From: Frankiales bacterium
GTDB taxonomy: Bacteria; Actinomycetota; Actinomycetes; JAFAQI01
NCBI GenBank assembly: GCA_025980465.1
Contig: JAICXJ010000001.1
Span: forward strand, 1-64,000
Reading direction: 5' to 3'
Length of the DNA: 64,000 bases
This document shows positions 1 through 64,000 of the stretch, one piece after another. The notes under the pieces were generated by a model that searched no databases, was not told the DNA's origin, and saw nothing but the letters and a program-made list of their open reading frames with translations. The position numbers and the translations under genes are program-made. Position 1 is the stretch's first letter; each line of letters opens with the position of its first letter.

Positions 1-1
1 C

Positions 2-358
2 GTCGCGGCATGGCCGAGCCGCGACGTCGCAACCGTCGCGGACTTCTTCACGGATAACGCCAGCTACCACAACGGTCCTCTGGCGCCAGTTCACGGCAGA
101 GTTGCGATCAAGGCCGCCCTCGCGGACTTCATGGCCTACGGGGGTGAGGTTAGGGTTGACATACGGAACCTGCTCGCCAATGACCGCGTTGTGATGACCG
201 AGCGCGTCGATCACTTCGTGCTGAACGGTGAGGAGCGGCACCTCCGTTCGCGGAACGATCATGAGGAAGGCAGCAAGAATCGAGCCGATCTAGGCTGCCA
301 ATCTCATGATCGTTTCGGAGTAGTGGCCGTTCGAGAGCGCTGGTTCGGTTCGTTCTAG
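2..358 (+). pseudogene. Limonene-1,2-epoxide hydrolase-like gene, 5' cut by window and 3' end broken
   Basis: The reading frame enters from the window edge and shows the cone-shaped SnoaL-like fold typical of limonene-1,2-epoxide hydrolases: FFTDNASYHNGPL, then TERVDHF, which in the family carries the catalytic Arg and Asp (R-x-D). After NGEERHL the frame runs into the palindromic element at 254-314 and continues as unrelated low-quality sequence to a TAG at 356-358. The family's final strand with the third catalytic residue, the Asp of a WRDYFD-type motif, is missing. I infer an inactivated remnant broken at the hairpin insertion. The N-terminus lies outside the window, so its promoter cannot be judged. 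Confidence 0.6.
254..314. repeat. Palindromic hairpin element, copy 1
   Basis: A 12-bp outer arm AACGATCATGAG (254-265) is matched by its complement at 303-314. After a 3-nt internal mismatch there is an inner stem GGCAGC (269-274) with GCTGCC (294-299), and a 19-nt loop. The same architecture recurs at 9901-9963 and 11005-11067. This copy sits inside the 3' part of the epoxide-hydrolase-like frame and 69 bp beyond the stop of the DUF222-HNH gene. Confidence 0.85.
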
Positions 359-383
359 AGCGGTCGCTGGTGGGGTCGACCGA

Positions 384-1601
384 TCATGTGCGTGCGATTT
401 GGATCTTCCCCATCGGGTTGCGCCAGATCTTCCAGGGTTTGTTGTGGACGAGCCAGTGGTGGAAGTTGCAGAGGTGGACGCCGTTTTGCTTGGAGGTGGG
501 GCCGTGGTCGCGGTGCCACCAGCGCAGGTGGTGGATGCGGCAGGCCCATAGCGGCATCTGGCAGCCGGGCCAGCCGCAGCCGTGGTCTTCGAGTTGCAGG
601 GCTTTGCGGATTGCTTTGGGCCAGACCCGGGTGGCGCGGCCGATGTCGAGGACTTCACTGGGCCCGCGCATCACGACGGGGATGATCTGCGCGTCGCACG
701 CGAGCATCCGCGCGGTGGCGGGCGAGACCTCGGTGCCGTTGATGGTGACACCACCGTCGTCGGTCACCGGCTTGTCGGCGAACGGGCGCAGCGCGTCGAG
801 GAGCGGGTCGTACTGCATGACGACATTGACATGTGGCTGCTCACCGTTGAACTCCGGCAGCAGGTCATCGAAGCCGAGCGCGGCCGTCGCGAGGGTCGCC
901 AGCGCATCGGCACGGCGCTGCCCACCGAGCCGGTCATCGTCGCCGCTGAGCCGTTGGGCGAGTGGTTCGAGAACGGCGCGAAGCGCCGCGCCTTGCTCGG
1001 CGGTGAGCATCCCCTCGATGCGGGTCATGCCCTGCCAGGTGTCGAGCAGGTTCAGGTACCGGGAGCCGTGAACGCGTTCGCGTCGCTGTTCGGCGGTCTC
1101 GCCGGCGGCGGAGGCGTCGAGCGTCTTCACGCACAGCTTGCGGACCAGGTCAGGGTCGAGGTCATGCGACGCCTCGAGCAGGATCTTCTCGGACAGGTCC
1201 TTCTCCGCCGGGTGCAGCTTCGCGACAGTGGTCACGATCGGCGCCGCGTGCTCCACGGAGATCTCACCGGACTCCAGCGCGTCAGCGAGCTGTGGGCGCA
1301 TTGGCAAGGCGGTCGCGACCGTCATCAGGCGGATAGCCGCCGAACCGGACAGCCGCTGGTTCTCGATCAGCCAGCGTTTCGTTGCGCGGCCACGTAGCTC
1401 CGCGGTCACGTCACGGGTGTGTGCGGCTTGCAGCTGCTTGACCAGATAGGCGTCGAGCCGGCGGCGCGCCTGCAGTACCGCTTCGATGTCCGCAAGGAGC
1501 GGCTCGTCCGGGGTGGCGTGCGGATCGACCGCGGCTGCGGCCTTGACCGCGTCAAGCGCCGCTTGCGCTGCCCGCACTTGCCTCACCTCACCCTCGATCA
1601 C
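384..1601 (-). CDS. DUF222 domain protein with C-terminal HNH endonuclease (13E12-repeat type)
   Basis: A 405-aa protein. Residues about 15-320 form the helical DUF222 region. Residues about 337-386 carry an HNH nuclease: a Cys pair in CGWPGC, then IHHLRWW, a Gly-Thr-Asn stretch and LCNFHHWLVH, with metal and catalytic His residues intact. This is the architecture of the 13E12 repeat family, multicopy in mycobacteria and relatives and often regarded as a mobile or selfish nuclease of unknown target. It points away from the LLM gene at 1822. A palindromic element lies just past its stop. No transposase or att site is visible. The domain call is secure; the mobile role is inference. Confidence 0.85.
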   Translation of the reverse strand: MIEGEVRQVRAAQAALDAVKAAAAVDPHATPDEPLLADIEAVLQARRRLDAYLVKQLQAAHTRDVTAELRGRATKRWLIENQRLSGSAAIRLMTVATALPMRPQLADALESGEISVEHAAPIVTTVAKLHPAEKDLSEKILLEASHDLDPDLVRKLCVKTLDASAAGETAEQRRERVHGSRYLNLLDTWQGMTRIEGMLTAEQGAALRAVLEPLAQRLSGDDDRLGGQRRADALATLATAALGFDDLLPEFNGEQPHVNVVMQYDPLLDALRPFADKPVTDDGGVTINGTEVSPATARMLACDAQIIPVVMRGPSEVLDIGRATRVWPKAIRKALQLEDHGCGWPGCQMPLWACRIHHLRWWHRDHGPTSKQNGVHLCNFHHWLVHNKPWKIWRNPMGKIQIART

Positions 1602-1678
1602 CTGATCGAACGCATGTTCGAACCATACGCCGGAGAGCCGACAGAATCAAGCGAAAATCGTTGGAAATCAAGGGAAAG

Positions 1679-1705
1679 TTGTCCACAGGCTGTCATTGTG
1701 GATAC
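1679..1705. other. Pair of convergent DnaA-box-like 9-mers
   Basis: TTGTCCACA (1679-1687) matches the high-GC DnaA box exactly. The complement of 1697-1705 reads GTATCCACA, one base off TTATCCACA. They face each other 9 nt apart in the 220-bp spacer between the HNH gene and the LLM gene. There is no dnaA/dnaN context, so this is not called an origin. Confidence 0.35.
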
Positions 1706-1731
1706 GAGGCCAGCAGGGTCGTATGACAAAA

Positions 1732-1748
1732 TCTGACGACCCGTTAGA
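1732..1748. promoter_or_regulatory. Operator site 1, TCTGACG-ACC-CGTTAGA
   Basis: One of eight copies of a 7-3-7 inverted repeat with consensus TCTGACG-N3-CGTCAGA. One half differs at a single base. It lies 73 bp before the LLM start at 1822 and between divergent genes. The rest of the 1602-1821 spacer holds a TAACGTTA palindrome (1753-1760) and no recognisable gene. Confidence 0.7.
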
Positions 1749-1821
1749 CACATAACGTTACGCTGTGTAATGTAAGTGCGCACGCGCGAAATCTCGACGT
1801 ACAACCGAACGGAGCGGCTCG

Positions 1822-2949
1822 ATGGAGTTCGGCCTTTTCATCCAGAACTACGTGCCGAATTCGCGGCGCGAGAAGGATCCCGACGCCGAGCACAACGTCA
1901 TCTTCGAAGACCTCGAAGCGGTCATCGCGGCTGACAAGGCGGGCTTCAAGTTCGTCTGGCTCACCGAGCACCACTTCCTCGACGAGTACTCCCATCTGTC
2001 GGCCAACGACGTCGTCTCCGGCTATCTCGCTGCGAAGACCGAGCGCATCCATATCGGCGGCGGCATCTTCAACCCACTCCCTGCGGTGAACCACCCGGCG
2101 AAGCTTGCCGAGCGGGTCAACTACATCGACCAGATATCCAACGGCCGAGTCGAGTTCGGCACCGGCCGTGGCGCGGGTAGCCACGAGATCCTCGGCTTCC
2201 TCGACCACCTCGGGGTTACCGACACCAACCAGACCAAAGAGATCTGGGAGGACGTGATCCGCGAGTTCCCCAAGATGTTCATGCAGGACACGTACGAGGG
2301 CTACAAGGGCAAGTACTGGTCGCTGCCACCGCGCAAGATCCTTCCGCGTCCGTACGGCAAGGGCCACGCACCGATGTGGTACGCCGCCGGCAACCCGCCG
2401 TCGTACGAGATGGCGGGCCGGATGGGACTCGGCGTACTCGGGTTCTCGCTCGACCGTTGGGACAAGGTCGAGAAGCTTCGCAAGTCCTACAAGGACGGCA
2501 TCGCGCAGGCCGAGCCGGTCGGCGCCTTCGTCAACGACAACATCATGTCGTGCATCGCGGCCTACGTCGCCGAGGACAAGGAGACGGCCTTCCAGTCCTA
2601 CGTCGACTCCAAGCCCAACTACCTGGTGTCGAACGTCTACCGCTATCACGACACCTTCCCGGCTCCGGACTGGGTGCCACCGTGGCCGCAGACGCTGACC
2701 GAGCCGACACTCGAGACGGCAGAGCTCGCGGCTCAGTACGGCGGTGTGGTGCTCGGTGACCCCGACATGGCACTCGAGCAGTGCAAGAAGTGGGAGTCGA
2801 CCGGCATCGACCAGCTGGTCTTCGGTATCGGTCCGGCACCGATCGAGGACACGATCCGCACGATCGAGCTGATCGGGAAGCACGTCATCCCGAAGATCGA
2901 CACCGATCCGGTCGTGTCGACCACGCGTTATCGACAGTCCGTCGGCTAG
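1822..2949 (+). CDS. Luciferase-like (LLM) flavin/F420-dependent monooxygenase
   Basis: A 375-aa TIM-barrel protein of the bacterial luciferase superfamily. It has the N-terminal FGLFIQNY strand, an LTEHHF motif at residues 47-52 as in flavin-type luciferase-like monooxygenases, an isolated GxGRGAGSHE loop near 115-123 and a GPAPIEDTIRTIELI C-terminal helix. Such enzymes oxidise or cleave hydrophobic substrates with reduced FMN or F420; the motif favours a monooxygenase over the small F420 dehydrogenases found elsewhere here. ATG start chosen at the conserved MEFGLFI. It is transcribed alone, downstream of operator 1, and is followed by a P450. Substrate unknown. Confidence 0.8.
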   Translation: MEFGLFIQNYVPNSRREKDPDAEHNVIFEDLEAVIAADKAGFKFVWLTEHHFLDEYSHLSANDVVSGYLAAKTERIHIGGGIFNPLPAVNHPAKLAERVNYIDQISNGRVEFGTGRGAGSHEILGFLDHLGVTDTNQTKEIWEDVIREFPKMFMQDTYEGYKGKYWSLPPRKILPRPYGKGHAPMWYAAGNPPSYEMAGRMGLGVLGFSLDRWDKVEKLRKSYKDGIAQAEPVGAFVNDNIMSCIAAYVAEDKETAFQSYVDSKPNYLVSNVYRYHDTFPAPDWVPPWPQTLTEPTLETAELAAQYGGVVLGDPDMALEQCKKWESTGIDQLVFGIGPAPIEDTIRTIELIGKHVIPKIDTDPVVSTTRYRQSVG

Positions 2950-3025
2950 CCGCCCGAGCTGAACACGGCGAACCGAGGAGAGGTCTCGGGAACGTTGTCC
3001 GCCACCCGCCCTGGACAGGGAGCTA

Positions 3026-3046
3026 TACACGGCTAATGTTCGTGTA
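3026..3046. promoter_or_regulatory. Inverted repeat TACACG-N9-CGTGTA upstream of the P450
   Basis: A perfect 6-bp inverted repeat with a 9-nt centre, ending 28 bp before the P450 start. It differs from the TCTGACG family, so it may bind a different dimeric regulator. The remaining 2950-3074 spacer shows no gene. Confidence 0.4.
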
Positions 3047-3074
3047 AAGCGGTCTTTCCATTTGGGGAGCACAT

Positions 3075-4343
3075 ATGTCGGCGTCGGTGGTCGAGCGTCT
3101 CGGGATCGATCTCAACAGCGAGGAGTTCTGGGCGCTCTCGCAAGAAGAACGCATGGCTGCGTTCGCCACCTTGCGACGCGAGGCTCCGTTCGCCGAGTAC
3201 GACGAGCCCGAACTGCCGTTCCTTCCGTCATCGGGCGGTGGCTACCACGCAGTGACGCGGCATGCCGACATCGAGCACATCAGCAGCAAGCCGGAGCTGT
3301 TCTGCAGCGGCCACGGGGCAGTGTCGATCGTCGACCTGCCGCAGGAGATGCACGAGTTCTACGGCTCGATGATCTCGATGGACAACCCGCGACACGCGAA
3401 GATTCGCCGCATCGTCTCGAGCGCGTTCACACCGCGGATGCTCGAAGGCGTGCTCGACAACGTCGAGACCATCACACGCGACCTCGTCACCAAGGCCGGC
3501 GCTGTCGCGGCTGAGAACGGCGGCGAATTCGACGTGGTCAAGCACATCGCGGCGCCCCTCCCGCTGACCATCATCTGCCAGATGATGGGCATCCCGGAGA
3601 GCGAGTACGACATGGTTCTCCAGCAGAGCAACATCATCCTCTCCGGTGGTGACCCGGAGTTCCTGCCGTCGCCGGAGGAGGCGCTGACCCAGGTCCTGAC
3701 CGCCGGCCAGCTGCTCGCCGACCTGATGTTGAAGCTCGCCGATGAGCGGCAGGGCACTCCGACAGACGACCTCACATCGGCACTGGTCAACGCCAACCTC
3801 GATGGCGAGACGTTGACGCATCAGGAGATCGCATCGTTCTTCATCCTGCTGGTCGCGGCCGGCAACGAGACCACCCGTACGGCGATCACCCACGGCGTGT
3901 ATCAGCTCGACCGTCATCCCGACCAGAAGAAGGCCTGGATGGCCGACGACGAGCTGACCAAGACCGCGGTCGAGGAGATCGTTCGGTACGCCTCACCGGT
4001 CACATGGATGCGGCGCACGGCGACTCAGGATGTCACGATCGGCGATTACTCGTTCCCCGAAGGTGCCAAGTTCGTGTTGTTCTACAACTCCGGTAACCGC
4101 GACGAGACGGTGTTCACCGATCCGGACCGCTTCGACCTCAGCCGCTCACCCAACCCACACGTCGGGTTCGGTGCCCGCGGACCGCACTTCTGCCTCGGCG
4201 CGAACCTGGCGCGACGCGAGATCGCGATCGCGTTCCGGACCATGTTCGAGCTGATGCCCGACCTTCAGGTGGTCGGTGAGCCGGACCGGCTCTGGTCGTC
4301 GTTCATCAACGGAATCAAGCGCATGACCGTCCGAGTGGCCTAG
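3075..4343 (+). CDS. Cytochrome P450 (CYP124/125/142-like group)
   Basis: A 422-aa soluble P450. The oxygen-activating I-helix reads AAGNETT (261-267), the ExxR pair is EIVR (301-304), and the heme loop contains GFGARGPHFCLG with the Cys ligand at 373. The FVLFYNSGNRDE strand and GPHFC heme loop resemble actinobacterial P450s that hydroxylate sterol side chains or methyl-branched lipids; this likeness is from memory of the families, not a search. It needs ferredoxin and reductase; a small 3Fe-4S ferredoxin is encoded at 58185. It is preceded by its own inverted repeat (3026-3046) rather than the common operator. ATG start with a weak upstream GGGGAG. Confidence 0.88.
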   Translation: MSASVVERLGIDLNSEEFWALSQEERMAAFATLRREAPFAEYDEPELPFLPSSGGGYHAVTRHADIEHISSKPELFCSGHGAVSIVDLPQEMHEFYGSMISMDNPRHAKIRRIVSSAFTPRMLEGVLDNVETITRDLVTKAGAVAAENGGEFDVVKHIAAPLPLTIICQMMGIPESEYDMVLQQSNIILSGGDPEFLPSPEEALTQVLTAGQLLADLMLKLADERQGTPTDDLTSALVNANLDGETLTHQEIASFFILLVAAGNETTRTAITHGVYQLDRHPDQKKAWMADDELTKTAVEEIVRYASPVTWMRRTATQDVTIGDYSFPEGAKFVLFYNSGNRDETVFTDPDRFDLSRSPNPHVGFGARGPHFCLGANLARREIAIAFRTMFELMPDLQVVGEPDRLWSSFINGIKRMTVRVA

Positions 4344-4423
4344 TCCCCAGATCGCGAAAAACCCCCTGAATCTAGTCATTGTTGGTCAGGCAATTCGTTC
4401 GTGATCTTGCGGATACTCGAAGC

Positions 4424-4666
4424 ATGCTGAAGAGCGAATCGGTCCCAATGCCGACGCAGCGGGTCATTCGGCTTCCCGAGGCACCCACTACGTACGAGCG
4501 CGGCGGCTGCGCCGACACCGTCGTCCACGCCGCACGCAAGACGTTGGACGGCCACCGTGCACTCTGCGATCCCAGCCGTGCGGTCGCCTCCCTCGGCGGC
4601 CGATTCGACATCAACGGCGAGGACTCGTGCGCGAACTGCGCCGTCCTCGTCGTCCGCGGCGACTAG
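4424..4666 (+). CDS. Small cysteine-containing protein of unknown function
   Basis: An 80-aa frame starting at an ATG 7 bp after a GATACT box, which would give a nearly leaderless message; a second ATG lies at 4448. The protein has spaced Cys residues (GGCAD, ALCDP, and CANC near the end) and a regular acidic/hydrophobic C-terminus (EDSCANCAVLVVRGD) that looks like real coding sequence. The Cys pattern could bind a metal, but I recognise no family. It lies between the P450 and the next LLM gene on the same strand. An antisense frame overlaps it, so the call is tentative. Confidence 0.4.
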   Translation: MLKSESVPMPTQRVIRLPEAPTTYERGGCADTVVHAARKTLDGHRALCDPSRAVASLGGRFDINGEDSCANCAVLVVRGD

Positions 4667-4722
4667 CGCCTCGGCGATCTGCGGACTCGGACGTCGCAGA
4701 ACGCGGGTCTAGGTTGGGCGGC

Positions 4723-5595
4723 ATGGAACTCGGCTTGCATGTCTCCAACTTCACCTGGCCCGGCGGACCGTCGCGGATCGCGTCGGATCTCACCGACATC
4801 GCGAGTGCGGCCGAGGACAACGGCTTCGCCAAGCTCAGCGTGATGGATCACGTCTGGCAGATCGGCCACATCGGGCCGCCGGAGAACGACATGCTCGAGG
4901 CGTACACGACACTCGGCTACCTCGCGGCCCGCACCTCGCGCATCGAGCTGCTCGCCTGGGTGACCGCCGTCGTGTATCGCGATCCCGGGTTGCTCGCGAA
5001 GGCCGTCACGACGCTCGACGTGCTGTCCGAAGGCCGCGCCTACCTCGGCATCGGGGCGGCGTGGAACTCAGAGGAGGCGGCGGGCCTGGGGCTGTTCTTC
5101 CCGCCGACGTCGCAGCGGTTCGAGCGGCTCGAAGAGGCGCTCGAGATCTGCCTGGCGATGTGGCGAGACGACGACCCGCCGTATGAGGGACAGCATTACA
5201 AGCTTGGCCGGACCCTCAACTCGCCGCAGGCACTGTCGAAGCCACACCCGCCGATCCTCATCGGCGGCGGCGGGGAGAAGAAGACGCTGCGCCTGGTGGC
5301 GAAGTACGCGCAGGCGTGCAACCTGTTCGCCTCGCCGGACCTCGCTCACAAGCTCGACGTCCTCCGCCAGCACTGCGCCGACGTGGGCCGCGACTATGAC
5401 GAGATCGAGAAGACCGTGATGGGTCCGCTCGACCCCGGACCGGACGGCGCGAACGTCGACAAGCTGCTCGAGTCGATGCGAGAGATGGCCGCCCTCGGCA
5501 TCACCCACTATCACGGCTCGGTGCCGCAAGCGGCGTCCATCACGCCGCTGGCAATCCTGGGCAAAGAGGTGATCCCGGAGGCTGCCGCCTTCTGA
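4723..5595 (+). CDS. F420-dependent LLM-class oxidoreductase (Rv1855c-like)
   Basis: A 290-aa protein. MELGLHVSNFTWPGG at the start, SVMDHVWQ near 46-53 in place of the luciferase EHHF, GIGAAWNSEEA near 109-119 and a PPILIGGGGEKKTLRLVAKYA strand and helix near 178-198 match F420-dependent LLM oxidoreductases of the Rv1855c type. These transfer hydride between F420 and small organic substrates. The start is the ATG at 4723, which removes an Arg-rich upstream extension. Its stop is 1 bp from the end of the convergent SDR gene. No TCTGACG site precedes it. Substrate unknown. Confidence 0.82.
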   Translation: MELGLHVSNFTWPGGPSRIASDLTDIASAAEDNGFAKLSVMDHVWQIGHIGPPENDMLEAYTTLGYLAARTSRIELLAWVTAVVYRDPGLLAKAVTTLDVLSEGRAYLGIGAAWNSEEAAGLGLFFPPTSQRFERLEEALEICLAMWRDDDPPYEGQHYKLGRTLNSPQALSKPHPPILIGGGGEKKTLRLVAKYAQACNLFASPDLAHKLDVLRQHCADVGRDYDEIEKTVMGPLDPGPDGANVDKLLESMREMAALGITHYHGSVPQAASITPLAILGKEVIPEAAAF

Positions 5596-5596
5596 G

Positions 5597-6349
5597 TCAG
5601 CCCGCGGTGATGCCGTGGTCGCTGGAGAGGATCGCGCCATGAATGTTGCGCGCCTCGGCCGAGGCGACGAAACAGAACAGCGCGGCGAGATCGTCCGGCT
5701 TCGCGAAGCCGCGAGGGCTCGTGTAGCGACCCACCAGATCCCAGTCGAGGTCGTCGGGCATCTGGTAGCCGCGGATCAGGCTGGTGTCCGTCCCACCCGG
5801 CGCGATCGCCACGACCCGCAGCGGCGACTTGATGTACTCCATTGCCAGCGATCTCGTGAGCTGAACGACGGCGCCCTTGGTCATCGTGTAGACGACCGAG
5901 TAGGCCTGCCCCATCAGCCCTGCGTTCGATGCGGTGTTGACGATGACGCCGTTGGTGTCGAGCAGATGGGGGATCGCGGCCTGAGCCAGGAAGAAGTACG
6001 CATCGACGTTCACCGCCATCATCTGGCGGTACTGCGCCTCGGTGACGTCGGTGAAGTGCTCGCTTCTAGCGATGCCGGCGATGTTGCCGAGGATGTCGAG
6101 CTTGCCGAACTGCGCGACCGCGTCGGCCACCGCCGCTTTGCATTGCTCGACCGAACCCACATCCGTCGGACGAGCCGTGATCCGACCGTCGCCGTTGCTC
6201 GCGGTGTCGGCAACGGCTTCGGCGTTGATATCGACGGCCAGCACCTCGGCACCTTCCGCGGCGAGGCGGAGCGCAACGGCTCGGCCGATGCCGGAGCCGG
6301 CACCGGTGATCAGCGCCGACTTGCCGTCGAAACGGTCCGCGATCGTCAT
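5597..6349 (-). CDS. Short-chain dehydrogenase/reductase (SDR)
   Basis: A 250-aa classical SDR: NAD(P)-binding TGAGSGIG at 15-22, the NIAG motif at 89-92, catalytic Ser141 and Tyr154-x3-Lys158. Asp40 at the end of the second strand favours NAD over NADP. Last gene of a four-gene minus-strand operon (SnoaL, hydratase, thioesterase, SDR) joined by overlapping stops and starts; its ATG overlaps the thioesterase stop as ATGA. Probably oxidises a 3-hydroxyacyl-CoA or a cyclic alcohol in the same pathway. The operon starts at the operator pair near 8299-8374. Confidence 0.85.
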   Translation of the reverse strand: MTIADRFDGKSALITGAGSGIGRAVALRLAAEGAEVLAVDINAEAVADTASNGDGRITARPTDVGSVEQCKAAVADAVAQFGKLDILGNIAGIARSEHFTDVTEAQYRQMMAVNVDAYFFLAQAAIPHLLDTNGVIVNTASNAGLMGQAYSVVYTMTKGAVVQLTRSLAMEYIKSPLRVVAIAPGGTDTSLIRGYQMPDDLDWDLVGRYTSPRGFAKPDDLAALFCFVASAEARNIHGAILSSDHGITAG

Positions 6350-6993
6350 AGCTGTTGTCCGAGCACTTTCTTCACGAAGTCCTCGCCGTCGCGTGGCGCG
6401 ATGAACAATCCCTCGGCCTCCGTCAGTAGCACGCCATTCAGATGACAGGTGCCGCGGATGGTTCGCTTGCGGCCTTCAATCGAGGAGATCCAGCCTCGAA
6501 GCTGAAGCTCTCGGTTGAGCGGGGTCGGCTTTCGGTACTGCACCTTCAGCCAAGCCGTGAATCCCGGCGCCATCTGCACGAAGCCGAGCAGCTCGTCGAA
6601 CATGGCCGCGACGAACCCGCCATGGCAATGTCCCGGCGGGCCTTCATACGCCGGGCCGAAGATGACCGTGCCCTCGATGTGATGCTCGCCGTTGTCCTGC
6701 TCAATGACCGACATCGACATCGGCATCGCGATCGGGTTGGCGGTCCCGGACAGCGGGCTGTAGCTGACGAAGTCACGAGGCTGAAGGCCGGCCTCGCTGA
6801 TCTCCCATGATTTGGACCGCTCCGGCAGCCCCTCGAGTTGGTCGGCGAAGTCGGTTGCCGCCTGCGCTGCTCGTTCCAGCTGGTCGACCGGCGGCCGGAC
6901 GATGGCCAGGCGCGCGATGATCCGGCGCATCGCGTCGGCGAGGTGTCGTGACGCCTCCCGTTCGGGGTCGTCTTCCACTCTGGCCATGCGCAT
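6346..6993 (-). CDS. PaaI-type hotdog thioesterase
   Basis: A 215-aa protein. The N-terminal third is helical; the C-terminal half is a hotdog fold with the HGGFVAAMFDELLG helix typical of PaaI/YbgC-like acyl-CoA thioesterases, followed by KVQYRKPTPLNREL. I prefer the ATG at 6993 because GGGAGG stands 5 nt before it; a GTG directly after the upstream TGA (7008) is also possible. It probably releases acids from CoA thioesters formed by the hydratase encoded just upstream. Translationally coupled to the SDR downstream (ATGA). Confidence 0.8.
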   Translation of the reverse strand: MRMARVEDDPEREASRHLADAMRRIIARLAIVRPPVDQLERAAQAATDFADQLEGLPERSKSWEISEAGLQPRDFVSYSPLSGTANPIAMPMSMSVIEQDNGEHHIEGTVIFGPAYEGPPGHCHGGFVAAMFDELLGFVQMAPGFTAWLKVQYRKPTPLNRELQLRGWISSIEGRKRTIRGTCHLNGVLLTEAEGLFIAPRDGEDFVKKVLGQQL

Positions 6994-7008
6994 CGATGCC
7001 TCCCGCAC

Positions 7009-7833
7009 TCAGTCCGCGAAGTTCGGCGGCCGCTTGTCCTTGCGCGCAGCGATCGCCTCCTCGAAGTTACGGGTCGTGAGCCGGACATAAAGCTGTGCCA
7101 GTCCTTCTTCGCGCATGTGCGCCGCCAAGCTTCCGCCGTCCAGGCTTGCGGTCAGGGTGCGCTTGGTGAGCTCGATGCCGGGCCGACTGAATCCGACGAT
7201 CCGCTCGGCGACGTCGTACGCCGTCTCGAGCAAGCGCTCGGTGGCGACGGTCTGCGAGACCAGCCCGATCCGGTCAGCCTCGGCGGCGTCGACATCGCGA
7301 CCGCAGAGCATGATTTCCGCGGCTCGAGAGGACCCGATCGCGCGCGGCAGCAGGAAGGACAACCCGAGCTCACTCGCGGTCAGGCCATTGTTGATGCCGG
7401 CGGCTCGGAAGTACGCCGGCTCGGCGGCGATCCGGATGTCGCACGCGAGCGCGAGGCAGAAGCCGCCGCCGATCGCGGCACCGTTCACCGCCGCGATCAC
7501 CGGCTGATGCATTGTGCGAATCGCAGTGATGACCTTCTCGAGCAACTCCATCGACCGCATCGCGATCGTCGAAAGCGTGAGCCCTTCGATGTGCGGCACC
7601 CGACCGGGGTTCTCCAGATCGGCACCTGAGCAGAAGCCGTGCCCGGCCCCGGTCAGTACGACGACGCGCACGTCGTTGTCGACGGAGAGTGCCTCAAGTG
7701 CCTCGCGGAGCGGCACCATCACGTCGAACGCCATCGCATTCATCCGCTCGGGGCGGTTGAGCGTGACCAGCGCGACGTGGGGGCGAGGTCGCTCGATGGT
7801 GACGAAGTCCGGCTCGATGGCGCCGTCGCTCAT
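7009..7833 (-). CDS. Enoyl-CoA hydratase/isomerase family protein
   Basis: A 274-aa crotonase. The CoA-binding oxyanion segments are GFCSGADL and NGAAIGGGFCLALACDI, and the C-terminal helices are typical. The start is the ATG at 7833, which overlaps the SnoaL stop (ATGA) and drops a spurious N-terminal extension. The usual second catalytic Glu appears in the region ASELGLSFLLPRAIG. It likely hydrates or isomerises an unsaturated CoA ester in the operator-controlled operon 5597-8279. Confidence 0.87.
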   Translation of the reverse strand: MSDGAIEPDFVTIERPRPHVALVTLNRPERMNAMAFDVMVPLREALEALSVDNDVRVVVLTGAGHGFCSGADLENPGRVPHIEGLTLSTIAMRSMELLEKVITAIRTMHQPVIAAVNGAAIGGGFCLALACDIRIAAEPAYFRAAGINNGLTASELGLSFLLPRAIGSSRAAEIMLCGRDVDAAEADRIGLVSQTVATERLLETAYDVAERIVGFSRPGIELTKRTLTASLDGGSLAAHMREEGLAQLYVRLTTRNFEEAIAARKDKRPPNFAD

Positions 7834-8279
7834 TCCGCGCTCATCGGGGTGTCGGTCAGTCCCGTCAAGGTGTAGCAGCGGGTCTGAGTGCGGCCGCTGA
7901 ACCGCCAGCCGCCATCGCATCGGAGGAAGGTGTCGTCGTACCACAGGCCGATCAGCCACACCGCCGTCGTACCGTCGGGCGTTGTCGAGATCATCGGGTT
8001 GTTGCACGAGGTCCGGGCGGTAGCGATGTCGCCGTTGAGATGGACGTCGGGCAGTCCCATCATGTGCTGCGTCCGGGCGAAGAACGGCAACGACGCCGAC
8101 AGGAACGCCTTGATCTCGGCGAGGCTGCCGACCGGCCCGCCGAACGTCGAGTAGTCGATGACCGCGTCCGCGGTGAACAGCTCGTCGAGGCCATCGAAGT
8201 CACCGGCGTCCAGCCGGACCGCGTACTGCGAGATCAGATCCTGGATCGCGAACCGATCCGCGAGGTAGCTGTCCGTCAT
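7830..8279 (-). CDS. SnoaL-like (nuclear transport factor 2 fold) protein
   Basis: A 149-aa protein with the pattern of the SnoaL_4/ketosteroid-isomerase-like fold: RFAIQDLISQYAVRLDAGDFDGLDELF, a central DVHLNGD strand and WYDDTFLRCDGGWRFSGR near the end. Members act as isomerases, hydratases or dehydratases, or have no known reaction. The ATG at 8279 is chosen; a GTG at 8288 is 9 bp upstream. First gene of the operon, 20 bp after operator 2, so a short or no leader is likely. Two further SnoaL-like genes occur at 12120 and 15845. Confidence 0.78.
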   Translation of the reverse strand: MTDSYLADRFAIQDLISQYAVRLDAGDFDGLDELFTADAVIDYSTFGGPVGSLAEIKAFLSASLPFFARTQHMMGLPDVHLNGDIATARTSCNNPMISTTPDGTTAVWLIGLWYDDTFLRCDGGWRFSGRTQTRCYTLTGLTDTPMSAE

Positions 8280-8298
8280 GCCAGGCACTCGGGGACTA

Positions 8299-8315
8299 TA
8301 TGACGCCCCGTCAGA
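8299..8315. promoter_or_regulatory. Operator site 2, TATGACG-CCC-CGTCAGA
   Basis: A 7-3-7 inverted repeat of the common family with one substitution, lying 19 bp before the SnoaL start on the minus strand. It forms a pair with site 3 in the divergent 8280-8441 spacer, 42 bp apart end to start. Confidence 0.7.
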
Positions 8316-8357
8316 AACCCTCTCGCGTCGGCCGATCGCTGGCCCGGTCGCGACAAA

Positions 8358-8374
8358 TCTGACGGGGCGTCACA
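8358..8374. promoter_or_regulatory. Operator site 3, TCTGACG-GGG-CGTCACA
   Basis: The second copy in the same divergent spacer, with one substitution in the right half. It ends 67 bp before the aldehyde dehydrogenase ATG. Two sites in one spacer suggest separate control of each divergent promoter. Confidence 0.7.
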
Positions 8375-8441
8375 TAATGTCAGCAGGGGTGCCGCGACGT
8401 TGCGCGGTGCATTCACGAGGCTGAAAGCAAGGGGCAATCGC

Positions 8442-9890
8442 ATGACGTCGTACGACCAGCTTCTCATCGGTGGCGAGTGGGTGGCACCCGCCGGCAACCA
8501 GCGGATCGAGGTGCGTTCGCCGGCGACGCTCGAGCTGATCGGCTCCGTGCCTGAAGGTGTCGAGGCCGACATCGACGCTGCAGTCGCGGCCGCTCGGCGG
8601 GCGTTCGACTCCGGCCCGTGGCCGACCACCCCGCCCACCGAGCGGGCCAAGGTGATCGCGCGTTTCAGCGAGTTGCTGGCCGAGCGCCTCGATGACTACA
8701 AGAACGTCATCTCTGCGGAGATGGGCGCACCACATCAGACCGTCGAGATGATGATGTACACGCCGGCGAAGGGCGCCCTCGACGTCTTCGCCGGACTGGC
8801 GGAGAGCTTCCCGTGGGAAGAGACTCGCAACGGCGCATTCGGCATGACGAAGGTACGGCGCGAGCCGGTCGGCGTCGTCGCCGCGATCATCCCGTGGAAC
8901 GTGCCGCTGTTCATCGCGGTCAACAAGGTCATCCCGGCGTTGCTCGCCGGCTGCACCGTGGTTCTCAAGCCGGCACCAGAGACGCCGATCGACTCGCTGA
9001 TGCTCGGCGGGCTGCTCGTGGAGGCCGGGCTGCCGGACGGCGTGATCTCCGTCGTACCGGCCGACCGGGCCGTCAGTGAGTACCTCGTCACGCATCCCGG
9101 GGTCGACAAGGTGTCCTTCACCGGTTCGACCGCCGCCGGCCGTCGAGTCGGATCGCTCGCGACCGAGCGGCTCAAGCGGATCTCGCTGGAGCTCGGTGGG
9201 AAGTCCGCCGCGATCGTCCTCGACGACGTCGACCTCGCCTCGAGCGCGTTCATGATCGCGTTTTCCGGACTGATGAACTCGGGCCAGGCCTGCGTCGCTC
9301 AGACCCGAATCCTCGCCCCGCGGTCGCGCTACGACGAGGTCACCGAGGCGATCACCGAGGCCGCGAAGCTCTTCGTCGTGGGCGATCCGTCCGACCCGGC
9401 GACCCAGCTCGGCCCGCTCGTTGCTGAGCGGCAGCGCGACCGGGTCGAGGGCTACATCGAGAAGGGCAAAGCAGAGGGCGCCCGGCTCGTGCTCGACGGT
9501 ACCCGGCCGGCCGGACTCGACAAGGGTTGGTACGTCGCGCCGACCGTCTTCGCCGACGTCGACAACAAGATGACGATCGCCCAGGAGGAGATCTTCGGGC
9601 CGGTGTTGTCGTTGCTGCCGTACGACTCCGAGGACGAAGCGCTCGCGATTGCGAACGACAGCGACTACGGCTTGGCCGGCTCGGTGTGGACCTCCGACGT
9701 CGACCACGGCTACGACATCGCGACCAAGGTTCGTACCGGCACCTACGGCATCAACTGGTACGCGTTCGACATGGGATCGCCGTTCGGTGGCTACAAGTGC
9801 TCCGGCATCGGACGCGAGGACGGTCCGGAGGGCCTGGCGTCGTTCTGCGAGCTGAAGTCGATCCTGATGCCGATGGGCTACACCGGCTAG
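8442..9890 (+). CDS. NAD(P)-dependent aldehyde dehydrogenase
   Basis: A 482-aa member of the ALDH superfamily, at full family length. The oxyanion Asn is in IIPWNVP (Asn153), the cofactor Lys in VLKPAPETP (Lys176), SFTGSTAAGRRVG binds NAD, the general base is Glu250 in LELGGKSA, and the nucleophile is Cys284 in NSGQACVAQ. It oxidises an aldehyde to the acid, probably a P450- or dehydrogenase-derived intermediate of the pathway. The ATG at 8442 follows AAGGGGC. Monocistronic: a hairpin element and a convergent gene follow directly. Confidence 0.93.
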   Translation: MTSYDQLLIGGEWVAPAGNQRIEVRSPATLELIGSVPEGVEADIDAAVAAARRAFDSGPWPTTPPTERAKVIARFSELLAERLDDYKNVISAEMGAPHQTVEMMMYTPAKGALDVFAGLAESFPWEETRNGAFGMTKVRREPVGVVAAIIPWNVPLFIAVNKVIPALLAGCTVVLKPAPETPIDSLMLGGLLVEAGLPDGVISVVPADRAVSEYLVTHPGVDKVSFTGSTAAGRRVGSLATERLKRISLELGGKSAAIVLDDVDLASSAFMIAFSGLMNSGQACVAQTRILAPRSRYDEVTEAITEAAKLFVVGDPSDPATQLGPLVAERQRDRVEGYIEKGKAEGARLVLDGTRPAGLDKGWYVAPTVFADVDNKMTIAQEEIFGPVLSLLPYDSEDEALAIANDSDYGLAGSVWTSDVDHGYDIATKVRTGTYGINWYAFDMGSPFGGYKCSGIGREDGPEGLASFCELKSILMPMGYTG

Positions 9891-9900
9891 CCCCGTCCGT

Positions 9901-9963
9901 AAACGATCATGAGAAAGGCGGCGGATTCGCTGCCGATTTCCGCCGCCAACCTCATGATCGTTT
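9901..9963. repeat. Palindromic hairpin element, copy 2
   Basis: Perfect 13-bp arms AAACGATCATGAG (9901-9913) and its complement (9951-9963), with an 8-bp inner stem GGCGGCGG (9917-9924) with CCGCCGCC (9940-9947) and a 15-nt loop. Relative to copies 1 and 3 the inner stem differs on both sides so that pairing is kept. It lies 10 bp past the ALDH stop and 13 bp past the stop of the convergent AbiEi/DUF559 gene, so it could also act as a two-way terminator. Confidence 0.9.
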
Positions 9964-9976
9964 CGGGGGTTGGCTG

Positions 9977-10939
9977 TTAGCCGGCCGCGAGGGCGTTGCG
10001 AACAACCGCTGCGACGTAGCCACGGCGGAACGTGTCGGCGTAGGTGAATCGCACCGTGTCGCATGCGTACGCCGCAAGGGCGTTGCCGCGGGTGCGGTCA
10101 CGGAAGACCGCTTCCGGAAGCTCATGAACACTGCGACCGTCGGCTTCGCCGAGCAAAGGCCGTCGGCGGCGTTTGTACCAGCCCAGGTCACCGAGGGCGA
10201 TCAGATGTCCGTCCTCGCTCCGAACCGGATATTGCAGGTCGTCCGGCGGTACGTCGCCGTCGATGCAGTCCAGCCGAACAAACGACTCGAGCATCGACTC
10301 CGCTCGACCATCCGCAAGCGGGATGAGCGGGCGTAGCCGAGCGATCCCACGTCGCCCCTTTGCCCTTTCGTAGGCGAGTTCGATTTCTTCGATGGTCGCG
10401 ACCTCGCGGTGCAATGCGGAGTCGAGCAACGCCAGCATCCGCTTTCTGTCCAGCGGCAGCGCGGCGTCGATAACGGTGAGGTCGCCACGTCGGACCGGAA
10501 GTCCGTCGACGATCTCGATTTCGCTGGGATCGATCATCACCTGGCGCACGACTATCTCCGGACCCGCCGCCAGTTGGGGTAGAACGGTCGGCCGCGGATG
10601 TCGTGGGGTGATCTGGCTCCCCGCCACCTCGACGCTTGTTTCGATAACCGGCATGCCATGTAGGCCGAACAGTCGGGCGCCCGTGCCGCCTACCAGACAG
10701 AACCCGGGACCGTGAGCAAGCAGGGCTGCGCGCCACCACGTGCGTTGCGGTACTCGGTCGTCGTACGGTTCAGTATCGATCAGGTAGATCCCCCGCAGCA
10801 GCGCCAGCCAGCGCCCGGCGCGCACCGCGTTGTCGACGTCGTACTTCGTGAGCCCCACCGAGCGTGCCTGCTGGGCGGTAAGCAGCCCGTCCTGCCGGCT
10901 CACGATCACTCGAATCGCGGATGCGAGGTCGACGGGCAT
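9977..10939 (-). CDS. AbiEi-like winged-helix protein with C-terminal DUF559/PD-(D/E)XK-type domain
   Basis: A 320-aa protein. Residues about 8-55 match the AbiEi-antitoxin N-terminal winged helix (LTAQQARSVGLTKYDVDNAVRAG, then LLRGIYL). A middle region spans 60-205. The C-terminus has the spacing of a Vsr/DUF559 nuclease: E214/E218, D251 in GDLGW, and E265-x-D267 in GEADG, followed by the family's ALAAYACDTVRFTY strand. Such genes are multicopy in actinobacteria and their function is not established; a sequence-specific nuclease or regulator is inference. No AbiEii toxin partner is present. It is bracketed by hairpin copies 2 and 3. Confidence 0.75.
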   Translation of the reverse strand: MPVDLASAIRVIVSRQDGLLTAQQARSVGLTKYDVDNAVRAGRWLALLRGIYLIDTEPYDDRVPQRTWWRAALLAHGPGFCLVGGTGARLFGLHGMPVIETSVEVAGSQITPRHPRPTVLPQLAAGPEIVVRQVMIDPSEIEIVDGLPVRRGDLTVIDAALPLDRKRMLALLDSALHREVATIEEIELAYERAKGRRGIARLRPLIPLADGRAESMLESFVRLDCIDGDVPPDDLQYPVRSEDGHLIALGDLGWYKRRRRPLLGEADGRSVHELPEAVFRDRTRGNALAAYACDTVRFTYADTFRRGYVAAVVRNALAAG

Positions 10940-11004
10940 GAACAGATCGTCGCCGGTCGCGCCGCCCGATTCCGGCGGGTGGGAACCGGGTGTGGACGAC
11001 GGTC

Positions 11005-11067
11005 AAACGATCATGAGGAGGGCAGCGCCCACAGGGCCACAATCTGCTGCCTTGCTCATGATCGTTT
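11005..11067. repeat. Palindromic hairpin element, copy 3
   Basis: Perfect 13-bp arms AAACGATCATGAG (11005-11017) and its complement (11055-11067), an inner stem GGCAGC (11021-11026) with GCTGCC (11046-11051), and a 19-nt loop. It lies 65 bp before the AbiEi/DUF559 start and 21 bp beyond the MDR gene's stop. Confidence 0.9.
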
Positions 11068-11088
11068 GGGGTGGGCCGACGGCGGATG

Positions 11089-12123
11089 CTAGCCGGGCGG
11101 AAGGACGACTGCCCGGCCGTTCAGGGTGCCCTCGCGCAGCCGTGAGTAGGCGGTCGGCGCATCGTCGAAACCGAACTGCTCGACTTCGACGATCACCTCG
11201 CCCGACTTCGCGAGATCGACGACCTCGCCGAGCTCGGCGATCGTCGCGCCCTGCGGAACGAACACGTCGACGTCGTGCGCGATGCCGCCCCAGGTGAGGT
11301 GGTAGGAACCGAAGCCCTGGCCGACGATGGCTACCGAGCCAAGGACAGCGGCGTTGCGGATCGCCGCGTTCATCGTCGAGTCAGTGCCGACGAAGTCGTA
11401 CACCGCGTCGGCACCCTGCGGGCCGATGGCCTCACGAAGGCGTCGCGACAGGCCGTCGCCGGCCTCGATGACGTCATCGGCGCCGAGGGCCCTCGCGGCC
11501 TCGAGGCGTTCAGGCCGGGCCTCGACCGCGACGATGCGCGCCGAGGTCAGGATCCGCAGCCACTGCACGGCGTACCCACCGAGACCGCCCACTCCGATCA
11601 CCGCCACCACGGAGTCAGCCGCAAGCTTCGGCAGCGTGCGCTTGACCGCGTGGTACGACGTCGCGCCGGCGTCGGTGAGCGGTGCGACGACTCGCGGGTC
11701 GAGGTCTCCGAGTGGCACGACCTGTCCGGCGCCGACGACGACGAACGACGCGAGCCCGCCGTCCATCCCGAAGCCGCGGCCGTGCCAGGAGTCGACGCAG
11801 TAGTTGTCGGCACCCCGGAGGCATTGACGGCACTGGCCGCACGGCGACATGCAGGCGACCGCGACCGCCGTGTCAGTTGCGATGCCGGTGACACCGTCAC
11901 CGACCGCGTCGATCCAGCCGGCAGTCTCGTGGCCGAGAGTGAACGGGAGGTCGTAGGGGAGCACACCCGCGGGGGAGTCGAGAAACAAGATGTCGGAGTG
12001 ACACAGCCCGACCCCGCCGACCCGGACCCGTACCTGGCCCGGGCCCGGTTGCGGGACCGGCATCTCGACATAGCCGGGCTGCTGCCAGTCGATCAGGCGG
12101 TACGCAGTCATCGTTGCGCTCAC
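11089..12123 (-). CDS. Zinc-dependent alcohol dehydrogenase (MDR superfamily)
   Basis: A 344-aa medium-chain dehydrogenase. The catalytic zinc Cys is in GLCHSDIL, GHETAGW supplies the His/Glu pair, the structural zinc site is CGQCRQCLRGADNYC, and the Rossmann motif is GVGGLGGYA. All zinc ligands are present, so an active NAD-dependent alcohol/aldehyde oxidoreductase is expected. The GTG at 12123 overlaps the SnoaL stop (GTGA); an in-frame ATG at 12111 is an alternative start. Last gene of the operon membrane protein, LLM, SnoaL, MDR that begins at operator 4. Confidence 0.9.
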   Translation of the reverse strand: MSATMTAYRLIDWQQPGYVEMPVPQPGPGQVRVRVGGVGLCHSDILFLDSPAGVLPYDLPFTLGHETAGWIDAVGDGVTGIATDTAVAVACMSPCGQCRQCLRGADNYCVDSWHGRGFGMDGGLASFVVVGAGQVVPLGDLDPRVVAPLTDAGATSYHAVKRTLPKLAADSVVAVIGVGGLGGYAVQWLRILTSARIVAVEARPERLEAARALGADDVIEAGDGLSRRLREAIGPQGADAVYDFVGTDSTMNAAIRNAAVLGSVAIVGQGFGSYHLTWGGIAHDVDVFVPQGATIAELGEVVDLAKSGEVIVEVEQFGFDDAPTAYSRLREGTLNGRAVVLPPG

Positions 12124-12557
12124 GAGGTGCCCACCGGGGTGGTCGTGGTCCACATCGTGCGGAGTTCGCGCCGAGTGATCAGCCACTGCCGGTCGACCCG
12201 CACGAAGTCGTCGGAGTAACGCAGGTAAACGGTCCAGTCGGTCGTGTCGGCGCCGTCGCCGCTGATGTGATGTGCCGTGCACTGGCTTTCGGCATGAGCG
12301 GTGTCGGCATCGCTGCTGACCTCGATGACGCTATTGGCGATCACGTGTTGCGTGTGCCGAAACCGGTTGAGGAATCGGATCGCTTCGGCGATGGCCGACC
12401 GCCCTCGTCGTACCGAAGGTTCCTGAGTCGTCGGTTCGAGCCAGACCACGAGCTCGCCGTCTTCGGCGAACAAATCGGCGAGTTCGTCGGCCTTGCGGGC
12501 GTCGGCGTAGCCGGCGTAGGTCTCGATGAGCTGCCTGATTGCCGCGTGGTCGGTCAC
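12120..12557 (-). CDS. SnoaL-like protein
   Basis: A 145-aa protein with the same fold signature as the genes at 7830 and 15845: IRQLIETYAGYADARKADELADLFAEDGEL near the start, a HTQHVIANSVIEV strand, and a final DDFVRVDRQWLITRREL. Starts at a GTG that overlaps the LLM stop (GTGA) and ends overlapping the MDR start. The LLM/SnoaL/MDR linkage suggests it acts on the LLM or MDR product, for example as isomerase or dehydratase; no catalytic residue can be assigned with confidence. Confidence 0.78.
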   Translation of the reverse strand: MTDHAAIRQLIETYAGYADARKADELADLFAEDGELVVWLEPTTQEPSVRRGRSAIAEAIRFLNRFRHTQHVIANSVIEVSSDADTAHAESQCTAHHISGDGADTTDWTVYLRYSDDFVRVDRQWLITRRELRTMWTTTTPVGTS

Positions 12558-13441
12558 GTGACGCTCTTCCGGAATTCGTCAGCCAACCGGGCGATCGCCT
12601 CCGGGGCATCGTCGAGACTCGCCGCGAAGGCTGCGATATTCACTGAGATGTCGGTGGCGCCGGCTGCGACGTACTCCGGCACGCCTGCCATGGTCGCCCG
12701 GATGTCGAACCCGCTGTCGCCGTTGACCATCGGCGGCCGTGCCTGGATCGTCACTTCGCCGGGCACCGCGGCGGCAAGGCGAGCGGCACCGTCCCGGATG
12801 TCATCCAGGGTGGCGCCCATGATCGGGATCCAGCCGTCGCCGAGGTCGACGATCCGTCCGAGCATCCGGTCGGTCAGCGTCCCGCCGAACCACACCGGCA
12901 GCCGCTTCTGTACCGGCTGGGGGGCGCAGAACGTCTCGGTGAAACTGACCGTCGAGGAGTGGAAAGCTGCCGGCAGGTCAGACCACAACTCCCGGCAGGC
13001 GCCGATCGTGTCGTCCAGCAATCTGCCGCGCGTGGTGAAGTCGAGCCCCTGCGCGTCGTACTCCTCTCGCTGCCAGCCGACGCCGACTCCAAGGTCCACG
13101 CGACCGCCGGAAAGGGCGTCGAGGGTCGCGACCTGTTTGGCAAGCAACGCCGCGGGGCGTAGCGGCGCGATAAGGATTCCGGTGCCGAGCCGGATGCGCG
13201 AGGTGATCGCGGCCATCGCGGTGAGAACGGCGAGTGGCTCCAACCACGGCGCCTCCGGTGGGACCGGAAACCGGCCCCAGACATAGGCGTCGGTGTTGCG
13301 GCCCATCACGACGTGGTCGACGACCGTGATCCGGTCGACCCCGCAGTCCTCGGCGAGCCGGGCCAGCTCGACCAGTCCCCGCCAGTCGCCGCCGGCCCAG
13401 CCGCCGAAATTCGGTACGCCGATGTTGAGGGTGACCGCCAC
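12554..13441 (-). CDS. F420-dependent LLM-class oxidoreductase (Rv2161c-like)
   Basis: A 295-aa TIM-barrel enzyme: LNIGVPNFGGW at the start, TVVDHVVMGRN near 39-49, RLGTGILIAPLRPAALLAKQVATLD near 84-108, GVGVGWQREEYDAQG and PVWFGG later. The pattern fits F420-dependent LLM oxidoreductases rather than FMN luciferases (no EHHF). GTG start with AGAAAGG 5 nt upstream. Second gene of the minus operon from 14098; the gap to the preceding membrane-protein gene is 12 bp. Substrate unknown. Confidence 0.82.
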   Translation of the reverse strand: MAVTLNIGVPNFGGWAGGDWRGLVELARLAEDCGVDRITVVDHVVMGRNTDAYVWGRFPVPPEAPWLEPLAVLTAMAAITSRIRLGTGILIAPLRPAALLAKQVATLDALSGGRVDLGVGVGWQREEYDAQGLDFTTRGRLLDDTIGACRELWSDLPAAFHSSTVSFTETFCAPQPVQKRLPVWFGGTLTDRMLGRIVDLGDGWIPIMGATLDDIRDGAARLAAAVPGEVTIQARPPMVNGDSGFDIRATMAGVPEYVAAGATDISVNIAAFAASLDDAPEAIARLADEFRKSVT

Positions 13442-13453
13442 CGAACCTTTCTA

Positions 13454-14098
13454 CTAGGCGACCGCAGCCGGGGTTTGGGTGGGAACGACGGATGGCGTGC
13501 GCGTGGCAACCAGCACGATGCTCGAGATGAGTACCCAGATGGCGGCACCAGGCTCGCTCGCGAACGGCAACGCGATCGAGGCAACCCCGAGGACCACGGC
13601 GAGCCAGCCGAGCCAGTTTGGCAGCGCTGGACTTCGGGTCACTGCGATGCCGGTCGCAATGAGGAAGACCACGACGCCGCCGGCGGCCATCACCGACTGC
13701 ACGTCGTTCTCGAACAGGTTGAGAGTCTGGAGCGTGACCTGGGACGTCGCATGGTTGTTTCCCACGTCGGACAATGCGAAGTAGAGGCCAGCCGATACGC
13801 CGCCAGCCGCGGCAAAGATGAGCGCTCCGGCGAAGCCGACAGTGGCCAGTCGCTGGACGCCTGGCGTGTCGGCAAGGAGGTCGCGCAGGTACCAGAAGAA
13901 CGCGATACCGACGGCGACCGCGAGAACGACCACCCATGCGTCAACGCCGACCAGGCCGGTATGGGCGGCGTACTTCTTCGCGACGGTGGCCGGGCTCGCG
14001 TCCGAGCTCGGGCTCGAGAAGCTGAAGGTGCTGACAAGGAACAGTGCGATGAACAGCAGACCGCCAAGTCCGAGATTTCGGCGCAGGTCAGGTCTCAT
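13454..14098 (-). CDS. Six-helix integral membrane protein of unknown function
   Basis: A 214-aa protein, mostly hydrophobic. The first helix is GLGGLLFIALFLVSTF. A loop with SSPSSDASPATVAKKYAAH follows, then at least five further helices (GVDAWVVVLAVAVGIAFFW, FAGALIFAAAGGVSAGLYF, SVMAAGGVVVFLIATGIAV, WLGWLAVVLGVASIAL, AAIWVLISSIVLVA). The ATG at 14098 is chosen because GGGAGGGGA stands just before it; longer upstream starts lack support. First gene of the operon behind operator 4. It may be a permease-like or sensing protein for the pathway substrate, but no family was recognised. Confidence 0.65.
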   Translation of the reverse strand: MRPDLRRNLGLGGLLFIALFLVSTFSFSSPSSDASPATVAKKYAAHTGLVGVDAWVVVLAVAVGIAFFWYLRDLLADTPGVQRLATVGFAGALIFAAAGGVSAGLYFALSDVGNNHATSQVTLQTLNLFENDVQSVMAAGGVVVFLIATGIAVTRSPALPNWLGWLAVVLGVASIALPFASEPGAAIWVLISSIVLVATRTPSVVPTQTPAAVA

Positions 14099-14192
14099 TT
14101 CCCCTCCCATGAACGGCATCCCCCCACCGGCGACTTGCCGGTCGCCCGAAGTGTCCTCCCCAAGCAGCCCCATCTGCTGCCCCAAAAGCGAA

Positions 14193-14209
14193 TCTGACGA
14201 CCTTTCAGA
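14193..14209. promoter_or_regulatory. Operator site 4, TCTGACG-ACC-TTTCAGA
   Basis: A perfect left half and a right half with two substitutions. It lies 33 bp before the acyl-CoA synthetase ATG and in the divergent spacer to the membrane-protein operon, so it can serve both. Confidence 0.65.
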
Positions 14210-14242
14210 TATTGTCGGGTGGACCGCCACGGAGGACATTTC

Positions 14243-15835
14243 ATGCCAAATGCTGACGTTTCGACGCCGCCCGAATTGCACACCGCAGCCTTCATGCCGG
14301 ACCTGCTGGTCGCTGCACTGAACCGGCATGCCGACAAGCCGGCGGTGTATCTCGGCGATGAGGTCCTGACCGCGTCACAGGTCGCTGCCGAGATGAGCCG
14401 CTACCTGCAGGCCTATGGTGCGAATGGCATCGGCGAAGGACATCCGATCGCGATGCTGTCGAAGAACCGTCCCGAGGTGCTGTTCACCATGGGCGCCAAC
14501 ATGCTGAGTGCTACCCGAAGCACGTCGCTGCACCCGATGGCGTCGCTCGAGGACCAGGCCTACGTCCTCGAGGACGCCGGCGTGGAGACGCTGGTCTTCG
14601 ATCCGACCGCCTTCGACGAGCGGGCAGCCGAGCTCCGTGACCGGGTGCCGGGGCTGAAGACGTTGCTCTCGCTTGGACCGTCGGAGGTCGGCACCGACCT
14701 GATCGCCCTCGCGAAGACCTTCGATGCCTTGCCGTTGGCGGCGCCAGTGATCTCGGATCCGAACGCGGTGACCGGGCTGACCTACACCGGCGGTACGACG
14801 GGCAAGAGCAAAGGCGTCATGCAGACCTATCGCAGTGGGGCGACGCTGACCCAGATCCAGCTGGCGGAGTGGGAGTGGCCCGAGGACACCCGGTTCCTCA
14901 TCGCGACACCGCTGTCACACGCGGGCGCGGCGTTCTTCGTGCCGACACTGCTGCGGGGCGGCTGCATCGTCGTACTGCCCGGATTCGATCCGACCGCGGT
15001 GCTCGAGGCGATTCAGAAGTACAAGATCACCGCGACCATGCTCGTGCCGACGATGCTCTACATCCTGATGGACCACCCGAAGATCGACGACTACGACCTG
15101 TCGAGCCTCGAGACCGTCTACTACGGGGCGTCGGCGATGTCGCCGACGCGACTCAAGGAGGCGATCGAGCGGTTCGGGTCGATCTTCTTCCAGTTCTTCG
15201 GGCAGTCCGAGTGCGGCATGACGATCTCGGTGCTGAAGAAGAGCGAGCACGACATCAATGACCTCGACCGGCTGGCGACCTGCGGCCGGGCGGTGCCGTG
15301 GCTGAAGGTCGCGTTGCTCGACGACGACCTCAACGAGGTTCCCGACGGCGAGCCCGGTGAGATCTGCGTCCGCGGCCCGCTCGTGATGAAGGGCTACTGG
15401 AACAAGCCGGAGCAGACCGAGGAAGCCCTCAAGGGTGGCTGGCTGCACACCGGTGACATCGCCCGCAAGGACAGCCAGGGGTTCATGACGATCGTCGACC
15501 GCAAGAAGGACATGATCGTCTCCGGTGGCTTCAACGTCTTCCCGCGCGAGGTGGAGGACGTCATCGGTACCCATCCCGCTGTCGCCCAGGTCGCGGTCAT
15601 CGGAGTGCCGGACGAGAAGTGGGGCGAGGCGGTGAAGGCGGTCGTCGTGCTGCGACCGGATCAGACCGTCACCGGCGACGAGCTGGCCGAACTGGTGAAG
15701 GCGAAGAAGGGCGCGGTCCATTCGCCCAAGTCGGTCGACTTCGTCGACGCGATCCCGCTTTCCGCGCTCGGCAAGCCCGACAAGAAGGCGCTGCGGGCGC
15801 TGTACTGGGGCGACGCCGGCCGGATGGTCAATTAG
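14243..15835 (+). CDS. Acyl-CoA synthetase (AMP-binding, FadD-type)
   Basis: A 530-aa ANL-superfamily ligase. The phosphate loop is TYTGGTTGKSKGV near 186-198, then FFGQSECGM, TGDIARKDSQGF, and the C-terminal catalytic Lys in SALGKPDKKALR. It adenylates a carboxylic acid and transfers it to CoA. ATG at 14243 with GGAGGA 7 nt upstream. Resembles mycobacterial FadD8-type enzymes by memory. Transcribed from the operator-4 region; its stop faces the convergent SnoaL gene 9 bp away. It probably activates the imported acid or a pathway intermediate. Confidence 0.92.
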   Translation: MPNADVSTPPELHTAAFMPDLLVAALNRHADKPAVYLGDEVLTASQVAAEMSRYLQAYGANGIGEGHPIAMLSKNRPEVLFTMGANMLSATRSTSLHPMASLEDQAYVLEDAGVETLVFDPTAFDERAAELRDRVPGLKTLLSLGPSEVGTDLIALAKTFDALPLAAPVISDPNAVTGLTYTGGTTGKSKGVMQTYRSGATLTQIQLAEWEWPEDTRFLIATPLSHAGAAFFVPTLLRGGCIVVLPGFDPTAVLEAIQKYKITATMLVPTMLYILMDHPKIDDYDLSSLETVYYGASAMSPTRLKEAIERFGSIFFQFFGQSECGMTISVLKKSEHDINDLDRLATCGRAVPWLKVALLDDDLNEVPDGEPGEICVRGPLVMKGYWNKPEQTEEALKGGWLHTGDIARKDSQGFMTIVDRKKDMIVSGGFNVFPREVEDVIGTHPAVAQVAVIGVPDEKWGEAVKAVVVLRPDQTVTGDELAELVKAKKGAVHSPKSVDFVDAIPLSALGKPDKKALRALYWGDAGRMVN

Positions 15836-15844
15836 CCGCGCGAG

Positions 15845-16288
15845 CTACAGCATTCCGGGACGCAAGTGGTGAGACACATCGCCGACGTGGTCGACGGCGT
15901 AACGACGCTCGGCCCACCGCCAGTCGCCTGCATCGTGCCGCCGGAAGGTGTCGACGTACCGGCCCGACACGATCGGTTGCAGCGGCATGGCCTCGGTTCC
16001 TTGGAACACCACGTACGTCGAACGGCAGGTCGCAGTACCCGCTGCCTCCTCGACCTCGATGATCGGGTTCGCGGTGATGTGCCGGGTGCGCGGCGAGCCG
16101 TCGTAGGTGAGCGTCTGCGCGGTCCACATTTGCTCGATGGCCGCGGCGTCGCTGGCGAAGACGTTGCCGTGCTCGTCGGCGAGACCGGCGTCGGCGAACA
16201 GCGCGGCGAGGCCGGCGAAGTCGCCGCCGTCCATCAGCTCGCAGTACCGGCCGAGCAGGTTGCGGATCGCCTCGTGTGCATCGGACAT
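15845..16288 (-). CDS. SnoaL-like protein
   Basis: A 147-aa SnoaL_4-type protein: MSDAHEAIRNLLGRYCELMDGGDFAGLAAL, then IEQMWTAQTL, HITANPIIEVEE and a closing WRWAERRYAVDHVGD. The ATG at 16288 removes an Arg-rich upstream extension that is only the shadow of the divergent synthetase gene. The spacer to that synthetase is only 23 bp, leaving no room for two ordinary promoters. Function unassigned; the third paralogue of the fold in this window. Confidence 0.75.
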   Translation of the reverse strand: MSDAHEAIRNLLGRYCELMDGGDFAGLAALFADAGLADEHGNVFASDAAAIEQMWTAQTLTYDGSPRTRHITANPIIEVEEAAGTATCRSTYVVFQGTEAMPLQPIVSGRYVDTFRRHDAGDWRWAERRYAVDHVGDVSHHLRPGML

Positions 16289-16311
16289 GTCGCACAGACT
16301 GGCACGTCGCG

Positions 16312-17844
16312 ATGAGCGCGATGACCTTCGACCTGGTCGAGGAGGATGTCCTCGGCGTCCGAATGATGGTCTTCGCCGAGCGGATGCACTCGATGTCCGA
16401 GCTGCTCGACCGATCGCTCGCCTTCGGCGACCGCGACTACATCGTCGATGACGACCGGCGGATCTCCTACGCCGAGCATCACGCCGCGGTTGCCCGGGTG
16501 GCCGCGTACCTCCTCGACCAGGGTGTCGAGAAGGGCGACCGGGTCGCCATTCTCGGCAAGAACTCGATCGAGTGGGTGGTGCTGTTCTGGGCGACCGTCT
16601 CGATCGGTGCAATCGCGGTCGGCCTGAACGTCTGGTGGTCGCCGGAGGAGATCGCGTACGCCGTCGGAAACTGCACCCCGAAACTTCTCGTGGAGGAGAT
16701 GTCGGCGATCACGGCGCTGTTGTCGGGTGCCGTCGTCGAGCGACCCGACGTGCAGATTGACGAGGACGATCCGGCGCTGATCCTCTACACCTCGGGAACG
16801 ACCGGCTTTCCGAAGGGCGCCACTCATTCACATCGCAACATGGTCTGCCTGGTACAGGCGCAGCAGAGTGTCATCGCCAGCCGGGTACCGCCCGGCTTCG
16901 AGCTGCCTCCGGGTCGAGCGCTGACCTCGACGCCGCTGTTCCACGTGTCCGGTCTGCACAGCGGCGTCGTCGCGTGCCTGGGCGCCGGCAACACGACGGT
17001 GTGGCAGGGCGGCAGATTCGACCCGATCTCGACCCTGTCGGTCATTGAGCGCGAGAAGTGCACCAGCTGGACGACGATGCCGACCACCCTGTGGCGAGTC
17101 GTCAACGAGCCCCGCGCCAAGGAGTTCGACACGTCGTCGCTGTTCCACATCGGCGGCGGTGGCGCGGCGTGGTCAGCGGCGCTGCAGCAGGGGATTCGCG
17201 ACACGTTCGGCGAGCACGTCACGTGGGGCATCGGCTACGGCCAGACCGAATGTTGCGGACTGGCCACGACCTCGACCTTCGCCGACCTGCTCGCTCATCC
17301 GGACAACGTCGGCACTCCGGTCGCGACCGTCGAACTGCGAGTCGACAGCGGGCCGGCGGACGGCGCTGACCCCGGGGTGGGGGAGATCTACATCCGCGGG
17401 CCGATGAACATGCTCGGTTACTGGGGAAACGACGAGGCGACGAAAGCGGTCCTCGACGAGCAGCGCTGGCTGCGCACGGGCGACCTCGGCGAGATCCGCG
17501 ACGGGCTTCTGTTCCTGTCGACCCGCCGTACTGACCTGATCCTGCGCGGGGCGGAGAACGTGTACCCGGTCGAGATCGAGAATTGCTTGGAAGGTCATCC
17601 GGACGTTGCCGAGGTCGTCGTGGTCGGCCTGCCCGACGATGAGTTCGGTCAGATCGTCGGGGCGATCGTCGTACCGGCCGACGGCGCACTCCTCGACGAT
17701 GCAGCACTGTCCGACTATGTGAAGGCGCGCCTCGCGTACTTCAAAGTGCCGAGTCGATGGGTGGTCAGCAGCGAGCCGCTGCCGCGCACCGCGACCGGCA
17801 AGGTCGTCCGGGCCGAGGTGCTCGACCGGTTCCCACCGAGCTAG
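16312..17844 (+). CDS. Acyl-CoA synthetase (AMP-binding)
   Basis: A 510-aa ANL ligase: phosphate loop ILYTSGTTGFPKGATHSHRN near 158-177, GYGQTECCGLAT, RTGDLGEI, and a C-terminal PRTATGKVVR with the catalytic Lys. The stretch between the first subdomain and the phosphate loop (VEEMSAITALLSGAVVERPDVQIDEDD) is shorter than usual, so the protein is slightly small for the family. Starts at ATG 16312 or 16321. Followed after 10 bp by a DABB/EthD-like gene. No TCTGACG operator was found near this pair. Confidence 0.9.
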   Translation: MSAMTFDLVEEDVLGVRMMVFAERMHSMSELLDRSLAFGDRDYIVDDDRRISYAEHHAAVARVAAYLLDQGVEKGDRVAILGKNSIEWVVLFWATVSIGAIAVGLNVWWSPEEIAYAVGNCTPKLLVEEMSAITALLSGAVVERPDVQIDEDDPALILYTSGTTGFPKGATHSHRNMVCLVQAQQSVIASRVPPGFELPPGRALTSTPLFHVSGLHSGVVACLGAGNTTVWQGGRFDPISTLSVIEREKCTSWTTMPTTLWRVVNEPRAKEFDTSSLFHIGGGGAAWSAALQQGIRDTFGEHVTWGIGYGQTECCGLATTSTFADLLAHPDNVGTPVATVELRVDSGPADGADPGVGEIYIRGPMNMLGYWGNDEATKAVLDEQRWLRTGDLGEIRDGLLFLSTRRTDLILRGAENVYPVEIENCLEGHPDVAEVVVVGLPDDEFGQIVGAIVVPADGALLDDAALSDYVKARLAYFKVPSRWVVSSEPLPRTATGKVVRAEVLDRFPPS

Positions 17845-17854
17845 GAGAAACGCA

Positions 17855-18697
17855 ATGCCGTACCCGCCCGAGAACTATCCGCTCGCGCCCGCCGGGGTGG
17901 ACGACTATCCGGTCAGGGTGGGCTCGATGCTGCTCACGCTCGTCGACCCGCACGAGGGTTTTGAGCGGGCCTACAACCGCTGGTACGAGCGCGACCACTT
18001 CTATGCCGGCTGCATGGAGGGTCCGTGGCAGATCGCCGGCTCGCGCTGGGTCGCCACCCGCGAGATGAAGGACCTGCGCTGGGGCACCACGGCAGTCGCG
18101 GATCCGATCGATGCCGGCTCCTACGTCGCGATCTACTGGGTCGAGGCTGGGCATCACAAGGACTGGGACGACTGGGCGCTTCCGCAGGTGCAGCAGCTGT
18201 ATGCGGATGGTCGCGGCTTCCTCGAGCGGTCACATGTGCACACCGCGACCTTTGACCATGTCGGCGCGGTGTATCGCGACGCCGACCCAGTACCCGTCGA
18301 GCTCGCGCTCGACCACCACTACGACGGCATCGTCGCGGTCTTCCTCGATGCCCGCAACGGTAAAGATGCCGCTGGCTTGCACGACACGCTCGTCGGCAGC
18401 GAGGCCCTATCGAAGCTGATGGCAGGTACCGACGTCGAGATCGCGTCGGCCTGGACGCCGCGGCCGGAGTTCCGCAATTCCCGCGACAGCGCGCCTATGT
18501 CGCTCGGCTCTCCCGGCGGTCAGGAGAACCGGCTCTGCCAGCTGTTCTTCGTTGCCGGCGACGTGCGTGACTCGCTGTCGCGATTCAAGGCCTACACCGA
18601 CGCACTCGCATCGCACGACGAGGCTGACACGGCGCTGGTGGCTCCGTTCTTGCGGACCGTCGTCGGGACCGACACCTACGTCGATCAACTCTGGTAA
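17855..18697 (+). CDS. EthD/dimeric alpha-beta barrel-like protein
   Basis: A 280-aa protein with two repeated ferredoxin-like halves: VGSMLLTLVDPHEGFERAYNRWYERDHFYAGCMEGPW near 22-58, and a second LFFVAGD segment near 230. The RWYERDHF helix and following PWQIAGSRWVATRE strand match the EthD/DABB fold, whose members are small oxygenases, isomerases or accessory proteins in ether and aromatic degradation. AGGAG stands 7 nt before the ATG. Operon partner of the synthetase upstream. A distant relative of the protein at 51463. Confidence 0.65.
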   Translation: MPYPPENYPLAPAGVDDYPVRVGSMLLTLVDPHEGFERAYNRWYERDHFYAGCMEGPWQIAGSRWVATREMKDLRWGTTAVADPIDAGSYVAIYWVEAGHHKDWDDWALPQVQQLYADGRGFLERSHVHTATFDHVGAVYRDADPVPVELALDHHYDGIVAVFLDARNGKDAAGLHDTLVGSEALSKLMAGTDVEIASAWTPRPEFRNSRDSAPMSLGSPGGQENRLCQLFFVAGDVRDSLSRFKAYTDALASHDEADTALVAPFLRTVVGTDTYVDQLW

Positions 18698-18735
18698 AGC
18701 GAGCCGACTTCTCCATCTGGTAGTCGTAACGGTCG

Positions 18736-18906
18736 ATGACGAAGGATAGGCGGGAAGGGGCGTTCCAAACGACCGAACTGTTCCAGCACAACGTCGGTGT
18801 GAGCTCGACCAGGTGGGACACCATCCTCGCCGGTGCGGCAGTCGATCTGGTGGTCGGGCTCTGCGCCGCCATCGGCGCGTTGGGGGTGCGTTCGAATCGG
18901 CGCTGA
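18736..18906 (+). CDS. Small single-pass membrane protein (candidate)
   Basis: A 56-aa frame: a charged N-terminus (MTKDRREGAF), a short linker, one hydrophobic helix (ILAGAAVDLVVGLCAAIGALGV) and a basic tail (RSNRR), so the N-terminus should be outside by the positive-inside rule. It fills the spacer between the synthetase operon and the convergent flippase-like gene, 6 bp from that gene's end. No family recognised and no strong ribosome site seen; it could be chance. Confidence 0.35.
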   Translation: MTKDRREGAFQTTELFQHNVGVSSTRWDTILAGAAVDLVVGLCAAIGALGVRSNRR

Positions 18907-18912
18907 CCCGCC

Positions 18913-19905
18913 TCAGCGGCTCTGGTAGGCATTCAGTCGTGATCTCGCTCGACGAGTGGCAGGCCGGTGGGGCTCAGGCAGGCGGTGATGTCTTCGTGGA
19001 CCCCGCCGGGGGAGCCAGTCGACGAGCAACATGATCGCGCCAGGGAGGCTGGCAGCAAGTACTAGGACGCCGTACGCGACTGCGGCCGCGGCTCCCCGAG
19101 CCGCGCCGATGCCGGCCGCGGAGAACACCCACGCCGTCAGGGCCTCGCGCGGTCCCCAGCCGGCGATGCTGGGAAGGACCATGGCCAGCAGCGCGAGCAT
19201 GGCCAGTGGCAGCAGTCGTGACAGGGATGTGGTGGTGCCCACGGACTTAGCAGCGATCAGGAACGTGACGGTGTGGCCGACGACAATCACGGCCGAGGTC
19301 AGCCCGACCGTAGGCAGCGTGCTTCGGCGCAACACACCGTCGTGGATGTCAGTGACCACCGAGCCGCGGACCCGAGTCCACCAGGAAGCCGCGCCGCCCA
19401 GCTGTAGCCGACCCACCAGCACGATCACGGCCGCGGCCGCAACAGCCGCGAGTGCAACGAACGGCATCGACGAGCGGACCGGGGACGGCCACACCCCGAG
19501 GACGGCGACCGTCAGCAGAGCCTGCACGACCTGGCCGGCGGCGCGCTCCCAGACCACGGCTCGCAGGGCGCGGCTGACGTCATGTTCCGCCCGACCGTGA
19601 CTGACCCCGCGGTAGAGGTCTCCGGCGATGCCGCTCGGAAGCGTCAGGTTGAGGAACAGCGTCCGGTAGTACGCAGCGACCGCGGTGGAAAGCGATAGCC
19701 GCAGGCCGAGGCCGCGCGCGACGATCGTCCACCGCCACGCAGAGCACAACGTCGTGACGAACACGATGGCTGCCGCTGCCAGGAGCGTGCGGGCGTCGAC
19801 GGCCTTGAGGCCGTCGAGAAAAGGCCCGGTACCAATCCGCCAGATCACGGCCGCGAGAACCAGGACCGCGACCGCCGAACTCGCCCACCGACGAGTGCGC
19901 TTCAC
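18913..19905 (-). CDS. Lysylphosphatidylglycerol-synthase-type transmembrane protein (UPF0104/flippase-like)
   Basis: A 330-aa protein with about eight membrane helices, including SSAVAVLVLAAVIW, TLLAAAAIVFVTTLC, AVIVVGHTVTFLIAA and LLPLAMLALLAMVLPS. The conserved YYRTLFLNLTLPSGIAGDLYRG and AGWGPREALTAWVF motifs are those of the LPG-synthase TM/UPF0104 family, whose members flip or transfer aminoacylated or glycosylated lipids. GTG start at 19905, 23 bp after the methyltransferase stop; upstream in-frame sequence has no good start. Last gene of the minus operon SRPBCC, methyltransferase, flippase. The lipid substrate is unknown. Confidence 0.75.
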   Translation of the reverse strand: MKRTRRWASSAVAVLVLAAVIWRIGTGPFLDGLKAVDARTLLAAAAIVFVTTLCSAWRWTIVARGLGLRLSLSTAVAAYYRTLFLNLTLPSGIAGDLYRGVSHGRAEHDVSRALRAVVWERAAGQVVQALLTVAVLGVWPSPVRSSMPFVALAAVAAAAVIVLVGRLQLGGAASWWTRVRGSVVTDIHDGVLRRSTLPTVGLTSAVIVVGHTVTFLIAAKSVGTTTSLSRLLPLAMLALLAMVLPSIAGWGPREALTAWVFSAAGIGAARGAAAAVAYGVLVLAASLPGAIMLLVDWLPRRGPRRHHRLPEPHRPATRRARSRLNAYQSR

Positions 19906-19928
19906 GGCAGCATGGGACGGCCGCTCCG

Positions 19929-20639
19929 TTACGGCGTTCCGTCGCTTCGCAACTGCCGACTGCCGGTCACCGGGCCGCGGGCCCCAGCAGCGATAAAGGC
20001 GGTCCCGAAGCACATCTCGTCCCAAGAGACGTCGGTGAGGTCTCGCTGCATCGCGGTGCGGATCGCCTCCCACGGACGGCGCATCAGCCAGTCGTCAATG
20101 GCCGCGAAAGGCCGAACAGTCGCCGCCCCGACCTGCGTGAGCCACCGAGGCGTGGCGCCGGGAAGCTTGAGATCCAGCACGACCCAGCGACCGCCGTCGG
20201 ACAGCGCCGCCGCGCCCCGGCCGATGACCATTGCGGAGTCGGGCACCTGCGACAGGGCATAGGTCGACAGGATGGCGTCGGCCCCGGTCGGGAAGTCGAA
20301 CGCGGCCGCGTCAGCTTGCAGGAGGCTGACGTTGCGCCAGCCGTTCGCCTCAACCCGTTCCTGGGCGCGCGCGAGCATCGCATCGGTCAGATCGACGCCC
20401 ACGATCCGGCCCTCGGGACCGATCGCTTCCTGGATCAGCGCAAAGTTCAGGCCGGTGCCACACGCGACGTCGATCACGAAGTCCCCGTGCCGTAGGCCGA
20501 GCGCTCGTACGGCGCGCAGCCGTTGTGTCCGCTGGGGGTATCCGGGCGCGGGGTAGAGCCGAGAGGTGAAGTCGTAGTGCTTCGCCTTGTGTCGGTAGGT
20601 ATCGATCAGCCGCTCGCGCGTGACGTCGACGTGGCTCAT
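19929..20639 (-). CDS. SAM-dependent methyltransferase (UbiE/class I)
   Basis: A 236-aa class I methyltransferase. The SAM-binding motif I is VIDVACGTGLN (55-65), with an acidic VGVDLTDAML motif II and the post-I LQADAAAFDFP. N-terminal YRHKAKHYDFTSRLY resembles the UbiE/COQ5 group and lipid (phosphatidylethanolamine N-) methyltransferases. ATG at 20639 overlaps the SRPBCC stop (ATGA). With a flippase-like gene after it and a CDP-alcohol transferase divergent, a lipid head group or lipid-linked sugar is a plausible acceptor; that is inference. Confidence 0.82.
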   Translation of the reverse strand: MSHVDVTRERLIDTYRHKAKHYDFTSRLYPAPGYPQRTQRLRAVRALGLRHGDFVIDVACGTGLNFALIQEAIGPEGRIVGVDLTDAMLARAQERVEANGWRNVSLLQADAAAFDFPTGADAILSTYALSQVPDSAMVIGRGAAALSDGGRWVVLDLKLPGATPRWLTQVGAATVRPFAAIDDWLMRRPWEAIRTAMQRDLTDVSWDEMCFGTAFIAAGARGPVTGSRQLRSDGTP

Positions 20640-21178
20640 GGTCTGCTCCTCGACGGAGCGGTGCCGCCGTTGAGCTGCGCGCCGCCCTCCTCCAGCAGCA
20701 GTTCGAGCCGTCCGGGCGTTCCGGATTCAACCGCGGCCTTGATCGCGATCATCTCGATGTCGCTGACGCGCTGGATCCTCCGGCTGAACAGCCCGCGGGG
20801 GATTGCGCGCATCACGTTGCGCAGCTCAACTTCGATCCACATCATGGCGTCGGTCTGCTCACCGTCGAGCGGCTCGAGCTCCATGCCCCAGCGCGCGGCG
20901 GAAGTGCCCAGCGGCCCGGCGAACGCCATGCGGCAGGGCGCCTCGAGGGTGATCACTTGCTGCGACCGTGCGCGGCTCGTGCCTGCGATCCCCTTCGCCC
21001 GCTGGTTCAGTTGCGCCCCGATCTGGAGTGCGGTGCCTCCGTTCGTACGACATTCGAGAACCGTTGGCGCCCACTCCGGCCAGCGTCCGACGTCGCACAT
21101 GTACGTCCAGACGTCGTGGACGCTTCTGGCGATGGTGATGCGGCTCTCGGTCCTGAAACCCACGGGGCCGAATTTCAT
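20636..21178 (-). CDS. SRPBCC (polyketide cyclase/START-like) protein
   Basis: A 180-aa protein with the SRPBCC ligand-binding fold: ESRITIARSVHDVWTYMCDVGRWPEWAPTV near the start, a central EAPCRMAFAG strand and a long C-terminal helix (IEMIAIKAAVESG). These proteins bind hydrophobic ligands and sometimes act as cyclases. The ATG at 21178 (MKFGPVGF) is chosen over an upstream GTG. First gene of the minus operon; the 166-bp spacer to the divergent fusion gene at 21345 should hold both promoters. Second SRPBCC in the window is at 56000. Confidence 0.72.
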   Translation of the reverse strand: MKFGPVGFRTESRITIARSVHDVWTYMCDVGRWPEWAPTVLECRTNGGTALQIGAQLNQRAKGIAGTSRARSQQVITLEAPCRMAFAGPLGTSAARWGMELEPLDGEQTDAMMWIEVELRNVMRAIPRGLFSRRIQRVSDIEMIAIKAAVESGTPGRLELLLEEGGAQLNGGTAPSRSRP

Positions 21179-21344
21179 GGTCTGCACATTGGGACACCAC
21201 GGATAGCCGGCGCCGACGGTTCGATGAACCAGCGGCACGAACGCTGCGTGTCGTGTGGTGTGCGGCCATCGCTAAGACACGGCGCTCTGCCGTCCCAGCT
21301 GCCCGCGGCAGTCGACCATCTTCTTCCGGGCTGAAGCGTCGACG

Positions 21345-23783
21345 GTGCACGCCGCGCGTCCTGAAGCGCCGAACCCGGCGGTCCGCTCCGTCGACATTTC
21401 CAGCGTGCCGGCAGAGCGGCTGTGGGTCGGCCCGCTGTTCAGTCTCGTCGCCGCGAACGCGCTGTTCGCGTTGCTCGCAGCCACCGTGGGCCTCACCGTC
21501 GCGGGGTGGACGATCGGATTTGGGTACGCGCTCGCGACCGCGGCCGTTTTGTGGCGAGCGCTCGCTGCCAGCGGAGCGCTCGCCATCGGACCCGCGAATG
21601 CCGTCACCCTGGCCAGGAGCACTGTGGTCGCGGGCGTGGCGGCGATGGTCACCACGGCTGTCCAACGACCCGCTGCGACCACGACCATCGTGCTGCTCGC
21701 CGGCATCGCCCTGGCATTGGACGGCTGCGACGGGTGGGTGGCTCGGCGTACCCGGTCGGAGTCAGCGCTAGGCGCGCGTTTCGACGGGGAAGTCGACGCG
21801 TTTCTGATCCTCGTGCTCAGCGTGCAGGTGGCGCGGTCGCTGGCGTGGTGGGTGCTCGCGCTCGGTCTCATGCGCTATCTGTTCGGTGTCGCTGCCGTGG
21901 CGTGGCCGTGGCTCAGTGGAGCGCTGCCGGCGCGACCGTGGCGCAAGGGGGTCGCCGCCGTTCAAGGCATCGTGCTCACCGTCGCGGTGGCCGATGTTCT
22001 CCCTCGCAGCGCGGCTCTGGGGACGGCAGGTCTCGCGCTGCTGCTGCTGAGCGAGTCGTTCGGCCGCGATGTGTGGTGGCTCTACCGACATCGCAAGGAG
22101 TTTGCGGATCCGATCCCTCATCGCCGGCTCCGCGCCTTCATCTTCGGGGCCGCCACCCCTGTTGCGATCGTGCTGTTCTGGGTGGCCTTGGTCGGCCCCG
22201 ACCGGCAGAGCCAACTCAGCCTGACGACCCTCCTGCGGATCCCGCTCGAGGGCGTGGCGATCGTCGCGGTCGCGCTGGTCCTGCCGCCCAGGCTGAGGCT
22301 GGCGATGGCGGTGGTTGTCGGCTTCCTGCTCGGAGTGCTGACCGCCGTGAGGGTGGTGAATATCGGTTTCTTTGAGGTGCTTGACCGGCCGTTCAACCCG
22401 GTGACCGACTGGGGCCTCCTCAAGCCGGCATTCGGTGTCCTGAGCGACTCGATCGGCCGGACCTCGGCGCGGATGACGGAAGTCCTCGCGATCGTCGCCG
22501 TGCCGGTCGTGGTTCTGGCGGTCATCGCGGCAACGGTCGGTGTGACGCGATTCGCGGCTCGCCACCGCGCCCCGGCCGTGCGAGTGCTGGCCGGGCTCAG
22601 CACGATCTGGCTGGTCTCCCTCGGGTTCGGAGTCACGACCGGCAGCCGTCTTCCAGTTGACTCGCTGTCGGCAGCTCGGCTCACGGTCAACGAGGTCAGA
22701 TTGATCAACAGCGGGCTGCACGATCGGAGCGTTTTCCATGCCCAGCTTGCCGCGTTCGATCCCTACCGAGCCACACCGACATCCGGCCTGCTGGCTGGGC
22801 TGCGCGGCAAAGACGTATTGGTCGTCTTCGTGGAGAGCTACGGGCAGGTGGCCGTCGAGGGCACACCCTTCTCGCCAGCGGTGGACGGCGTGCTGCGTCA
22901 GGACACCGCCGCGTTGCAGGCCGGCGGGTTTGCTGCCCGATCCGCATTCTTGAGCTCGCCGACGTTTGGCGGATCGAGCTGGTTAGCGCACTCCACTCTG
23001 CAGTCGGGGCTGTGGGTGGACAACCAGCAGCGGTATGGCCAGCTCGCAAACAGCGGCCGGTTCACCCTCGCCGAAGCATTCAGACAGGCCGGCTGGCGGA
23101 CGGTTTTCGACATCCCTTCGAGCCCGAGTCCCTGGCCACAGGGGCAGCGGCTCTACAACTTCGACGCGATGTACGGCGTCAACAACGTCGGGTATCACGG
23201 GCCCCGCTTCAGCTACGCGAAGATTCCGGACCAGTACACGCTTGAAGCGCTGTACCGCCATGAGCTGCGGCCGACACATCGCCAGCCCGTCATGGCGGAG
23301 ATCGACCTCGATTCGAGCCACACACCGTGGGCGCCGCTCCCGAGCATGGTTCCGTGGCCGGACCTCGGTAACGGCACCATTTATGGACCGATGGCCAGCG
23401 AACGCCCGGGTCCATCCGTCGTGTGGCGCAGCGCCAGCAGCGTGCAGGCCGCCTACGGGCAGTCGATCCAATACTCGCTCACCGCGCTGACCTCCTTCAT
23501 CCGGCGGATTCACGACAACAACCTCGTGCTCGTCGTGCTCGGCGACCACCAGCCCGCCACGATCGTGAGCGGTGACACCGCCGACCATGACGTGCCGATC
23601 ACGGTCATTGCCCATGACCCCGCGGTCATCGACCGGATCAGCCAATGGCGATGGGATACCGGAATGCTCCCCAGCCCGCACGCCCCGGTCTGGCCGATGA
23701 GTGCCTTCCGCAACCGTTTCCTCGCCGCCTACGCCGGCTCGCCGGCCGAGAGCGCGACCGCCGGTACGCCGTCCAACGGATGA
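21345..23783 (+). CDS. CDP-alcohol phosphatidyltransferase fused to a sulfatase/phosphoglycerol-transferase-like domain
   Basis: An 812-aa membrane protein with two enzymatic parts. The N-terminal ~230 residues carry the complete CDP-alcohol phosphotransferase motif DGxxARx8GxxxDxxxD (D129, G130, A133, R134, G143, D147, D151). Five or more further helices span 265-430. From about 487 the alkaline-phosphatase-superfamily domain of LtaS-like sulfatases begins: VVFVESYGQ (494-501), SPTFGGSSWLAHSTLQSG around the expected nucleophile (538-555), SSHTPWAPL and VVLGDHQP with metal ligands. It could make a phospholipid and then transfer or trim a phospho-alcohol head group outside. GTG start; stop overlaps the next gene (ATGA). 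Confidence 0.8.
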   Translation: MHAARPEAPNPAVRSVDISSVPAERLWVGPLFSLVAANALFALLAATVGLTVAGWTIGFGYALATAAVLWRALAASGALAIGPANAVTLARSTVVAGVAAMVTTAVQRPAATTTIVLLAGIALALDGCDGWVARRTRSESALGARFDGEVDAFLILVLSVQVARSLAWWVLALGLMRYLFGVAAVAWPWLSGALPARPWRKGVAAVQGIVLTVAVADVLPRSAALGTAGLALLLLSESFGRDVWWLYRHRKEFADPIPHRRLRAFIFGAATPVAIVLFWVALVGPDRQSQLSLTTLLRIPLEGVAIVAVALVLPPRLRLAMAVVVGFLLGVLTAVRVVNIGFFEVLDRPFNPVTDWGLLKPAFGVLSDSIGRTSARMTEVLAIVAVPVVVLAVIAATVGVTRFAARHRAPAVRVLAGLSTIWLVSLGFGVTTGSRLPVDSLSAARLTVNEVRLINSGLHDRSVFHAQLAAFDPYRATPTSGLLAGLRGKDVLVVFVESYGQVAVEGTPFSPAVDGVLRQDTAALQAGGFAARSAFLSSPTFGGSSWLAHSTLQSGLWVDNQQRYGQLANSGRFTLAEAFRQAGWRTVFDIPSSPSPWPQGQRLYNFDAMYGVNNVGYHGPRFSYAKIPDQYTLEALYRHELRPTHRQPVMAEIDLDSSHTPWAPLPSMVPWPDLGNGTIYGPMASERPGPSVVWRSASSVQAAYGQSIQYSLTALTSFIRRIHDNNLVLVVLGDHQPATIVSGDTADHDVPITVIAHDPAVIDRISQWRWDTGMLPSPHAPVWPMSAFRNRFLAAYAGSPAESATAGTPSNG

Positions 23784-24547
23784 ACCAGGACGACCGGGCC
23801 CGATTCGACGCCGCCTTGCAACACGCGCGGCTTGTGGCCTACCCACCGGGCGAGTTCGCGGGCCAGGAGAGCTTCATGCGCGCCAGCGAGATCCTCTCGC
23901 TCGCCGGGCACGCCGGCATCGGACCGGGCGTGTCCGTACTTGACCTGTGCTGCGGAGTCGCTGGACCGGGACGGCTCATTACGCGTGAGCTCGGCTGCAC
24001 CTACCTAGGTGTCGACCGTAGCTCCGTCGCTGTTGCCCTGGCCGCAGATCGGGCCGGGGGGCTGCCCTGCCGTTTCCGCGTGTGCAGCGTGCCGCCCCTG
24101 CCGGACGGCCGCTTCGACGTGGTGTTGCTGCTGGAGACGATGCTGGCGTTGCCCGACAAGGCAGCGCTCGCCCACGAGGTGGCCGCCGCGTTACCGACCG
24201 GCGGTCGCTTCGCCTTCACGATCGAAGCAGGCGAACCGTTGACGGCGACCGAACGTGAACGGATGCCCGATGCCGACACGGTGTGGCTCACCCCCCTGTC
24301 GCAACTGCAGGCTGACCTGGACGCAGCCGGGTTCCAGGTGCGATGGCAGAGCGAGTGCAGCGAACAGCACCGCGACGTCGCCGAGTCCATGAGCCGCGCG
24401 CTGTGTGATGACGCACGGAACATCACGGCAGGCATCGGCCCGCAGGCGTTCGACGATCTGCTGATCGCGCACCTGCAGTGGGTCGATTGGCTGCGAACCG
24501 GGCGGGTACAGAAGTTCGCGGTGGTGAGCGAGAAAGTCGCGAGCTGA
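23780..24547 (+). CDS. SAM-dependent methyltransferase
   Basis: A 255-aa class I methyltransferase: motif I VLDLCCGVAGPG near 54-65, motif II YLGVDRSS near 76-83, then VVLLLETMLALPD and FAFTIEAGEPL. Cys-Cys in motif I and the LPDGRFDVVLLLETM segment resemble sarcosine/glycine and small-molecule methyltransferases. Translationally coupled to the CDP-alcohol transferase fusion by ATGA, so the two are expected to act together. The stop is 10 bp from the end of the convergent GTP cyclohydrolase gene. Acceptor unknown. Confidence 0.82.
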   Translation: MNQDDRARFDAALQHARLVAYPPGEFAGQESFMRASEILSLAGHAGIGPGVSVLDLCCGVAGPGRLITRELGCTYLGVDRSSVAVALAADRAGGLPCRFRVCSVPPLPDGRFDVVLLLETMLALPDKAALAHEVAAALPTGGRFAFTIEAGEPLTATERERMPDADTVWLTPLSQLQADLDAAGFQVRWQSECSEQHRDVAESMSRALCDDARNITAGIGPQAFDDLLIAHLQWVDWLRTGRVQKFAVVSEKVAS

Positions 24548-24557
24548 GCCGAGGTCG

Positions 24558-25232
24558 TCATCCGTTGCCGGGAGACGACGTCCTCGTCACGCCCAGGTCG
24601 ATGGTGTGCGCGCCGCGCCGTGCTTTTGCGGCGAGGTAGCGCACGTTGTCGCTCGAGAGGTGCACAGCCGTCGCGTCCTGCGCAACCACGCTGATCCCAA
24701 GCCGCTCGAGCTGCGATGCCTTGTCCGGATTGTTGCTGAGCAACCGCACGTGTCGTACGCCGAGGGCATGGAGCATCTGCGCTGCCACCGTGTAGTCCCG
24801 CTCGTCCTCCGCATGTCCCAGGGCGAGATTGGCTTCGTAGGTGTCCAACCCGCCGTCCTGCAGCTCGTAGGCGTCGACCTTGGCGTAAAGGCCGATGCCG
24901 CGTCCTTCTTGGCGAAGGTAGAGGAGCAAGCCACCCGCGGCCGACACGCGTTCGACCGCCTCGCGAAGCTGCGCGCCGCAGTCGCAACGTTGGCTACCGA
25001 ACACGTCGCCGGTGAGGCATTCGCTATGGGGACGGACCAGTGGGACCGCGGCGACCCGCAGCGGTCGGGGAACCGGCGTGGCCCAGGCTCCGAAGCCCAG
25101 CGCGAGGTGTTCCCGGCCGTCGACGAGACCGTCAAAGGTGATGACCCGGCTTGCTGCGACGAAGCCGTCGGGGAACCGCAGCGGAAGTCGGACCTGGGTG
25201 CGAACCGCCGCGGGCGGACAAGTCGGGCTCAT
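24558..25232 (-). CDS. ribA: GTP cyclohydrolase II (RibA-type), stand-alone
   Basis: A 224-aa protein without the RibB half that actinobacterial housekeeping RibBA carries. The zinc site is Cys72, Cys83 and Cys85 in SECLTGDVFGSQRCDCG; the GTP-handling LRQEGRGIGLY and LDTYEANLALGH motifs are intact. It should convert GTP to 2,5-diamino-6-ribosylamino-4(3H)-pyrimidinone 5'-phosphate with loss of formate and pyrophosphate. Coupled by ATGA to the RibD-C-like reductase that precedes it. No other riboflavin genes are near, so this looks like a dedicated pathway copy. Start at 25232 (MSPTCPP) drops a spurious Arg-rich extension. Confidence 0.9.
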   Translation of the reverse strand: MSPTCPPAAVRTQVRLPLRFPDGFVAASRVITFDGLVDGREHLALGFGAWATPVPRPLRVAAVPLVRPHSECLTGDVFGSQRCDCGAQLREAVERVSAAGGLLLYLRQEGRGIGLYAKVDAYELQDGGLDTYEANLALGHAEDERDYTVAAQMLHALGVRHVRLLSNNPDKASQLERLGISVVAQDATAVHLSSDNVRYLAAKARRGAHTIDLGVTRTSSPGNG

Positions 25233-25939
25233 CGCGCGACCCGCAACACCTGCTCGTCGCAGGCCTGCGACAGCGCGTACCGCAGCAGCACGACGTCGCC
25301 GATCTGACGCACCTCCACCAGTGGCGCGCGTCGCCCGGGCTTCCACGGAAAGGTGCCCGCATTGACGAACCGATGTGCCTGCGGGTCGCCCACGAATAGC
25401 GGAGCGACGACGAGCTGCAGCTCGTCGGCGACGTCGGCGGTGAGGAATTGCGTGTGCACGCTCCCGCCGCCTTCCACGAGCAGCGCGCAGATGCCACGTT
25501 GATGCAGGTCTTCGGTAATCCAGCGCATGGCGACCTCGGGGCCCGCGTCGATCACGGTTGCGAGGTGCTCGAGCCGGGCGCGTGTGGCCGGTACGGCTGG
25601 GCTGGCGCAATAGACCAGCTTCTCCACCTCGCCCGCAGTGAAGAAGACCGACTCGGGATTCAGGCAGCCGCTGTTGGTGACGGTCACTTTGACGGGCGAC
25701 GCGGCAAGGCCGAGGGCGACACGTTGCCGTCGTCGCTGGGCGGAGCGGACCAGCAGTCGCGGGTTGTCGTTGCGCACCGTCGCGGCGCCGACCATGATCG
25801 CGTCGCAGTGGGCACGTACCCCATCGACGCGGTCGAAGTCGGCCTCGTTGGACAGCGGGAGGCGGTTGATCGAGGGACAGTCGATGTAGCCGTCGATGGA
25901 CATGCCGCAGCTGAGCACGGTGTACGGGCGGTCAGCCAT
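25229..25939 (-). CDS. RibD C-terminal domain-type pyrimidine reductase
   Basis: A 236-aa dihydrofolate-reductase-like protein: PYTVLSCGMSIDGYID at the start, VDGVRAHCDAIMVGAATVRNDNPRL near 41-65, the VEGGGSVHTQFL loop near 155-166 and VAPLFVGDPQA after it. This is the reductase half of RibD without the deaminase, as in the archaeal/fungal order of riboflavin synthesis where the GTP cyclohydrolase II product is reduced directly. Its overlap with ribA supports acting on that product. ATG at 25939 preferred. A 76-bp spacer separates it from the methyltransferase gene upstream. Confidence 0.85.
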   Translation of the reverse strand: MADRPYTVLSCGMSIDGYIDCPSINRLPLSNEADFDRVDGVRAHCDAIMVGAATVRNDNPRLLVRSAQRRRQRVALGLAASPVKVTVTNSGCLNPESVFFTAGEVEKLVYCASPAVPATRARLEHLATVIDAGPEVAMRWITEDLHQRGICALLVEGGGSVHTQFLTADVADELQLVVAPLFVGDPQAHRFVNAGTFPWKPGRRAPLVEVRQIGDVVLLRYALSQACDEQVLRVAR

Positions 25940-26015
25940 GCGCGGCACCCGCCGGCGAACCGATCGGACCCATGCCGATTGACACGATCCGAAGCGGGCG
26001 CAGGTTCATAGCGGC

Positions 26016-26843
26016 TTATCGGCGAGGGAACGTCAACAGGTCGGCGTGATGGACGACGGTCAGAACACGGCCCGCTGCCAGTTCGCGCCGCCGTCGGTCG
26101 ATATACGCATCGAGAGCCAGGTCGGGGCGGATCTCACGAGCGGCACCGACCCATCCGTCGAACCAGGCTGCGGCGAGCGTCGCGTCGGGTGGGCCGAGGC
26201 GCCACGGGCTCGGCCGGACGTGCACGTCGGCGCCGGACCGGCGGAACAGGCTGGTCGCTACCGAAACAGCGTCTGGGCCGAGCAGGATGTCGCCGCGCGC
26301 CAGCCGACCTTGATGCGCGTTGAACGCCGCGGTGACCACCCGGTCGATCGGGTCGGGTGGTGTCAACGCGACTTGGCCGATCACCGTCAACGTGAACAGG
26401 GCCGGGCGTTCCGCCTCGATGCAGGCTCGCGCCAGCGCATCCAGATCCGATGCGGTGAGGATGTCGAGCAGCGCCGAGGCGGTGATGAGGTCCGCGCGAC
26501 GCAGCTGGGCGGCGCGCAACTGGGCGATGTCAAGGCGGTGCGTCTCGACCGTGACCGGGCGGCCGTCGGCAGCGCGGACGCCGGTGGCTCGGGCAGCGGC
26601 GAGGTCGAGCAGCGTGGTGTCGACGTCGTACAAGGACCAATGTTGCGGGCCGTTCAGACGAGGGGCGAGCCAGCGCGTCATCGAGCCGGTTCCGCAGCCG
26701 AGGTCGTGTACGGCGATCGGCCGACCGGTGGGAAGGTGACGGCGGAGCAGATCGGCCAGGTTCTTGGAGCGAGCTGCGGCGTCGGCCGCCTCTCGCTGGT
26801 CCAGCCACCCCGCGCCGACCCGCACCGGTGCGCCCAGGGTCAT
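26016..26843 (-). CDS. SAM-dependent methyltransferase
   Basis: A 275-aa class I methyltransferase: motif I VHDLGCGTGSMTRWL near 43-57, motif II WSLYDVDTTLLDLA, and a DLITASALLDILT strand. The C-terminal third (WRLGPPDATLAAAWFDGWVGAA) is Trp-rich and unlike common small-molecule methyltransferases. Starts at the ATG overlapping the glycosyltransferase stop (ATGA). Third methyltransferase of the 18.9-29.3 kb block; its acceptor may be the sugar or pterin-like product of the neighbours. Confidence 0.78.
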   Translation of the reverse strand: MTLGAPVRVGAGWLDQREAADAAARSKNLADLLRRHLPTGRPIAVHDLGCGTGSMTRWLAPRLNGPQHWSLYDVDTTLLDLAAARATGVRAADGRPVTVETHRLDIAQLRAAQLRRADLITASALLDILTASDLDALARACIEAERPALFTLTVIGQVALTPPDPIDRVVTAAFNAHQGRLARGDILLGPDAVSVATSLFRRSGADVHVRPSPWRLGPPDATLAAAWFDGWVGAAREIRPDLALDAYIDRRRRELAAGRVLTVVHHADLLTFPRR

Positions 26844-27910
26844 GCCGCAACCTCGGCGATGACACCGGCAAGACGGTGGGCAGTAGCCGACCACGCGGGC
26901 AGCGTCGAGCGGCGCAGGGCGGCGTCATGTCGGAGGGCAGCACGTAGTGACCCATCCTCAAGCCAACGACGGATCGCCGTCGCGAGGGCGGTTGAATCAT
27001 TCGGAGGGATCAGCAGTCCCGGTCGATGCCCGTTGCGGACGTGACCGATCGTGTCAGGGACACCGCCGACCGCAGCCGCCACCACCGGGACGCCGCGCGC
27101 GAGCGCCTCGGTCAGGACCATCCCGTAGGTCTCGCCGCGCGACGGCAACAGGAGCAAGTCCGCGGACGCATAAAGACGGTCGAGGTCCGAGCCGACAACG
27201 GGGCCGGTGAAGATGATCCGGTCGGTGAGCCCATGACTCGCCGCTCGGCGCTGCAACTCAGCGGCGAAGGTCGGTTCTCGGTCCAGCACGCCGGCGCAGG
27301 TGCATTGCCAGGACAACGCCGTGAGGGTCGACAAGGCGGTGAGCAGCAGGTCGAGTCCCTTGTGCCACGTCACCGCGGCGACGCAAAGCAGTCGCCCGCC
27401 GAGGGGCGTCCCGGCGACCCGCGGCGCGGCGTCGACGCCTGGTGCCGCCACGTGAACGCGGCGCGGGTCCAGGTTGTCGTACATGTGAAGCAGCAGCCGA
27501 CGCGTCCACTCGCTGGTGACGATTGTCGCCGACGCTGCGGTGAGGGCGGAGCGCTCTTGCTGGTGTGCACCCGCGAGCCCGTGCCCTGGTGGTTGGTGGC
27601 CCAGCGGCAGATGCATCAGGACCACCAGACGTAACCGTGCCGCCGCCCGGACCACGACCGATGCAGCCGTGCCGGCAAACAAGCCGTCGATGATGACGGC
27701 GGATTGATCAGGGATGCGGGCGAGCGCACCACCGAGTACCCGTTCAGCCGCTTCGTCGGGACGCGGCCATTGCCCGCTTATCCGGTGCTCGTGAATGTGC
27801 CATCCGCTGTCTGACAGGAACTGGATGACCTTACGGTCGTAGACGTTGCCACCGGTCGGACGGGCGGGGTCGTCGATGCTTTCCGGCACCACGAAGTGGG
27901 CCGTCCTCAT
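26840..27910 (-). CDS. Glycosyltransferase family 4 (GT-B fold)
   Basis: A 356-aa retaining glycosyltransferase. N-terminal acceptor domain begins [26 protein letters not shown]; the C-terminal donor domain has [62 protein letters not shown], including the E-x7-E motif that binds the nucleotide sugar. Coupled by ATGA to the PTPS-like gene upstream and to the methyltransferase downstream. Together with GTP cyclohydrolase II and the PTPS-like protein it suggests a glycosylated heterocycle. Donor and acceptor unknown. Confidence 0.87.
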
Positions 27911-28305
27911 AGCGACCGCTGGTAGGTAGCCCAGGCGATGTGCGACTCGCGCAACGTGACAGTGATCCCGCAGAGCTCGCGGGCCCGGTCGCCCAGTTGG
28001 CCGGTGTGAACGCGCACGGCCAGCCGATCGGCGACGAGCTGTGCCAGTGCCTCGGTCGACGTGTTCTGACCTGCCAGTTCCGGCTCGTCGTCGAGGTTGC
28101 GGTACGTCAGGCCGCCGAGCACTTCGTATAGCGCCGCGCTGGCTTGGCCGATATCGACGACCAGGTTGTCGCTGTCGAGCGACTCGCGTTGAAACGTGGC
28201 GTCGACAACGTACGTCGCACCATGCAGCCGTTGCGCCGGCCCGAACACCTCGCCCTGGAAGCTGTGCGCGACCATCATGTGGTCGCGCACCGTCACGCTG
28301 AACAC
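27907..28305 (-). CDS. 6-pyruvoyltetrahydropterin synthase/QueD-like protein with altered active site
   Basis: A 132-aa T-fold protein. Relative to QueD the first zinc His (His14) and second (His28 in RLHG) are present, but the third position is Ala30 instead of His, and the catalytic Cys position is Ala24 ([11 protein letters not shown] in place of CGRLHGHS). A C-terminal Glu in TLRESHIAW matches the substrate-binding Glu. The family makes 6-pyruvoyl- or 6-carboxy-tetrahydropterin from dihydroneopterin triphosphate; with these changes a different reaction is likely. GTG start; 4 bp after the MDR gene and overlapping the GT4 start. Confidence 0.75.
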
Positions 28306-28309
28306 CGCG

Positions 28310-29293
28310 TCACGACTCGTCGCCGTAGACGATGCTGTGGCACAGTGCGGGCAGCGTCCCGTCGGCGAGCCGGCTCATCACCTCGGGCAGCTGCCGGAAC
28401 GGCGATGCCCCGGTGAGCAGTGCGTCGAAGGCTGGGTCACGCAGCAGGTCGAGCGCGAGTGTGAGGCGCTCACGTCTGCTGCGTCGGCCGCGTCTCGCGG
28501 CGGCCACCGCACCGACCTGGCTCGCGCGGATCGCGAGTCGCCGAGAGTGAAAGGCCTCGCCTAGTGGCAGCGTCACGGGCTGGTCGCCGTACCAGCTCAG
28601 GTCCAGCACCGTGCCGTCGTCAGCGAGCAGCTCCAGAGCGCGCTGAAGCCCCGTCGACGTCGCGGTGGTGTGCACGACCAGGTCGCAGTCATCCGGTGCG
28701 CCGTCTGGGTTCGTGAACTCCGCCCCCATGGCGAGCGCGACCTTCTCCCGGTCGGGATCGACATCGACCAGGGTCACCACGACGCCTGGGATCGGCACCA
28801 GCAGCCGCGCGACGCTCGCGCCGACCATCCCCGCGCCCATCACCGCGATGCGGTCGCCGACGAGTGGCGCGATGTCCCACAGCGCGTTCACGGCCGTCTC
28901 GATCGTGCCCGCGAGTACGGCACGCTCGATCGGGACCTGCTCCGGGAGGAGGACGACGGAGTCCGCCGGCACGACATAACGGGTCTGATGCGGATACAGG
29001 CAGAACACGGCGCGATCTTGTAGATGCGCGGGCCCGCGTTCGACCACACCGACGTTGAGGTAGCCGTACTTGACCGGCCCGGGGAACTCGCCGTCCTGAA
29101 AGGGCGCGCGCATCGCGGCGTACTGAGACGGTGGCACCCGGCCCTGGAAGACGAGGGTTTCGGTGCCGCGGCTCACCGCCGAGATCAGCGTCCGCACGAC
29201 GAGGTCGTCCGGCCCGGCCGGCGGGAGGGCGCCTCGCCGAATCTCGCCGACGCCGGGTTCGCAGGTCCAAAACGCGAACACGTCCGGGGCCAC
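28310..29293 (-). CDS. MDR-family dehydrogenase, zinc-ligand-poor (BchC-like group)
   Basis: A 327-aa medium-chain dehydrogenase: [19 protein letters not shown] where usual MDR enzymes have a zinc Cys (GxCHSD), then [35 protein letters not shown], and the Rossmann motif [12 protein letters not shown]. The loss of the catalytic zinc Cys and of the structural Cys cluster places it with zinc-independent or atypical members, such as the bacteriochlorophyllide dehydrogenase-like group. First gene of the minus operon leading to PTPS-like, GT4 and methyltransferase. The upstream 29294-29457 spacer (164 bp) holds no gene. Confidence 0.8.
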
Positions 29294-29457
29294 TCGGCGT
29301 CACGCTCCTCGCACTTTCCGGAGACAGAGCTTGTCCGGGCGGCCGCGTGTTTCTGCGGTCTCGCCGCGGCCACCGCCGCTCGCCCGACGGCAGCCATTGG
29401 CTCACACGGCCATCCGGCGAGGTCGGTTCAATCGACGACTCTGCTAAGCATTCACCT

Positions 29458-30300
29458 GTGCTCGCGCTGGCTGACTGGCATTCGCGCGGCGAGCGGGTGC
29501 CGATCCGCCATCACCGCGTCTTCATCCGGCAGGACGGCCCGGCGGGTGGCGCGCCGGTCACCCTCATCCACGGGTTTCCGACCTCGTCACACGACTGGGT
29601 CGAGGTGCTTCCGTACCTTCTCGACGCTGGCTATCGGGTGACGACGCTCGACCTTCTCGGCTTCGGCGCCAGCGACAAGCCGCACCCATATCAGTACTCG
29701 CTGATCGAGCAGGCCTCGATCGTCGAGGCGGTCTGGCAGCACCTGGGCATCGGGTCGACCGCGCTGATCGCTCACGACTACGGCGTCTCGGTGGCGCAGG
29801 AGCTGCTCGCCCGCGATGCAGCTCGCATCACCTCGATGAGCTGGCTGAACGGCGGGCTTTACCCGGATCTGCATCGGCCGATCCCGGCTCAGGAGGCGCT
29901 CGCCGGACCCGAAGGTCCGGCGCTCGCCGCCGTGATGAACGAGGAGCTGTTCGCCGCCACGCTTCGTGGCATCCTCGGCCGGCCGGTCACCGACGAAACG
30001 TTGGGCGAACTGTGGCAGGCGCTGGAGATGAGCGACGGTACGGCGGTGATGCCGTCGCTACTCGGTTATATGGCGGAGCGTCGTGCGAACGCCGAGCGAT
30101 GGGTGACGGCGCTTGAGAGCTACCCCGGGCCGCAGCGCTTCGTGTGGGGACCAGCCGATCCGATCAGCGGCGCCCACGTCGTCGAACGGATCGCGCAGCG
30201 ACTCCCGCATGCCGCGCTGAACGTCCTCGATCAGGACCCTGCGGTCGGTCACTATCCGCAGCTTGAGGCACCGGAGCTGGTCGGTCCGCTGCTTCGGTAG
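29458..30300 (+). CDS. Alpha/beta hydrolase (haloalkane dehalogenase/epoxide hydrolase-like)
   Basis: A 280-aa alpha/beta-hydrolase fold enzyme: oxyanion HGFPTSSHDW near 42-51, nucleophile Asp in IAHDYGVSVAQ near 103-113, and catalytic His in VGHYPQLEAPE near the C-terminus. An Asp nucleophile is the mark of haloalkane dehalogenases and epoxide hydrolases rather than esterases. The GTG at 29458 is chosen; the large upstream extension overlaps the divergent MDR gene and is rejected. No TCTGACG operator is seen. Substrate unknown, but an epoxide from P450 chemistry would fit. Confidence 0.82.
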   Translation: MLALADWHSRGERVPIRHHRVFIRQDGPAGGAPVTLIHGFPTSSHDWVEVLPYLLDAGYRVTTLDLLGFGASDKPHPYQYSLIEQASIVEAVWQHLGIGSTALIAHDYGVSVAQELLARDAARITSMSWLNGGLYPDLHRPIPAQEALAGPEGPALAAVMNEELFAATLRGILGRPVTDETLGELWQALEMSDGTAVMPSLLGYMAERRANAERWVTALESYPGPQRFVWGPADPISGAHVVERIAQRLPHAALNVLDQDPAVGHYPQLEAPELVGPLLR

Positions 30301-30436
30301 ACCCGAAAAATGCCGCAAAAGGCTCATTGTGGGCAACGTCACATCCCTCAGCGCTCAATTCGGAAATGATTTTGCGCCGTTTGCTTGCTGTAGTTAGCAG
30401 TAGAACGTGTTCTCACAACGAGTTAGAAGGTGTGCC

Positions 30437-30844
30437 ATGACCCGACAGTCGCGAAGCGAACTGCGGCAGCTCCCGGTGTTCTCCTCGCTTTCCCGGCGAG
30501 CCCTGGCAAGGGTCGACTCACTGCTGACGCCGATCTCCATCTCCGACGGTGACGTGCTCTGCCACGAGGGCAAGCTCGGCCGCGAGGCCTTCATCATCCT
30601 GTCGGGCGAGGTCGAGGTCAGCCGCGGCTCGGAGCACCTCGCCACCCTCGGTGCGGGTTCGGTCGTCGGCGAGATGGCCCTGCTCGGTCACAGCCCGCGT
30701 ACGGCGACGGTGACCGCTGCCGGCGACGTCGAGGCCCTGGTGATGAGTGCACAGGAGTTCGCCAGCCTGCTCACGGAGCCGGTCGTCGCCAACTCGGTGA
30801 TGCGCATCGCGAAGCAGCGCTCCGGCGAGCTCACCGCGGCCTGA
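30437..30844 (+). CDS. Single cyclic-nucleotide-binding domain protein
   Basis: A 135-aa protein made of one cNMP-binding beta-roll: LRQLPVFSSLSRRALARVDSLL at the start, EGKLGREAFIILSGEVEV, and the phosphate-binding cassette GEMALLGHSPRTATV, with the Glu and Arg that contact the ribose and phosphate. There is no helix-turn-helix, so it is not a CRP-type regulator by itself; it may be a stand-alone sensor. AGAAGG lies 7 nt before the ATG at 30437. A class III nucleotide cyclase is encoded in this window at 53073. The 30301-30436 spacer holds no gene. Confidence 0.85.
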   Translation: MTRQSRSELRQLPVFSSLSRRALARVDSLLTPISISDGDVLCHEGKLGREAFIILSGEVEVSRGSEHLATLGAGSVVGEMALLGHSPRTATVTAAGDVEALVMSAQEFASLLTEPVVANSVMRIAKQRSGELTAA

Positions 30845-30870
30845 CCCAGATCGCCGCGAAGCGTCGCCGC

Positions 30871-31476
30871 TCACTTCCAGGCGAACACCGGCTGCTCGTA
30901 CTGCGCGACGCGGGTCGTGCGGTGGTGGATAGCGAGCTCGCGGAACTGGTAGATGACGGCGGCGGTGGGCGCGTGGATCCAGGCCCCCAACATCGGGACC
31001 CGAATGATGGGATCCGGTGACTCCGGTATCGAGGCAAACATCGGCTCGACGTCGAAATCCGCCGGCCTCGCCACATGCACACTCGCGACCTCGGCCGGAT
31101 TGGGCGTGATCTGGTCGATGACGTCGCCGCCCCACACCACGACCGGCGTGATCCGGTAGCCGGACCGGGTCGAGTAGTCGTCAAGCAGCCCGAGCACGGC
31201 ATCCTCGCCGAGCCCGAGCCCGAGCTCCTCGTGAAGTTCGCGTAGCGCCGCCTGCGCAACTGTCTCGCCGGCATCGAGCCGGCCACCAGGCAACGCCCAC
31301 TGCCCAGCATGGGCTCGGAGTTTCGCCGCTCGCCGGGTGACGAGGATGCCCGGACCGCGGGCATCGGTGACGACGGCGACGGCGACCGCGGCCGGCTTGC
31401 GGCTGCCGAGCTCCTGCTCTTGTCGCTCGAAACCGGCGAGTTCGGCGGCCAGCGTCGCGCGGTCGAGCTCGGTCAG
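30871..31476 (-). CDS. NUDIX hydrolase with probable CTG start
   Basis: The NUDIX box is perfect: GRLDAGETVAQAALRELHEE then LGL (G-x5-E-x7-REUxEExGU). The open frame extends well before it: VAVAVVTDARGPGILVTRRAAKL supplies the first strands of the fold, and LTELDRATLAAELAGFERQEQELG a helix. No ATG, GTG or TTG exists upstream of the TTG inside the NUDIX box, which would destroy the fold. A CTG at 31476-31474 overlaps the LLM stop as CTGA, mirroring the ATGA/GTGA couplings elsewhere, so I infer a CTG start giving 201 aa. Likely hydrolyses a nucleoside diphosphate derivative such as CoA, NADH or ADP-ribose. Confidence 0.72.
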   Translation of the reverse strand: MTELDRATLAAELAGFERQEQELGSRKPAAVAVAVVTDARGPGILVTRRAAKLRAHAGQWALPGGRLDAGETVAQAALRELHEELGLGLGEDAVLGLLDDYSTRSGYRITPVVVWGGDVIDQITPNPAEVASVHVARPADFDVEPMFASIPESPDPIIRVPMLGAWIHAPTAAVIYQFRELAIHHRTTRVAQYEQPVFAWK

Positions 31477-32372
31477 AGCAGCGGCCCGACGTGGTTCCCG
31501 AATGCGGTCACCTGATCGACCAGCTCATCGACCGAGCGGCTCGGGAACCGCACCTGCAGGTGATTGACCCCCATGTCGGACCACACCTTCATCGCCTCGG
31601 CGATCTTCTCGGGCGAGCCGGTCACGGCGTCGCGGTTGAGATCCCAGGTCGGGTCGCCGACGTAGATCCACTGCGTGATCGCACCGATGTCGCCCGTGTC
31701 GTCGCCACGGGTCTCGCGGAACAGCTTGATCAGCTCCGGCAGCTGGTCCTGCGGCGTACCTTGCGGAATCCAGCCGTCGGCCTTGGCCGCTCGCCTCACC
31801 GCGGCCGGCGCGCCGCCACCCCACCAGATCGGCGGTCGCGGTTGCTGCACCGCACGCGGTTCGATCTCCATCTCGCCGACGACGCCGGTTGACAACGCCT
31901 GGTCGAAGATCGGCAACGCTTCGTCGGAGAGCTTCGCGCGCTGCGTCACATCGAGCCCGAGTGCGGCGAACTCCTTCTCGACGTGACCGACACCGAGTCC
32001 GATGATGACCCGACCGTCGGAGAGCAGGTCGAGGGTCGCGAACGAGTTGGCGCTCACGAGCGGATGGCGGTAGGCGAGGTTGAACACGGTCGACAGCAGC
32101 CGGATCTGCCTGGTCTGGCCCGCGAGCCACGCGAGCGTGGCGATGGTGTCGTACCAGACGGCACTCATCTTGGGTGACAGGTCACTCGGGATCGCGACGT
32201 GGTCGCAGACCCCGACGTAGAAGAAGCCGGCGTCATCGGCGGCGTTCGCAACGGCCAGCATCTCCGCCGGCCCGCAGCCGATCTCCCAGTCCTCGACGAA
32301 GTACTTGCTCTGCGCCTGAATAGGCAGCTGCATGCCATAGGCGACGGTGCCGGGAGGGACGATCGGAGCCAT
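31473..32372 (-). CDS. F420-dependent LLM-class oxidoreductase
   Basis: A 299-aa LLM enzyme. QLPIQAQSKYFVEDWE at the start, VGVCDHVAIPSD near 53-64, GLGVGHVEKEFAALG, PPIWWGGGAPAAVRRAAKADGWIP and a C-terminal HLQVRFPSRSVDELVDQV match F420-dependent LLM oxidoreductases of the Rv2161c type. The ATG at 32372 (MAPIVPPG) removes a spurious extension across the operator. It is followed by the NUDIX gene through a CTGA overlap. Operator 5 lies 14 bp upstream. Substrate unknown. Confidence 0.82.
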   Translation of the reverse strand: MAPIVPPGTVAYGMQLPIQAQSKYFVEDWEIGCGPAEMLAVANAADDAGFFYVGVCDHVAIPSDLSPKMSAVWYDTIATLAWLAGQTRQIRLLSTVFNLAYRHPLVSANSFATLDLLSDGRVIIGLGVGHVEKEFAALGLDVTQRAKLSDEALPIFDQALSTGVVGEMEIEPRAVQQPRPPIWWGGGAPAAVRRAAKADGWIPQGTPQDQLPELIKLFRETRGDDTGDIGAITQWIYVGDPTWDLNRDAVTGSPEKIAEAMKVWSDMGVNHLQVRFPSRSVDELVDQVTAFGNHVGPLL

Positions 32373-32385
32373 CCCCGGAGTGTAA

Positions 32386-32402
32386 TCTGACGAGGTGTCA
32401 GA
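32386..32402. promoter_or_regulatory. Operator site 5, TCTGACG-AGG-TGTCAGA
   Basis: A 7-3-7 inverted repeat with one mismatch, in the 22-bp gap between the LLM gene and the DUF35 gene. It covers the GTG start of the DUF35 gene (32395-32397), implying a leaderless or near-leaderless message or direct blocking of the start region. Confidence 0.72.
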
Positions 32403-32883
32403 AACTCTCGGAGCCAACCTCACGCAGGTCCCGGCGATCGATGGCTGGTTCACGACCGGTGACAAGCCGGCGCTGATCGGCAACAAGTGCACGACCTGCG
32501 GCACGGTGTTCTTCCCGAAGGCGGCCAACTACTGCCGCAACCCGGACTGTGACGGCGCCGAGTTCACCGACGCTGAGCTGTCGCGCCATGGCCGGGTCTG
32601 GTCGTTCACCGACGCGCAGTACCAGCCGCCGCCGCCGTACATCACCCGCACCGATCCCTACCAGCCGTTCGCGCTGGCTGCGGTCGAGCTCGAGGCCGAG
32701 CAGATGGTGATCCTCGGGCAGATCGCGGACGGCTTCGGCGTGGCCGACCTTGCGGTCGGTCAACAGGTGGAGCTGGTGGTGGAGCCGCTGTTCTCCGATG
32801 ATGAGCACGAGTACCTGGTCTACCGCTGGCGGCCGGTGACCAACGGCGGGCAGGTCGGCAAGAGTGAGGTGGAGTCGGCATGA
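32395..32883 (+). CDS. DUF35 OB-fold zinc-ribbon acyl-CoA-associated protein
   Basis: A 162-aa protein: a rubredoxin-like zinc ribbon CTTCGTVFFPKAANYCRNPDC near 32-52, then an OB-fold with VWSFTDAQYQPPPPYI and ALAAVELEAEQMVILGQI. DUF35 proteins pair with thiolase-fold partners, for example ChsH2 with Ltp2 in steroid side-chain cleavage or BbsA with BbsB in toluene degradation. The partner gene follows with a 4-bp overlap (ATGA). The GTG start lies inside operator 5; no later start keeps the conserved N-terminus. Confidence 0.88.
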   Translation: MSETLGANLTQVPAIDGWFTTGDKPALIGNKCTTCGTVFFPKAANYCRNPDCDGAEFTDAELSRHGRVWSFTDAQYQPPPPYITRTDPYQPFALAAVELEAEQMVILGQIADGFGVADLAVGQQVELVVEPLFSDDEHEYLVYRWRPVTNGGQVGKSEVESA

Positions 32884-34067
32884 GCCACGTCGTCGTTGCC
32901 GGCGTCGGGATGCACCCGTGGGGCAAGTGGGGCCGCAACTTCGTGGAGTACGGCGTGGCCGCCGCGCGTGCTGCCATCGCCGACGCCGGGATCGGTTGGC
33001 GGGACGTTCAGTTCGTGTCCGGTGCCGACACGATGCGCAACGGCTATCCCGGCTATGTCAGCGGTGCCACGTTTGCGCAGGCGCTCGGATGGACCGGCGC
33101 TCGCGTCGCGTCGTCGTACGCCGCATGCGCCTCGGGCGCGACCGCGATGGAGGTCGCCCGCGCCGAGATCCTCGCCGGCCGTTGCGAGGTCGCGATGGTG
33201 GTCGGGGCCGACACCACTCCGAAAGGCTTTCTCGCGCCCAACGCGGGCGACCGCCCCGACGACCCTGACTGGCTGCGGTTCCGGCTGCTCGGCGCGACGA
33301 ATCCGACCTACTTCGGGTTGTATGCACGGCGCCGGATGGCGTTATACGGCGCAACGGAGCGCGACTTCGCGCTGGTCCGTTCGAAGAACGCGAAGCACGG
33401 CTTGAACAACCCGAATGCGCGCTATCGCAAGGACTTCAGCGTCGAGGACGTGCTCGGATCGGCAATGGTCGCCGATCCGCTCAGGCTGCTCGAGATCTGT
33501 GCCACGAGTGACGGCGGCGCGGCCGTCATCCTCACCTCCGCGGAGTGGGCGAAGCGACGCGGCATCACCAAGCCGGTGCAGGTGCGGGCGATCTCCACCG
33601 TCACGCCGTCGTTCCCGCAAACCGTCATCGAGATGCCGAACTTCTCCACCGACTCAGGTGTCGCGGTTCCGGACGCCGTGACGCCGTTCAAGTCGGCAAT
33701 CGCAGCAGCGGCGTACCAGGAGTCGGGCATCGGACCGGAGGACCTGTCGCTCGCCGAGGTGTACGACCTCTCGAGCGCGTTGGAGCTCGACTGGTACGAG
33801 GACATCGCGCTCTGCAAGGCGGGGGAGGCCGAGAAGCTGCTGCACGACGGCGACACCACGATCGGCGGGCGGATCCCGGTCAACCCGTCGGGCGGGCTCG
33901 CCTGCTTCGGTGAGGCGGTGCCGGCACAGGCGCTCGCCCAGGTGTGCGAGGTCGTCTGGCAGCTACGAGGGCAGGCGACCGGCCGACAGGTCGAAGGCGC
34001 GACGAGCGGCATCACAGCGAACCAAGGCCTCTTCGGCCATGGGAGCTCGGTCCTGCTCTCTACTTGA
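32880..34067 (+). CDS. Thiolase-fold lipid-transfer/retro-aldolase-like protein
   Basis: A 395-aa thiolase-superfamily protein of the SCP-x/Ltp group. Cys83 in YAACASGATA occupies the nucleophile position, but the usual catalytic His segment GHPxGA is replaced by GGLACFGEAVPAQ, and the C-terminal Cys-Gly loop by GLFGHGSSVLL. With a coupled DUF35 partner this fits the Ltp2-ChsH2 type, which cleaves beta-hydroxyacyl-CoA side chains by retro-aldol reaction, or BbsAB-type thiolysis. The 3' end overlaps the convergent cyclase gene by 8 bp. Function within the pathway: carbon-carbon cleavage of an activated side chain (inference). Confidence 0.85.
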   Translation: MSHVVVAGVGMHPWGKWGRNFVEYGVAAARAAIADAGIGWRDVQFVSGADTMRNGYPGYVSGATFAQALGWTGARVASSYAACASGATAMEVARAEILAGRCEVAMVVGADTTPKGFLAPNAGDRPDDPDWLRFRLLGATNPTYFGLYARRRMALYGATERDFALVRSKNAKHGLNNPNARYRKDFSVEDVLGSAMVADPLRLLEICATSDGGAAVILTSAEWAKRRGITKPVQVRAISTVTPSFPQTVIEMPNFSTDSGVAVPDAVTPFKSAIAAAAYQESGIGPEDLSLAEVYDLSSALELDWYEDIALCKAGEAEKLLHDGDTTIGGRIPVNPSGGLACFGEAVPAQALAQVCEVVWQLRGQATGRQVEGATSGITANQGLFGHGSSVLLST

Positions 34068-34983
34068 TTGCGACCGGTGTCACCGGCGCGCCGGCGGCGT
34101 TGACGATCGGCTCGGGAGTGGCCGACAGCAGGAAGCTGTAACGGCCGTCGTCCGCGCAGTCCGCGGCGAGCACCTCGAGGTCGAAGTTCTGTCCCTGGAC
34201 GAGACCCATCTCGACGATGTGCAGCATGTGCACCGGCAGCATCACGTCGTCGTCTTCGCCGGGGAAGACCTCGAACGACAGGTTGTCGGTCGCGACCGCG
34301 GCGACACTCTTCTCGCGGAACCAGCGGACGCTCTGCAGCGACGGGCCCGCAGTCGAGATCGCGTACGACATTCGGTCACCGGCATGCAGGTGGCGCATCT
34401 GGCCGGTCCGGAGCAGCACGATGTCGCCCTCGCGGACCTCGACCTTGCCGAACTCGGCGGCAGCATCGAGATCCTCACCCGTGATGGCATGACCGCCTGC
34501 GAGGGTCTCGACCCCGGTCGCACCGGCGACGTCCAGTAGCACTCCGCGCGAGACCACGGCGCCGAGCTTGTCGGCGCCGAGCTTCGTCGCCCCGGCTTCG
34601 GTGATCGTGTCGGTCCGGAATCCGTTGTAGAGGCGACCGTCATAGCTCACATGCGCCAGTGCGTCCCAATGGGTAGCGGCCTGCACTCCGAGCGATACCG
34701 CGTCATCGTTGAACCGCACACCACGTTCGTCATCGCCGTACAGCTCGAGGTGCGCGATCGTGGTGCGCTCGGGATTGGTACGACCTCGGACGAAGCCGAG
34801 TTGCGGGCCGTCCTCCGACATCGGAATCGCCAACCGGAACACTCTGCCGTCGCGGGCCTCGGCAATTCCGGCCCGCATCGTCTGCGCGGTGATGAAGTTG
34901 AGGGTGCCGCGTTCGTCGTCGGCGCCCCAGCGGCCCCAGTTGTTGACGGATTTCGCGAGTTCGAAGAAGTAGTCCGGGATCAT
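34060..34983 (-). CDS. Cyclase/kynurenine-formamidase-like metal hydrolase
   Basis: A 307-aa protein of the cyclase family: NNWGRWGADDERGTLNFIT at the start, the metal motif AATHWDALAHVSYDGRLYNG (a variant of HxGTHxD) near 103-122, and DIVLLRTGQ and SVAAVATDNLSFEVFPG later. Members hydrolyse cyclic amides or lactones or act in polyketide cyclisation. It is the last gene of the long minus-strand run that includes the LIV importer, and overlaps the 3' end of the thiolase gene. Substrate unknown. Confidence 0.8.
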   Translation of the reverse strand: MIPDYFFELAKSVNNWGRWGADDERGTLNFITAQTMRAGIAEARDGRVFRLAIPMSEDGPQLGFVRGRTNPERTTIAHLELYGDDERGVRFNDDAVSLGVQAATHWDALAHVSYDGRLYNGFRTDTITEAGATKLGADKLGAVVSRGVLLDVAGATGVETLAGGHAITGEDLDAAAEFGKVEVREGDIVLLRTGQMRHLHAGDRMSYAISTAGPSLQSVRWFREKSVAAVATDNLSFEVFPGEDDDVMLPVHMLHIVEMGLVQGQNFDLEVLAADCADDGRYSFLLSATPEPIVNAAGAPVTPVAIK

Positions 34984-35564
34984 TCGTCGTCGAGCGGACT
35001 ACAGATCCGGCATGGCTTGAGCTTTGTGGTCTCGGCGTTGACCTTCTTCAGGTCGGTGCGGCCGCTCACTGCGGCGCAGTCCGCGCGGTGGAAGATCGAC
35101 CCGTTCGGTGTCGCGACGAAGCTCTGCGCCGGGGCCGCGGACGCCCTGATGTTGCCGTCGTCGTTGGTGACGGTGCCGCCGGAGAGCAGGGTCTCGAGCC
35201 GGGCGAGCGCGTCGGCCAGATCCCTGGTCTGGGTGCGCGACTCCCGGATCCGGATCGTCTGCCAGTAGGCGAAGTACACGAAGCCGCCGGCGAAGACCAG
35301 CGCGAGACCGAGAATCCCACCCGAGATCAGGTAGTCGTTCTGCTCGAACTGTAGCGGCGTGCTGGAAGCGCCGGCCCAGCCCAGGATGATCAGTACGACG
35401 CCGAGCGGCATGAGAACACCGCCGGCGATGAGCATCATCCGTTCGGTGTTCACGCCGGCCGCTCGGGTCCGCATCGTGCGGACCTGCTCGGACAGCCGGC
35501 TCATCCGCCCCGACGACGACGCCGATCCGGACCGATCGCCGAGCAACTCGGTCGAGGTCGTCAT
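34980..35564 (-). CDS. Two-helix membrane protein with C-terminal Ada-like zinc-binding motif
   Basis: A 194-aa protein: a disordered Ser-rich N-terminus, helices MMLIAGGVLMPLGVVLIILGW and YLISGGILGLALVFAGGFVYFAYW, a coiled-coil-like stretch (RTQTRDLADALARLETLL), and a C-terminal module FVATPNGSIFHRADCAAVSGR with a later PCRIC. The Cys/Cys-x2-Cys arrangement resembles the Ada metal-binding domain, found in other actinobacterial membrane proteins of unknown role. Overlaps its neighbours on both sides (ATGA). No assigned function. Confidence 0.65.
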   Translation of the reverse strand: MTTSTELLGDRSGSASSSGRMSRLSEQVRTMRTRAAGVNTERMMLIAGGVLMPLGVVLIILGWAGASSTPLQFEQNDYLISGGILGLALVFAGGFVYFAYWQTIRIRESRTQTRDLADALARLETLLSGGTVTNDDGNIRASAAPAQSFVATPNGSIFHRADCAAVSGRTDLKKVNAETTKLKPCRICSPLDDE

Positions 35565-36913
35565 GAGCCCTCCTCAAGACGGCAGCCAGGTCCCGAAGCC
35601 TCGAGCACCCGATCCGGTAGGCGTTTCATACCAAAGGCGAACAGGCCGGCGAGGATGAGGCCCAAGATGACCCAACCAGCCGCGAGGCCGCCCGGCAACT
35701 TGAATGCCGCGGGCGCCAGCTGCGGCGGCACGGCGACCACCGGCGATGTGGTGGCGGCCGGCGCGGGTGGGACCGCGCCACCGGAGGACACCGGCGGCAC
35801 GCCAGACCCGCCGGTCGCCGTCGAAGGTCCGGCGGGGGCAGTCGGCGGGGAAGTGCTCGGCACCGACGGCGCAACGTAGCCCGGCGACGCACTCGCGTTG
35901 ATGCTGGCGCCGCCGAACACCAGGACCATGCCGGTGTCGTTGAAGTTCGCGGCGTACGCCGGCTTCGTGATCTCGACGATGAGGACACCGGTGTCGAGGT
36001 GTACCGATGGACCCTTGATCTGCTTGGTGCCCTGCACCAGGAAGATGCGGATGCCCGCGGCCTTCAGGGCGTTGTTCACCGTCTTGCTCAATGTTGCGAG
36101 CACGGCCTTCGGAAGCAGGCCCTTGCCCGAGACGGCGATGCCGTTCTGATCGACCGTCACGTTGACACCGGCGACCTTCAGTCCGGCGACGACGGTCGAA
36201 ATCGTGCCTTGCGAGTGCGTCCCGTCCGACACCGCGTGAGCAGTGGACACGATCGAGCCGATTGACAGCACGCCACCGATCGACGTGTTGAGGACCGCGG
36301 AGTGCGCATCGACGACGACGTTGTTCGCGTTCTGCTTGATGACGGTCGACGCTTTGATGTTGCCGAACAGCTGCTCGAGTGTCTTGTTGCTCGCCGAGCC
36401 GATCTGCGACGTGGCGCTGACCAGGTTCGGCTTGGAGACCGCCTGCATCGTGATGACGCCCTGGTTCATCGTCACGGTGTCGTTGCCGGACGTGGTGGGC
36501 GCCTCCGCCTTGTACGGGTCGTTGAGCTCGTTCTCCAGGCTGGTCGGCAGCCCCTTGATGCCGAGTACGCCGAGGGTCGAACCACCGGCGGCGCCGGTGC
36601 TGCCCGGCCAGAAGATCGACGTGACCGCGTGTCCGGTGCCTCCGGCTCCGAGTTGCGAGAGCGCGTAAGGCGCCTCCGCTTCGACGTCCTCACCGGAGTG
36701 GGAGTACAACGGCGCCCGCAGCCCGGCAGCAGTGGCGTTCACGTTGACCGAACCGAGCGGAGTCTTGCTCGGCGCTGTGGCGACCGGCGATGCACTCGCA
36801 TGCAGCCCCGCCGTGACCGGTCCCATCGCGAACGTCGCGACTGCTGCAGTTGCGACTGCGACTCGGCGGCGGGTGCTGAACCGCCTCGGTGGTGCGCCTG
36901 GCGACTCGCTCAT
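35561..36913 (-). CDS. Secreted, membrane-anchored surface protein
   Basis: A 450-aa exported protein. Residues 1-45 form a basic start plus hydrophobic stretch ending near ASASP (signal peptide). A long beta-rich body follows with repeated TVDQNGIAVSGKG-like strands and no Cys, then a Pro/Ser/Ala/Thr linker near 345-400 and a C-terminal helix WVILGLILAGLFAFGM with a basic tail. The body resembles choice-of-anchor or fibronectin-like wall proteins, but no family is certain. It lies between the LivF gene and the two-helix protein with ATGA overlaps, so it may help substrate capture for the importer. Confidence 0.65.
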   Translation of the reverse strand: MSESPGAPPRRFSTRRRVAVATAAVATFAMGPVTAGLHASASPVATAPSKTPLGSVNVNATAAGLRAPLYSHSGEDVEAEAPYALSQLGAGGTGHAVTSIFWPGSTGAAGGSTLGVLGIKGLPTSLENELNDPYKAEAPTTSGNDTVTMNQGVITMQAVSKPNLVSATSQIGSASNKTLEQLFGNIKASTVIKQNANNVVVDAHSAVLNTSIGGVLSIGSIVSTAHAVSDGTHSQGTISTVVAGLKVAGVNVTVDQNGIAVSGKGLLPKAVLATLSKTVNNALKAAGIRIFLVQGTKQIKGPSVHLDTGVLIVEITKPAYAANFNDTGMVLVFGGASINASASPGYVAPSVPSTSPPTAPAGPSTATGGSGVPPVSSGGAVPPAPAATTSPVVAVPPQLAPAAFKLPGGLAAGWVILGLILAGLFAFGMKRLPDRVLEASGPGCRLEEGS

Positions 36914-37638
36914 GCTGCCCCTCCGAGGTAGGCCTCGGACACCTGCTCGGCGATGTCCTGGGGCTCACCCACCGCGATCACGCGGCCCTGGGTCATCACC
37001 GCTGCGAAGTCCGCGACCCGAAGCGCCGTGGTCGCAAATTGTTCGACGAGCAGGATGGTGATCCCTTCCTCGGCCAGCTGGCGGACCAGATCGTAGAGCT
37101 CGGACACGATGATCGGTGCGAGGCCCATCGAGATCTCGTCCAGCAGCAGCACCGCAGGTTGCGAGACCAGCGCACGCGACATCGCCAGCATCTGCTGCTC
37201 ACCGCCGCTCATTGTCCCAGCGCGTTGACCGCGGCGTTCCGCCAATCGGGGGAACCGGGTGAAGGCGACATCTTGGACGTCCTTCATCGACATACCTGCG
37301 GCATATGTCCAGATCCGCAGGTTGTCGTCAACGGTGAGATTGGGGAAGATGCCGCGACCCTCCGGGATCCGGCTCACGCCGGCGCGAGCGAGTGCGTCAG
37401 GTCCGGCGCCGTTCACGTGGGTGCCGGTGATGTGCACGCAGCCCGAGGTCGGCCGCAGGTTGCCGGAGATCACCTGCAGCGTCGTCGACTTGCCGCCGCC
37501 GTTCGGACCGAGCAGCGCGTACACCGTCCCGCTCGGGACCGCCAGGTTGACGCCGTGCAGCACCTCGATCCGGCCGTAGCCGGCGTACAGATCGATCAGT
37601 TCGATCGCATGCTGCGGTATTGCCGCCTGCCGCGCCAT
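36910..37638 (-). CDS. livF: Branched-chain-type ABC transporter ATPase (LivF-like)
   Basis: A 242-aa ABC ATPase: Walker A GPNGGGKST near 40-48, signature MSGGEQQMLAMSRAL, Walker B VLLLDEISMGL, and the LivF-type ILLVEQFATTALRVADFAAVMTQGRV ending. It powers uptake with LivG and the fused LivHM permease. Its ATG shares one base with the LivG stop (TGATG). In actinobacteria and steroid- or aromatic-degraders LIV-type importers also carry aromatic acids and amides, so the ligand need not be an amino acid. Confidence 0.92.
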   Translation of the reverse strand: MARQAAIPQHAIELIDLYAGYGRIEVLHGVNLAVPSGTVYALLGPNGGGKSTTLQVISGNLRPTSGCVHITGTHVNGAGPDALARAGVSRIPEGRGIFPNLTVDDNLRIWTYAAGMSMKDVQDVAFTRFPRLAERRGQRAGTMSGGEQQMLAMSRALVSQPAVLLLDEISMGLAPIIVSELYDLVRQLAEEGITILLVEQFATTALRVADFAAVMTQGRVIAVGEPQDIAEQVSEAYLGGAA

Positions 37639-38408
37639 CAGACCTCGTCGCTTCCGAGGTAGGCGGCCTGGACCGCCGGGTCTTTCTGGATCTCGGCCGG
37701 TGTGCCCTGGGCGATGATCCGGCCGAAGTCGAGAACGTAGATCCGGGTGCAGACCCGCATCACCAGCTCGACGTCATGCTCGACGAGCAGGATCGCCGTA
37801 CCGTCGCGCACCAGGTCGAGCATCAGATCGCCTAGGGCATCGGTCTCGTCCTGGTTCAGCCCGGATCCGACCTCGTCGAGAAGCAGCAGCCGAGGCCGGG
37901 TCGCGAGCGCCCGACCGAGCTCGACCAGCCGAGCGATTCCGGTGGGCAGCGCATCGACCCGGGCGTTACCGACCCGCTGCAGACCGACCCGGTCGATGAT
38001 CTCCGCGGCGACTCGCCGCGGCGGTGTCTGGTCCTCGGACCACGACTTGTGGAACTCGGCCGCCGCGAGGATGTTCTCGAAGACCGTGAGCGAGCCGAAG
38101 ACCTCGAGCCGCTGGAACGTGCGCGCGATCCCCAGGCGGGCCCGCCGGTACGGCGGGAGGTGGCTGACTTCCCGGCCGCCGATGAAGACCCGACCGTTGG
38201 TCGGTTCCTGAAGTCCGGTGATGACGTTGAAGGTTGTGGTCTTGCCGGCGCCGTTTGGACCGATCAGGCCGGTGATCTCACCCGGCATCACAGTCAGGTT
38301 GACGTCCGAGACCGCGTTGATCCCGCCGAAGCGCACCGAGACGTCGATGATCTCGAGGACGGCATCGGAGGTCCGTTGCTCAGGCGCCTCGAGGTCAACG
38401 GCCGGCAT
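37638..38408 (-). CDS. livG: Branched-chain-type ABC transporter ATPase (LivG-like)
   Basis: A 256-aa ABC ATPase: Walker A LIGPNGAGKTTTFNVITG, the LivG-specific SHLPPYRRARLGIARTFQ Q-loop region, Walker B LLLLDEVGSGL and the D-loop/His switch LVEHDVELVMRVC. The ABC signature is unusual: ALPTGIARLVELGRAL lacks the normal S-G-G and reads P-T-G. LivG proteins often have a relaxed signature, so it may still work as a heterodimer with LivF. Overlaps the permease gene by 14 bp. Confidence 0.9.
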   Translation of the reverse strand: MPAVDLEAPEQRTSDAVLEIIDVSVRFGGINAVSDVNLTVMPGEITGLIGPNGAGKTTTFNVITGLQEPTNGRVFIGGREVSHLPPYRRARLGIARTFQRLEVFGSLTVFENILAAAEFHKSWSEDQTPPRRVAAEIIDRVGLQRVGNARVDALPTGIARLVELGRALATRPRLLLLDEVGSGLNQDETDALGDLMLDLVRDGTAILLVEHDVELVMRVCTRIYVLDFGRIIAQGTPAEIQKDPAVQAAYLGSDEV

Positions 38409-40359
38409 GTGCCAACTCCTCTTCCTCCTGGAAGAAGACCGAGCCCACGGTCCCGTCCTCGGCCGGTGCCGCCCTCACCGCCGGCGCGGTCTGGAAGCTC
38501 TCGGCCGGCTTGAAGCGGTCGAGCAGGCGCACGATCCTGCCGCCGAAGCCGTTGGGATCACGTCCGACGCTGATCGCCGCCAGACCGGTCAGCGTGTACT
38601 GCAGCTGCGCGATGTGGCGGGTCAGGTCGTGGGCAGCCAGATGGGGTTGGGCGATCTGGAAGCCGGTGAAGGTCGCGGCGCCGAGAAGCGCACCGGTCGC
38701 GGTGTTGATGCCGCCGACCCGGGCCAGCAGGAGGACGACGAGGCTGCCCAGCGCGGCGAAGTCGTTGGCGTCCACCTGCCCCGGCACCGCGCCGAGAAGC
38801 GCGCCCGCCAACCCGGCCATGCCGGCGGCGAGCGTGAACGTGATCAGCTTCGTGACGTTGACGTTGACGCCGAGGGTTGCGCACGCGGCAGGCGAGTCGT
38901 TGGTCGCGACCAGACGGCGCCCGAACGAGCCGCGGCGCAGCGCGAGTACGCCGATCGCGCAGAGCACGAAGGTGACGCAACACACCATGAAGAAGGCCTG
39001 GTCGGACTTGGTGGGAACACCGGGAATGTGCACCCGGGCCACCGCGATGTTGCCGCCGGTGCCGAGGATCTGGGTGAAAACGGCGAGGTCCATGACGGTC
39101 GCGAACGAGAACGTCGCGAGAGCGAGATACAGCCCGCGCAGCCGCAGCGTCGGTAAGGCGACGAGCGCTCCGACGGCGCCGGCCAGCCCGACCGCAGCGA
39201 TCAGCCCGATCGGGTTGCCGCTCGTTCCCCCGGCATGTGACATCGCGAACGCGCCGAGACCGACGAACGACAGGGTGCACAGCGACACCATTCCGCCGTA
39301 CCCGGTGAGCAGCACCAGCGAGAGCAGCTCCAGTGCGGTCGCGAAGCCGTCCGCGCCCCACTTCAGGTTCGCCGAGCCGAGCTGCGTCGACACGATGAAC
39401 GATCCGATGACGACCGCGATGCCGACCCCGATCGAGGACTTCAGGCTCGCCACCCGCGGCGCGACGGCGGCGGCGAACGACGCGGTCCGGAGCCGGTCCT
39501 GCGGCAGGACGATCAGGACGATGAACAGCACGATCATCGGGATGATCGCCTGCACGCGGGTCAGGAAGCCCGACGACGGGAGATAACCCAGCGCCATCGA
39601 CTGACCGACCGCGATGACGATGGCGCCGCCGACGGCGGCCGGCAAGTTACGGAGCCGGCCGATGATGGCGGCGGCGTAACCGTCCACGACGAGCAAAGTC
39701 AGGTTGAGGATGTTGAGCTCCTGGATCGGAGCCAGCAACATCCCGCCCAGCGCGGCGAGCGAGGTTGAGAGCATCCACGACAGCTGCTGCACCCGGACCG
39801 GCCGGCCGCCTGCCATCGCGAGCAGGTCGGGGTTGTCGACGACGGCGCGCATCGCGATGCCGAGCCGGCTCTGGGTGAACAGCAGCCTGAGTCCGACTCC
39901 TGCCACGATCAACGCCAGGACGGTGATCAGCTCGTGGTAGCTGACCAGCACCTGGCCGACCCGGAACCCGTTGCCGTTGTCGAGCTGCGGCAGGACCCGC
40001 GAGACAGTGGGGCTCCAGACGCTGTTGGCGATTCCGACCAGGGCGAGCAGCAGCCCGAGGGTGACCACGACCGTAAGGTCGACCGGCGCACCCCGCAGGG
40101 GGCGCATCAACGCCATCTCGATGAACAGTCCGAACAGCGGCGCGAGAACGACCAGCACCAGGAACATGGACAGGACGACGTTGAGATGCCAGTTCTGCCA
40201 CAGCTCCCAGAACGTGTACGCCGAGAACATGGCGATCGCGCCGTGAGAGAAGTTGAAGATGCCGGTCGTCGTGTAGGTGACGACCAGACCCATCGCAATA
40301 AGCGCGTAGATGCACCCCGTCACCAGTCCGGTGATGAGGAAGCCTTCGAAAGCGGTCAT
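38395..40359 (-). CDS. Fused branched-chain ABC permease (LivH-LivM)
   Basis: A 654-aa membrane protein in which both permease halves are joined. Residues 1-290 match LivH (FLITGLVTGCIYALIAMGLVVTYTTTGIFNFSHGAI, then the LGIAMRAVVDNPDLLAMAG coupling loop). Residues about 300-610 match LivM (TGYGGMVSLCTLSFVGLGAF, FGRRLVATNDSPAACATLGVNV coupling loop). The last 40 residues are a soluble tail with PAVRAAPAEDG. Such fusions occur in actinobacteria. The ATG at 40359 gives the conserved LivH start. Confidence 0.92.
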   Translation of the reverse strand: MTAFEGFLITGLVTGCIYALIAMGLVVTYTTTGIFNFSHGAIAMFSAYTFWELWQNWHLNVVLSMFLVLVVLAPLFGLFIEMALMRPLRGAPVDLTVVVTLGLLLALVGIANSVWSPTVSRVLPQLDNGNGFRVGQVLVSYHELITVLALIVAGVGLRLLFTQSRLGIAMRAVVDNPDLLAMAGGRPVRVQQLSWMLSTSLAALGGMLLAPIQELNILNLTLLVVDGYAAAIIGRLRNLPAAVGGAIVIAVGQSMALGYLPSSGFLTRVQAIIPMIVLFIVLIVLPQDRLRTASFAAAVAPRVASLKSSIGVGIAVVIGSFIVSTQLGSANLKWGADGFATALELLSLVLLTGYGGMVSLCTLSFVGLGAFAMSHAGGTSGNPIGLIAAVGLAGAVGALVALPTLRLRGLYLALATFSFATVMDLAVFTQILGTGGNIAVARVHIPGVPTKSDQAFFMVCCVTFVLCAIGVLALRRGSFGRRLVATNDSPAACATLGVNVNVTKLITFTLAAGMAGLAGALLGAVPGQVDANDFAALGSLVVLLLARVGGINTATGALLGAATFTGFQIAQPHLAAHDLTRHIAQLQYTLTGLAAISVGRDPNGFGGRIVRLLDRFKPAESFQTAPAVRAAPAEDGTVGSVFFQEEEELAHAGR

Positions 40360-40371
40360 GTCGGCCCGCTC

Positions 40372-41913
40372 CTACTTCTTCACCCACTGGCCGTCACAGC
40401 GGTAGCCACCTGGGTTCGACGAGGTCACCGCCGGGTCTGCGATCCGGCTGAACACGCCGTTGTTCAGCTGCCACAAGATGTAGCAGTGGTTTCCGCTCGT
40501 CTTCGAGCCCGGATTGGCCGGCGAGATCACGCCATTGTCGGTGTAGTTCTTCACCTTTCGTAGCGCGGCGAGGACGGTCTGCTGGGTGATCTTCTTCCCA
40601 GCGTTCTCGACCGCCTGCTGGAACAGCCGGCCATCGACCCAGGCGAACATCGCGTACAGGTTCAACGGCTGGTTGCCGTAGGTCCGGGCGAACCAGGTTT
40701 GCAGGTTCCCGAGCTCGGGGATCTGCTTCGCTTCGCCGGGATTGAAGAACAGTGAGTACTCGTTGTAGCCCTGCAGACCGTTTGCGAGCGACTTGTTGCC
40801 GCCGAGCGCACTCAGGAACGCCGGGTCGTACGCGATCGGAATGACGTTGATGAGCGACGAGGGACAGCCGGCTTGCTTCTCGTTCTGGATCATCGTCGCC
40901 GCGTTCTGGGCGTCCTCGGTGACGGTGAAGAACATCTGGATGTGCTGCTGCGTGCACATCTTGACGAAGTCGCCGACGAAGTTGCCGTTCGTCGGCTGCT
41001 CGTTGACCGAGTAGACGAACTTCCATCCGGCCACCGTCGCAGCGTGGGTGATTGCCGCCTGCTTGGCCAACGCCGACGGAATCGCCTCGGCGATGGTACC
41101 GACGTGCTGCACCTTGCTGCCGTACTTCTGCTTGTAGTACGCGAACATGCCGGTGGCGTAGCCGAGCTGGCCAGGTTCGAGGTCGAAGTGGTTGGACAAC
41201 GGCTCGGCGGCTGGGTCGAGTGCGACGTGGATGTCCGGCACGGAGGGGTGCTGCTTCAACACGTTCGCACCGCAGTTGTCGTAGAGCGAGAACGTGCCGA
41301 CGAACGCGAACACCTGGTTGACCAGGCTCGAGGTCGCGTTCTCGTTCTGGGTGCAGTTGGTCCCGCCGTCTTTGAAGTTGACCTGGACCTGATGACTGCA
41401 GATGCCGTGGTTGGTGTTGTTGACATACTGAGCGAAGGACTCGATGCCCTCCTCGGCGCCCTGGAACAGGCCGCTCACAGGGCCGGTGACGTCGGCGATC
41501 GTGCCGATCGCGAGCCCGGTCGCGTTGACGCCGTTGCCGGACATGGCCCCGCAGGTCCCGGCTGCCGTCGTCGTACCGGTTCCCTTCGACCCGGTGGCGC
41601 CCGTGCCGGTCGACCCGGTGCCGGTGCTTCCGGTGCCCGTCGACCCGGTGCCGGTGCTTCCGGTGCCCGTCGACCCGGTGCCGGTGCTTCCGGTGCCCGT
41701 CGACCCGGTGCCGGTGCTTCCGGTGCCCGTCGACCCGGTGCCGGTGGACCCGAGGCCGGTGCCTCCCGTGCCGCTCGACCCGGTGCCGCTGGTGCCGGAG
41801 CCGAGGACGGCGTCGGCAGCCTTCGTCCGGACGTTCTCAGGGAGCCGGGCGCCGCACGCCGTCGCGATGACGCCGGCGACCATGAGCAAGGCAACTGCGC
41901 GGGGGGTGCGCAT
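40372..41913 (-). CDS. ABC transporter substrate-binding protein (LivK-like) with Gly-Ser-Thr repeat linker
   Basis: A 513-aa lipoprotein-like binding protein. The signal region is MRTPRAVALLMVAGVIATACG with a Cys21 acceptor and a weak lipobox. Residues about 43-115 are a (GSTGTGSTGT)n low-complexity linker encoded by 30-bp repeats. The mature domain is a type I periplasmic-binding fold: IGTIADVTGPVSGLFQGAEEGIESFAQYVNN, VFAFVGTFSLYDNCGANVLKQ and a C-terminal YCDGQWVKK-like end. It supplies the ligand for the LivHM/LivG/LivF importer. It may be co-transcribed with the PPOX protein gene upstream (45-bp gap). Confidence 0.9.
   Translation of the reverse strand: MRTPRAVALLMVAGVIATACGARLPENVRTKAADAVLGSGTSGTGSSGTGGTGLGSTGTGSTGTGSTGTGSTGTGSTGTGSTGTGSTGTGSTGTGSTGTGSTGTGATGSKGTGTTTAAGTCGAMSGNGVNATGLAIGTIADVTGPVSGLFQGAEEGIESFAQYVNNTNHGICSHQVQVNFKDGGTNCTQNENATSSLVNQVFAFVGTFSLYDNCGANVLKQHPSVPDIHVALDPAAEPLSNHFDLEPGQLGYATGMFAYYKQKYGSKVQHVGTIAEAIPSALAKQAAITHAATVAGWKFVYSVNEQPTNGNFVGDFVKMCTQQHIQMFFTVTEDAQNAATMIQNEKQAGCPSSLINVIPIAYDPAFLSALGGNKSLANGLQGYNEYSLFFNPGEAKQIPELGNLQTWFARTYGNQPLNLYAMFAWVDGRLFQQAVENAGKKITQQTVLAALRKVKNYTDNGVISPANPGSKTSGNHCYILWQLNNGVFSRIADPAVTSSNPGGYRCDGQWVKK
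41600..41755. repeat. 30-bp tandem repeat within the binding-protein gene
   Basis: About five near-perfect copies of a 30-bp unit (GTGCCCGTCGACCCGGTGCC then GGTGCTTCCG) on the plus strand, encoding GSTGTGSTGT decapeptides on the minus strand. Degenerate versions extend on both sides to roughly 41580-41790. The unit is in frame, so copy-number change would lengthen or shorten the linker without a frameshift. Confidence 0.85.
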
Positions 41914-41958
41914 CTGACTCCCTTTCTCCTTCGTGCCCTGAGGTTCCAGTGCCGGCAG

Positions 41959-42474
41959 TTAGCGGGATCTCCTGCCGGCGACGGTCATCGTCGACCCTGC
42001 GGGCTCGCCTGTCGAGGCCATCCCGAGCTTGCGGTGATCCCAGGAGCGGACCCGCTCCGTCTTGATTCGTACGGCGATGCGCTTGTTGAGCATCACCTCG
42101 ATGAATGGCTTGACGTCGTTCGAATACGGTCCGTAGTAGCGCTCCCACAGGTTGACCCCGATCCGCCAGAGCAGGTCCGGGTCCTCGCTGAGCTCCGCGG
42201 TGCCCTCGACCGACAGGCCCCGCAGCTCGTCGTACGTGGCACCGTCTTCGACGAGCAGGCTGACCCGCGGGTTCCGGCGGAGGTTCACCGCCTTCTGCGA
42301 CTTCGACTTCGTCTCGAAGCAGATCTCGCCGTCGACGATGGCGAACCACATCGCCACCAGGTGCGGCTGACCGTCGCGGCCGACGGTCGCGAGAGTCATC
42401 GACCGGGTGCCTGCCAGGAACTGATCGATCTCGTCGTCGCTGAGAACGATCTCCGCGCGTTGGTTGGCGCCCAC
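41959..42474 (-). CDS. PPOX-class (pyridoxamine oxidase fold) F420/flavin-binding protein
   Basis: A 171-aa split-barrel protein: EIDQFLAGTRSMTLATVGRDGQPHLVAMWFAIVDGEICFETKSKSQKAVNLRRNPRVSLLVEDGATYDELRGL matches the F420H2-dependent reductase/PPOX family across its length (the KSQKAVNLRRNP helix is the cofactor-phosphate contact). Starts at an ATG 4 bp after the nitronate monooxygenase gene. Members reduce or bind deazaflavin and flavin cofactors. It sits between nitronate monooxygenase and the importer genes. Confidence 0.82.
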   Translation of the reverse strand: MGANQRAEIVLSDDEIDQFLAGTRSMTLATVGRDGQPHLVAMWFAIVDGEICFETKSKSQKAVNLRRNPRVSLLVEDGATYDELRGLSVEGTAELSEDPDLLWRIGVNLWERYYGPYSNDVKPFIEVMLNKRIAVRIKTERVRSWDHRKLGMASTGEPAGSTMTVAGRRSR

Positions 42475-42478
42475 GACG

Positions 42479-43606
42479 TCAGCTTGCCGCCGAATTGTCG
42501 AGCAGGCCGGCGAGCCGCTCGGTGGTCGCGATCCACTCCTCCACCATCTCGAAAATGACTTCCTGGGCCGGGCGCACGTTGTTCATCCGTCCGACGATCT
42601 GCCCGACCGGGAAGCCGGACAGCTCCTTCGTGTGTGACCGGCTGACTCTGCGTGCCATCTCGCCCCAGAGCAGTCCCTGTAGCGGCATCGGCAGCGTCTT
42701 CGGTGCGTCCTCGGCCTCCCACGCGTCGGTCCACGCGGTCCGCAACTGGCGGGCCGGCTTGCCGGTCATCGCCTTGGACCGCACGGTCGAGCGGGAGTCG
42801 GCCGCGAGGAGGTTCTCGAGCGCCTCAGTGGCAGTGTCCGCTTCGGCGACGGTGAGCCAGATCGAACCGGTCCACACTCCCTGAGCACCGAGGGCAAGCC
42901 CGGCGGCCATCTGCCGGCCGGTGCCGATGCCGCCGGCCGCGAGCACCGGGAAGTCGGGCCCGACCGCGTCGACGATCTCCGGTACCAGCACCATCGTCGC
43001 GACGTCGCCGGTGTGGCCGCCCGCTTCGGTGCCCTGCGCAACGATCATGTCGACGCCGATGTCGACCTGCTTCTGGGCGTGGTGCTTGTTGCCGATCAGG
43101 GCCGCGACCAGTACGCCGTGGTCGTGCGCCTTGTCGACGACCTCCCTCGGCGGCGGGCCCAGCGCGTTGACGAGCAGCCGAACGCCGTCATGGCTCAAGG
43201 CGACATCCACTGAGCGGGTGGCCTGATCGTCGACGCCGAGACCGGCGGCGCGGGCGCGCTCGTGGAAGTCCTCGGGCAGCGGCGGGACGTTGTACTCGGC
43301 CAGCACCTTCTCGAGGTAGTCCCAGTGCTCCTGCGGGATCATCGCCCGGAGCTCAGCCTCGTCGGGCTGCTTGCCGCCCTTGCCGATGTAGTTGGCCGGC
43401 ATGACGAGGTCGACGCCGTACGGCTTGCCCTCGACGTGGTCGTCGATCCACTTCAGCTCGATCTCGAGTTCTTCGGGGGTGTAAGCAAGCGCTCCGAGCA
43501 CTCCGAATCCGCCTGCCCGGCTCACAGCCGCCACCACGTCCCGGCAGTGGGAGAAGGCAAAAATCGGGAACTCGATCCCGAACTTGTCGCATACCGGCGT
43601 TCGCAC
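42479..43606 (-). CDS. Nitronate monooxygenase/2-nitropropane dioxygenase-like FMN enzyme
   Basis: A 375-aa TIM-barrel flavoprotein: FPIFAFSHCRDVVAAVSRAGGFGVLGALAYTPEEL at the start, VDMIVAQGTEAGGHTGDVATMVLVPEIVDAV near 200-230, and VLAAGGIGTGRQMAAGLALGAQGVWTGS with the FMN-phosphate Gly-rich loop. GTG at 43606 with GGAG 5 nt before it; a GTG at 43621 is the alternative. The family oxidises nitronates or related carbanions and also includes enoyl reductase-like members. First gene of the minus run that leads through PPOX to the LIV importer, 31 bp after operator 6. Confidence 0.87.
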   Translation of the reverse strand: MRTPVCDKFGIEFPIFAFSHCRDVVAAVSRAGGFGVLGALAYTPEELEIELKWIDDHVEGKPYGVDLVMPANYIGKGGKQPDEAELRAMIPQEHWDYLEKVLAEYNVPPLPEDFHERARAAGLGVDDQATRSVDVALSHDGVRLLVNALGPPPREVVDKAHDHGVLVAALIGNKHHAQKQVDIGVDMIVAQGTEAGGHTGDVATMVLVPEIVDAVGPDFPVLAAGGIGTGRQMAAGLALGAQGVWTGSIWLTVAEADTATEALENLLAADSRSTVRSKAMTGKPARQLRTAWTDAWEAEDAPKTLPMPLQGLLWGEMARRVSRSHTKELSGFPVGQIVGRMNNVRPAQEVIFEMVEEWIATTERLAGLLDNSAAS

Positions 43607-43637
43607 TCGTGCTCCGTTCACTTGCGCATCGGAAGTT

Positions 43638-43654
43638 TCTGACGGGTCGTCAGG
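43638..43654. promoter_or_regulatory. Operator site 6, TCTGACG-GGT-CGTCAGG
   Basis: A 7-3-7 inverted repeat with one terminal mismatch in the 79-bp divergent spacer. It is followed by an extra direct half site GCGTCAGG (43658-43665). It can control the nitronate monooxygenase/importer run on the minus strand and the nitroreductase on the plus strand. Confidence 0.72.
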
Positions 43655-43685
43655 TTGCGTCAGGTTGCAGAGTACGGTGCTTCGC

Positions 43686-44159
43686 GTGACCTCACAACGC
43701 TCCTCCGAGTTCACCACGCCTGACCGCTCCGAGATTCCGGCGATCAGCGCCTCCCACGTGGCGATGATGGAGGCCTCGGATGACGACAGGGTGTGGGTCT
43801 GGGTCAACATGCACCACGTTGTGCTCCGCACCATCGGACGGCGCAGCGGCACCGAGCACAAGGTTGCGCTGCCGTTCTGGCGCGATCCCGGCGGCCAGCG
43901 GATCGTGGTGGCATCGTTCTCCGGCGCACCGAAGGACCCGGCCTGGTACCTCAACCTTGCCGATCGCGCCGCGAACCCTGAGGTCTACGTGCGGGTGCAG
44001 GGCGGCGCCTACTGGTCGGTGCCGGAGGTGCTGGAGGGGTCGGAGTACGACGCGATCTGGCAGGGCCTGATCGCCGACCGGCCGCACTACGCGGACTACC
44101 AGGCCGACACCGAACGCCGGATCCCGCTGGTCCGCCTCCCGCAGACCCGCCCGGTCTGA
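43686..44159 (+). CDS. Deazaflavin (F420)-dependent nitroreductase family protein
   Basis: A 157-aa protein of the Ddn family: HHVVLRTIGRRSGTEHKVALPFWRDPGGQRIVVASFSGAPKDPAWYLNLADRAANPEVYVRVQGG is the family core, with the RRSG and NP-V motifs that contact F420. These enzymes reduce quinones, nitro groups or activated alkenes with F420H2. The GTG at 43686 lies 31 bp after operator 6. Single gene; the next gene is on the opposite strand. Confidence 0.87.
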   Translation: MTSQRSSEFTTPDRSEIPAISASHVAMMEASDDDRVWVWVNMHHVVLRTIGRRSGTEHKVALPFWRDPGGQRIVVASFSGAPKDPAWYLNLADRAANPEVYVRVQGGAYWSVPEVLEGSEYDAIWQGLIADRPHYADYQADTERRIPLVRLPQTRPV

Positions 44160-44218
44160 ATCCGCTGTCAAGTCGCCGGCACATCGCGATCGCCAACGGC
44201 AGCACCCTGGTCTAGCTC

Positions 44219-44515
44219 TCAGTGAGTTCCTTCCACCGGATGGAACTCGATGCGGTAGACGAGGGTGTCGTCGTCGATCGGACCGGCGTGCGCAGCGCGC
44301 TGGCGGAGCGTCTTACGGTCGGGCTCGCCTGAGCGCCGCACATCGCCAGTGGTGATGTCTCGAAACGGCATCAGCTCGATCGAGTCGACTTCGACGGTTG
44401 CGAACCCGACGGTGTAGCGGCCGCCCACTTTCACCTGCGGACGCTGCCAGAGTCGGATCGAGACGGTGATGTCGCCGGCAGCGACGCCGTCTCGCAGCTC
44501 GCGACTGAACTGCAC
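44219..44515 (-). CDS. ASCH/PUA-like domain small protein
   Basis: A 98-aa protein: FSRELRDGVAAGDITVSIRLWQRPQVKVGGRYTVG and ATVEVDSIELMPFRDI give the short beta-barrel of ASCH (PUA-like) RNA-binding domains, including the helix that carries the conserved Arg/Gly. Function in this family is usually unknown; RNA binding or nucleoside hydrolysis is known for a few members. Isolated on the minus strand between the nitroreductase and P450 genes. The 168-bp spacer downstream of 44515 shows no gene. Confidence 0.65.
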   Translation of the reverse strand: MQFSRELRDGVAAGDITVSIRLWQRPQVKVGGRYTVGFATVEVDSIELMPFRDITTGDVRRSGEPDRKTLRQRAAHAGPIDDDTLVYRIEFHPVEGTH

Positions 44516-44683
44516 CGCGCGATCCTAAGACCGATGACGTCACCGGAACCCAAGCACGCTGTCGCCCGTCGTATCGATGTGAGGCCGGTGACGGGTGCCG
44601 ACGGTCTCGGTGACCTCGCTGATCCTGTGCCCGCTACCGACTCCAGCAGGCGGTGCTTTCGGCGCTGAGCCGGGCGCGTGGCG

Positions 44684-45865
44684 TCACGACAGGGACACCG
44701 GCAGCGCCTTGAAGCTGTTGTTGAGGTTGGAGCGCAGCCGCTGCGGCTCGCCGGTCAGTTCAACCGTGGTGAACCGCGAGAGCAGCTCCGCGAGGAAGAT
44801 CCGGCCTTCCAGTCGAGCGAGGTGCACCCCGACGCAGAAGTGCTCGGCCTGCCCGAACGACAGGTGCCGGTTCGGCGATCGGCGTACGTCGAACGCCTGG
44901 CCGTCCTCGAAGACATCCTCATCGCGGTTCGCGGAGGTGTAGTACATCGCGACGGCATCACCGGCTTTGATCCGCTGGCCGCGGATCTCGGTGTCCTCCG
45001 TCGCGGTTCGGCGGAAGTAGTGCAGCGGGTTGGCCCAGCGAACGATCTCCTCGATGGCGGAGGGGATGAGTGATCGATCCCCGCGCAGCGCCTCGAACTG
45101 GTCAGGATGATCCAGGAGGGCGAGCAGCCCGGACGACAACATCGTCTGTGTCGTGTCCTGTCCGGCGGTGACAAGTTGGACGAACAGCTTCGCGAACTCG
45201 ACGGCATCGATCGTGCGCAGCAGCGCGTCCGTGAGGTCGCCGCCGGCCTCGGCGATCCCGGCCGCCTCGCGGTCCAGGGCGAACTGGTAGGCGTACATGC
45301 CCATCTCGGCGCTCGCCGTGCCCGCCGCGCCAGGTTCGCTGGCGTAGTCGGGATCCTGGCCGTGGGTGACTCGCTCGGCGAGTGCATGCACGTGCTCCCA
45401 GTCGGCGCGCGGGAGTCCCATGAAGGCACCGATCACGCGCGTCGGCAGCGGCGCTGCGACCTCGTTGACGAACTCGACCTGTTTCGCCTCGGCTGCCTGG
45501 TCGAAGATCGACCGGCAGATGTCGCGGATGCCATCGGCGAGCCGGCCGACCTCCCGCGGCGTCATACGTGAGGTGATCGGTTTGCGGACCTGCCGATGGC
45601 GGGGCGGATCCATGGCGAGCAACATCCCGCGCATCTGCTCGAGCTGGTCCTCGGCGAGATCGCCCAGCACGATTCCCTTCTGGGCCGAGGAGAACAACAG
45701 CGGCTGGCGTGCGACGGTCTCGACATCGCGATGCTTGAGGATCGCCCAGTAGCCCCCCGATTCATCCATGGGCTGCCAGTGCACCGGGTCGGTTGCGCGC
45801 AGCTCGGTCAGGTAGTCGTGCGGCGGTCCGCCGAGATAGGTGTCCGGGTCGGAGAGGTCGATCAC
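44684..45865 (-). CDS. Cytochrome P450
   Basis: A 393-aa soluble P450: I-helix LVTAGQDTTQTML, ExxR pair EEIVRWANPLHYFRR, heme loop SFGQAEHFCVGVHLARLE with the Cys ligand. The FGQAEHFCVG loop differs slightly from FGxGxHxCxG. SSANRDE-type text MYYTSANRDEDVF matches CYPs of lipid/terpene oxidation in actinobacteria. Starts at a GTG overlapping the cupin stop (GTGA); the longer upstream frame is a shadow. Last gene of the minus operon esterase, cupin, P450. Confidence 0.88.
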   Translation of the reverse strand: MIDLSDPDTYLGGPPHDYLTELRATDPVHWQPMDESGGYWAILKHRDVETVARQPLLFSSAQKGIVLGDLAEDQLEQMRGMLLAMDPPRHRQVRKPITSRMTPREVGRLADGIRDICRSIFDQAAEAKQVEFVNEVAAPLPTRVIGAFMGLPRADWEHVHALAERVTHGQDPDYASEPGAAGTASAEMGMYAYQFALDREAAGIAEAGGDLTDALLRTIDAVEFAKLFVQLVTAGQDTTQTMLSSGLLALLDHPDQFEALRGDRSLIPSAIEEIVRWANPLHYFRRTATEDTEIRGQRIKAGDAVAMYYTSANRDEDVFEDGQAFDVRRSPNRHLSFGQAEHFCVGVHLARLEGRIFLAELLSRFTTVELTGEPQRLRSNLNNSFKALPVSLS

Positions 45866-46320
45866 TTCTCGACGACGGCCGGCCGCCCGAAGCCCTGCGC
45901 CTCGGCCAGCGCGAAGTACGCCTTGAGTGTCGACGCCCCGTCGGTGACCGACTCGACGTTGCCGTTGGCGTCGAGGTTGAGGTTGCAGCCGTACATCTGG
46001 AACCACGCCCGGGTGTTGTCCTCGAGCACGGTCAAGGTGTGGACCGATCCGGCCGGCTCGTAGAGGAACGACCCGGCCGTGTTGACGTAGTCGTACTCCT
46101 TGTACTTCCACGCCCCCGACGTCGTGTAGCCGAAGACCGGCCCGGTGTGCCGGTGGGTCTGCACCTCGAAGTTCGACTGGAAGATGTTCTCGACGACCCA
46201 CAGGCCCTCGGCCTCGTCGATGAGGATCACCTTCATCTTGTTGCCGCCGCCGTACTCGACGAACGGCAGGTCGTCGCTGCCGATGTGGATGGCGAGCGGT
46301 AGGTCCGCAGTAGCAGTCAT
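45862..46320 (-). CDS. Cupin (2,4'-dihydroxyacetophenone dioxygenase-like)
   Basis: A 152-aa single-domain cupin: VENIFQSNFEVQTHRHTGPVFGYTTSGAWKYKEYDYVNTAGSFLYEPAGSVHTLTV contains the first metal motif (H-R-H with a downstream Glu) and second motif (PAGSVHT). It matches the 2,4'-dihydroxyacetophenone dioxygenase/ChrR-like cupin group, whose members cleave aryl ketones with Fe(II). Coupled by ATGA to the secreted esterase upstream and by GTGA to the P450 downstream. Confidence 0.82.
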   Translation of the reverse strand: MTATADLPLAIHIGSDDLPFVEYGGGNKMKVILIDEAEGLWVVENIFQSNFEVQTHRHTGPVFGYTTSGAWKYKEYDYVNTAGSFLYEPAGSVHTLTVLEDNTRAWFQMYGCNLNLDANGNVESVTDGASTLKAYFALAEAQGFGRPAVVEK

Positions 46321-48467
46321 GCCACGAACCGTACGACGTGACGGCCCTGGGGTACATGGACGACGCGGTTTGCGGCCGGGAGGACGACCGTCGTTGTTCC
46401 GTCGGTGACGATCCGAAGCGTGACCTGCTCGCCGGCACGCAAGCCGGCAGCCCGCAGCAGGACGGTCAGCCGTCTGACGTTCGTGAGCCGCAACCGGATG
46501 ACGGGTCGGGGCGCCGGTCGCGAGGTGCGGGTCCAGGTGAGCTGGGTCGCGACGCCCGGTCCTGGTCCGCTGCTGAGGGCGACCTGTCGTGACGTGTGGG
46601 TCTTGATGCCTCGCTCCGGACGCTCGCCGGACAACGCGCTGATTCGTGCCAACCGGGTCTTGATGCGAGCCTTCACATCGCGCAGCCAGTAGTCACCGGT
46701 CGTGCCGACGCCGTACGCCGGCAGTTGGGTGACCGAGATCCCGCCGCCGGTCGCGAATCGGGTCGAGAACGCATCTTGGCTGTTGCTCGGTGTCCAGACG
46801 AACTGGAACTGTCCCGGATTGTGAACTCGTTTGTCGCGGCCCATGAACTTCGCGGCGTCGGCGAAGGAGTCGGCGAGTTCGAAGGCGACGTGGTCGACGG
46901 CGGGCCACAGCAGCCACCGATACCGATCCCCGAGAGCGGCGAGGGCATCGGCCTCGGCCTTCTCGATCGTCACCGGCACAAGTTCGTCGGCGGCACCGCC
47001 GGCGAGATACACCGGGACCCAGCGCAGGTTCGCGAGCGCGGCGACGTCACCGACGGCTCCCGCCAGCGTCACGGCTTTCGCGAACAGGTCCGGATGCTCC
47101 ATCGCGAGCTGGTTGGTGCCGAGGCCGCCCATCGAGTATCCGGAAAGGACGGTGCGGTTCGGATCGAGCGAGTACGCCTGCGCCACCTGGTGCCACACCT
47201 GCCAGAAGTCGAGCTCGGCGTAGTCGAAGTAGTTGCCATCCGGCCCGCGGCCGAGTGTCGTCACACAGATCGAGTGCCGGTCCTCGCAGGCGAGCTTGCT
47301 GAAATGCGGCGTCGTCGCGGCGTACTGGTTCTGGTTCTGCGTGAGCGAATGCAGCAGGAAGGTGAGTGGCGCGGGGTGGCCCGGGCGGTACGACGTCGGG
47401 ACGTACACCGCGTAAGGCTGGATCCGGCCGAGGTAGTTGGGCTTGCCGTCGGCGATCGTCGCGGGCGTGGTGACGATTCCCGGACCCAGGTTCACGTCGG
47501 AGACATACCAGCGATCGCTCCATCCGCGGGGTCGCAGCTGCGGGGTGCGGATCCGCCGGGCGAGCTGCCGCCAGTCGATGAGTGTCGAGAACGGCGCGAC
47601 ATTGCCGGTCGCGAGATCAGCGGTCTGCGTCGCGTCGTCCCAGAAGTCGTCGCTGATCGGCTCTTGGCTGCGATGACGGAAGGTGACGTTGTACACCGCG
47701 GTCTGCGTCGGCAGCGCGTCGGCGGGTCGCGCGAAGCCGGTGCCGGCAGTGTCGGCGAGGCCGGCCGCCAGCCGGATCCGCCAGGTCCCGCGGGGGTGCA
47801 GCACGTTGGTCGGGACCCGAACGACGAAGGACTGCGCGGCCCGGTCGACGACGGTATGCAGCCGGGCGAGGATCTCGCCGGTGACGACGTTGACCAGCTG
47901 GGCACCCTGACTCGACACGATGAGGGCGGTGTCGATCCCTGGGGAGTGCACGCCGGCGCCGCCGGGCCAGTTGGACTCGCCTGTCGTCGCGCTGGCGTCG
48001 CGATCGAAGGTCCATTCCGCGATCGGCACCGCGGGGTTGGCGAGGGTGTTCCAGTCGACCCGCCAGTACGTCGCGTGCGGGCGCGATAGCGCCGCGGCCC
48101 GAAAGATGTCGGCGCCGTTGCCGTGCGCCGCCCCGGGCGGGTAGGTATAGGTGCCGAAGCTCGGCGACCCTGCCGTGACCGAGATGTCGCCGGTCGACGC
48201 CGTGGTCGTCCCGTGGTCGTCATAGAGCCAGTCGGTCCAGTACAGCCCGCCGTCGGCCAGTCGGCCGGTGCCCGACGTCCGCGGAAACGCGGTGTTGCTT
48301 CCCGGCCAGCCGGCCGCCGCCGGAAGCCTTGGCTCGGCGGCATACAGCGCCCGCGGCGCATCCGCCGGCAGCCCGCCGTTGTGGCCGGCAGCTAACGCCG
48401 CCGGCGCGTTCGCCAGCACAAATCCGGCGGTGACCACGGCGAGGAATCGAGTGCGCACAGAATCCAT
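46317..48467 (-). CDS. Secreted alpha/beta-hydrolase (esterase/peptidase-like)
   Basis: A 716-aa exported protein. Residues 1-27 form a signal peptide ending AALAA. Residues about 40-345 are a beta-rich domain of unknown type. The catalytic domain begins near 350 (PYAVYVPTSYRPGHPAPLTFLLHS) with the nucleophile elbow GYSMGG (Ser445 in 443-448). C-terminal GEQVTLRIVTDG suggests a final beta-sandwich. It likely cleaves an ester or amide outside the cell and feeds the pathway. Its ATG is 1 bp from operator 7, which implies a leaderless or very short leader transcript. Confidence 0.72.
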   Translation of the reverse strand: MDSVRTRFLAVVTAGFVLANAPAALAAGHNGGLPADAPRALYAAEPRLPAAAGWPGSNTAFPRTSGTGRLADGGLYWTDWLYDDHGTTTASTGDISVTAGSPSFGTYTYPPGAAHGNGADIFRAAALSRPHATYWRVDWNTLANPAVPIAEWTFDRDASATTGESNWPGGAGVHSPGIDTALIVSSQGAQLVNVVTGEILARLHTVVDRAAQSFVVRVPTNVLHPRGTWRIRLAAGLADTAGTGFARPADALPTQTAVYNVTFRHRSQEPISDDFWDDATQTADLATGNVAPFSTLIDWRQLARRIRTPQLRPRGWSDRWYVSDVNLGPGIVTTPATIADGKPNYLGRIQPYAVYVPTSYRPGHPAPLTFLLHSLTQNQNQYAATTPHFSKLACEDRHSICVTTLGRGPDGNYFDYAELDFWQVWHQVAQAYSLDPNRTVLSGYSMGGLGTNQLAMEHPDLFAKAVTLAGAVGDVAALANLRWVPVYLAGGAADELVPVTIEKAEADALAALGDRYRWLLWPAVDHVAFELADSFADAAKFMGRDKRVHNPGQFQFVWTPSNSQDAFSTRFATGGGISVTQLPAYGVGTTGDYWLRDVKARIKTRLARISALSGERPERGIKTHTSRQVALSSGPGPGVATQLTWTRTSRPAPRPVIRLRLTNVRRLTVLLRAAGLRAGEQVTLRIVTDGTTTVVLPAANRVVHVPQGRHVVRFVA

Positions 48468-48468
48468 T

Positions 48469-48485
48469 TCTGACGGGGCGTCAGG
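48469..48485. promoter_or_regulatory. Operator site 7, TCTGACG-GGG-CGTCAGG
   Basis: A 7-3-7 inverted repeat with one terminal mismatch. It abuts the minus-strand esterase ATG (48465-48467) and lies 20 bp before the plus-strand amidohydrolase ATG at 48506. The whole divergent spacer is 38 bp, so both transcripts start within or next to the operator. Confidence 0.75.
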
Positions 48486-48505
48486 TTTGGAGATAAAGTC
48501 TAGAC

Positions 48506-49723
48506 ATGGACGAGTTCCCCCGGATCATCTCGGTCGACGACCACGTCGTTGAGCCGCCCAACCTGTGGCAGGACCGGCTACCGGCCGCGATGAAGGAACG
48601 CGGTCCGAAGATGGTCTTCGCCCCGAAGGGCGATGTGAGCTTTGTCGGCGGCAAGCTGACCGTGTCGATGGGCGAACCCGGGAGCGGCCCCGACGTTGCC
48701 TGGTGGACCTACGAGGATCTCCGCCGGCCATTGATGCGACTCGACGCCTCGGTCGGCTACGACCGCGACGAGGTGGACCTGCGGCTGGTCAACTACGACC
48801 AGATGCGCACCGGCGCCTACTCGATGAAAGAGCGTCTCGAAGACATGGACGCCAACTGGACCGACGCCCAGATGTGCTTCCCGACGTTCCCGCGCTTCTG
48901 CGGCCAGACCTTCCTCGAGGCCAAGGACAAAGAGGTCGCGCTCGAGTGTGTGAAGGCCTACAACGACTTCCAGGTCGAGGAGTGGTGCGGGTCGGCTGAC
49001 GGCCGGATGATCCCGCTGATCATCGTGCCGTTGTGGGACGCGCAGCTCGCCGCGGATGAGGTACGCCGAAACGCCGCGCGCGGCGTGCGGGCCACCTGCT
49101 TCAGCGAGATCCCGCCCTTCCTCGGGCTGCCCAGCGTTCACGACAAGAACAAGTACTGGGACCCTTTCTTCGCAGCATGCGAGGAGACCGGGACCGTCAT
49201 CAACATGCACATCGGGTCATCGTCGAAGATGCCCTCGACCTCGGCCGACGCACCGGCTGCGGTCGGATCGACGCTGACGTTCGCGAACTCCTGCTACTCA
49301 CTCGTCGACTGGCTGATGTGCGGCGCGCTAGAGCGATTCCCGAAGCTTCAGATCGCCTACTCCGAGGGTTCGATCGGCTGGATCCCGTACGTGCTGCATC
49401 GGGCCGACGTGGTGTGGGAGGAGAACCGCGGCTGGGGTGGCGTGGCCGACACCGTGAAGCGGCCGCCGAGCGAGCTGTACTTCGAGCATGTCCTCGGCTG
49501 CTTCTTCGACGACCCGCACGGCTTGCTCAACCTCGACCACATCGGCGTGAACAACGTCGCCTACGAGAGTGACTACCCGCACTCCGACTCGACCTGGCCG
49601 AACACCCGGGCAGTCGCCGAGGAGCAGATGAAGCACCTCGACCGCGACGTAGTCGAGAAGATCGTTCGAGGTAACGCGATCCGGGTCTATGACCTGACCC
49701 CCGAAGGCCGCTGGAAGGGCTAA
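48506..49723 (+). CDS. Amidohydrolase 2 family protein (TIM-barrel metal hydrolase/decarboxylase)
   Basis: A 405-aa protein with the ACMSD/amidohydrolase-2 fold: ISVDDHVVEPPNLWQDRLP at the start (metal His/Asp), YWDPFFAACEETGTVINMHIGSSS in the middle, LERFPKLQIAYSEGSIGWIPYVLHRAD, and YESDYPHSDSTWPN near the end with the catalytic Asp. Such enzymes hydrolyse or decarboxylate activated acids. First gene of a plus operon controlled by operator 7, followed by D-aminoacylase-like, DABB, LLM and cyclase genes. Confidence 0.87.
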   Translation: MDEFPRIISVDDHVVEPPNLWQDRLPAAMKERGPKMVFAPKGDVSFVGGKLTVSMGEPGSGPDVAWWTYEDLRRPLMRLDASVGYDRDEVDLRLVNYDQMRTGAYSMKERLEDMDANWTDAQMCFPTFPRFCGQTFLEAKDKEVALECVKAYNDFQVEEWCGSADGRMIPLIIVPLWDAQLAADEVRRNAARGVRATCFSEIPPFLGLPSVHDKNKYWDPFFAACEETGTVINMHIGSSSKMPSTSADAPAAVGSTLTFANSCYSLVDWLMCGALERFPKLQIAYSEGSIGWIPYVLHRADVVWEENRGWGGVADTVKRPPSELYFEHVLGCFFDDPHGLLNLDHIGVNNVAYESDYPHSDSTWPNTRAVAEEQMKHLDRDVVEKIVRGNAIRVYDLTPEGRWKG

Positions 49724-49733
49724 GAGTTCCACG

Positions 49734-51458
49734 ATGCTCGATTACCTGATCAAGGGCGCGACCATCGTCGATGGCACCGGCGACCCGTCGTACGTCGGTG
49801 ATGTCGGTGTGCGTGACGGCCACATCGTCGCGGTGGGAGAGGTGGCAGAGGTCGCTTCCGAGACCCTCGACGCGACGGGAATGGTCGTCGCGCCAGGGTT
49901 CATCGACAACCACACCCACTACGACGCGCAGCTGTTCTGGGACCCGTGGTTGACGCCGTCCAACGAGCACGGCGTGACCACCGTGCTCGGTGGCAATTGC
50001 GGCTTCACGTTGGCGCCGCTTCGTGCCGAGGACGCCGACTACACCCGGCGGATGATGCAGAAGGTCGAGGGCATGCCGCTCGAGGCGCTCGAAACCGGCG
50101 TGCGTTGGGGCTGGGAGACCTTCGCGGAGTACCTCGACGCGGTCGAGCAGTCCGACCTCGCGGTCAACGCCGGCTTCCTGGTCGGCCACTGTGCGATCCG
50201 CCGCTACGTGATGGGCGAGGAGGCAACCGACCGTGAGGCCAGTGAGGACGAGATCAAGCAGATCGTCGCCCTCCTGCACGAGTCGATCGACGCCGGCGGG
50301 CTCGGGTTCTCGACCACGCTGTCGAACACCCACTCCGATGGCGAGGGCAAGCCGGTCGCATCGCGGAAGGCGAGCAAGGACGAGCTGATCGCACTTTGTA
50401 CCGCGGTCGGCGAGCATGAGGGCACGTTTATCGAGGGCATCGTGCCCGGCTGCCTCGACAAGTTCAGCGACGACGAGATCGAGCTGCTGGCACAGATGTC
50501 AGCGGCGGCGAAGCGGTCGCTGAACTGGAACCTGCTCACCGTCGATTCACGCGAGCCGGACCGGATCCCGCGCCAGCTGGAGGCATCGAAGCGGGCCCGC
50601 GAGCTGGGCGGTCGGGTGATCGGGCTGACGATGCCGGTGCTGGTCCCCATGAACATGAGCCTGCTCAACTTCTGCGGCCTGTGGCTTATCCCGGGCTGGG
50701 GACCGATCCTGCAGTGCCCCGTGCCCGAGCGCATCGAGAAGCTGAGGGACCCGGCAGTCCGGGCGGAGATGCTTGAGCGGGTCAACAGCAAGGAGGCGGG
50801 CGTCTTCCGGCGGCTCGGCAACTTCGGCCGCTACGTCCTGGGTGACACCTACAGCGAGGCGAACGCCGGGCTCAAGGGCCGCGTCGTGAAGGAGATCGCC
50901 GAGGAGCGCGGGCAGGAGCCGTTCGACTGCCTTCTCGACATCGTCATCGCCGACGAGCTCCGCACCATCCTGTGGCCGATGCCCAACGACAACGACCCTG
51001 ACACCTGGGCCCTCCGCGAGCAGGCCTGGGCCGAGGACGACATCATGCTCGGCGGATCCGATGCCGGCGCACACCTCGACCGGATGGCCGGCGCACCGTT
51101 CCCGACCAGATTTCTCGGCGACATGATCCGGGGCCGCAAGCTGGTGCCGCTCGAGACGGCGGTCCGGCTGATCACCGGCGCCCAGGCGGATGTGTTCGGT
51201 CTGGTCGACCGCGGGTACCTGCGTGAGGGTTACCACGCCGACGTCGTCGTGTTCGATCCGGAGAAGGTCGCCGCCGAGGAGGCCTCGCTGCACTTCGACC
51301 TGCCCGGCGATGCGCCCCGGCTGACCGCCGGCGCGATCGGCGTAACGGCGGTGCTGGTCAACGGCGTCGAGACAATCCGCGACGGCAAGGCGACCGGTGC
51401 CCGGCCCGGCACGGTGCTTCGCTCGGGCCGCGACACCGTCACGGTTGCCACTTCGTAG
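49734..51458 (+). CDS. N-acyl-D-amino-acid deacylase-like amidohydrolase
   Basis: A 574-aa amidohydrolase: metal motif HTHYD (60-64) after VVAPGFIDN, TTVLGGNCGFTLAPLR, GGSDAGAHLDRMAG near 439-452 with the catalytic Asp, and a closing DVVVFDPEKVAAEEASLHFDLPGD. The family removes acyl groups from D-amino acids or hydrolyses cyclic imides. Only 10 bp after the amidohydrolase gene. In the present pathway it may cleave an amide released by the secreted esterase or an imide intermediate; that is inference. Confidence 0.87.
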   Translation: MLDYLIKGATIVDGTGDPSYVGDVGVRDGHIVAVGEVAEVASETLDATGMVVAPGFIDNHTHYDAQLFWDPWLTPSNEHGVTTVLGGNCGFTLAPLRAEDADYTRRMMQKVEGMPLEALETGVRWGWETFAEYLDAVEQSDLAVNAGFLVGHCAIRRYVMGEEATDREASEDEIKQIVALLHESIDAGGLGFSTTLSNTHSDGEGKPVASRKASKDELIALCTAVGEHEGTFIEGIVPGCLDKFSDDEIELLAQMSAAAKRSLNWNLLTVDSREPDRIPRQLEASKRARELGGRVIGLTMPVLVPMNMSLLNFCGLWLIPGWGPILQCPVPERIEKLRDPAVRAEMLERVNSKEAGVFRRLGNFGRYVLGDTYSEANAGLKGRVVKEIAEERGQEPFDCLLDIVIADELRTILWPMPNDNDPDTWALREQAWAEDDIMLGGSDAGAHLDRMAGAPFPTRFLGDMIRGRKLVPLETAVRLITGAQADVFGLVDRGYLREGYHADVVVFDPEKVAAEEASLHFDLPGDAPRLTAGAIGVTAVLVNGVETIRDGKATGARPGTVLRSGRDTVTVATS

Positions 51459-51462
51459 CGAG

Positions 51463-52188
51463 GTGAACCGCGTCCGGGCGGGTTTCTTCAGCATCACGCC
51501 GCCCGCTCCCGTCGATGATGACGGGTCCTACCTGCGCTGGCACCTGCTCGACCACATGCCCGAGCAGTATCAGCTGCCCGGCATGGTGCACGCGATGCGA
51601 TGGATCGCCGACGGCGACCTGCCGAACCGTCGCATTGCGGCGACCGGGGCGCTCACCGATGTCGGTAGCGTCGTCAACTACCTGTTCGGTGAGCCCGTGC
51701 AGCAGACCTACGACGACTTCATGGCACTGGGCCGCGCCCTCGCCGAAGCCGGGCGGTTCCAGGTGTCGCGACCGTCGCTGCAGTTGCGGCTGCTTGCCCT
51801 TCTCAAGTGGTACGCCGCACCAGCGGCGCTGGTGTCGGCGCAGGTCGTGCCGTTCCGGCCTCACCGCGGGATCCTGGCAATCGTCGAGGAACCGGCCGGC
51901 GATGCAGCGGCCTGGCAGCACTGGCTGCACGCCGACCATTACCCGCAGCTTCTCGGTGTCGACGGTGTCGCAGGCGCCTGGATGTACGGCTCCAGCGAGA
52001 CCTGGAAGGTGCAGCCGACCTGCCAGGGCGAGCCGCAGTACACGACGATCGTCTACCTCGACGGCGACCCCGCCGACACCGCCGACCGGCTGGCCCCTGT
52101 TGTCGAGGAACGCTGGGCGTCGGGCGCCGCACGTCCGGTCTTCGCCGGCCCGCTACGCACGATGATGCAGTGGGACGCCTGGCAGTGA
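51463..52188 (+). CDS. EthD/dimeric alpha-beta barrel-like protein
   Basis: A 241-aa protein with two ferredoxin-like halves: RAGFFSITPPAPVDDDGSYLRWHLLDHMPEQYQLPGMVHAMRW near 4-46 and ILAIVEEPAGDAAAWQHWLHADHYPQLLGVDGVAGAWMY near 145-183. The H-x3-M/Y...LPG pattern is that of EthD-like accessory or heme-free DABB enzymes. GTG start 4 bp after the deacylase gene. Distant counterpart of the protein at 17855. Stop overlaps the LLM start (GTGA). Confidence 0.65.
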   Translation: MNRVRAGFFSITPPAPVDDDGSYLRWHLLDHMPEQYQLPGMVHAMRWIADGDLPNRRIAATGALTDVGSVVNYLFGEPVQQTYDDFMALGRALAEAGRFQVSRPSLQLRLLALLKWYAAPAALVSAQVVPFRPHRGILAIVEEPAGDAAAWQHWLHADHYPQLLGVDGVAGAWMYGSSETWKVQPTCQGEPQYTTIVYLDGDPADTADRLAPVVEERWASGAARPVFAGPLRTMMQWDAWQ

Positions 52189-53060
52189 GTGAAACTGCCG
52201 CTATCAGGCTGGGAATCGTTTCGCCGGTGCTGACGATGCTGCCCGGCGCGCACGCCCACTGGGAGGAGAACGGTTCGATCGAGGACGTCGCGCGAATCGC
52301 CGCGGCGGCCGACCGGCTTGGCTACCACCACCTCACCTGCAGCGAGCATGTCGGCGTACCGGCTGCGGAGGCGGCGCGACGCGGAGCGGCGTACTGGGAC
52401 CCGCTTGCGACGTTCGGCTACCTTGCCGCACGCACTGTGCGGATCCGGCTCGCCACCAATGTGTTGGTGCTCGGCTATCACCACCCGCTCGAGATCGCGA
52501 AGCGCTACGGCACGCTCGACGTCGTTAGTGGCGGCCGCCTCATCCTCGGCGTCGGGATCGGGACGCTTCGGGCCGAGTTCGATCTGCTCGAAGCGGCGTA
52601 CGACGACCGCGGCGCGCGTGGTGACGATGCGATTCGCGCGCTGCGTGCCGCGCTCTCGCGGCGCGAGCCGGAGTATCACGGCGAGTTCTACGACTTCTCG
52701 GACCTGGTCATCGATCCGTGCGCGGTCCAGGAGCGGGTGCCGATCTGGGTCGGTGGCCGGACGCTGCGGTCACTGCGCCGCGCTGCGGCACTCGGCGACG
52801 GTTGGTGTCCGTTCGCGGTCTCCCCGGCGCAGGCAGCGCAGTGGCTCGATCGAGTCGAGCGCCGCGAGGACTTCGAGGTGGTGCTCATGTCGCGGCCGCT
52901 GGACCCGGTGGGCGAGCCGCAGGCGACGGCTGACGCCATGGGTGAGCTCGCCGCGGCGGGAGCGACGGTCGTGAAAGCGATCTTCGTGCATCGCTCGCTC
53001 GACCACTACATCGAGCAGCTCGAGGCGCTCACCGAATCACTACCCAGGACAACTTCGTAG
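52185..53060 (+). CDS. F420-dependent LLM-class oxidoreductase
   Basis: A 291-aa LLM enzyme: LGIVSPVLTMLPGAHAHWEE at the start, LTCSEHVGVP near 44-53, RLATNVLVLGYHHPLEIAKRYGTLDVVSGGRLILGVGIGTLRAEFD, and VPIWVGGRTLRSLRRAAALGDGWCPF near 186-211. The SEHV motif and the GGRTLRSL loop fit F420-dependent LLM enzymes. GTG overlaps the preceding stop. Part of the operator-7 plus operon. Substrate unknown. Confidence 0.82.
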   Translation: MSETAAIRLGIVSPVLTMLPGAHAHWEENGSIEDVARIAAAADRLGYHHLTCSEHVGVPAAEAARRGAAYWDPLATFGYLAARTVRIRLATNVLVLGYHHPLEIAKRYGTLDVVSGGRLILGVGIGTLRAEFDLLEAAYDDRGARGDDAIRALRAALSRREPEYHGEFYDFSDLVIDPCAVQERVPIWVGGRTLRSLRRAAALGDGWCPFAVSPAQAAQWLDRVERREDFEVVLMSRPLDPVGEPQATADAMGELAAAGATVVKAIFVHRSLDHYIEQLEALTESLPRTTS

Positions 53061-53072
53061 GAAGATGTCCGC

Positions 53073-54257
53073 GTGCCGCAGAGTGATCTTCCTGAGCGGG
53101 CGATTCGAGTCTCGGACCCGGACCGCGACGCGGTGGTCGAACGGCTCAAGGACCGCATCGCTGACGGCACCCTGAGCCTCGAGGAGTTTGCTGAGCGGGT
53201 TGACCGTGCGCTGGTTGCGCGCAGCCGTGGCGAGCTCGACGCCCTCGTCGTCGACCTGCCGGCCGCGACAGCAGCCCAACGTTCACGCCGTAGTCCTACC
53301 CATCGCCTGCTCGCGGTGATGTCGGGAGCGCAGACGAAGGGGCGCTGGGTCTGCGGCGCACGCGTGAGCGCGCTCGCAGTGATGGGCGGATGCGAAATCG
53401 ACTTTCGCGGCGCCGAGATCGCCGCGTCGGAGGTCCACGTCACGGCAGTTGCGGTGATGGGCGGGATCGACATCGTCGTCCCCGAGGGCATCGCGGTGAG
53501 CATGGACGGCCTGCCCGTGATGGGTGGCCGATCGATGAAGGTGAAGGACGTGCCGATCCTCCCCGGCTCACCGCGAATCCATGTGCACGCCTACGCGATC
53601 ATGGGCGGTGTCAGCATCCGCTCTCGCGCCCGAAAGCCGGAAGTCGCAGCTTCACCCGAGCCCGCCGAGCCGGCGGCAGCGGCGATCCTCCCCGGAACCG
53701 TTGCCGAAACCGTCCCGCTCGACGGCACGGTCACCATCATGTTCAGCGACATCTGCGACTACAGCGGCATCACCGACCGGCTCGGCGACGAGCGCGCTCA
53801 CGAGCTGCTTCGCGAGCACAACACGATCCTGCGCGGGCTCATTCAGGAGTATGGCGGGCGTGAGGTGAAAGCCAGCGGCGACGGGTTCATGGTCGCGTTC
53901 GGAGGTGCGGCGCGCGCGCTCCGGTGTGCAATCGGCCTGCAGCGCGCGCTGTCCGACCGCAACGCCACAACCGACGGTGAGCCGATCCGGGTACACATCG
54001 GCGTCCACGCCGGTGACGTGGTCCGCGACGGAGACGACTATCTCGGCGGCGCGGTGATCATCGCGAGCCGGCTGGTCGACGTCGCTGGACCCGACGAGAT
54101 CCTGGTGTCTTCGGTCGCGCGTGACCTCGCCGGCGGCAGTCGGGAGTTCGACTTCGAACCGGCGCGAACGCTGGCGCTGAAGGGATTCGCCGAGACCCGC
54201 AACGCCCATCCAGTGCGGTGGCGACCTGGGCCGCGGTTGGTACCCGATGCGGTGTAG
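53073..54257 (+). CDS. DUF1707 - LiaF-like - class III nucleotide cyclase fusion
   Basis: A 394-aa three-part protein without membrane helices. DUF1707 occupies 8-62 (IRVSDPDRDAVVERLKDRIADGTLSLEEFAERVDRAL). A LiaF-like beta-helix with repeated MGG turns follows at 78-185. A class III cyclase domain covers 218-380: metal Asp226 (FSDICDYSGIT) and Asp270 (KASGDGF), Lys266, and GGAVIIASRL near 325-334, where Ile329 stands in place of the transition-state Asn while Arg333 is kept. It should make cAMP or be a degenerate regulator. 12 bp after the LLM gene, so likely in the same operon. Confidence 0.85.
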   Translation: MPQSDLPERAIRVSDPDRDAVVERLKDRIADGTLSLEEFAERVDRALVARSRGELDALVVDLPAATAAQRSRRSPTHRLLAVMSGAQTKGRWVCGARVSALAVMGGCEIDFRGAEIAASEVHVTAVAVMGGIDIVVPEGIAVSMDGLPVMGGRSMKVKDVPILPGSPRIHVHAYAIMGGVSIRSRARKPEVAASPEPAEPAAAAILPGTVAETVPLDGTVTIMFSDICDYSGITDRLGDERAHELLREHNTILRGLIQEYGGREVKASGDGFMVAFGGAARALRCAIGLQRALSDRNATTDGEPIRVHIGVHAGDVVRDGDDYLGGAVIIASRLVDVAGPDEILVSSVARDLAGGSREFDFEPARTLALKGFAETRNAHPVRWRPGPRLVPDAV

Positions 54258-54267
54258 CGGCGTTTAC

Positions 54268-54285
54268 CTAGTGTCACGACACTAG
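54268..54285. terminator. Perfect palindrome at converging gene ends
   Basis: CTAGTGTC-AC-GACACTAG is an 8-bp perfect inverted repeat with a 2-nt centre, overlapping the stop codon of the minus-strand PHP gene and 10 bp after the cyclase stop. A hairpin here could end both transcripts, but there is no U-run and the loop is very short, so a protein-binding site is also possible. Confidence 0.35.
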
Positions 54286-55295
54286 CGCCGGGCGAGCAGC
54301 TGGTCGGCCGTCATCGTGTTGATGACGCGCGCCGGGTCGAGGTTGATCTCCTCGGCGCGGGCGCAGCCGTTGACCTGCCACTCGAGCTGACCTGGCGCGT
54401 GCGCGTCGGTGTCGATCGAGAACACGCAGCCGGTCTCATCCGCGAGCCGCAGAAGTCGGCGAGGTGGGTCGAGCCGCTCGGGGCGCGAGTTGATCTCGAC
54501 CGCGACCCCGAACTGCTTGCACGCCTCGAAGACGATCTCGGCATCGAACTCTGATTCGGCGCGACCGCGCCCGGCCAGCAGCCGGCCGGTGCAGTGACCG
54601 AGCACGTCGGTGTGCGGGTTCGCGATCGCCTGCACCATCCGCTTGGTCATCTCTCTACCCGGCATCCGCAGCTTCGAGTGCACCGAGGCCACCACGATGT
54701 CGAGCTCGGCGAGCAAGTCGTAGTCCTGGTCGAGATCACCGTTGTCGAGGATGTCGACCTCGATGCCGGTGAGGATCCGGAACGGCGCCATCTCCTCGTT
54801 GAGCCTGCGGACGACCGTCATCTGCTCGCGTAGCCGTTCCGGGCTGAGCCCGCGCGCGACGGTCAGCCGCGGCGAGTGGTCGGTGAGCGCGACGTACTCG
54901 TGACCGAGGTCCCGGGCGGCCTGCATCATCTCCTCGATCGGGGAGCCGCCGTCGCTCCAGTCGCTGTGCAGGTGCAGGTCGCCGCGCAACGCTTTGCGCA
55001 TCCGGCCGGGCTTCGGCAGGTCGGGTGATTCGGCGAGGACTTTGGCAAGGTACGACGGCTGCTTTCCTTCGAGTGACTCCCGGATCGCGGTCGAGGTCGA
55101 TTCGCCGATGCCCGGCAGCTCGGTCAGGGTGTCGTTCTTCGCTCGCTCGGCGACTTCCTCGGCAGCCAGCGTCGCGATCAGGGCGGCGGCGCCGCGGAAC
55201 GCCTTGACCCGCGGCGTGGCACCTCGGCCGCGTTCGAGTAGGTAGGCGATCTGTCGCAGGTCGGCAACCGGATCGCGCGGGGTGTCGGCCGCCAC
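54282..55295 (-). CDS. PHP-domain phosphoesterase with N-terminal helix-hairpin-helix (PolX C-terminal-like)
   Basis: A 337-aa protein. Residues 1-95 resemble the Pol beta 8-kDa/HhH region (LRQIAYLLERGRGATPRVKAFRGAAALI, LTELPGIGESTSTAIRESL). The PHP domain from about 105 has metal motifs DLHLHSDWSDGGSPIEEMM, ALTDHSPRL, GIEVDIL, VVASVHSKL and SIDTDAHAPGQLEW. This is the exonuclease/phosphoesterase half of bacterial PolX without the polymerase palm; DNA-end or nucleotide hydrolysis is expected. Not linked to the catabolic operons. Confidence 0.85.
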   Translation of the reverse strand: MAADTPRDPVADLRQIAYLLERGRGATPRVKAFRGAAALIATLAAEEVAERAKNDTLTELPGIGESTSTAIRESLEGKQPSYLAKVLAESPDLPKPGRMRKALRGDLHLHSDWSDGGSPIEEMMQAARDLGHEYVALTDHSPRLTVARGLSPERLREQMTVVRRLNEEMAPFRILTGIEVDILDNGDLDQDYDLLAELDIVVASVHSKLRMPGREMTKRMVQAIANPHTDVLGHCTGRLLAGRGRAESEFDAEIVFEACKQFGVAVEINSRPERLDPPRRLLRLADETGCVFSIDTDAHAPGQLEWQVNGCARAEEINLDPARVINTMTADQLLARR

Positions 55296-55304
55296 ACCTC
55301 AACC

Positions 55305-56003
55305 CTAGGTGAGCGGCCCGCAGGTGAACTCGCTGTCGCTCAGCACGGTGCCGTCGTACCGTCCTGATCTCAGCAACGCGGCAAGCGGGCCGGTGGCGGT
55401 TGCCGCCACGACGATGCTTGCCGACCGCATCGAACCGGCCATCGAGCCCTCGCACCCACCTACGTTGCCGTCGGTGGACACCTGTCGCAGCTGGCTCGGG
55501 ATCGTCAGCGGCGTTGGCTCACCGGCTGGTGTGACAGTGACCGCGGCGGACCACGCGGGGTCGGCCGGCGCGACCGGACGGATCGTGACCGAGCCGTGGT
55601 CGTCGGACCAGGTGAAGTCTGCGAGTGCCTTCGGCAACAGCCAGTTCGCCCGGCCCCCGACGATGCTGGTGAGCGAGTCGACGACGATGAACGGGATGTG
55701 CCCGACGCCGTCGTCGGGTAGCAGTGTCGCGGCTATCTCCGAGTACGGCCCGACCGGTGTGTCGTCGTAGCGCACAAGTGCCCACGCCACTACCGACAGG
55801 TTGGCCGGCCGGATGGCGTCGGGGAACAGGTCGAGTGCATCAGCGTCGACCGGGTGGAGCCAACTGGCGACGTGGCACTTGGTGTGCCAGGGCGCAGGCG
55901 CGACCGAGGAGGCGTCCGGGAGCCGGGCCACGAGATCTTCCGGCAGCACAGTCTCGGGGAGGCCGGCCGCGTCGGTGACGGCGTAGGGAGCAGCGGTTGT
56001 CAT
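55305..56003 (-). CDS. Acetoacetate decarboxylase-family protein
   Basis: A 232-aa protein of the acetoacetate decarboxylase-like fold: WLHPVDADALDLFPDAIRPANLSVVAWALVRYDDTPVGPYSEIAATLLP, VVDSLTSIVGGRANWLLPKALADFTW (the Lys is near the Schiff-base position) and a C-terminal GPLAALLRSG. Members decarboxylate, hydrate or dehydrate small acids; many have unknown roles. ATG at 56003 overlaps the SRPBCC stop (ATGA). Last gene of the operator-8 minus operon hydratase, SDR, SRPBCC, decarboxylase-like. Confidence 0.72.
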   Translation of the reverse strand: MTTAAPYAVTDAAGLPETVLPEDLVARLPDASSVAPAPWHTKCHVASWLHPVDADALDLFPDAIRPANLSVVAWALVRYDDTPVGPYSEIAATLLPDDGVGHIPFIVVDSLTSIVGGRANWLLPKALADFTWSDDHGSVTIRPVAPADPAWSAAVTVTPAGEPTPLTIPSQLRQVSTDGNVGGCEGSMAGSMRSASIVVAATATGPLAALLRSGRYDGTVLSDSEFTCGPLT

Positions 56004-56434
56004 GAGGTGCCCGACTCCAGCAGTTGTTTGAACTTCGCCTGGTGCCCGTCCGTTGCGCGCTGCACCTGCCGATTGATGAGCGGGGCCATGATTTTCATGA
56101 ACCCGCGGGGATTGAGCTCCATCTGGAAGTCGACCCGGGTGGCGCCGTCTTCTGCCGTGAACGTCATCGTGCCGGTCGGGCGCATCGGACCCGACAGCGT
56201 CTCGAAGCCGATCCGGTTGGGCGGATCGAACGCGCTGACTTGCCAGTCGTAGGTATGGGCGCGAGGGCCCATCTGACGCGTTTCGGTGCCTTTCACACCG
56301 ACGGCAGGTGGCGCCTCGATCGTGGCCGCCTTCAGGTCGTCCTGCCACTCCGGATGACGCTCGAACTGCGCTGCGTATCCGAACACGACGTCGATCGGAC
56401 AGTTGATGACGATGCTGTTCGTGATCATCCTCAC
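56000..56434 (-). CDS. SRPBCC (polyketide cyclase/coenzyme Q-binding-like) protein
   Basis: A 144-aa SRPBCC-fold protein: NSIVINCPIDVVFGYAAQFERHPEWQDDLKAATIE near 7-41, RIGFETLSGPMRPTGTMTFTAEDGATRVDFQMELNPRG and a C-terminal helix of about 30 residues. It binds a hydrophobic ligand and may act as cyclase or carrier. GTG start overlaps the SDR stop; stop overlaps the decarboxylase-like gene. Second SRPBCC of the window. Confidence 0.75.
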   Translation of the reverse strand: MRMITNSIVINCPIDVVFGYAAQFERHPEWQDDLKAATIEAPPAVGVKGTETRQMGPRAHTYDWQVSAFDPPNRIGFETLSGPMRPTGTMTFTAEDGATRVDFQMELNPRGFMKIMAPLINRQVQRATDGHQAKFKQLLESGTS

Positions 56435-57270
56435 CGGCCTCCTAGCTGGTCGCTGATTGGGGTGAACGGCGGCATTGCGAAGTCGCGGCGGAGCCAGTTG
56501 CCGCCGTCAACGACAAGAACGTGTCCGGTGATGAACGCGGCGTACGGCGAGCAGAGGTAGGTGGCCGCCCAGCCGAGCTCGTGCGGTTGGCCGACTCGGC
56601 CCGCCGGCTGTCGCGAGTCGTCGAGGTCCGGGTCCCGGACGGCCTGGATCGCGGCCGGAAGATCCTCGTGCGGGAACAGGCCTGGCGCGATCGCGTTGAC
56701 CCGCACGGCCGGCGCCCATTCCACGGCGAGGGTCTTCGTGAGGTTGACGACGCCGGCTTTCGCGGCCGCCGAGTGCACCATGCCCGGCCCGCCCGACGCC
56801 GCCGCGGTCGACACGATGTTGACGATCGCTCCGACCTCGTCGGCGGCCGCGACGCGGCGGTGGAGTTCCTGCGAGCAGAAGAAGGTGCCGTCCAGCACGA
56901 TCTGCTCGACCGCGCGCCAGCCGTTCGGCGACAGGTCGGTCGCCGAGACCGGGAAGTTCGCGGCGGCGTTGTTGATGAGGATGCTCACTGGGCCAACAGC
57001 CCGCTCGACCTCGTCGAACGCCGAGCCGATCGCCTCGGGGGACCGAACATCGACCTCGACTCCGACCGCCTTGGCGCCGACCGCCTCGATCGCGGCGACC
57101 CCGGCTGCGCGGTGCTCTTCGTTGCGGCTCGCGACCGCGACGGCGGCACCGGCGCGGCCGAACTCCACCCCGATCGCCTTGCCGAGGCCGGTGCCGCCGC
57201 CGGTGACGAGGACGGTCCGGCCGGCAAAGGTGTCAGCCGGCAGCATCGGACCGGCCGGCGAGGCGGTCAC
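56431..57270 (-). CDS. SDR of the 2,4-dienoyl-CoA reductase-like group
   Basis: A 279-aa SDR: TGGGTGLG near 24-31, ASRNEEHRAAG with an Arg after the second strand that favours NADPH, NNAAANFPV, and the active-site region HSAAAKAGV in which Lys is present but the usual Tyr is replaced, as in 2,4-dienoyl-CoA reductases. The C-terminus reads VVDGGNWL. It probably reduces a conjugated enoyl-CoA. GTG/GTGA overlap with the hydratase upstream. Operator 8 operon. Confidence 0.86.
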   Translation of the reverse strand: MTASPAGPMLPADTFAGRTVLVTGGGTGLGKAIGVEFGRAGAAVAVASRNEEHRAAGVAAIEAVGAKAVGVEVDVRSPEAIGSAFDEVERAVGPVSILINNAAANFPVSATDLSPNGWRAVEQIVLDGTFFCSQELHRRVAAADEVGAIVNIVSTAAASGGPGMVHSAAAKAGVVNLTKTLAVEWAPAVRVNAIAPGLFPHEDLPAAIQAVRDPDLDDSRQPAGRVGQPHELGWAATYLCSPYAAFITGHVLVVDGGNWLRRDFAMPPFTPISDQLGGR

Positions 57271-58094
57271 TTCCCCTCGAATTCCGGTGTCTGCCGAGCT
57301 GCCTTCGCGGCGTACCCCCTGGGCATGTCCTCGGAGACGAACTCGACCGACGCCGAGAGTGCTTCGAACCGCAGCGCGTCGGTGAGCCCGCGATCGACGA
57401 ACTCGGTGATCGTCCGCTTGATGCTCTGCACCGCCAGCGGGGCGTTGTCGCGGATCTCGCGAGCCAGGGTCATCGCTGTCGCGTCGAGCTCGCCACGCGA
57501 CACGACGGCCTGCAGCAGGCCGATCCGTTCGGCGGTGGGCGCGTCGATCCGCCGACCCGACAGGGCCAGGTACTTCGCCCAGCCGGCACCGGCATCCCGC
57601 GCGATCCGCAGATCCCCCCCGGCATCGACGGAGACTCCGATGCCGGCCTCGGGGAGCGCGAAGACGGCGTCATCGGCCGCCACCCGGATGTCGGCCATCA
57701 GGGCGAGCTCGAAGCCGAACCCGAGGCAGTAGCCGTGCACCGCCGCGACCACCGGTTGCGGCAGGTTCGCGAAGAGCTGGAACCGTTCGTGGACCCAGCG
57801 AAGCGCCTCGTAGAAGTTGCGGACGTGCTCCGCGGGGGAGCGTCCGGTGACGCGGTCGCCGGGGTCGCCGACATCAATGCCGGCGCAGAAGGCCCGGCCT
57901 TCCCCGCGCAGCACGACGACCCGAATCTCGTCGTTGAAGCGGATCTCCTCGGCCCGCTTACCGAGCTGGCGGGTGGCTTCCCACGACCAGGCGTTGAGCT
58001 TGTCGGGATGGTCAAGGGTCAGTACGCCGATGCCGTCCGCAACCGACAACCGGAGCATCCAGTCGGGCTCGTCGATCCGTGGTTCGGTGCGCAT
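57267..58094 (-). CDS. Enoyl-CoA hydratase/isomerase family protein
   Basis: A 275-aa crotonase: oxyanion segments AFCAGIDVGDPGDR and HGYCLGFGFELALMADIRVAADDAVFALPEAGIGV, the latter with the conserved Glu. The family hydrates, isomerises or hydrolyses acyl-CoA. First gene of the four-gene minus operon, 20 bp after operator 8. The ATG at 58094 is consistent with family starts. Confidence 0.9.
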   Translation of the reverse strand: MRTEPRIDEPDWMLRLSVADGIGVLTLDHPDKLNAWSWEATRQLGKRAEEIRFNDEIRVVVLRGEGRAFCAGIDVGDPGDRVTGRSPAEHVRNFYEALRWVHERFQLFANLPQPVVAAVHGYCLGFGFELALMADIRVAADDAVFALPEAGIGVSVDAGGDLRIARDAGAGWAKYLALSGRRIDAPTAERIGLLQAVVSRGELDATAMTLAREIRDNAPLAVQSIKRTITEFVDRGLTDALRFEALSASVEFVSEDMPRGYAAKAARQTPEFEGK

Positions 58095-58114
58095 CAGAGC
58101 CGAGTATGCCTGAA

Positions 58115-58131
58115 TCTGACGCCTAGTCAGA
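58115..58131. promoter_or_regulatory. Operator site 8, TCTGACG-CCT-AGTCAGA
   Basis: A 7-3-7 inverted repeat with one mismatch, 20 bp before the hydratase ATG on the minus strand and 53 bp before the ferredoxin GTG on the plus strand. Confidence 0.72.
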
Positions 58132-58184
58132 TCACCCCGGGGGTGGGTTGTCGGCCAGAATCGGAACGTGTTCTACTTCGATAC

Positions 58185-58397
58185 GTGACTGACGAGCCGC
58201 TGATCGTCGTGGATCGCGACGAGTGTGAGGCCAACGCGGTGTGCGAAGGCATCCTCCCTGAGGTCTTTCAGGTGGACGAGAACGACGAGCTCCACATCCT
58301 CAACGAGCACCCGCCGGCCGAGCTGCTCGACCGGGTGCAGGAGGCCGTCGACATGTGCCCGAAGCGGGCGCTGTTGCTGAAACGGGCCGGTCAGTGA
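58185..58397 (+). CDS. 3Fe-4S ferredoxin
   Basis: A 70-aa ferredoxin: cluster Cys residues in ECEANAVCEG (C-x5-C) and DMCPKRA, the pattern of actinobacterial single 3Fe-4S ferredoxins in which the second Cys of a 4Fe-4S site is replaced, here by Asn in CEANAVC. These proteins deliver electrons to P450s; two P450s are in this window. The GTG at 58185 is chosen, as no better start occurs downstream of the operator. Its stop overlaps the MDR gene start (GTGA). Confidence 0.87.
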   Translation: MTDEPLIVVDRDECEANAVCEGILPEVFQVDENDELHILNEHPPAELLDRVQEAVDMCPKRALLLKRAGQ

Positions 58398-59476
58398 GGG
58401 CTGCCGTCCTTCACGAGATCGGCAGTTCATCGCTCGACATCCGTGACGACATCGAGGTTGCGCCGCTCACCGCCGGCAAGGTCCGGATCAAGATCAAGGC
58501 GACCGGCGTGTGCCACTCCGACCTGTCAGCGATGAACGGCACGATCCCGGTGCCGGTCCCCGCCGTACTCGGTCACGAAGGAGCCGGGGAGGTCGTGGAG
58601 ATCGGCGCCGGCGTCACCGAACTGGCGGTCGGCGATCACGTCGTCGTGTGCTGGTCGCCGCAGTGCGGGCGGTGCACCGACTGCGCCAACGGCAAGCCGC
58701 ATCTGTGCATGACGTACATGATGAACGCGTTCACCGACGCGCCGTTCCTGCGCGACGGGCAGAGCGTGTTCGGGATGGCCGGTGCCGGCACCTTCGCCGA
58801 GGATCTGATCGTGCCGGTCGATGGCGCGATCAAGATCGATGATGACGTCCCTTATGACATCGCGTCCCTCGTCGGGTGCGGCGTGATGACCGGGGTTGGT
58901 GCGGTCTTCAACGCCGCGCGAGTCGAGCCGGGTTCTGCCGTCCTCGTCATCGGTTGCGGCGGCGTCGGTATCAGCGCCATCCAGGGCGCCAAGATCTCCG
59001 GCGCAGCGACCATCGTCGCGGTCGACATGGTCGAGCAGAAGCTGGAGTGGGCGAAGCAGTTCGGCGCGACGCACGCCGTCACCCCGGGGCAGCTGCAGTC
59101 GACGATGGGGCTGCTCACCGCGGGCGCTGGCTTCGATTACGCCTTCGAGGTCGTCGGTCGCTCCGACACGATTCGGATGGCGTACGACAACACCCGCCGC
59201 GGCGGGACAACCGTGGTCGTCGGGGTGGGCAAGGCCGACGACATGGTCTCGTTCAGTGCCTTCGAGCTGTTCTACGGCGAGAAGACCCTCCGCGGCACCT
59301 ATTACGGCACCGCCAACATCCGCCGCGACTTTCCCCGCATGCTCAAGCTGTGGCGGGCCGGGCAGCTGGATCTCGAGGGCATGATCACCCGCCGGTTGAA
59401 GCTCGACGACGTCAACGATGCTTTCACCGCCATGCAGGCCGGCGACGTGATCCGCCAAGTCATCACTTTCGACTGA
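58394..59476 (+). CDS. Zinc-dependent alcohol dehydrogenase (class III/mycothiol-type MDR)
   Basis: A 360-aa MDR enzyme with all zinc ligands: GVCHSDLSAMNG, GHEGAGEV, and the structural CGRCTDCANGKPHLC. Rossmann motif IGCGGVGISAIQGAKISGA. It resembles NAD/mycothiol- or NDMA-dependent alcohol and formaldehyde dehydrogenases of actinobacteria. Coupled to the ferredoxin by GTGA. A 22-bp gap leads to the LLM gene. Probably oxidises a primary alcohol formed by a P450, ahead of aldehyde dehydrogenase; that order is inference. Confidence 0.9.
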   Translation: MRAAVLHEIGSSSLDIRDDIEVAPLTAGKVRIKIKATGVCHSDLSAMNGTIPVPVPAVLGHEGAGEVVEIGAGVTELAVGDHVVVCWSPQCGRCTDCANGKPHLCMTYMMNAFTDAPFLRDGQSVFGMAGAGTFAEDLIVPVDGAIKIDDDVPYDIASLVGCGVMTGVGAVFNAARVEPGSAVLVIGCGGVGISAIQGAKISGAATIVAVDMVEQKLEWAKQFGATHAVTPGQLQSTMGLLTAGAGFDYAFEVVGRSDTIRMAYDNTRRGGTTVVVGVGKADDMVSFSAFELFYGEKTLRGTYYGTANIRRDFPRMLKLWRAGQLDLEGMITRRLKLDDVNDAFTAMQAGDVIRQVITFD

Positions 59477-59498
59477 GCCGAATCCTGCAGAGGCTGCT

Positions 59499-60320
59499 GT
59501 GCATCTCGGAATAGCGCTGTTCGCGACCGACCTGACCACCGACATCCGTGATGTCGCGCGGTGCGCCGAGGACGCCGGCTTCGAGAGCCTGTTCGTCGCC
59601 GAGCACACCCACATCCCGGTATCGCGAGCGACGCCGTACCCGATGGGTGGTGACCTGCCGGAGCCGTACTCGCACACGATGGATCCGTTCGTCGCACTCT
59701 CGGCCGCCGCGGCAGTCACCGAGCGGCTTCGAGTGGGCACCGGGATCTGCATCGTGCCGGAGCGCGACCCGATCGTGACGGCCAAGGAGGTCGCATCGCT
59801 CGACCACATTTCGGGTGGCCGCGTGCTGTTCGGCATCGGGGTGGGCTGGAACGTCGAGGAGATGGCAGACCACGGCACGGACTTCACCAAGCGCTACTCG
59901 GTGATGCGCGACCGCGTTCGCTTGATGCAGCAGCTGTGGAGCAACGAGGTCGCGTCTTACGACGGCGAGTTCGCCACTCTGTCGCCGTCATGGCAGTGGC
60001 CGAAGCCACAGCAACAGCCGGTGCGGGTGCTGGTCGGCGGCAGCGGCACGCTGTCGATGCGGCACGCGATCGAGTACGGCACCGACTGGATGCCGATGCC
60101 GTCGAAGGAGTCGTTCGGTGATCGGATCGCCCAGCTTCGTGAGCTCGCCGATGCGGCCGGCAAGCCGGTGCCAGGTGTGACGATGTACTGGTCGCGCCCG
60201 AACCGCGAGATCCTCGACCACTATGCGGAGCTGGGCGTCGAGCGGACGATCATGTTGCTGCCCTTCGAGCCGGACGTCGTGCCGACGTTGCGCGAGTGGG
60301 CGAAGCTGGTGACGGTGTGA
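59499..60320 (+). CDS. F420-dependent LLM-class oxidoreductase
   Basis: A 273-aa LLM enzyme: LGIALFATDLTTDIRDVARCAEDAGFESLFVAEHTHIPVSR near 3-43 (AEHTHIP motif), TGICIVPERDPIVTAKEVASLDHISGGRVLFGIGVGWNVEEMADHG and VRVLVGGSGTLSMRHAIEYGTDWMPM. The AEHTHIP and GGSGT motifs are those of the Rv2161c-type F420 group. ATG start. Third gene of the operator-8 plus operon; stop overlaps the patatin start. Confidence 0.83.
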   Translation: MHLGIALFATDLTTDIRDVARCAEDAGFESLFVAEHTHIPVSRATPYPMGGDLPEPYSHTMDPFVALSAAAAVTERLRVGTGICIVPERDPIVTAKEVASLDHISGGRVLFGIGVGWNVEEMADHGTDFTKRYSVMRDRVRLMQQLWSNEVASYDGEFATLSPSWQWPKPQQQPVRVLVGGSGTLSMRHAIEYGTDWMPMPSKESFGDRIAQLRELADAAGKPVPGVTMYWSRPNREILDHYAELGVERTIMLLPFEPDVVPTLREWAKLVTV

Positions 60321-61165
60321 CGCGAACGCTGGTCCTCGGTGGCGGCGGGGTGGCCGGGATCGCCTGGGAGACCGGCCTGCTGCTCGGGCTGGCCGACGCC
60401 GGGATCGACGTCACCGACGCCGACCGGGTCATCGGCACCTCGGCTGGGTCGGCCGTCGGCGCCCAGATCACCACCGGCGTCGCACTGGACGAGTTGTTCG
60501 AGCGCCAGATCGCGCCGCCTCACCCGTCGGCGACGTCACCGTCGTTCGACATCGAGAAGATGCTCAACGAACTCGGCCCGATCATCATGGGGACGACGGT
60601 CGGCGTGGCGCGAACGAAGGCGATCGGTGAGTTTGCGCTCGCTGCCGAGACCGGCCCGCAGGCCAAGCGCCGGGCCGAGATTGCCGCGCGGCTGCCGGTC
60701 CAGGAATGGCCGGCGCGAGGTCTCGAGATCACCGCAATCGATGCTTACTCCGGTGAGCTGCGCATCTTCACGCCGGAAGATGCCGGCGAGGTGGAGCTCG
60801 TCGACGCGGTCGCGGCGAGCTGTGCCGTGCCAGGGATCCGCCCGCCGGTGACGATCGGCAACACCCGTTACATCGATGGCGGGGTCCGGACGACCACCAA
60901 CTACGACCTCGCTCTCGGGTCCGAGATCGTGCTCGTTGTCGCACCGATGATTGACCTCCCGACGAAGGATCCCGAGCTGCTGTCGCGACGTGAGGAACTT
61001 GCGGCGAGTGCCGACGTCCTGACCGTCACGCCCGATGATGCGTCGGTCGCGGCGATCGGGACCAACCCGCTCGACATGGCGACCGCCAAGCCGTGTGCAC
61101 TCGCCGGCCGAGCGCAGGCGGCTGCGCACGCGGACGACGTCCGCAAGCTCTGGCTCGCGAGCTGA
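60317..61165 (+). CDS. Patatin-like phospholipase/acyl hydrolase
   Basis: A 282-aa patatin-fold enzyme: oxyanion GGGGVAG near 8-14, nucleophile elbow GTSAG (40-44, Ser42), and catalytic Asp187 in DGG (187-189). No signal peptide, so it acts inside the cell or on the membrane face. It releases fatty acyl groups from lipids or esters. GTG overlaps the LLM stop (GTGA). The C-terminal DDASVAAIGTNPLDMA helix is typical of actinobacterial members. Confidence 0.87.
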   Translation: MTRTLVLGGGGVAGIAWETGLLLGLADAGIDVTDADRVIGTSAGSAVGAQITTGVALDELFERQIAPPHPSATSPSFDIEKMLNELGPIIMGTTVGVARTKAIGEFALAAETGPQAKRRAEIAARLPVQEWPARGLEITAIDAYSGELRIFTPEDAGEVELVDAVAASCAVPGIRPPVTIGNTRYIDGGVRTTTNYDLALGSEIVLVVAPMIDLPTKDPELLSRREELAASADVLTVTPDDASVAAIGTNPLDMATAKPCALAGRAQAAAHADDVRKLWLAS

Positions 61166-61167
61166 CA

Positions 61168-62154
61168 GTGAGTGATCTTCGGATCGGCGTGCTTGGGGCC
61201 GCCCGGATCGCGCCGCTGGCGCTGATCAAACCAGCCCGCGAGGTGCCGGGCGCTGTCGTGACGGCGATCGCCGCCCGCGACCCGAAACGCGCCGCCGCGT
61301 TTGCGACGAAGTACGGGGTCGAAACCGTGCATTCGTCGTACGACGAGCTGCTGGCTGATCCGTCGATCGAGGCGATCTACAACCCGCTGCCGAATGCCTT
61401 GCATGCCGAATGGACGATGAAAGCGCTGGCGGCCGGAAAGCACGTGTTGTGCGAGAAGCCATTCACTTCGAACGAGGCGGAGGCGCGGCAGGTTGCAGAT
61501 GCGGCGGCCGCATCTGGGCTTGTCGTGATGGAAGCTTTCCACTACCGCTACCACGCGCTCGCGGAGAAGATGCGGGAGATCTCACACGACGGCCGGCTCG
61601 GCGAGACAACACACGTGCAGACCTGGATGTGCTTTCCGCTGCCGAAGTTCTCCGACATCCGGTACTCGTATCCACTCGGCGGCGGCACGACGATGGACTG
61701 TTGTTACGCCGTTCATGCGCTTCGGCTCGTCGCACCGAGTGAGCCTCACGTGGTGTCGGCGAACGCGATGTTGCACAAGCCTGACGTCGATCGGGCGATG
61801 GACGTCAGATACTCCTTCGACGGCGGGGCGACCGGCCGATCGATCGCCTCGATGTGGTCCCATCGTCTACTCCGATTCGCGGTGCGCGTGACTGGAACCC
61901 GAGGCGAGATGAACGTGCTGAACTTCATCGCCCCGCAGTACTTCAACCGGCTCTCGGTCAAAGTCGACGGTCGGAAGACCTCGGAGCGGGTTCGCGGCGA
62001 GGCGACGTACAGCGCGCAGCTGCGATCGTTCGTGGCCGCAGTGCGCGAGGGCAAGCCGTTCCCTACTACGGCCGAGGACGCGGTCGTCACGATGCAGATC
62101 ATCGACGACATCTACCGCGCTGCCGGGCTCCGTCTGCGCGGCGAGCCGGCCTAA
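61168..62154 (+). CDS. Gfo/Idh/MocA-family oxidoreductase
   Basis: A 328-aa protein: Rossmann RIGVLGAARIAPLALIKPAREVPGAVVTAIAARD, the family motif CEKPF near 95-99 with the catalytic Lys, and MEAFHYRYHAL with the substrate-binding His/Tyr. C-terminal beta-sheet domain SYPLGGGTTMDCCYAVHALRL. It oxidises or reduces sugar-like or trans-dihydrodiol substrates with NAD(P). GTG start 2 bp after the patatin stop. Last gene of the operator-8 plus run; the 250-bp spacer after it holds the promoter of the peroxiredoxin gene and no other gene. Confidence 0.88.
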   Translation: MSDLRIGVLGAARIAPLALIKPAREVPGAVVTAIAARDPKRAAAFATKYGVETVHSSYDELLADPSIEAIYNPLPNALHAEWTMKALAAGKHVLCEKPFTSNEAEARQVADAAAASGLVVMEAFHYRYHALAEKMREISHDGRLGETTHVQTWMCFPLPKFSDIRYSYPLGGGTTMDCCYAVHALRLVAPSEPHVVSANAMLHKPDVDRAMDVRYSFDGGATGRSIASMWSHRLLRFAVRVTGTRGEMNVLNFIAPQYFNRLSVKVDGRKTSERVRGEATYSAQLRSFVAAVREGKPFPTTAEDAVVTMQIIDDIYRAAGLRLRGEPA

Positions 62155-62318
62155 CTCGGGCGCGGCTCTCCTAGGTCGCCTGCGCTCGGGTCGATCTGGA
62201 CAACGGCGTCGCCGCGGCTCACACTCTTGACCTGTGCGCGGGAAGCGGTGGTTCGGTGATCACCACGACCCGATCGTTGGCATCTCGCACCCCTGACAGT
62301 CCACCGTTCCTCGCGGAA

Positions 62319-62347
62319 TTGTGGTGGCGTGGAGGCGCGCATAGGCT
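62319..62347 (+). promoter_or_regulatory. Probable promoter of the peroxiredoxin gene
   Basis: TTGTGG (62319-62324), 17-bp spacer, TAGGCT (62342-62347): a reasonable actinobacterial housekeeping-type -35/-10 pair, 57 bp before the peroxiredoxin ATG. Confidence 0.45.
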
Positions 62348-62404
62348 CGGGCCGGATCGGCCGAGGTCCGAGCCAGGCGCTTTCCCCGTCGCGAAGGAGC
62401 ACCC

Positions 62405-63031
62405 ATGTCAATCCGGTTGGGCGACGACGCCCCCGACTTCACCGCCGAGACGACCGAGGGCGAGATCAAGTTCTACGACTGGAAGGCTGACTCCTGGGCC
62501 GTCCTGTTCAGCCACCCTGCCGACTTCACGCCGGTCTGCACCACCGAACTGGGTCGCACCGCGGCGCTCAAGGGTGAGTTCGACAAGCGCAACACGAAAG
62601 CGATCGCGGTATCGGTCGACTCGGTCGAGGACCACAACGGCTGGAAGCCCGACATCGCCGACGTCACCGGCAGTGAGGTCAACTTCCCGATCATCGCCGA
62701 CAAGGACCACTCGGTCTCCGAGCTGTACGACATGATCCACCCGGGTGAGGGCGACAGCAGCACGGTGCGGACTGTCTTCATCATCGCGCCGAACAACAAG
62801 GTGCGGCTCACCCTGACCTATCCGAAGTCGGTCGGTCGCAACTTCGACGAGATCCTGCGGGTGATCGACGCGCTGCAAGCCACCGACGCAAACCCGGTGT
62901 CGACTCCGGTCGACTGGAAGCCGGGCGACCGGATCATCGTGGCGCCCACCATTTCGACAGAGGACGCGAAGGCGAAGTTCTCCAACGTCGAGGAGAAGAA
63001 GCCCTACCTTCGCTACGCCGACCAGCCGTAA
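62405..63031 (+). CDS. 1-Cys peroxiredoxin (Prx6 family)
   Basis: A 208-aa peroxiredoxin: DDAPDFTAETTEGEIKFYDW at the start, peroxidatic Cys45 in PADFTPVCTTELG, the conserved Arg in SVRTVFIIAPNNKVRLTLTYP-like text near 120-140, and the Prx6-type C-terminal extension with PVDWKPGDRIIVAPT. It reduces peroxides without a resolving Cys. GGAG lies 7 nt before the ATG. Own promoter; not part of the operator regulon as far as can be seen. Confidence 0.93.
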   Translation: MSIRLGDDAPDFTAETTEGEIKFYDWKADSWAVLFSHPADFTPVCTTELGRTAALKGEFDKRNTKAIAVSVDSVEDHNGWKPDIADVTGSEVNFPIIADKDHSVSELYDMIHPGEGDSSTVRTVFIIAPNNKVRLTLTYPKSVGRNFDEILRVIDALQATDANPVSTPVDWKPGDRIIVAPTISTEDAKAKFSNVEEKKPYLRYADQP

Positions 63032-63104
63032 CCGGGGCCTGCGCCGTTACGGCTTCGTGACCCGGTAAGCGGAACGTCAGCCGCGCCGCAACCGTCCCAC
63101 CAGC

Positions 63105-63560
63105 ATGAGGTTGATTGCGACGGTCGCGGCGGCCGGAGTACTGGCATCGTCGGCGCCCCTCGTGGCGGGTTGCGGCCATTCTGGCGCCAGCCACGCCGCC
63201 GGCCCGTGCGGCACATCGGTCGGGGTTGCTGCGCCCCACGGGCCGCGCGGGGTAGCCGCCGCCATGCTCTCGGCGCGAATCGTCGTCGCGGCGGGTGCGC
63301 CCTCGCACCGTTGCCTTCCGCTGCGGACCGGTTCGACGGTGAACCTGCGTCCCGGTGATCGGGTCGAGTTCCTCGCGAACGGCCGGCCGATGCTCACCCC
63401 GACCCCGAGCCGAGCGGTGCGGGTCTCGACGACGCCTGCCGTGCTCGGCCCCGGGCCGGGGTCACCACACGGCAACCTCGGTGTCCTGGTGCGGATCACG
63501 GCGGTGGCATCGGGGAGTGTCACGGCACGCTGGATCGACTGCAGCGGCACCGCGTGTTAG
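63105..63560 (+). CDS. Secreted lipoprotein of unknown function
   Basis: A 151-aa protein: signal peptide MRLIATVAAAGVLASSAPLVAGC with a good lipobox LVAGC (Cys23), followed by a Gly/Ala/Ser linker and a beta-rich domain (TVNLRPGDRVEFLANGR, VLVRITAVASGSVTARWIDCSG). Two C-terminal Cys (CSGTAC) may form a disulfide. Function unknown. Its stop overlaps by 4 bp the end of the convergent acyl-CoA synthetase gene. Confidence 0.6.
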   Translation: MRLIATVAAAGVLASSAPLVAGCGHSGASHAAGPCGTSVGVAAPHGPRGVAAAMLSARIVVAAGAPSHRCLPLRTGSTVNLRPGDRVEFLANGRPMLTPTPSRAVRVSTTPAVLGPGPGSPHGNLGVLVRITAVASGSVTARWIDCSGTAC

Positions 63561-64000
63561 CCGGTCGTCTGGAGTAGATCGAGCCGGTTGTGCTCGCGAA
63601 ACAGATCGCGGTACGCCGAACGATCCGTGGCCGTGAACTCGGTATAGGACAGCTCGGCGGTCAGTCGCCAGTACACCGGGTCGGGCGCTTCCCACCCGGC
63701 CCGCCGCAACGGTGACTTCTCCACCTTGTTGGTCGCGGTCAGCGGCATCGCGCTCACGATGCGAACGAACCGAGGCGCCCACTTCGTACCGAGGTCGGGC
63801 TGCGACCGCAGAAACGCCGCGAAATCCTCCGCATCGAAAGACGCACCGACCCGTAACTCGAGTGCGGCCATCACCTCGTCGCCGGTTCGCGGGTCGGGCG
63901 TTGCATAGACGGCGGCCATGACGACGTCGGGATGGCGCGAGATGACGGCTTCGACCGGCGCGCTGGCGAAGTTCTCGGAGTCGACACGCAGCCAGTCGTT
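63557..64000 (-). CDS. Acyl-CoA synthetase, C-terminal part (cut by window end)
   Basis: The frame enters from the right edge and encodes 147 residues of the C-terminal lid domain of an AMP-binding enzyme: NDWLRVDSENFASAPVEAVISRHPDVVMAAVYATPDPRTGDEVMAALEL, then RFVRIVSAMPLTATNKVEKSPLRR, where the Lys of TNKVEK is the catalytic lysine. SENFA in place of GENI/GFNI is typical of FadD6/very-long-chain (FATP-like) ligases. Third acyl-CoA synthetase of the window. The adenylation half lies outside. Confidence 0.85.
   Translation of the reverse strand, partial: NDWLRVDSENFASAPVEAVISRHPDVVMAAVYATPDPRTGDEVMAALELRVGASFDAEDFAAFLRSQPDLGTKWAPRFVRIVSAMPLTATNKVEKSPLRRAGWEAPDPVYWRLTAELSYTEFTATDRSAYRDLFREHNRLDLLQTTG

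Follow-up and report, generated by a model that had tools for sequence, protein, structure and literature searches.

A gene cluster recurring across phyla around a pterin-fold protein and a zinc-less dehydrogenase, with a proposed GTP-derived product

We find that a cluster of some seven to eleven genes, carried by about 14% of the actinomycete genomes sampled and by members of several other phyla, recurs around a pterin-fold (PTPS-like) protein and a zinc-less MDR dehydrogenase. The best explanation, to which we give a probability of about 0.6, is that the cluster has spread horizontally and is dedicated to the biosynthesis of a GTP-derived product. On our best reading, this product would be a pyrimidine or dihydropterin that carries methyl and sugar groups and a phosphodiester link and is probably associated with the membrane, the lipid linkage and the ring closure being the parts that we infer. 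Literature searches with gene-family and SCO terms returned no paper on the cluster beyond transcriptome tables, and no assigned product.

Layout and recurrence of the cluster

The window (the whole stretch of Frankiales DNA that was analysed, 64,000 nucleotides) holds the cluster at 18913-29281. It is almost certainly one unit whose genes work together:

18913..19905, minus strand: FLIP, flippase-like / LPG_synthase_TM integral membrane protein (PF03706, 4e-27; 51/73 well-covered loci)
19929..20639, minus strand: MTa, accessory class I SAM methyltransferase, mainly in near relatives (PF13649, 2e-16; loci L033 and L037)
20636..21178, minus strand: SRPBCC / Polyketide_cyc2 protein, accessory (PF10604, 3e-11; also at L037)
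21345..23783, plus strand: CDPPT-AP fusion, a CDP-alcohol phosphotransferase, membrane linker and LtaS/sulfatase-type alkaline-phosphatase-superfamily domain (PF01066, 1e-10)
23780..24547, plus strand: MTb, accessory class I SAM methyltransferase whose translation is coupled to that of the fusion (PF13649, 4e-10; 12 loci)
24558..25232, minus strand: RibA-type GTP cyclohydrolase II, Tyr-type (PF00925, 4.5e-55; aligned to E. coli 2bz0)
25229..25948, minus strand: RibDC, stand-alone RibD C-terminal reductase (PF01872, 1e-34; TIGR01508, 9e-33, under cut-off)
26016..26843, minus strand: MTc, class I SAM methyltransferase of the core (PF13649, 5e-9; 68/73 loci)
26840..27910, minus strand: GT4 glycosyltransferase of the core (PF00534, 1.5e-32; 69/73 loci)
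27907..28305, minus strand: PTPS-like protein, SCO6650 ortholog (PF01242, 6e-21; PDB 3d7j, 8e-59, full length)
28310..29281, minus strand: MDR-fold dehydrogenase of the core (PF00107, only 20.5 bits; same 57 genomes as the PTPS-like protein)

Five junctions carry 4-base stop/start overlaps: RibDC/RibA (25229-25232), PTPS/GT4 (27907-27910), GT4/MTc (26840-26843), fusion/MTb (23780-23783) and SRPBCC/MTa (20636-20639). The pairs that the earlier note had called coupled (RibA with RibD-C, GT4 with a methyltransferase, the fusion with a methyltransferase) are thus genuinely so. Every gene that it had named was found in place, and the SRPBCC gene at 20636-21178 had been overlooked. Probable starts differ slightly from the longest open reading frames for RibA (25232) and the flippase-like gene (about 19905).

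The gene set recurs, with its order shuffled, in Actinomycetota, Alpha-, Beta- and Gammaproteobacteria, Acidobacteria, Gemmatimonadota, a myxobacterium and at least one haloarchaeon. The recurring core comprises the zinc-less MDR dehydrogenase, the PTPS-like protein, GT4 and a methyltransferase, and is accompanied by the CDP-alcohol phosphotransferase, the flippase-like protein, the RibD-C reductase and GTP cyclohydrolase II. Orthologs of the PTPS-like protein and the MDR occur in the identical 57 of 395 genomes of the class, with none discordant, and lie less than 500 bases apart in 55 of 58 copies; this shared occurrence and adjacency place the grouping far beyond chance. Among the 73 loci with more than 7.5 kb on both flanks, the core genes were found at 97% (MDR), 95% (GT4) and 93% (MTc), and the others at 86% (CDPPT), 70% (FLIP), 67% (RibDC) and 59% (RibA). 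GT4, MTc, CDPPT and FLIP share the neighbourhood of the PTPS-like/MDR pair in the window, an orphan cluster of the SCO6650 type. MTa, MTb and the SRPBCC protein stand outside the general core: apart from a few other loci, they recur in near relatives alone. When the loci were searched for further shared neighbours, most of the families that came up were local or specific to Streptomyces; cytochrome b561 was present at just 4 loci. The proposal that the sub-operons belong together is supported, as the MDR-PTPS-GT4-methyltransferase, RibDC-RibA and CDP-alcohol transferase(-AP) blocks and the flippase-like gene co-recur across phyla in differing orders.

Entry from GTP

The pathway very probably begins with the conversion of GTP to a pyrimidine. 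This step has comparative support: GTP would be opened to 2,5-diamino-6-ribosylamino-4(3H)-pyrimidinone 5'-phosphate (DARPP), in the window by a single Tyr-type RibA, and elsewhere by a FAPy-type RibA with a creatininase-family formamidase or by archaeal GCH III. Alignment to 2bz0 and a motif scan show that the window RibA (250 bits against NF001591, cut-off 148) keeps three zinc Cys residues and has Tyr at the position of Tyr105. It is thus Tyr-type, no creatininase gene lies in the window, and the pairing of FAPy-type RibA with creatininase that marks the Streptomyces form is absent here. Other clusters encode a RibA with Met, His, Cys or Ile at the E. coli Tyr105 position. A creatininase-family neighbour accompanies 29 of 29 such non-Tyr enzymes and 7 of 22 Tyr-type ones (Fisher, 5e-8). 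On the RibA tree, Tyr was lost independently only about twice, and the correlation covers no more events than these. The constant presence of this gene beside non-Tyr RibA is what a FAPy formamidase would require. Creatininase-family FAPy formamidases are proven in Sinorhizobium and Brucella, and GCH III, which is non-homologous to RibA, makes a formylated pyrimidine (PMC9478397). The Haloarcula cluster contains GCH III (PF05165, 3e-81) and, together with the RibA/creatininase pattern, gives independent support for GTP-to-pyrimidine chemistry as the first step. We propose a testable rule, by which the first step would use either Tyr-type RibA alone or a FAPy-type enzyme plus formamidase.

RibDC is closest to the archaeal/fungal-type DARPP reductase (PDB matches 5xux, 3e-29, and 6p8c, 5e-22), TIGR01508 being its top NCBIfam match at 113 bits, under the cut-off of 186. 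It is absent from most Streptomyces and Actinomadura copies of the cluster, and its reduction step may therefore not be universal; in the Streptomyces-type genomes examined, a RibD_C-deaminase fusion is located outside the cluster.

RibA and RibDC are the sole cluster genes of known chemistry, and RibDC has the profile of the DARPP reductase that archaea use in riboflavin/F420 synthesis. Both points would suit a backup supply of riboflavin or F420 precursors adjoining an unrelated glycolipid cluster. However, at least one pyrimidine-forming gene accompanies the core at 68 of 73 loci across phyla, with GCH III substituting in Haloarcula, and the housekeeping riboflavin genes are located elsewhere, which makes a backup supply very improbable. 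In the same genome, contig C44 carries RibBA and lumazine synthase, and C20 a longer RibD_C frame. Given these separate genes, the case that the earlier note had named as one that would refute its reading, RibA and RibD-C acting only as the housekeeping riboflavin enzymes, does not apply; the note's statement that no other riboflavin genes are present is true of the window for GCHII, RibD-C and lumazine synthase. Note that expression of SCO6655, the Streptomyces coelicolor GTP cyclohydrolase II, is anticorrelated with riboflavin flux (PMC2853524).

From heterocycle to membrane

The PTPS-like protein is a full-length ortholog of S. coelicolor SCO6650 (PDB 3D7J, 8e-59). It lacks the PTPS zinc site, the third zinc His being replaced by Ala30, and Ala24, Thr67 and Tyr68 stand in place of the catalytic Cys and the Asp/His pair, as read against a QueD reference sequence. 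In a 96-locus alignment, the whole bacterial family is without the catalytic Cys, the Asp/His pair and this zinc His, and the pterin-anchoring Glu120 is kept in 16 of 16 aligned sequences. An ordinary QueD/PTPS, with the cluster leading from the GCH I product to queuosine, folate or a biopterin-type cofactor, is what the public annotation (6-carboxytetrahydropterin synthase) implies. This is the sole PF01242 gene of the genome, and GCH I is encoded elsewhere in it. We nevertheless consider this identity hardly tenable and reject it on the active-site residues and on a score far under the QueD and PTPS cut-offs (34.6 against 89); the annotated clusters show no GCH I or queuosine genes.

The neighbouring MDR lacks recognisable catalytic zinc ligands, with SRGTE where the Cys motif is expected in alignments. 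Its AF2 model (pLDDT 88) best resembles secondary-alcohol and polyol dehydrogenases. A BchC identity was rejected (TIGR01202, 50.5 bits against a cut-off of 291).

After GTP opening, RibDC would reduce the ribosyl group, giving a ribityl side chain, and the zinc-less MDR would oxidise a hydroxyl of that chain. The PTPS-like protein may grip the heterocycle via its conserved Glu, aiding either a side-chain rearrangement or a dihydropterin-like ring closure. MTc would then methylate the product and GT4 glycosylate it. CDPPT would link it by a phosphodiester to an alcohol supplied in CDP-activated form (most likely as CDP-diacylglycerol), leaving the product lipid-anchored, and the flippase-like protein and AP-superfamily domain would transport it or decorate it at the membrane's outer face. 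We hold this pathway, taken whole, to be somewhat probable. The methylated, glycosylated, lipid-linked pyrimidine or pterin suggested by the earlier note would fit the gene content, and methylation and glycosylation are likely features of the product.

Closure to a pterin ring is doubtful. A heterocycle that stays a monocyclic ribityl-diaminopyrimidine, with the MDR oxidising its chain solely to allow conjugation and the PTPS-like protein serving as a binding scaffold, is possible if somewhat unlikely. Every entry enzyme makes a monocycle, and the PTPS-like protein retains no catalytic residue of its known relatives; however, the conservation of a pterin-fold binding protein, pterin-anchoring Glu included, suggests that a bicycle occurs at some point. 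One such route, which we regard as quite unlikely, would make a dihydropterin free of GCH I: RibDC would reduce C1' of DARPP, the MDR would oxidise C2', and the ketone would close onto the 5-amino group within the zinc-less PTPS-fold protein, giving a methylated, glycosylated, phospholipid-anchored ring of the dihydroneopterin type. If true, this would be a new class of membrane-bound pterin, from several bacterial phyla and haloarchaea.

Attachment to lipid or membrane has about an even chance. The CDPPT domain (about 21459-22094) has an intact DxxDGxxARx8Gx3Dx3D motif (D126-D129-G130-A133-R134-G143-D147-D151), invariant in 21 of 21 homologs across phyla; its nearest solved relatives include choline phosphotransferases and PS and PGP synthases. 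In the AP-superfamily domain (about 22785-23735), the metal ligands and nucleophile (E497, S545, H659, D734 and H735) are invariant. Pfam Sulfatase (PF00884) matches 17 of 20 homologs at E<0.01, and the window protein scores 24.2 against a cut-off of 25. Actinomycetes and Derxia, a betaproteobacterium, both carry fusions of the two domains; the AF2 model built for the window fusion (pLDDT 41) was not used. A soluble pyrimidine or pterin glycoside, to which CDPPT adds a small CDP-alcohol head group or polyol phosphate and which the membrane proteins only export, would agree with the match of CDPPT to choline/ethanolamine phosphotransferases and with the weak match of the AP domain to the lipoteichoic-acid primase family (nearest solved structure 4uop). 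Pterin glycosides made by GT4 enzymes are also soluble, and the cluster GT4 weakly matches one such enzyme, UDP-glucose:tetrahydrobiopterin glucosyltransferase (5zer, 9e-5). We find a soluble product rather unlikely, because the flippase-like gene at 70% of loci and the CDP-alcohol transferase at 86% point to the membrane.

Relation to known systems

The cyanobacterial pterin glycosides, made by tetrahydrobiopterin glucosyltransferase, have in common with the cluster the idea of a pterin acted on by a GT4 enzyme, at the level of the weak 5zer match. They start from GCH I and a true PTPS, and are not known to involve a CDP-alcohol transferase or GCHII.

The archaeal riboflavin/F420 entry (GCH III, ArfB and ArfC) has the same first intermediates, a creatininase-family deformylase and a DARPP-type reductase. 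In contrast, the cluster has no later riboflavin or F420 genes, and its creatininases fall far under the ArfB cut-off (36.9 against 180). In the BrbF pathway of Sinorhizobium and Brucella, a creatininase-family enzyme deformylates the GTP cyclohydrolase intermediate; the cluster's creatininases belong to the same family, and that pathway, unlike the cluster, serves riboflavin (PMC9478397).

The closest system is the SCO6649-SCO6655 region of S. coelicolor, whose gene numbering for the cluster we infer from gene order, and which includes SCO6650, the full-length ortholog of the window PTPS-like protein. A Streptomyces locus with a PTPS-like protein 98% identical to SCO6650 (L077) encodes MDR, PTPS, GT4, MTc, FLIP, creatininase, RibA and CDPPT. 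The RibA/PTPS/GT4 grouping that the earlier note had mentioned for Streptomyces is present in close loci of that genus. The window differs from the Streptomyces form in its Tyr-type RibA, lack of creatininase, adjacent RibDC, fusion of CDPPT to AP, and extra MTa, MTb and SRPBCC genes. SCO6655 is reported, in work by Spoonamore et al. in 2006 that PMC3509567 cites, to be a GTP cyclohydrolase II that forms FAPy. Our survey brings together, in one pathway with its core and optional genes set out, two Streptomyces proteins that had been studied as oddities: a PTPS fold whose active site is missing and a GCHII with an altered product. Knowing the product would account for both SCO6650 and SCO6655, and could bring to light a cofactor or lipid that is new and associated with the membrane.

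Extent and co-conservation of the cluster

The window covers the first 64 kb of contig C11 in a 3.45-Mb genome. The closest relatives of this genome in which the cluster is complete belong to the actinomycetes.

18913-29281, left to right: flippase-like protein (FLIP); class I SAM methyltransferase MTa; SRPBCC; CDP-alcohol phosphotransferase (CDPPT) fused to an alkaline-phosphatase-superfamily (AP) domain; methyltransferase MTb; GTP cyclohydrolase II (RibA); stand-alone RibD C-terminal reductase (RibDC); methyltransferase MTc; GT4; PTPS-like protein; MDR-fold dehydrogenase (MDR)

Five gene junctions within it have 4-base overlaps. Flanking genes were also compared: related loci lack counterparts of an alpha/beta hydrolase, a cNMP protein and a 280-aa ORF, and just a few contain a counterpart of the acyl-CoA ligase; we therefore place the borders at 18913 and 29281. 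Farther along the window, a 450-aa ORF without a Pfam match (35561-36913) adjoins branched-chain amino acid transporter genes.

The grouping of MDR and PTPS exceeds chance. Independent profile searches of an identical set of 395 genomes from the same class gave strong matches to MDR in 57 genomes and to PTPS in the same 57. The two genes were <500 bases apart in 55 of 58 copies, and in one further copy a contig break hides the spacing. Distribution is patchy: of 12 genomes sampled from the family to which the window belongs, just 3 have the cluster. A GTDB genome scan returned at least 587 confirmed relatives, from which we retained the 80 loci that best matched a query headed by a Thiodictyon sequence, an uneven sample. 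Together with loci from genomes and plasmids, these gave 73 loci with enough flank for counting: MDR occurred in 71, GT4 in 69, MTc in 68, CDPPT in 63, FLIP in 51, RibDC in 49, RibA in 43, creatininase in 35 and the AP domain in 21. Gene order varies between lineages; thus, descent from a single arrangement does not simply explain the association. The earlier note would have been refuted by a lack of co-conservation of its sub-operons; instead, they recur together, in varying order, across phyla.

Plasmid-borne copies, some partial, occur in Streptomyces, Thiodictyon, Methylosinus, Agrobacterium, Microbacterium, a Rhodobacteraceae strain and Haloarcula. Transposase genes flank the Thiodictyon plasmid copy (L041), consistent with its recent mobility. 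A Streptomyces linear plasmid (L046:12001-12399) has the PTPS-like gene without the remainder of the cluster.

Probable entry from GTP

The window RibA retains the three zinc Cys and, like the E. coli enzyme at Tyr105, has Tyr at the corresponding position. Spoonamore et al. (2006; cited in PMC3509567) reportedly found that SCO6655, with Met at this position, stops at the formylated intermediate FAPy. A creatininase-family gene was present in the cluster for all 29 non-Tyr RibAs (19 Met, 8 His, 1 Cys and 1 Ile) and in 7 of 22 Tyr-type loci (Fisher, 5e-8), although this value overstates the association because the RibA tree places only about two independent losses of Tyr beneath it. The direction of the association is the one chemically predicted, since in Sinorhizobium and Brucella it is a creatininase-like enzyme that removes the formyl group from FAPy (PMC9478397). 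The Haloarcula cluster has, in place of RibA, GCH III, a non-homologous FAPy-forming enzyme (PMC9478397). Taken together, the RibA/creatininase pattern and this replacement make it likely that the pathway enters via GTP to 2,5-diamino-6-ribosylamino-4(3H)-pyrimidinone 5'-phosphate (DARPP). The window has the simple form of this entry, a single Tyr-type RibA.

We considered and rejected RibA and RibDC as housekeeping riboflavin enzymes, the other question raised earlier. The same 3.4-Mb genome encodes RibBA and lumazine synthase on another contig (C44) and further RibD_C proteins (the whole genome has six matches to this family), along with two genes for GTP cyclohydrolase I. The predicted riboflavin flux of S. 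coelicolor and the expression of SCO6655 are negatively correlated (PMC2853524). In the same species SCO6652, which gene order suggests is MTc, is up ~17- to 20-fold at the aerial and spore stages (log2 values of 4.3 and 4.1; PMC3610822).

Proposed later steps and product

RibDC is nearest to archaeal and fungal DARPP reductases. It is missing from most Streptomyces and Actinomadura copies. In two Streptomyces-type genomes examined, a RibD_C-deaminase fusion lies outside the cluster beside another RibA (L166:5945-7126 and L167:6317-7504); its deaminase is C-terminal, the reverse of the normal RibD order, and its reductase half resembles cluster RibDC.

No Cys or His was found at the usual catalytic zinc motif in the MDR sequence, and the folds nearest to its AF2 model (pLDDT 88) are secondary-alcohol and polyol dehydrogenases. 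After a putative ribityl-forming reduction, a polyol-type oxidation might yield a C2' ketone, and ring closure of this ketone onto the 5-amino group might then produce a dihydropterin. GT4 and MTc are both core genes, which would imply glycosylation and methylation of the product. The CDPPT motif is intact across phyla; CDPPT and AP are linked, being fused in actinomycetes and Derxia and adjacent elsewhere. CDP-diacylglycerol is a candidate donor for CDPPT. Cytochrome b561 hits occurred in four loci altogether; in Thiodictyon (L041:14528-15085) and Agrobacterium (L043:15011-15544) the genes fall inside the cluster, hinting at a redox role for the product. Among open-licence papers, we found none that assigns a product to the cluster.

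The PTPS-like protein and its known relatives

The PTPS-like protein is the only PF01242 protein of its genome and matches PDB 3d7j (SCO6650, S. coelicolor) over its full length (8e-59). In an approximate comparison with E. coli QueD, two zinc His are kept and Ala30 stands in for the third; Ala24 replaces the catalytic Cys, and Thr67/Tyr68 replace the Asp/His pair. Glu120, which corresponds to the Glu that anchors the pterin, is invariant across 16 aligned sequences. The Haloarcula protein (L047:10001-10375), unlike the bacterial family, retains the zinc HxH pair and has a Glu close to where PTPS enzymes carry their Cys. In the 3d7j structure, the zinc site and triad are reportedly likewise lost, and the pterin pocket is said to be retained.
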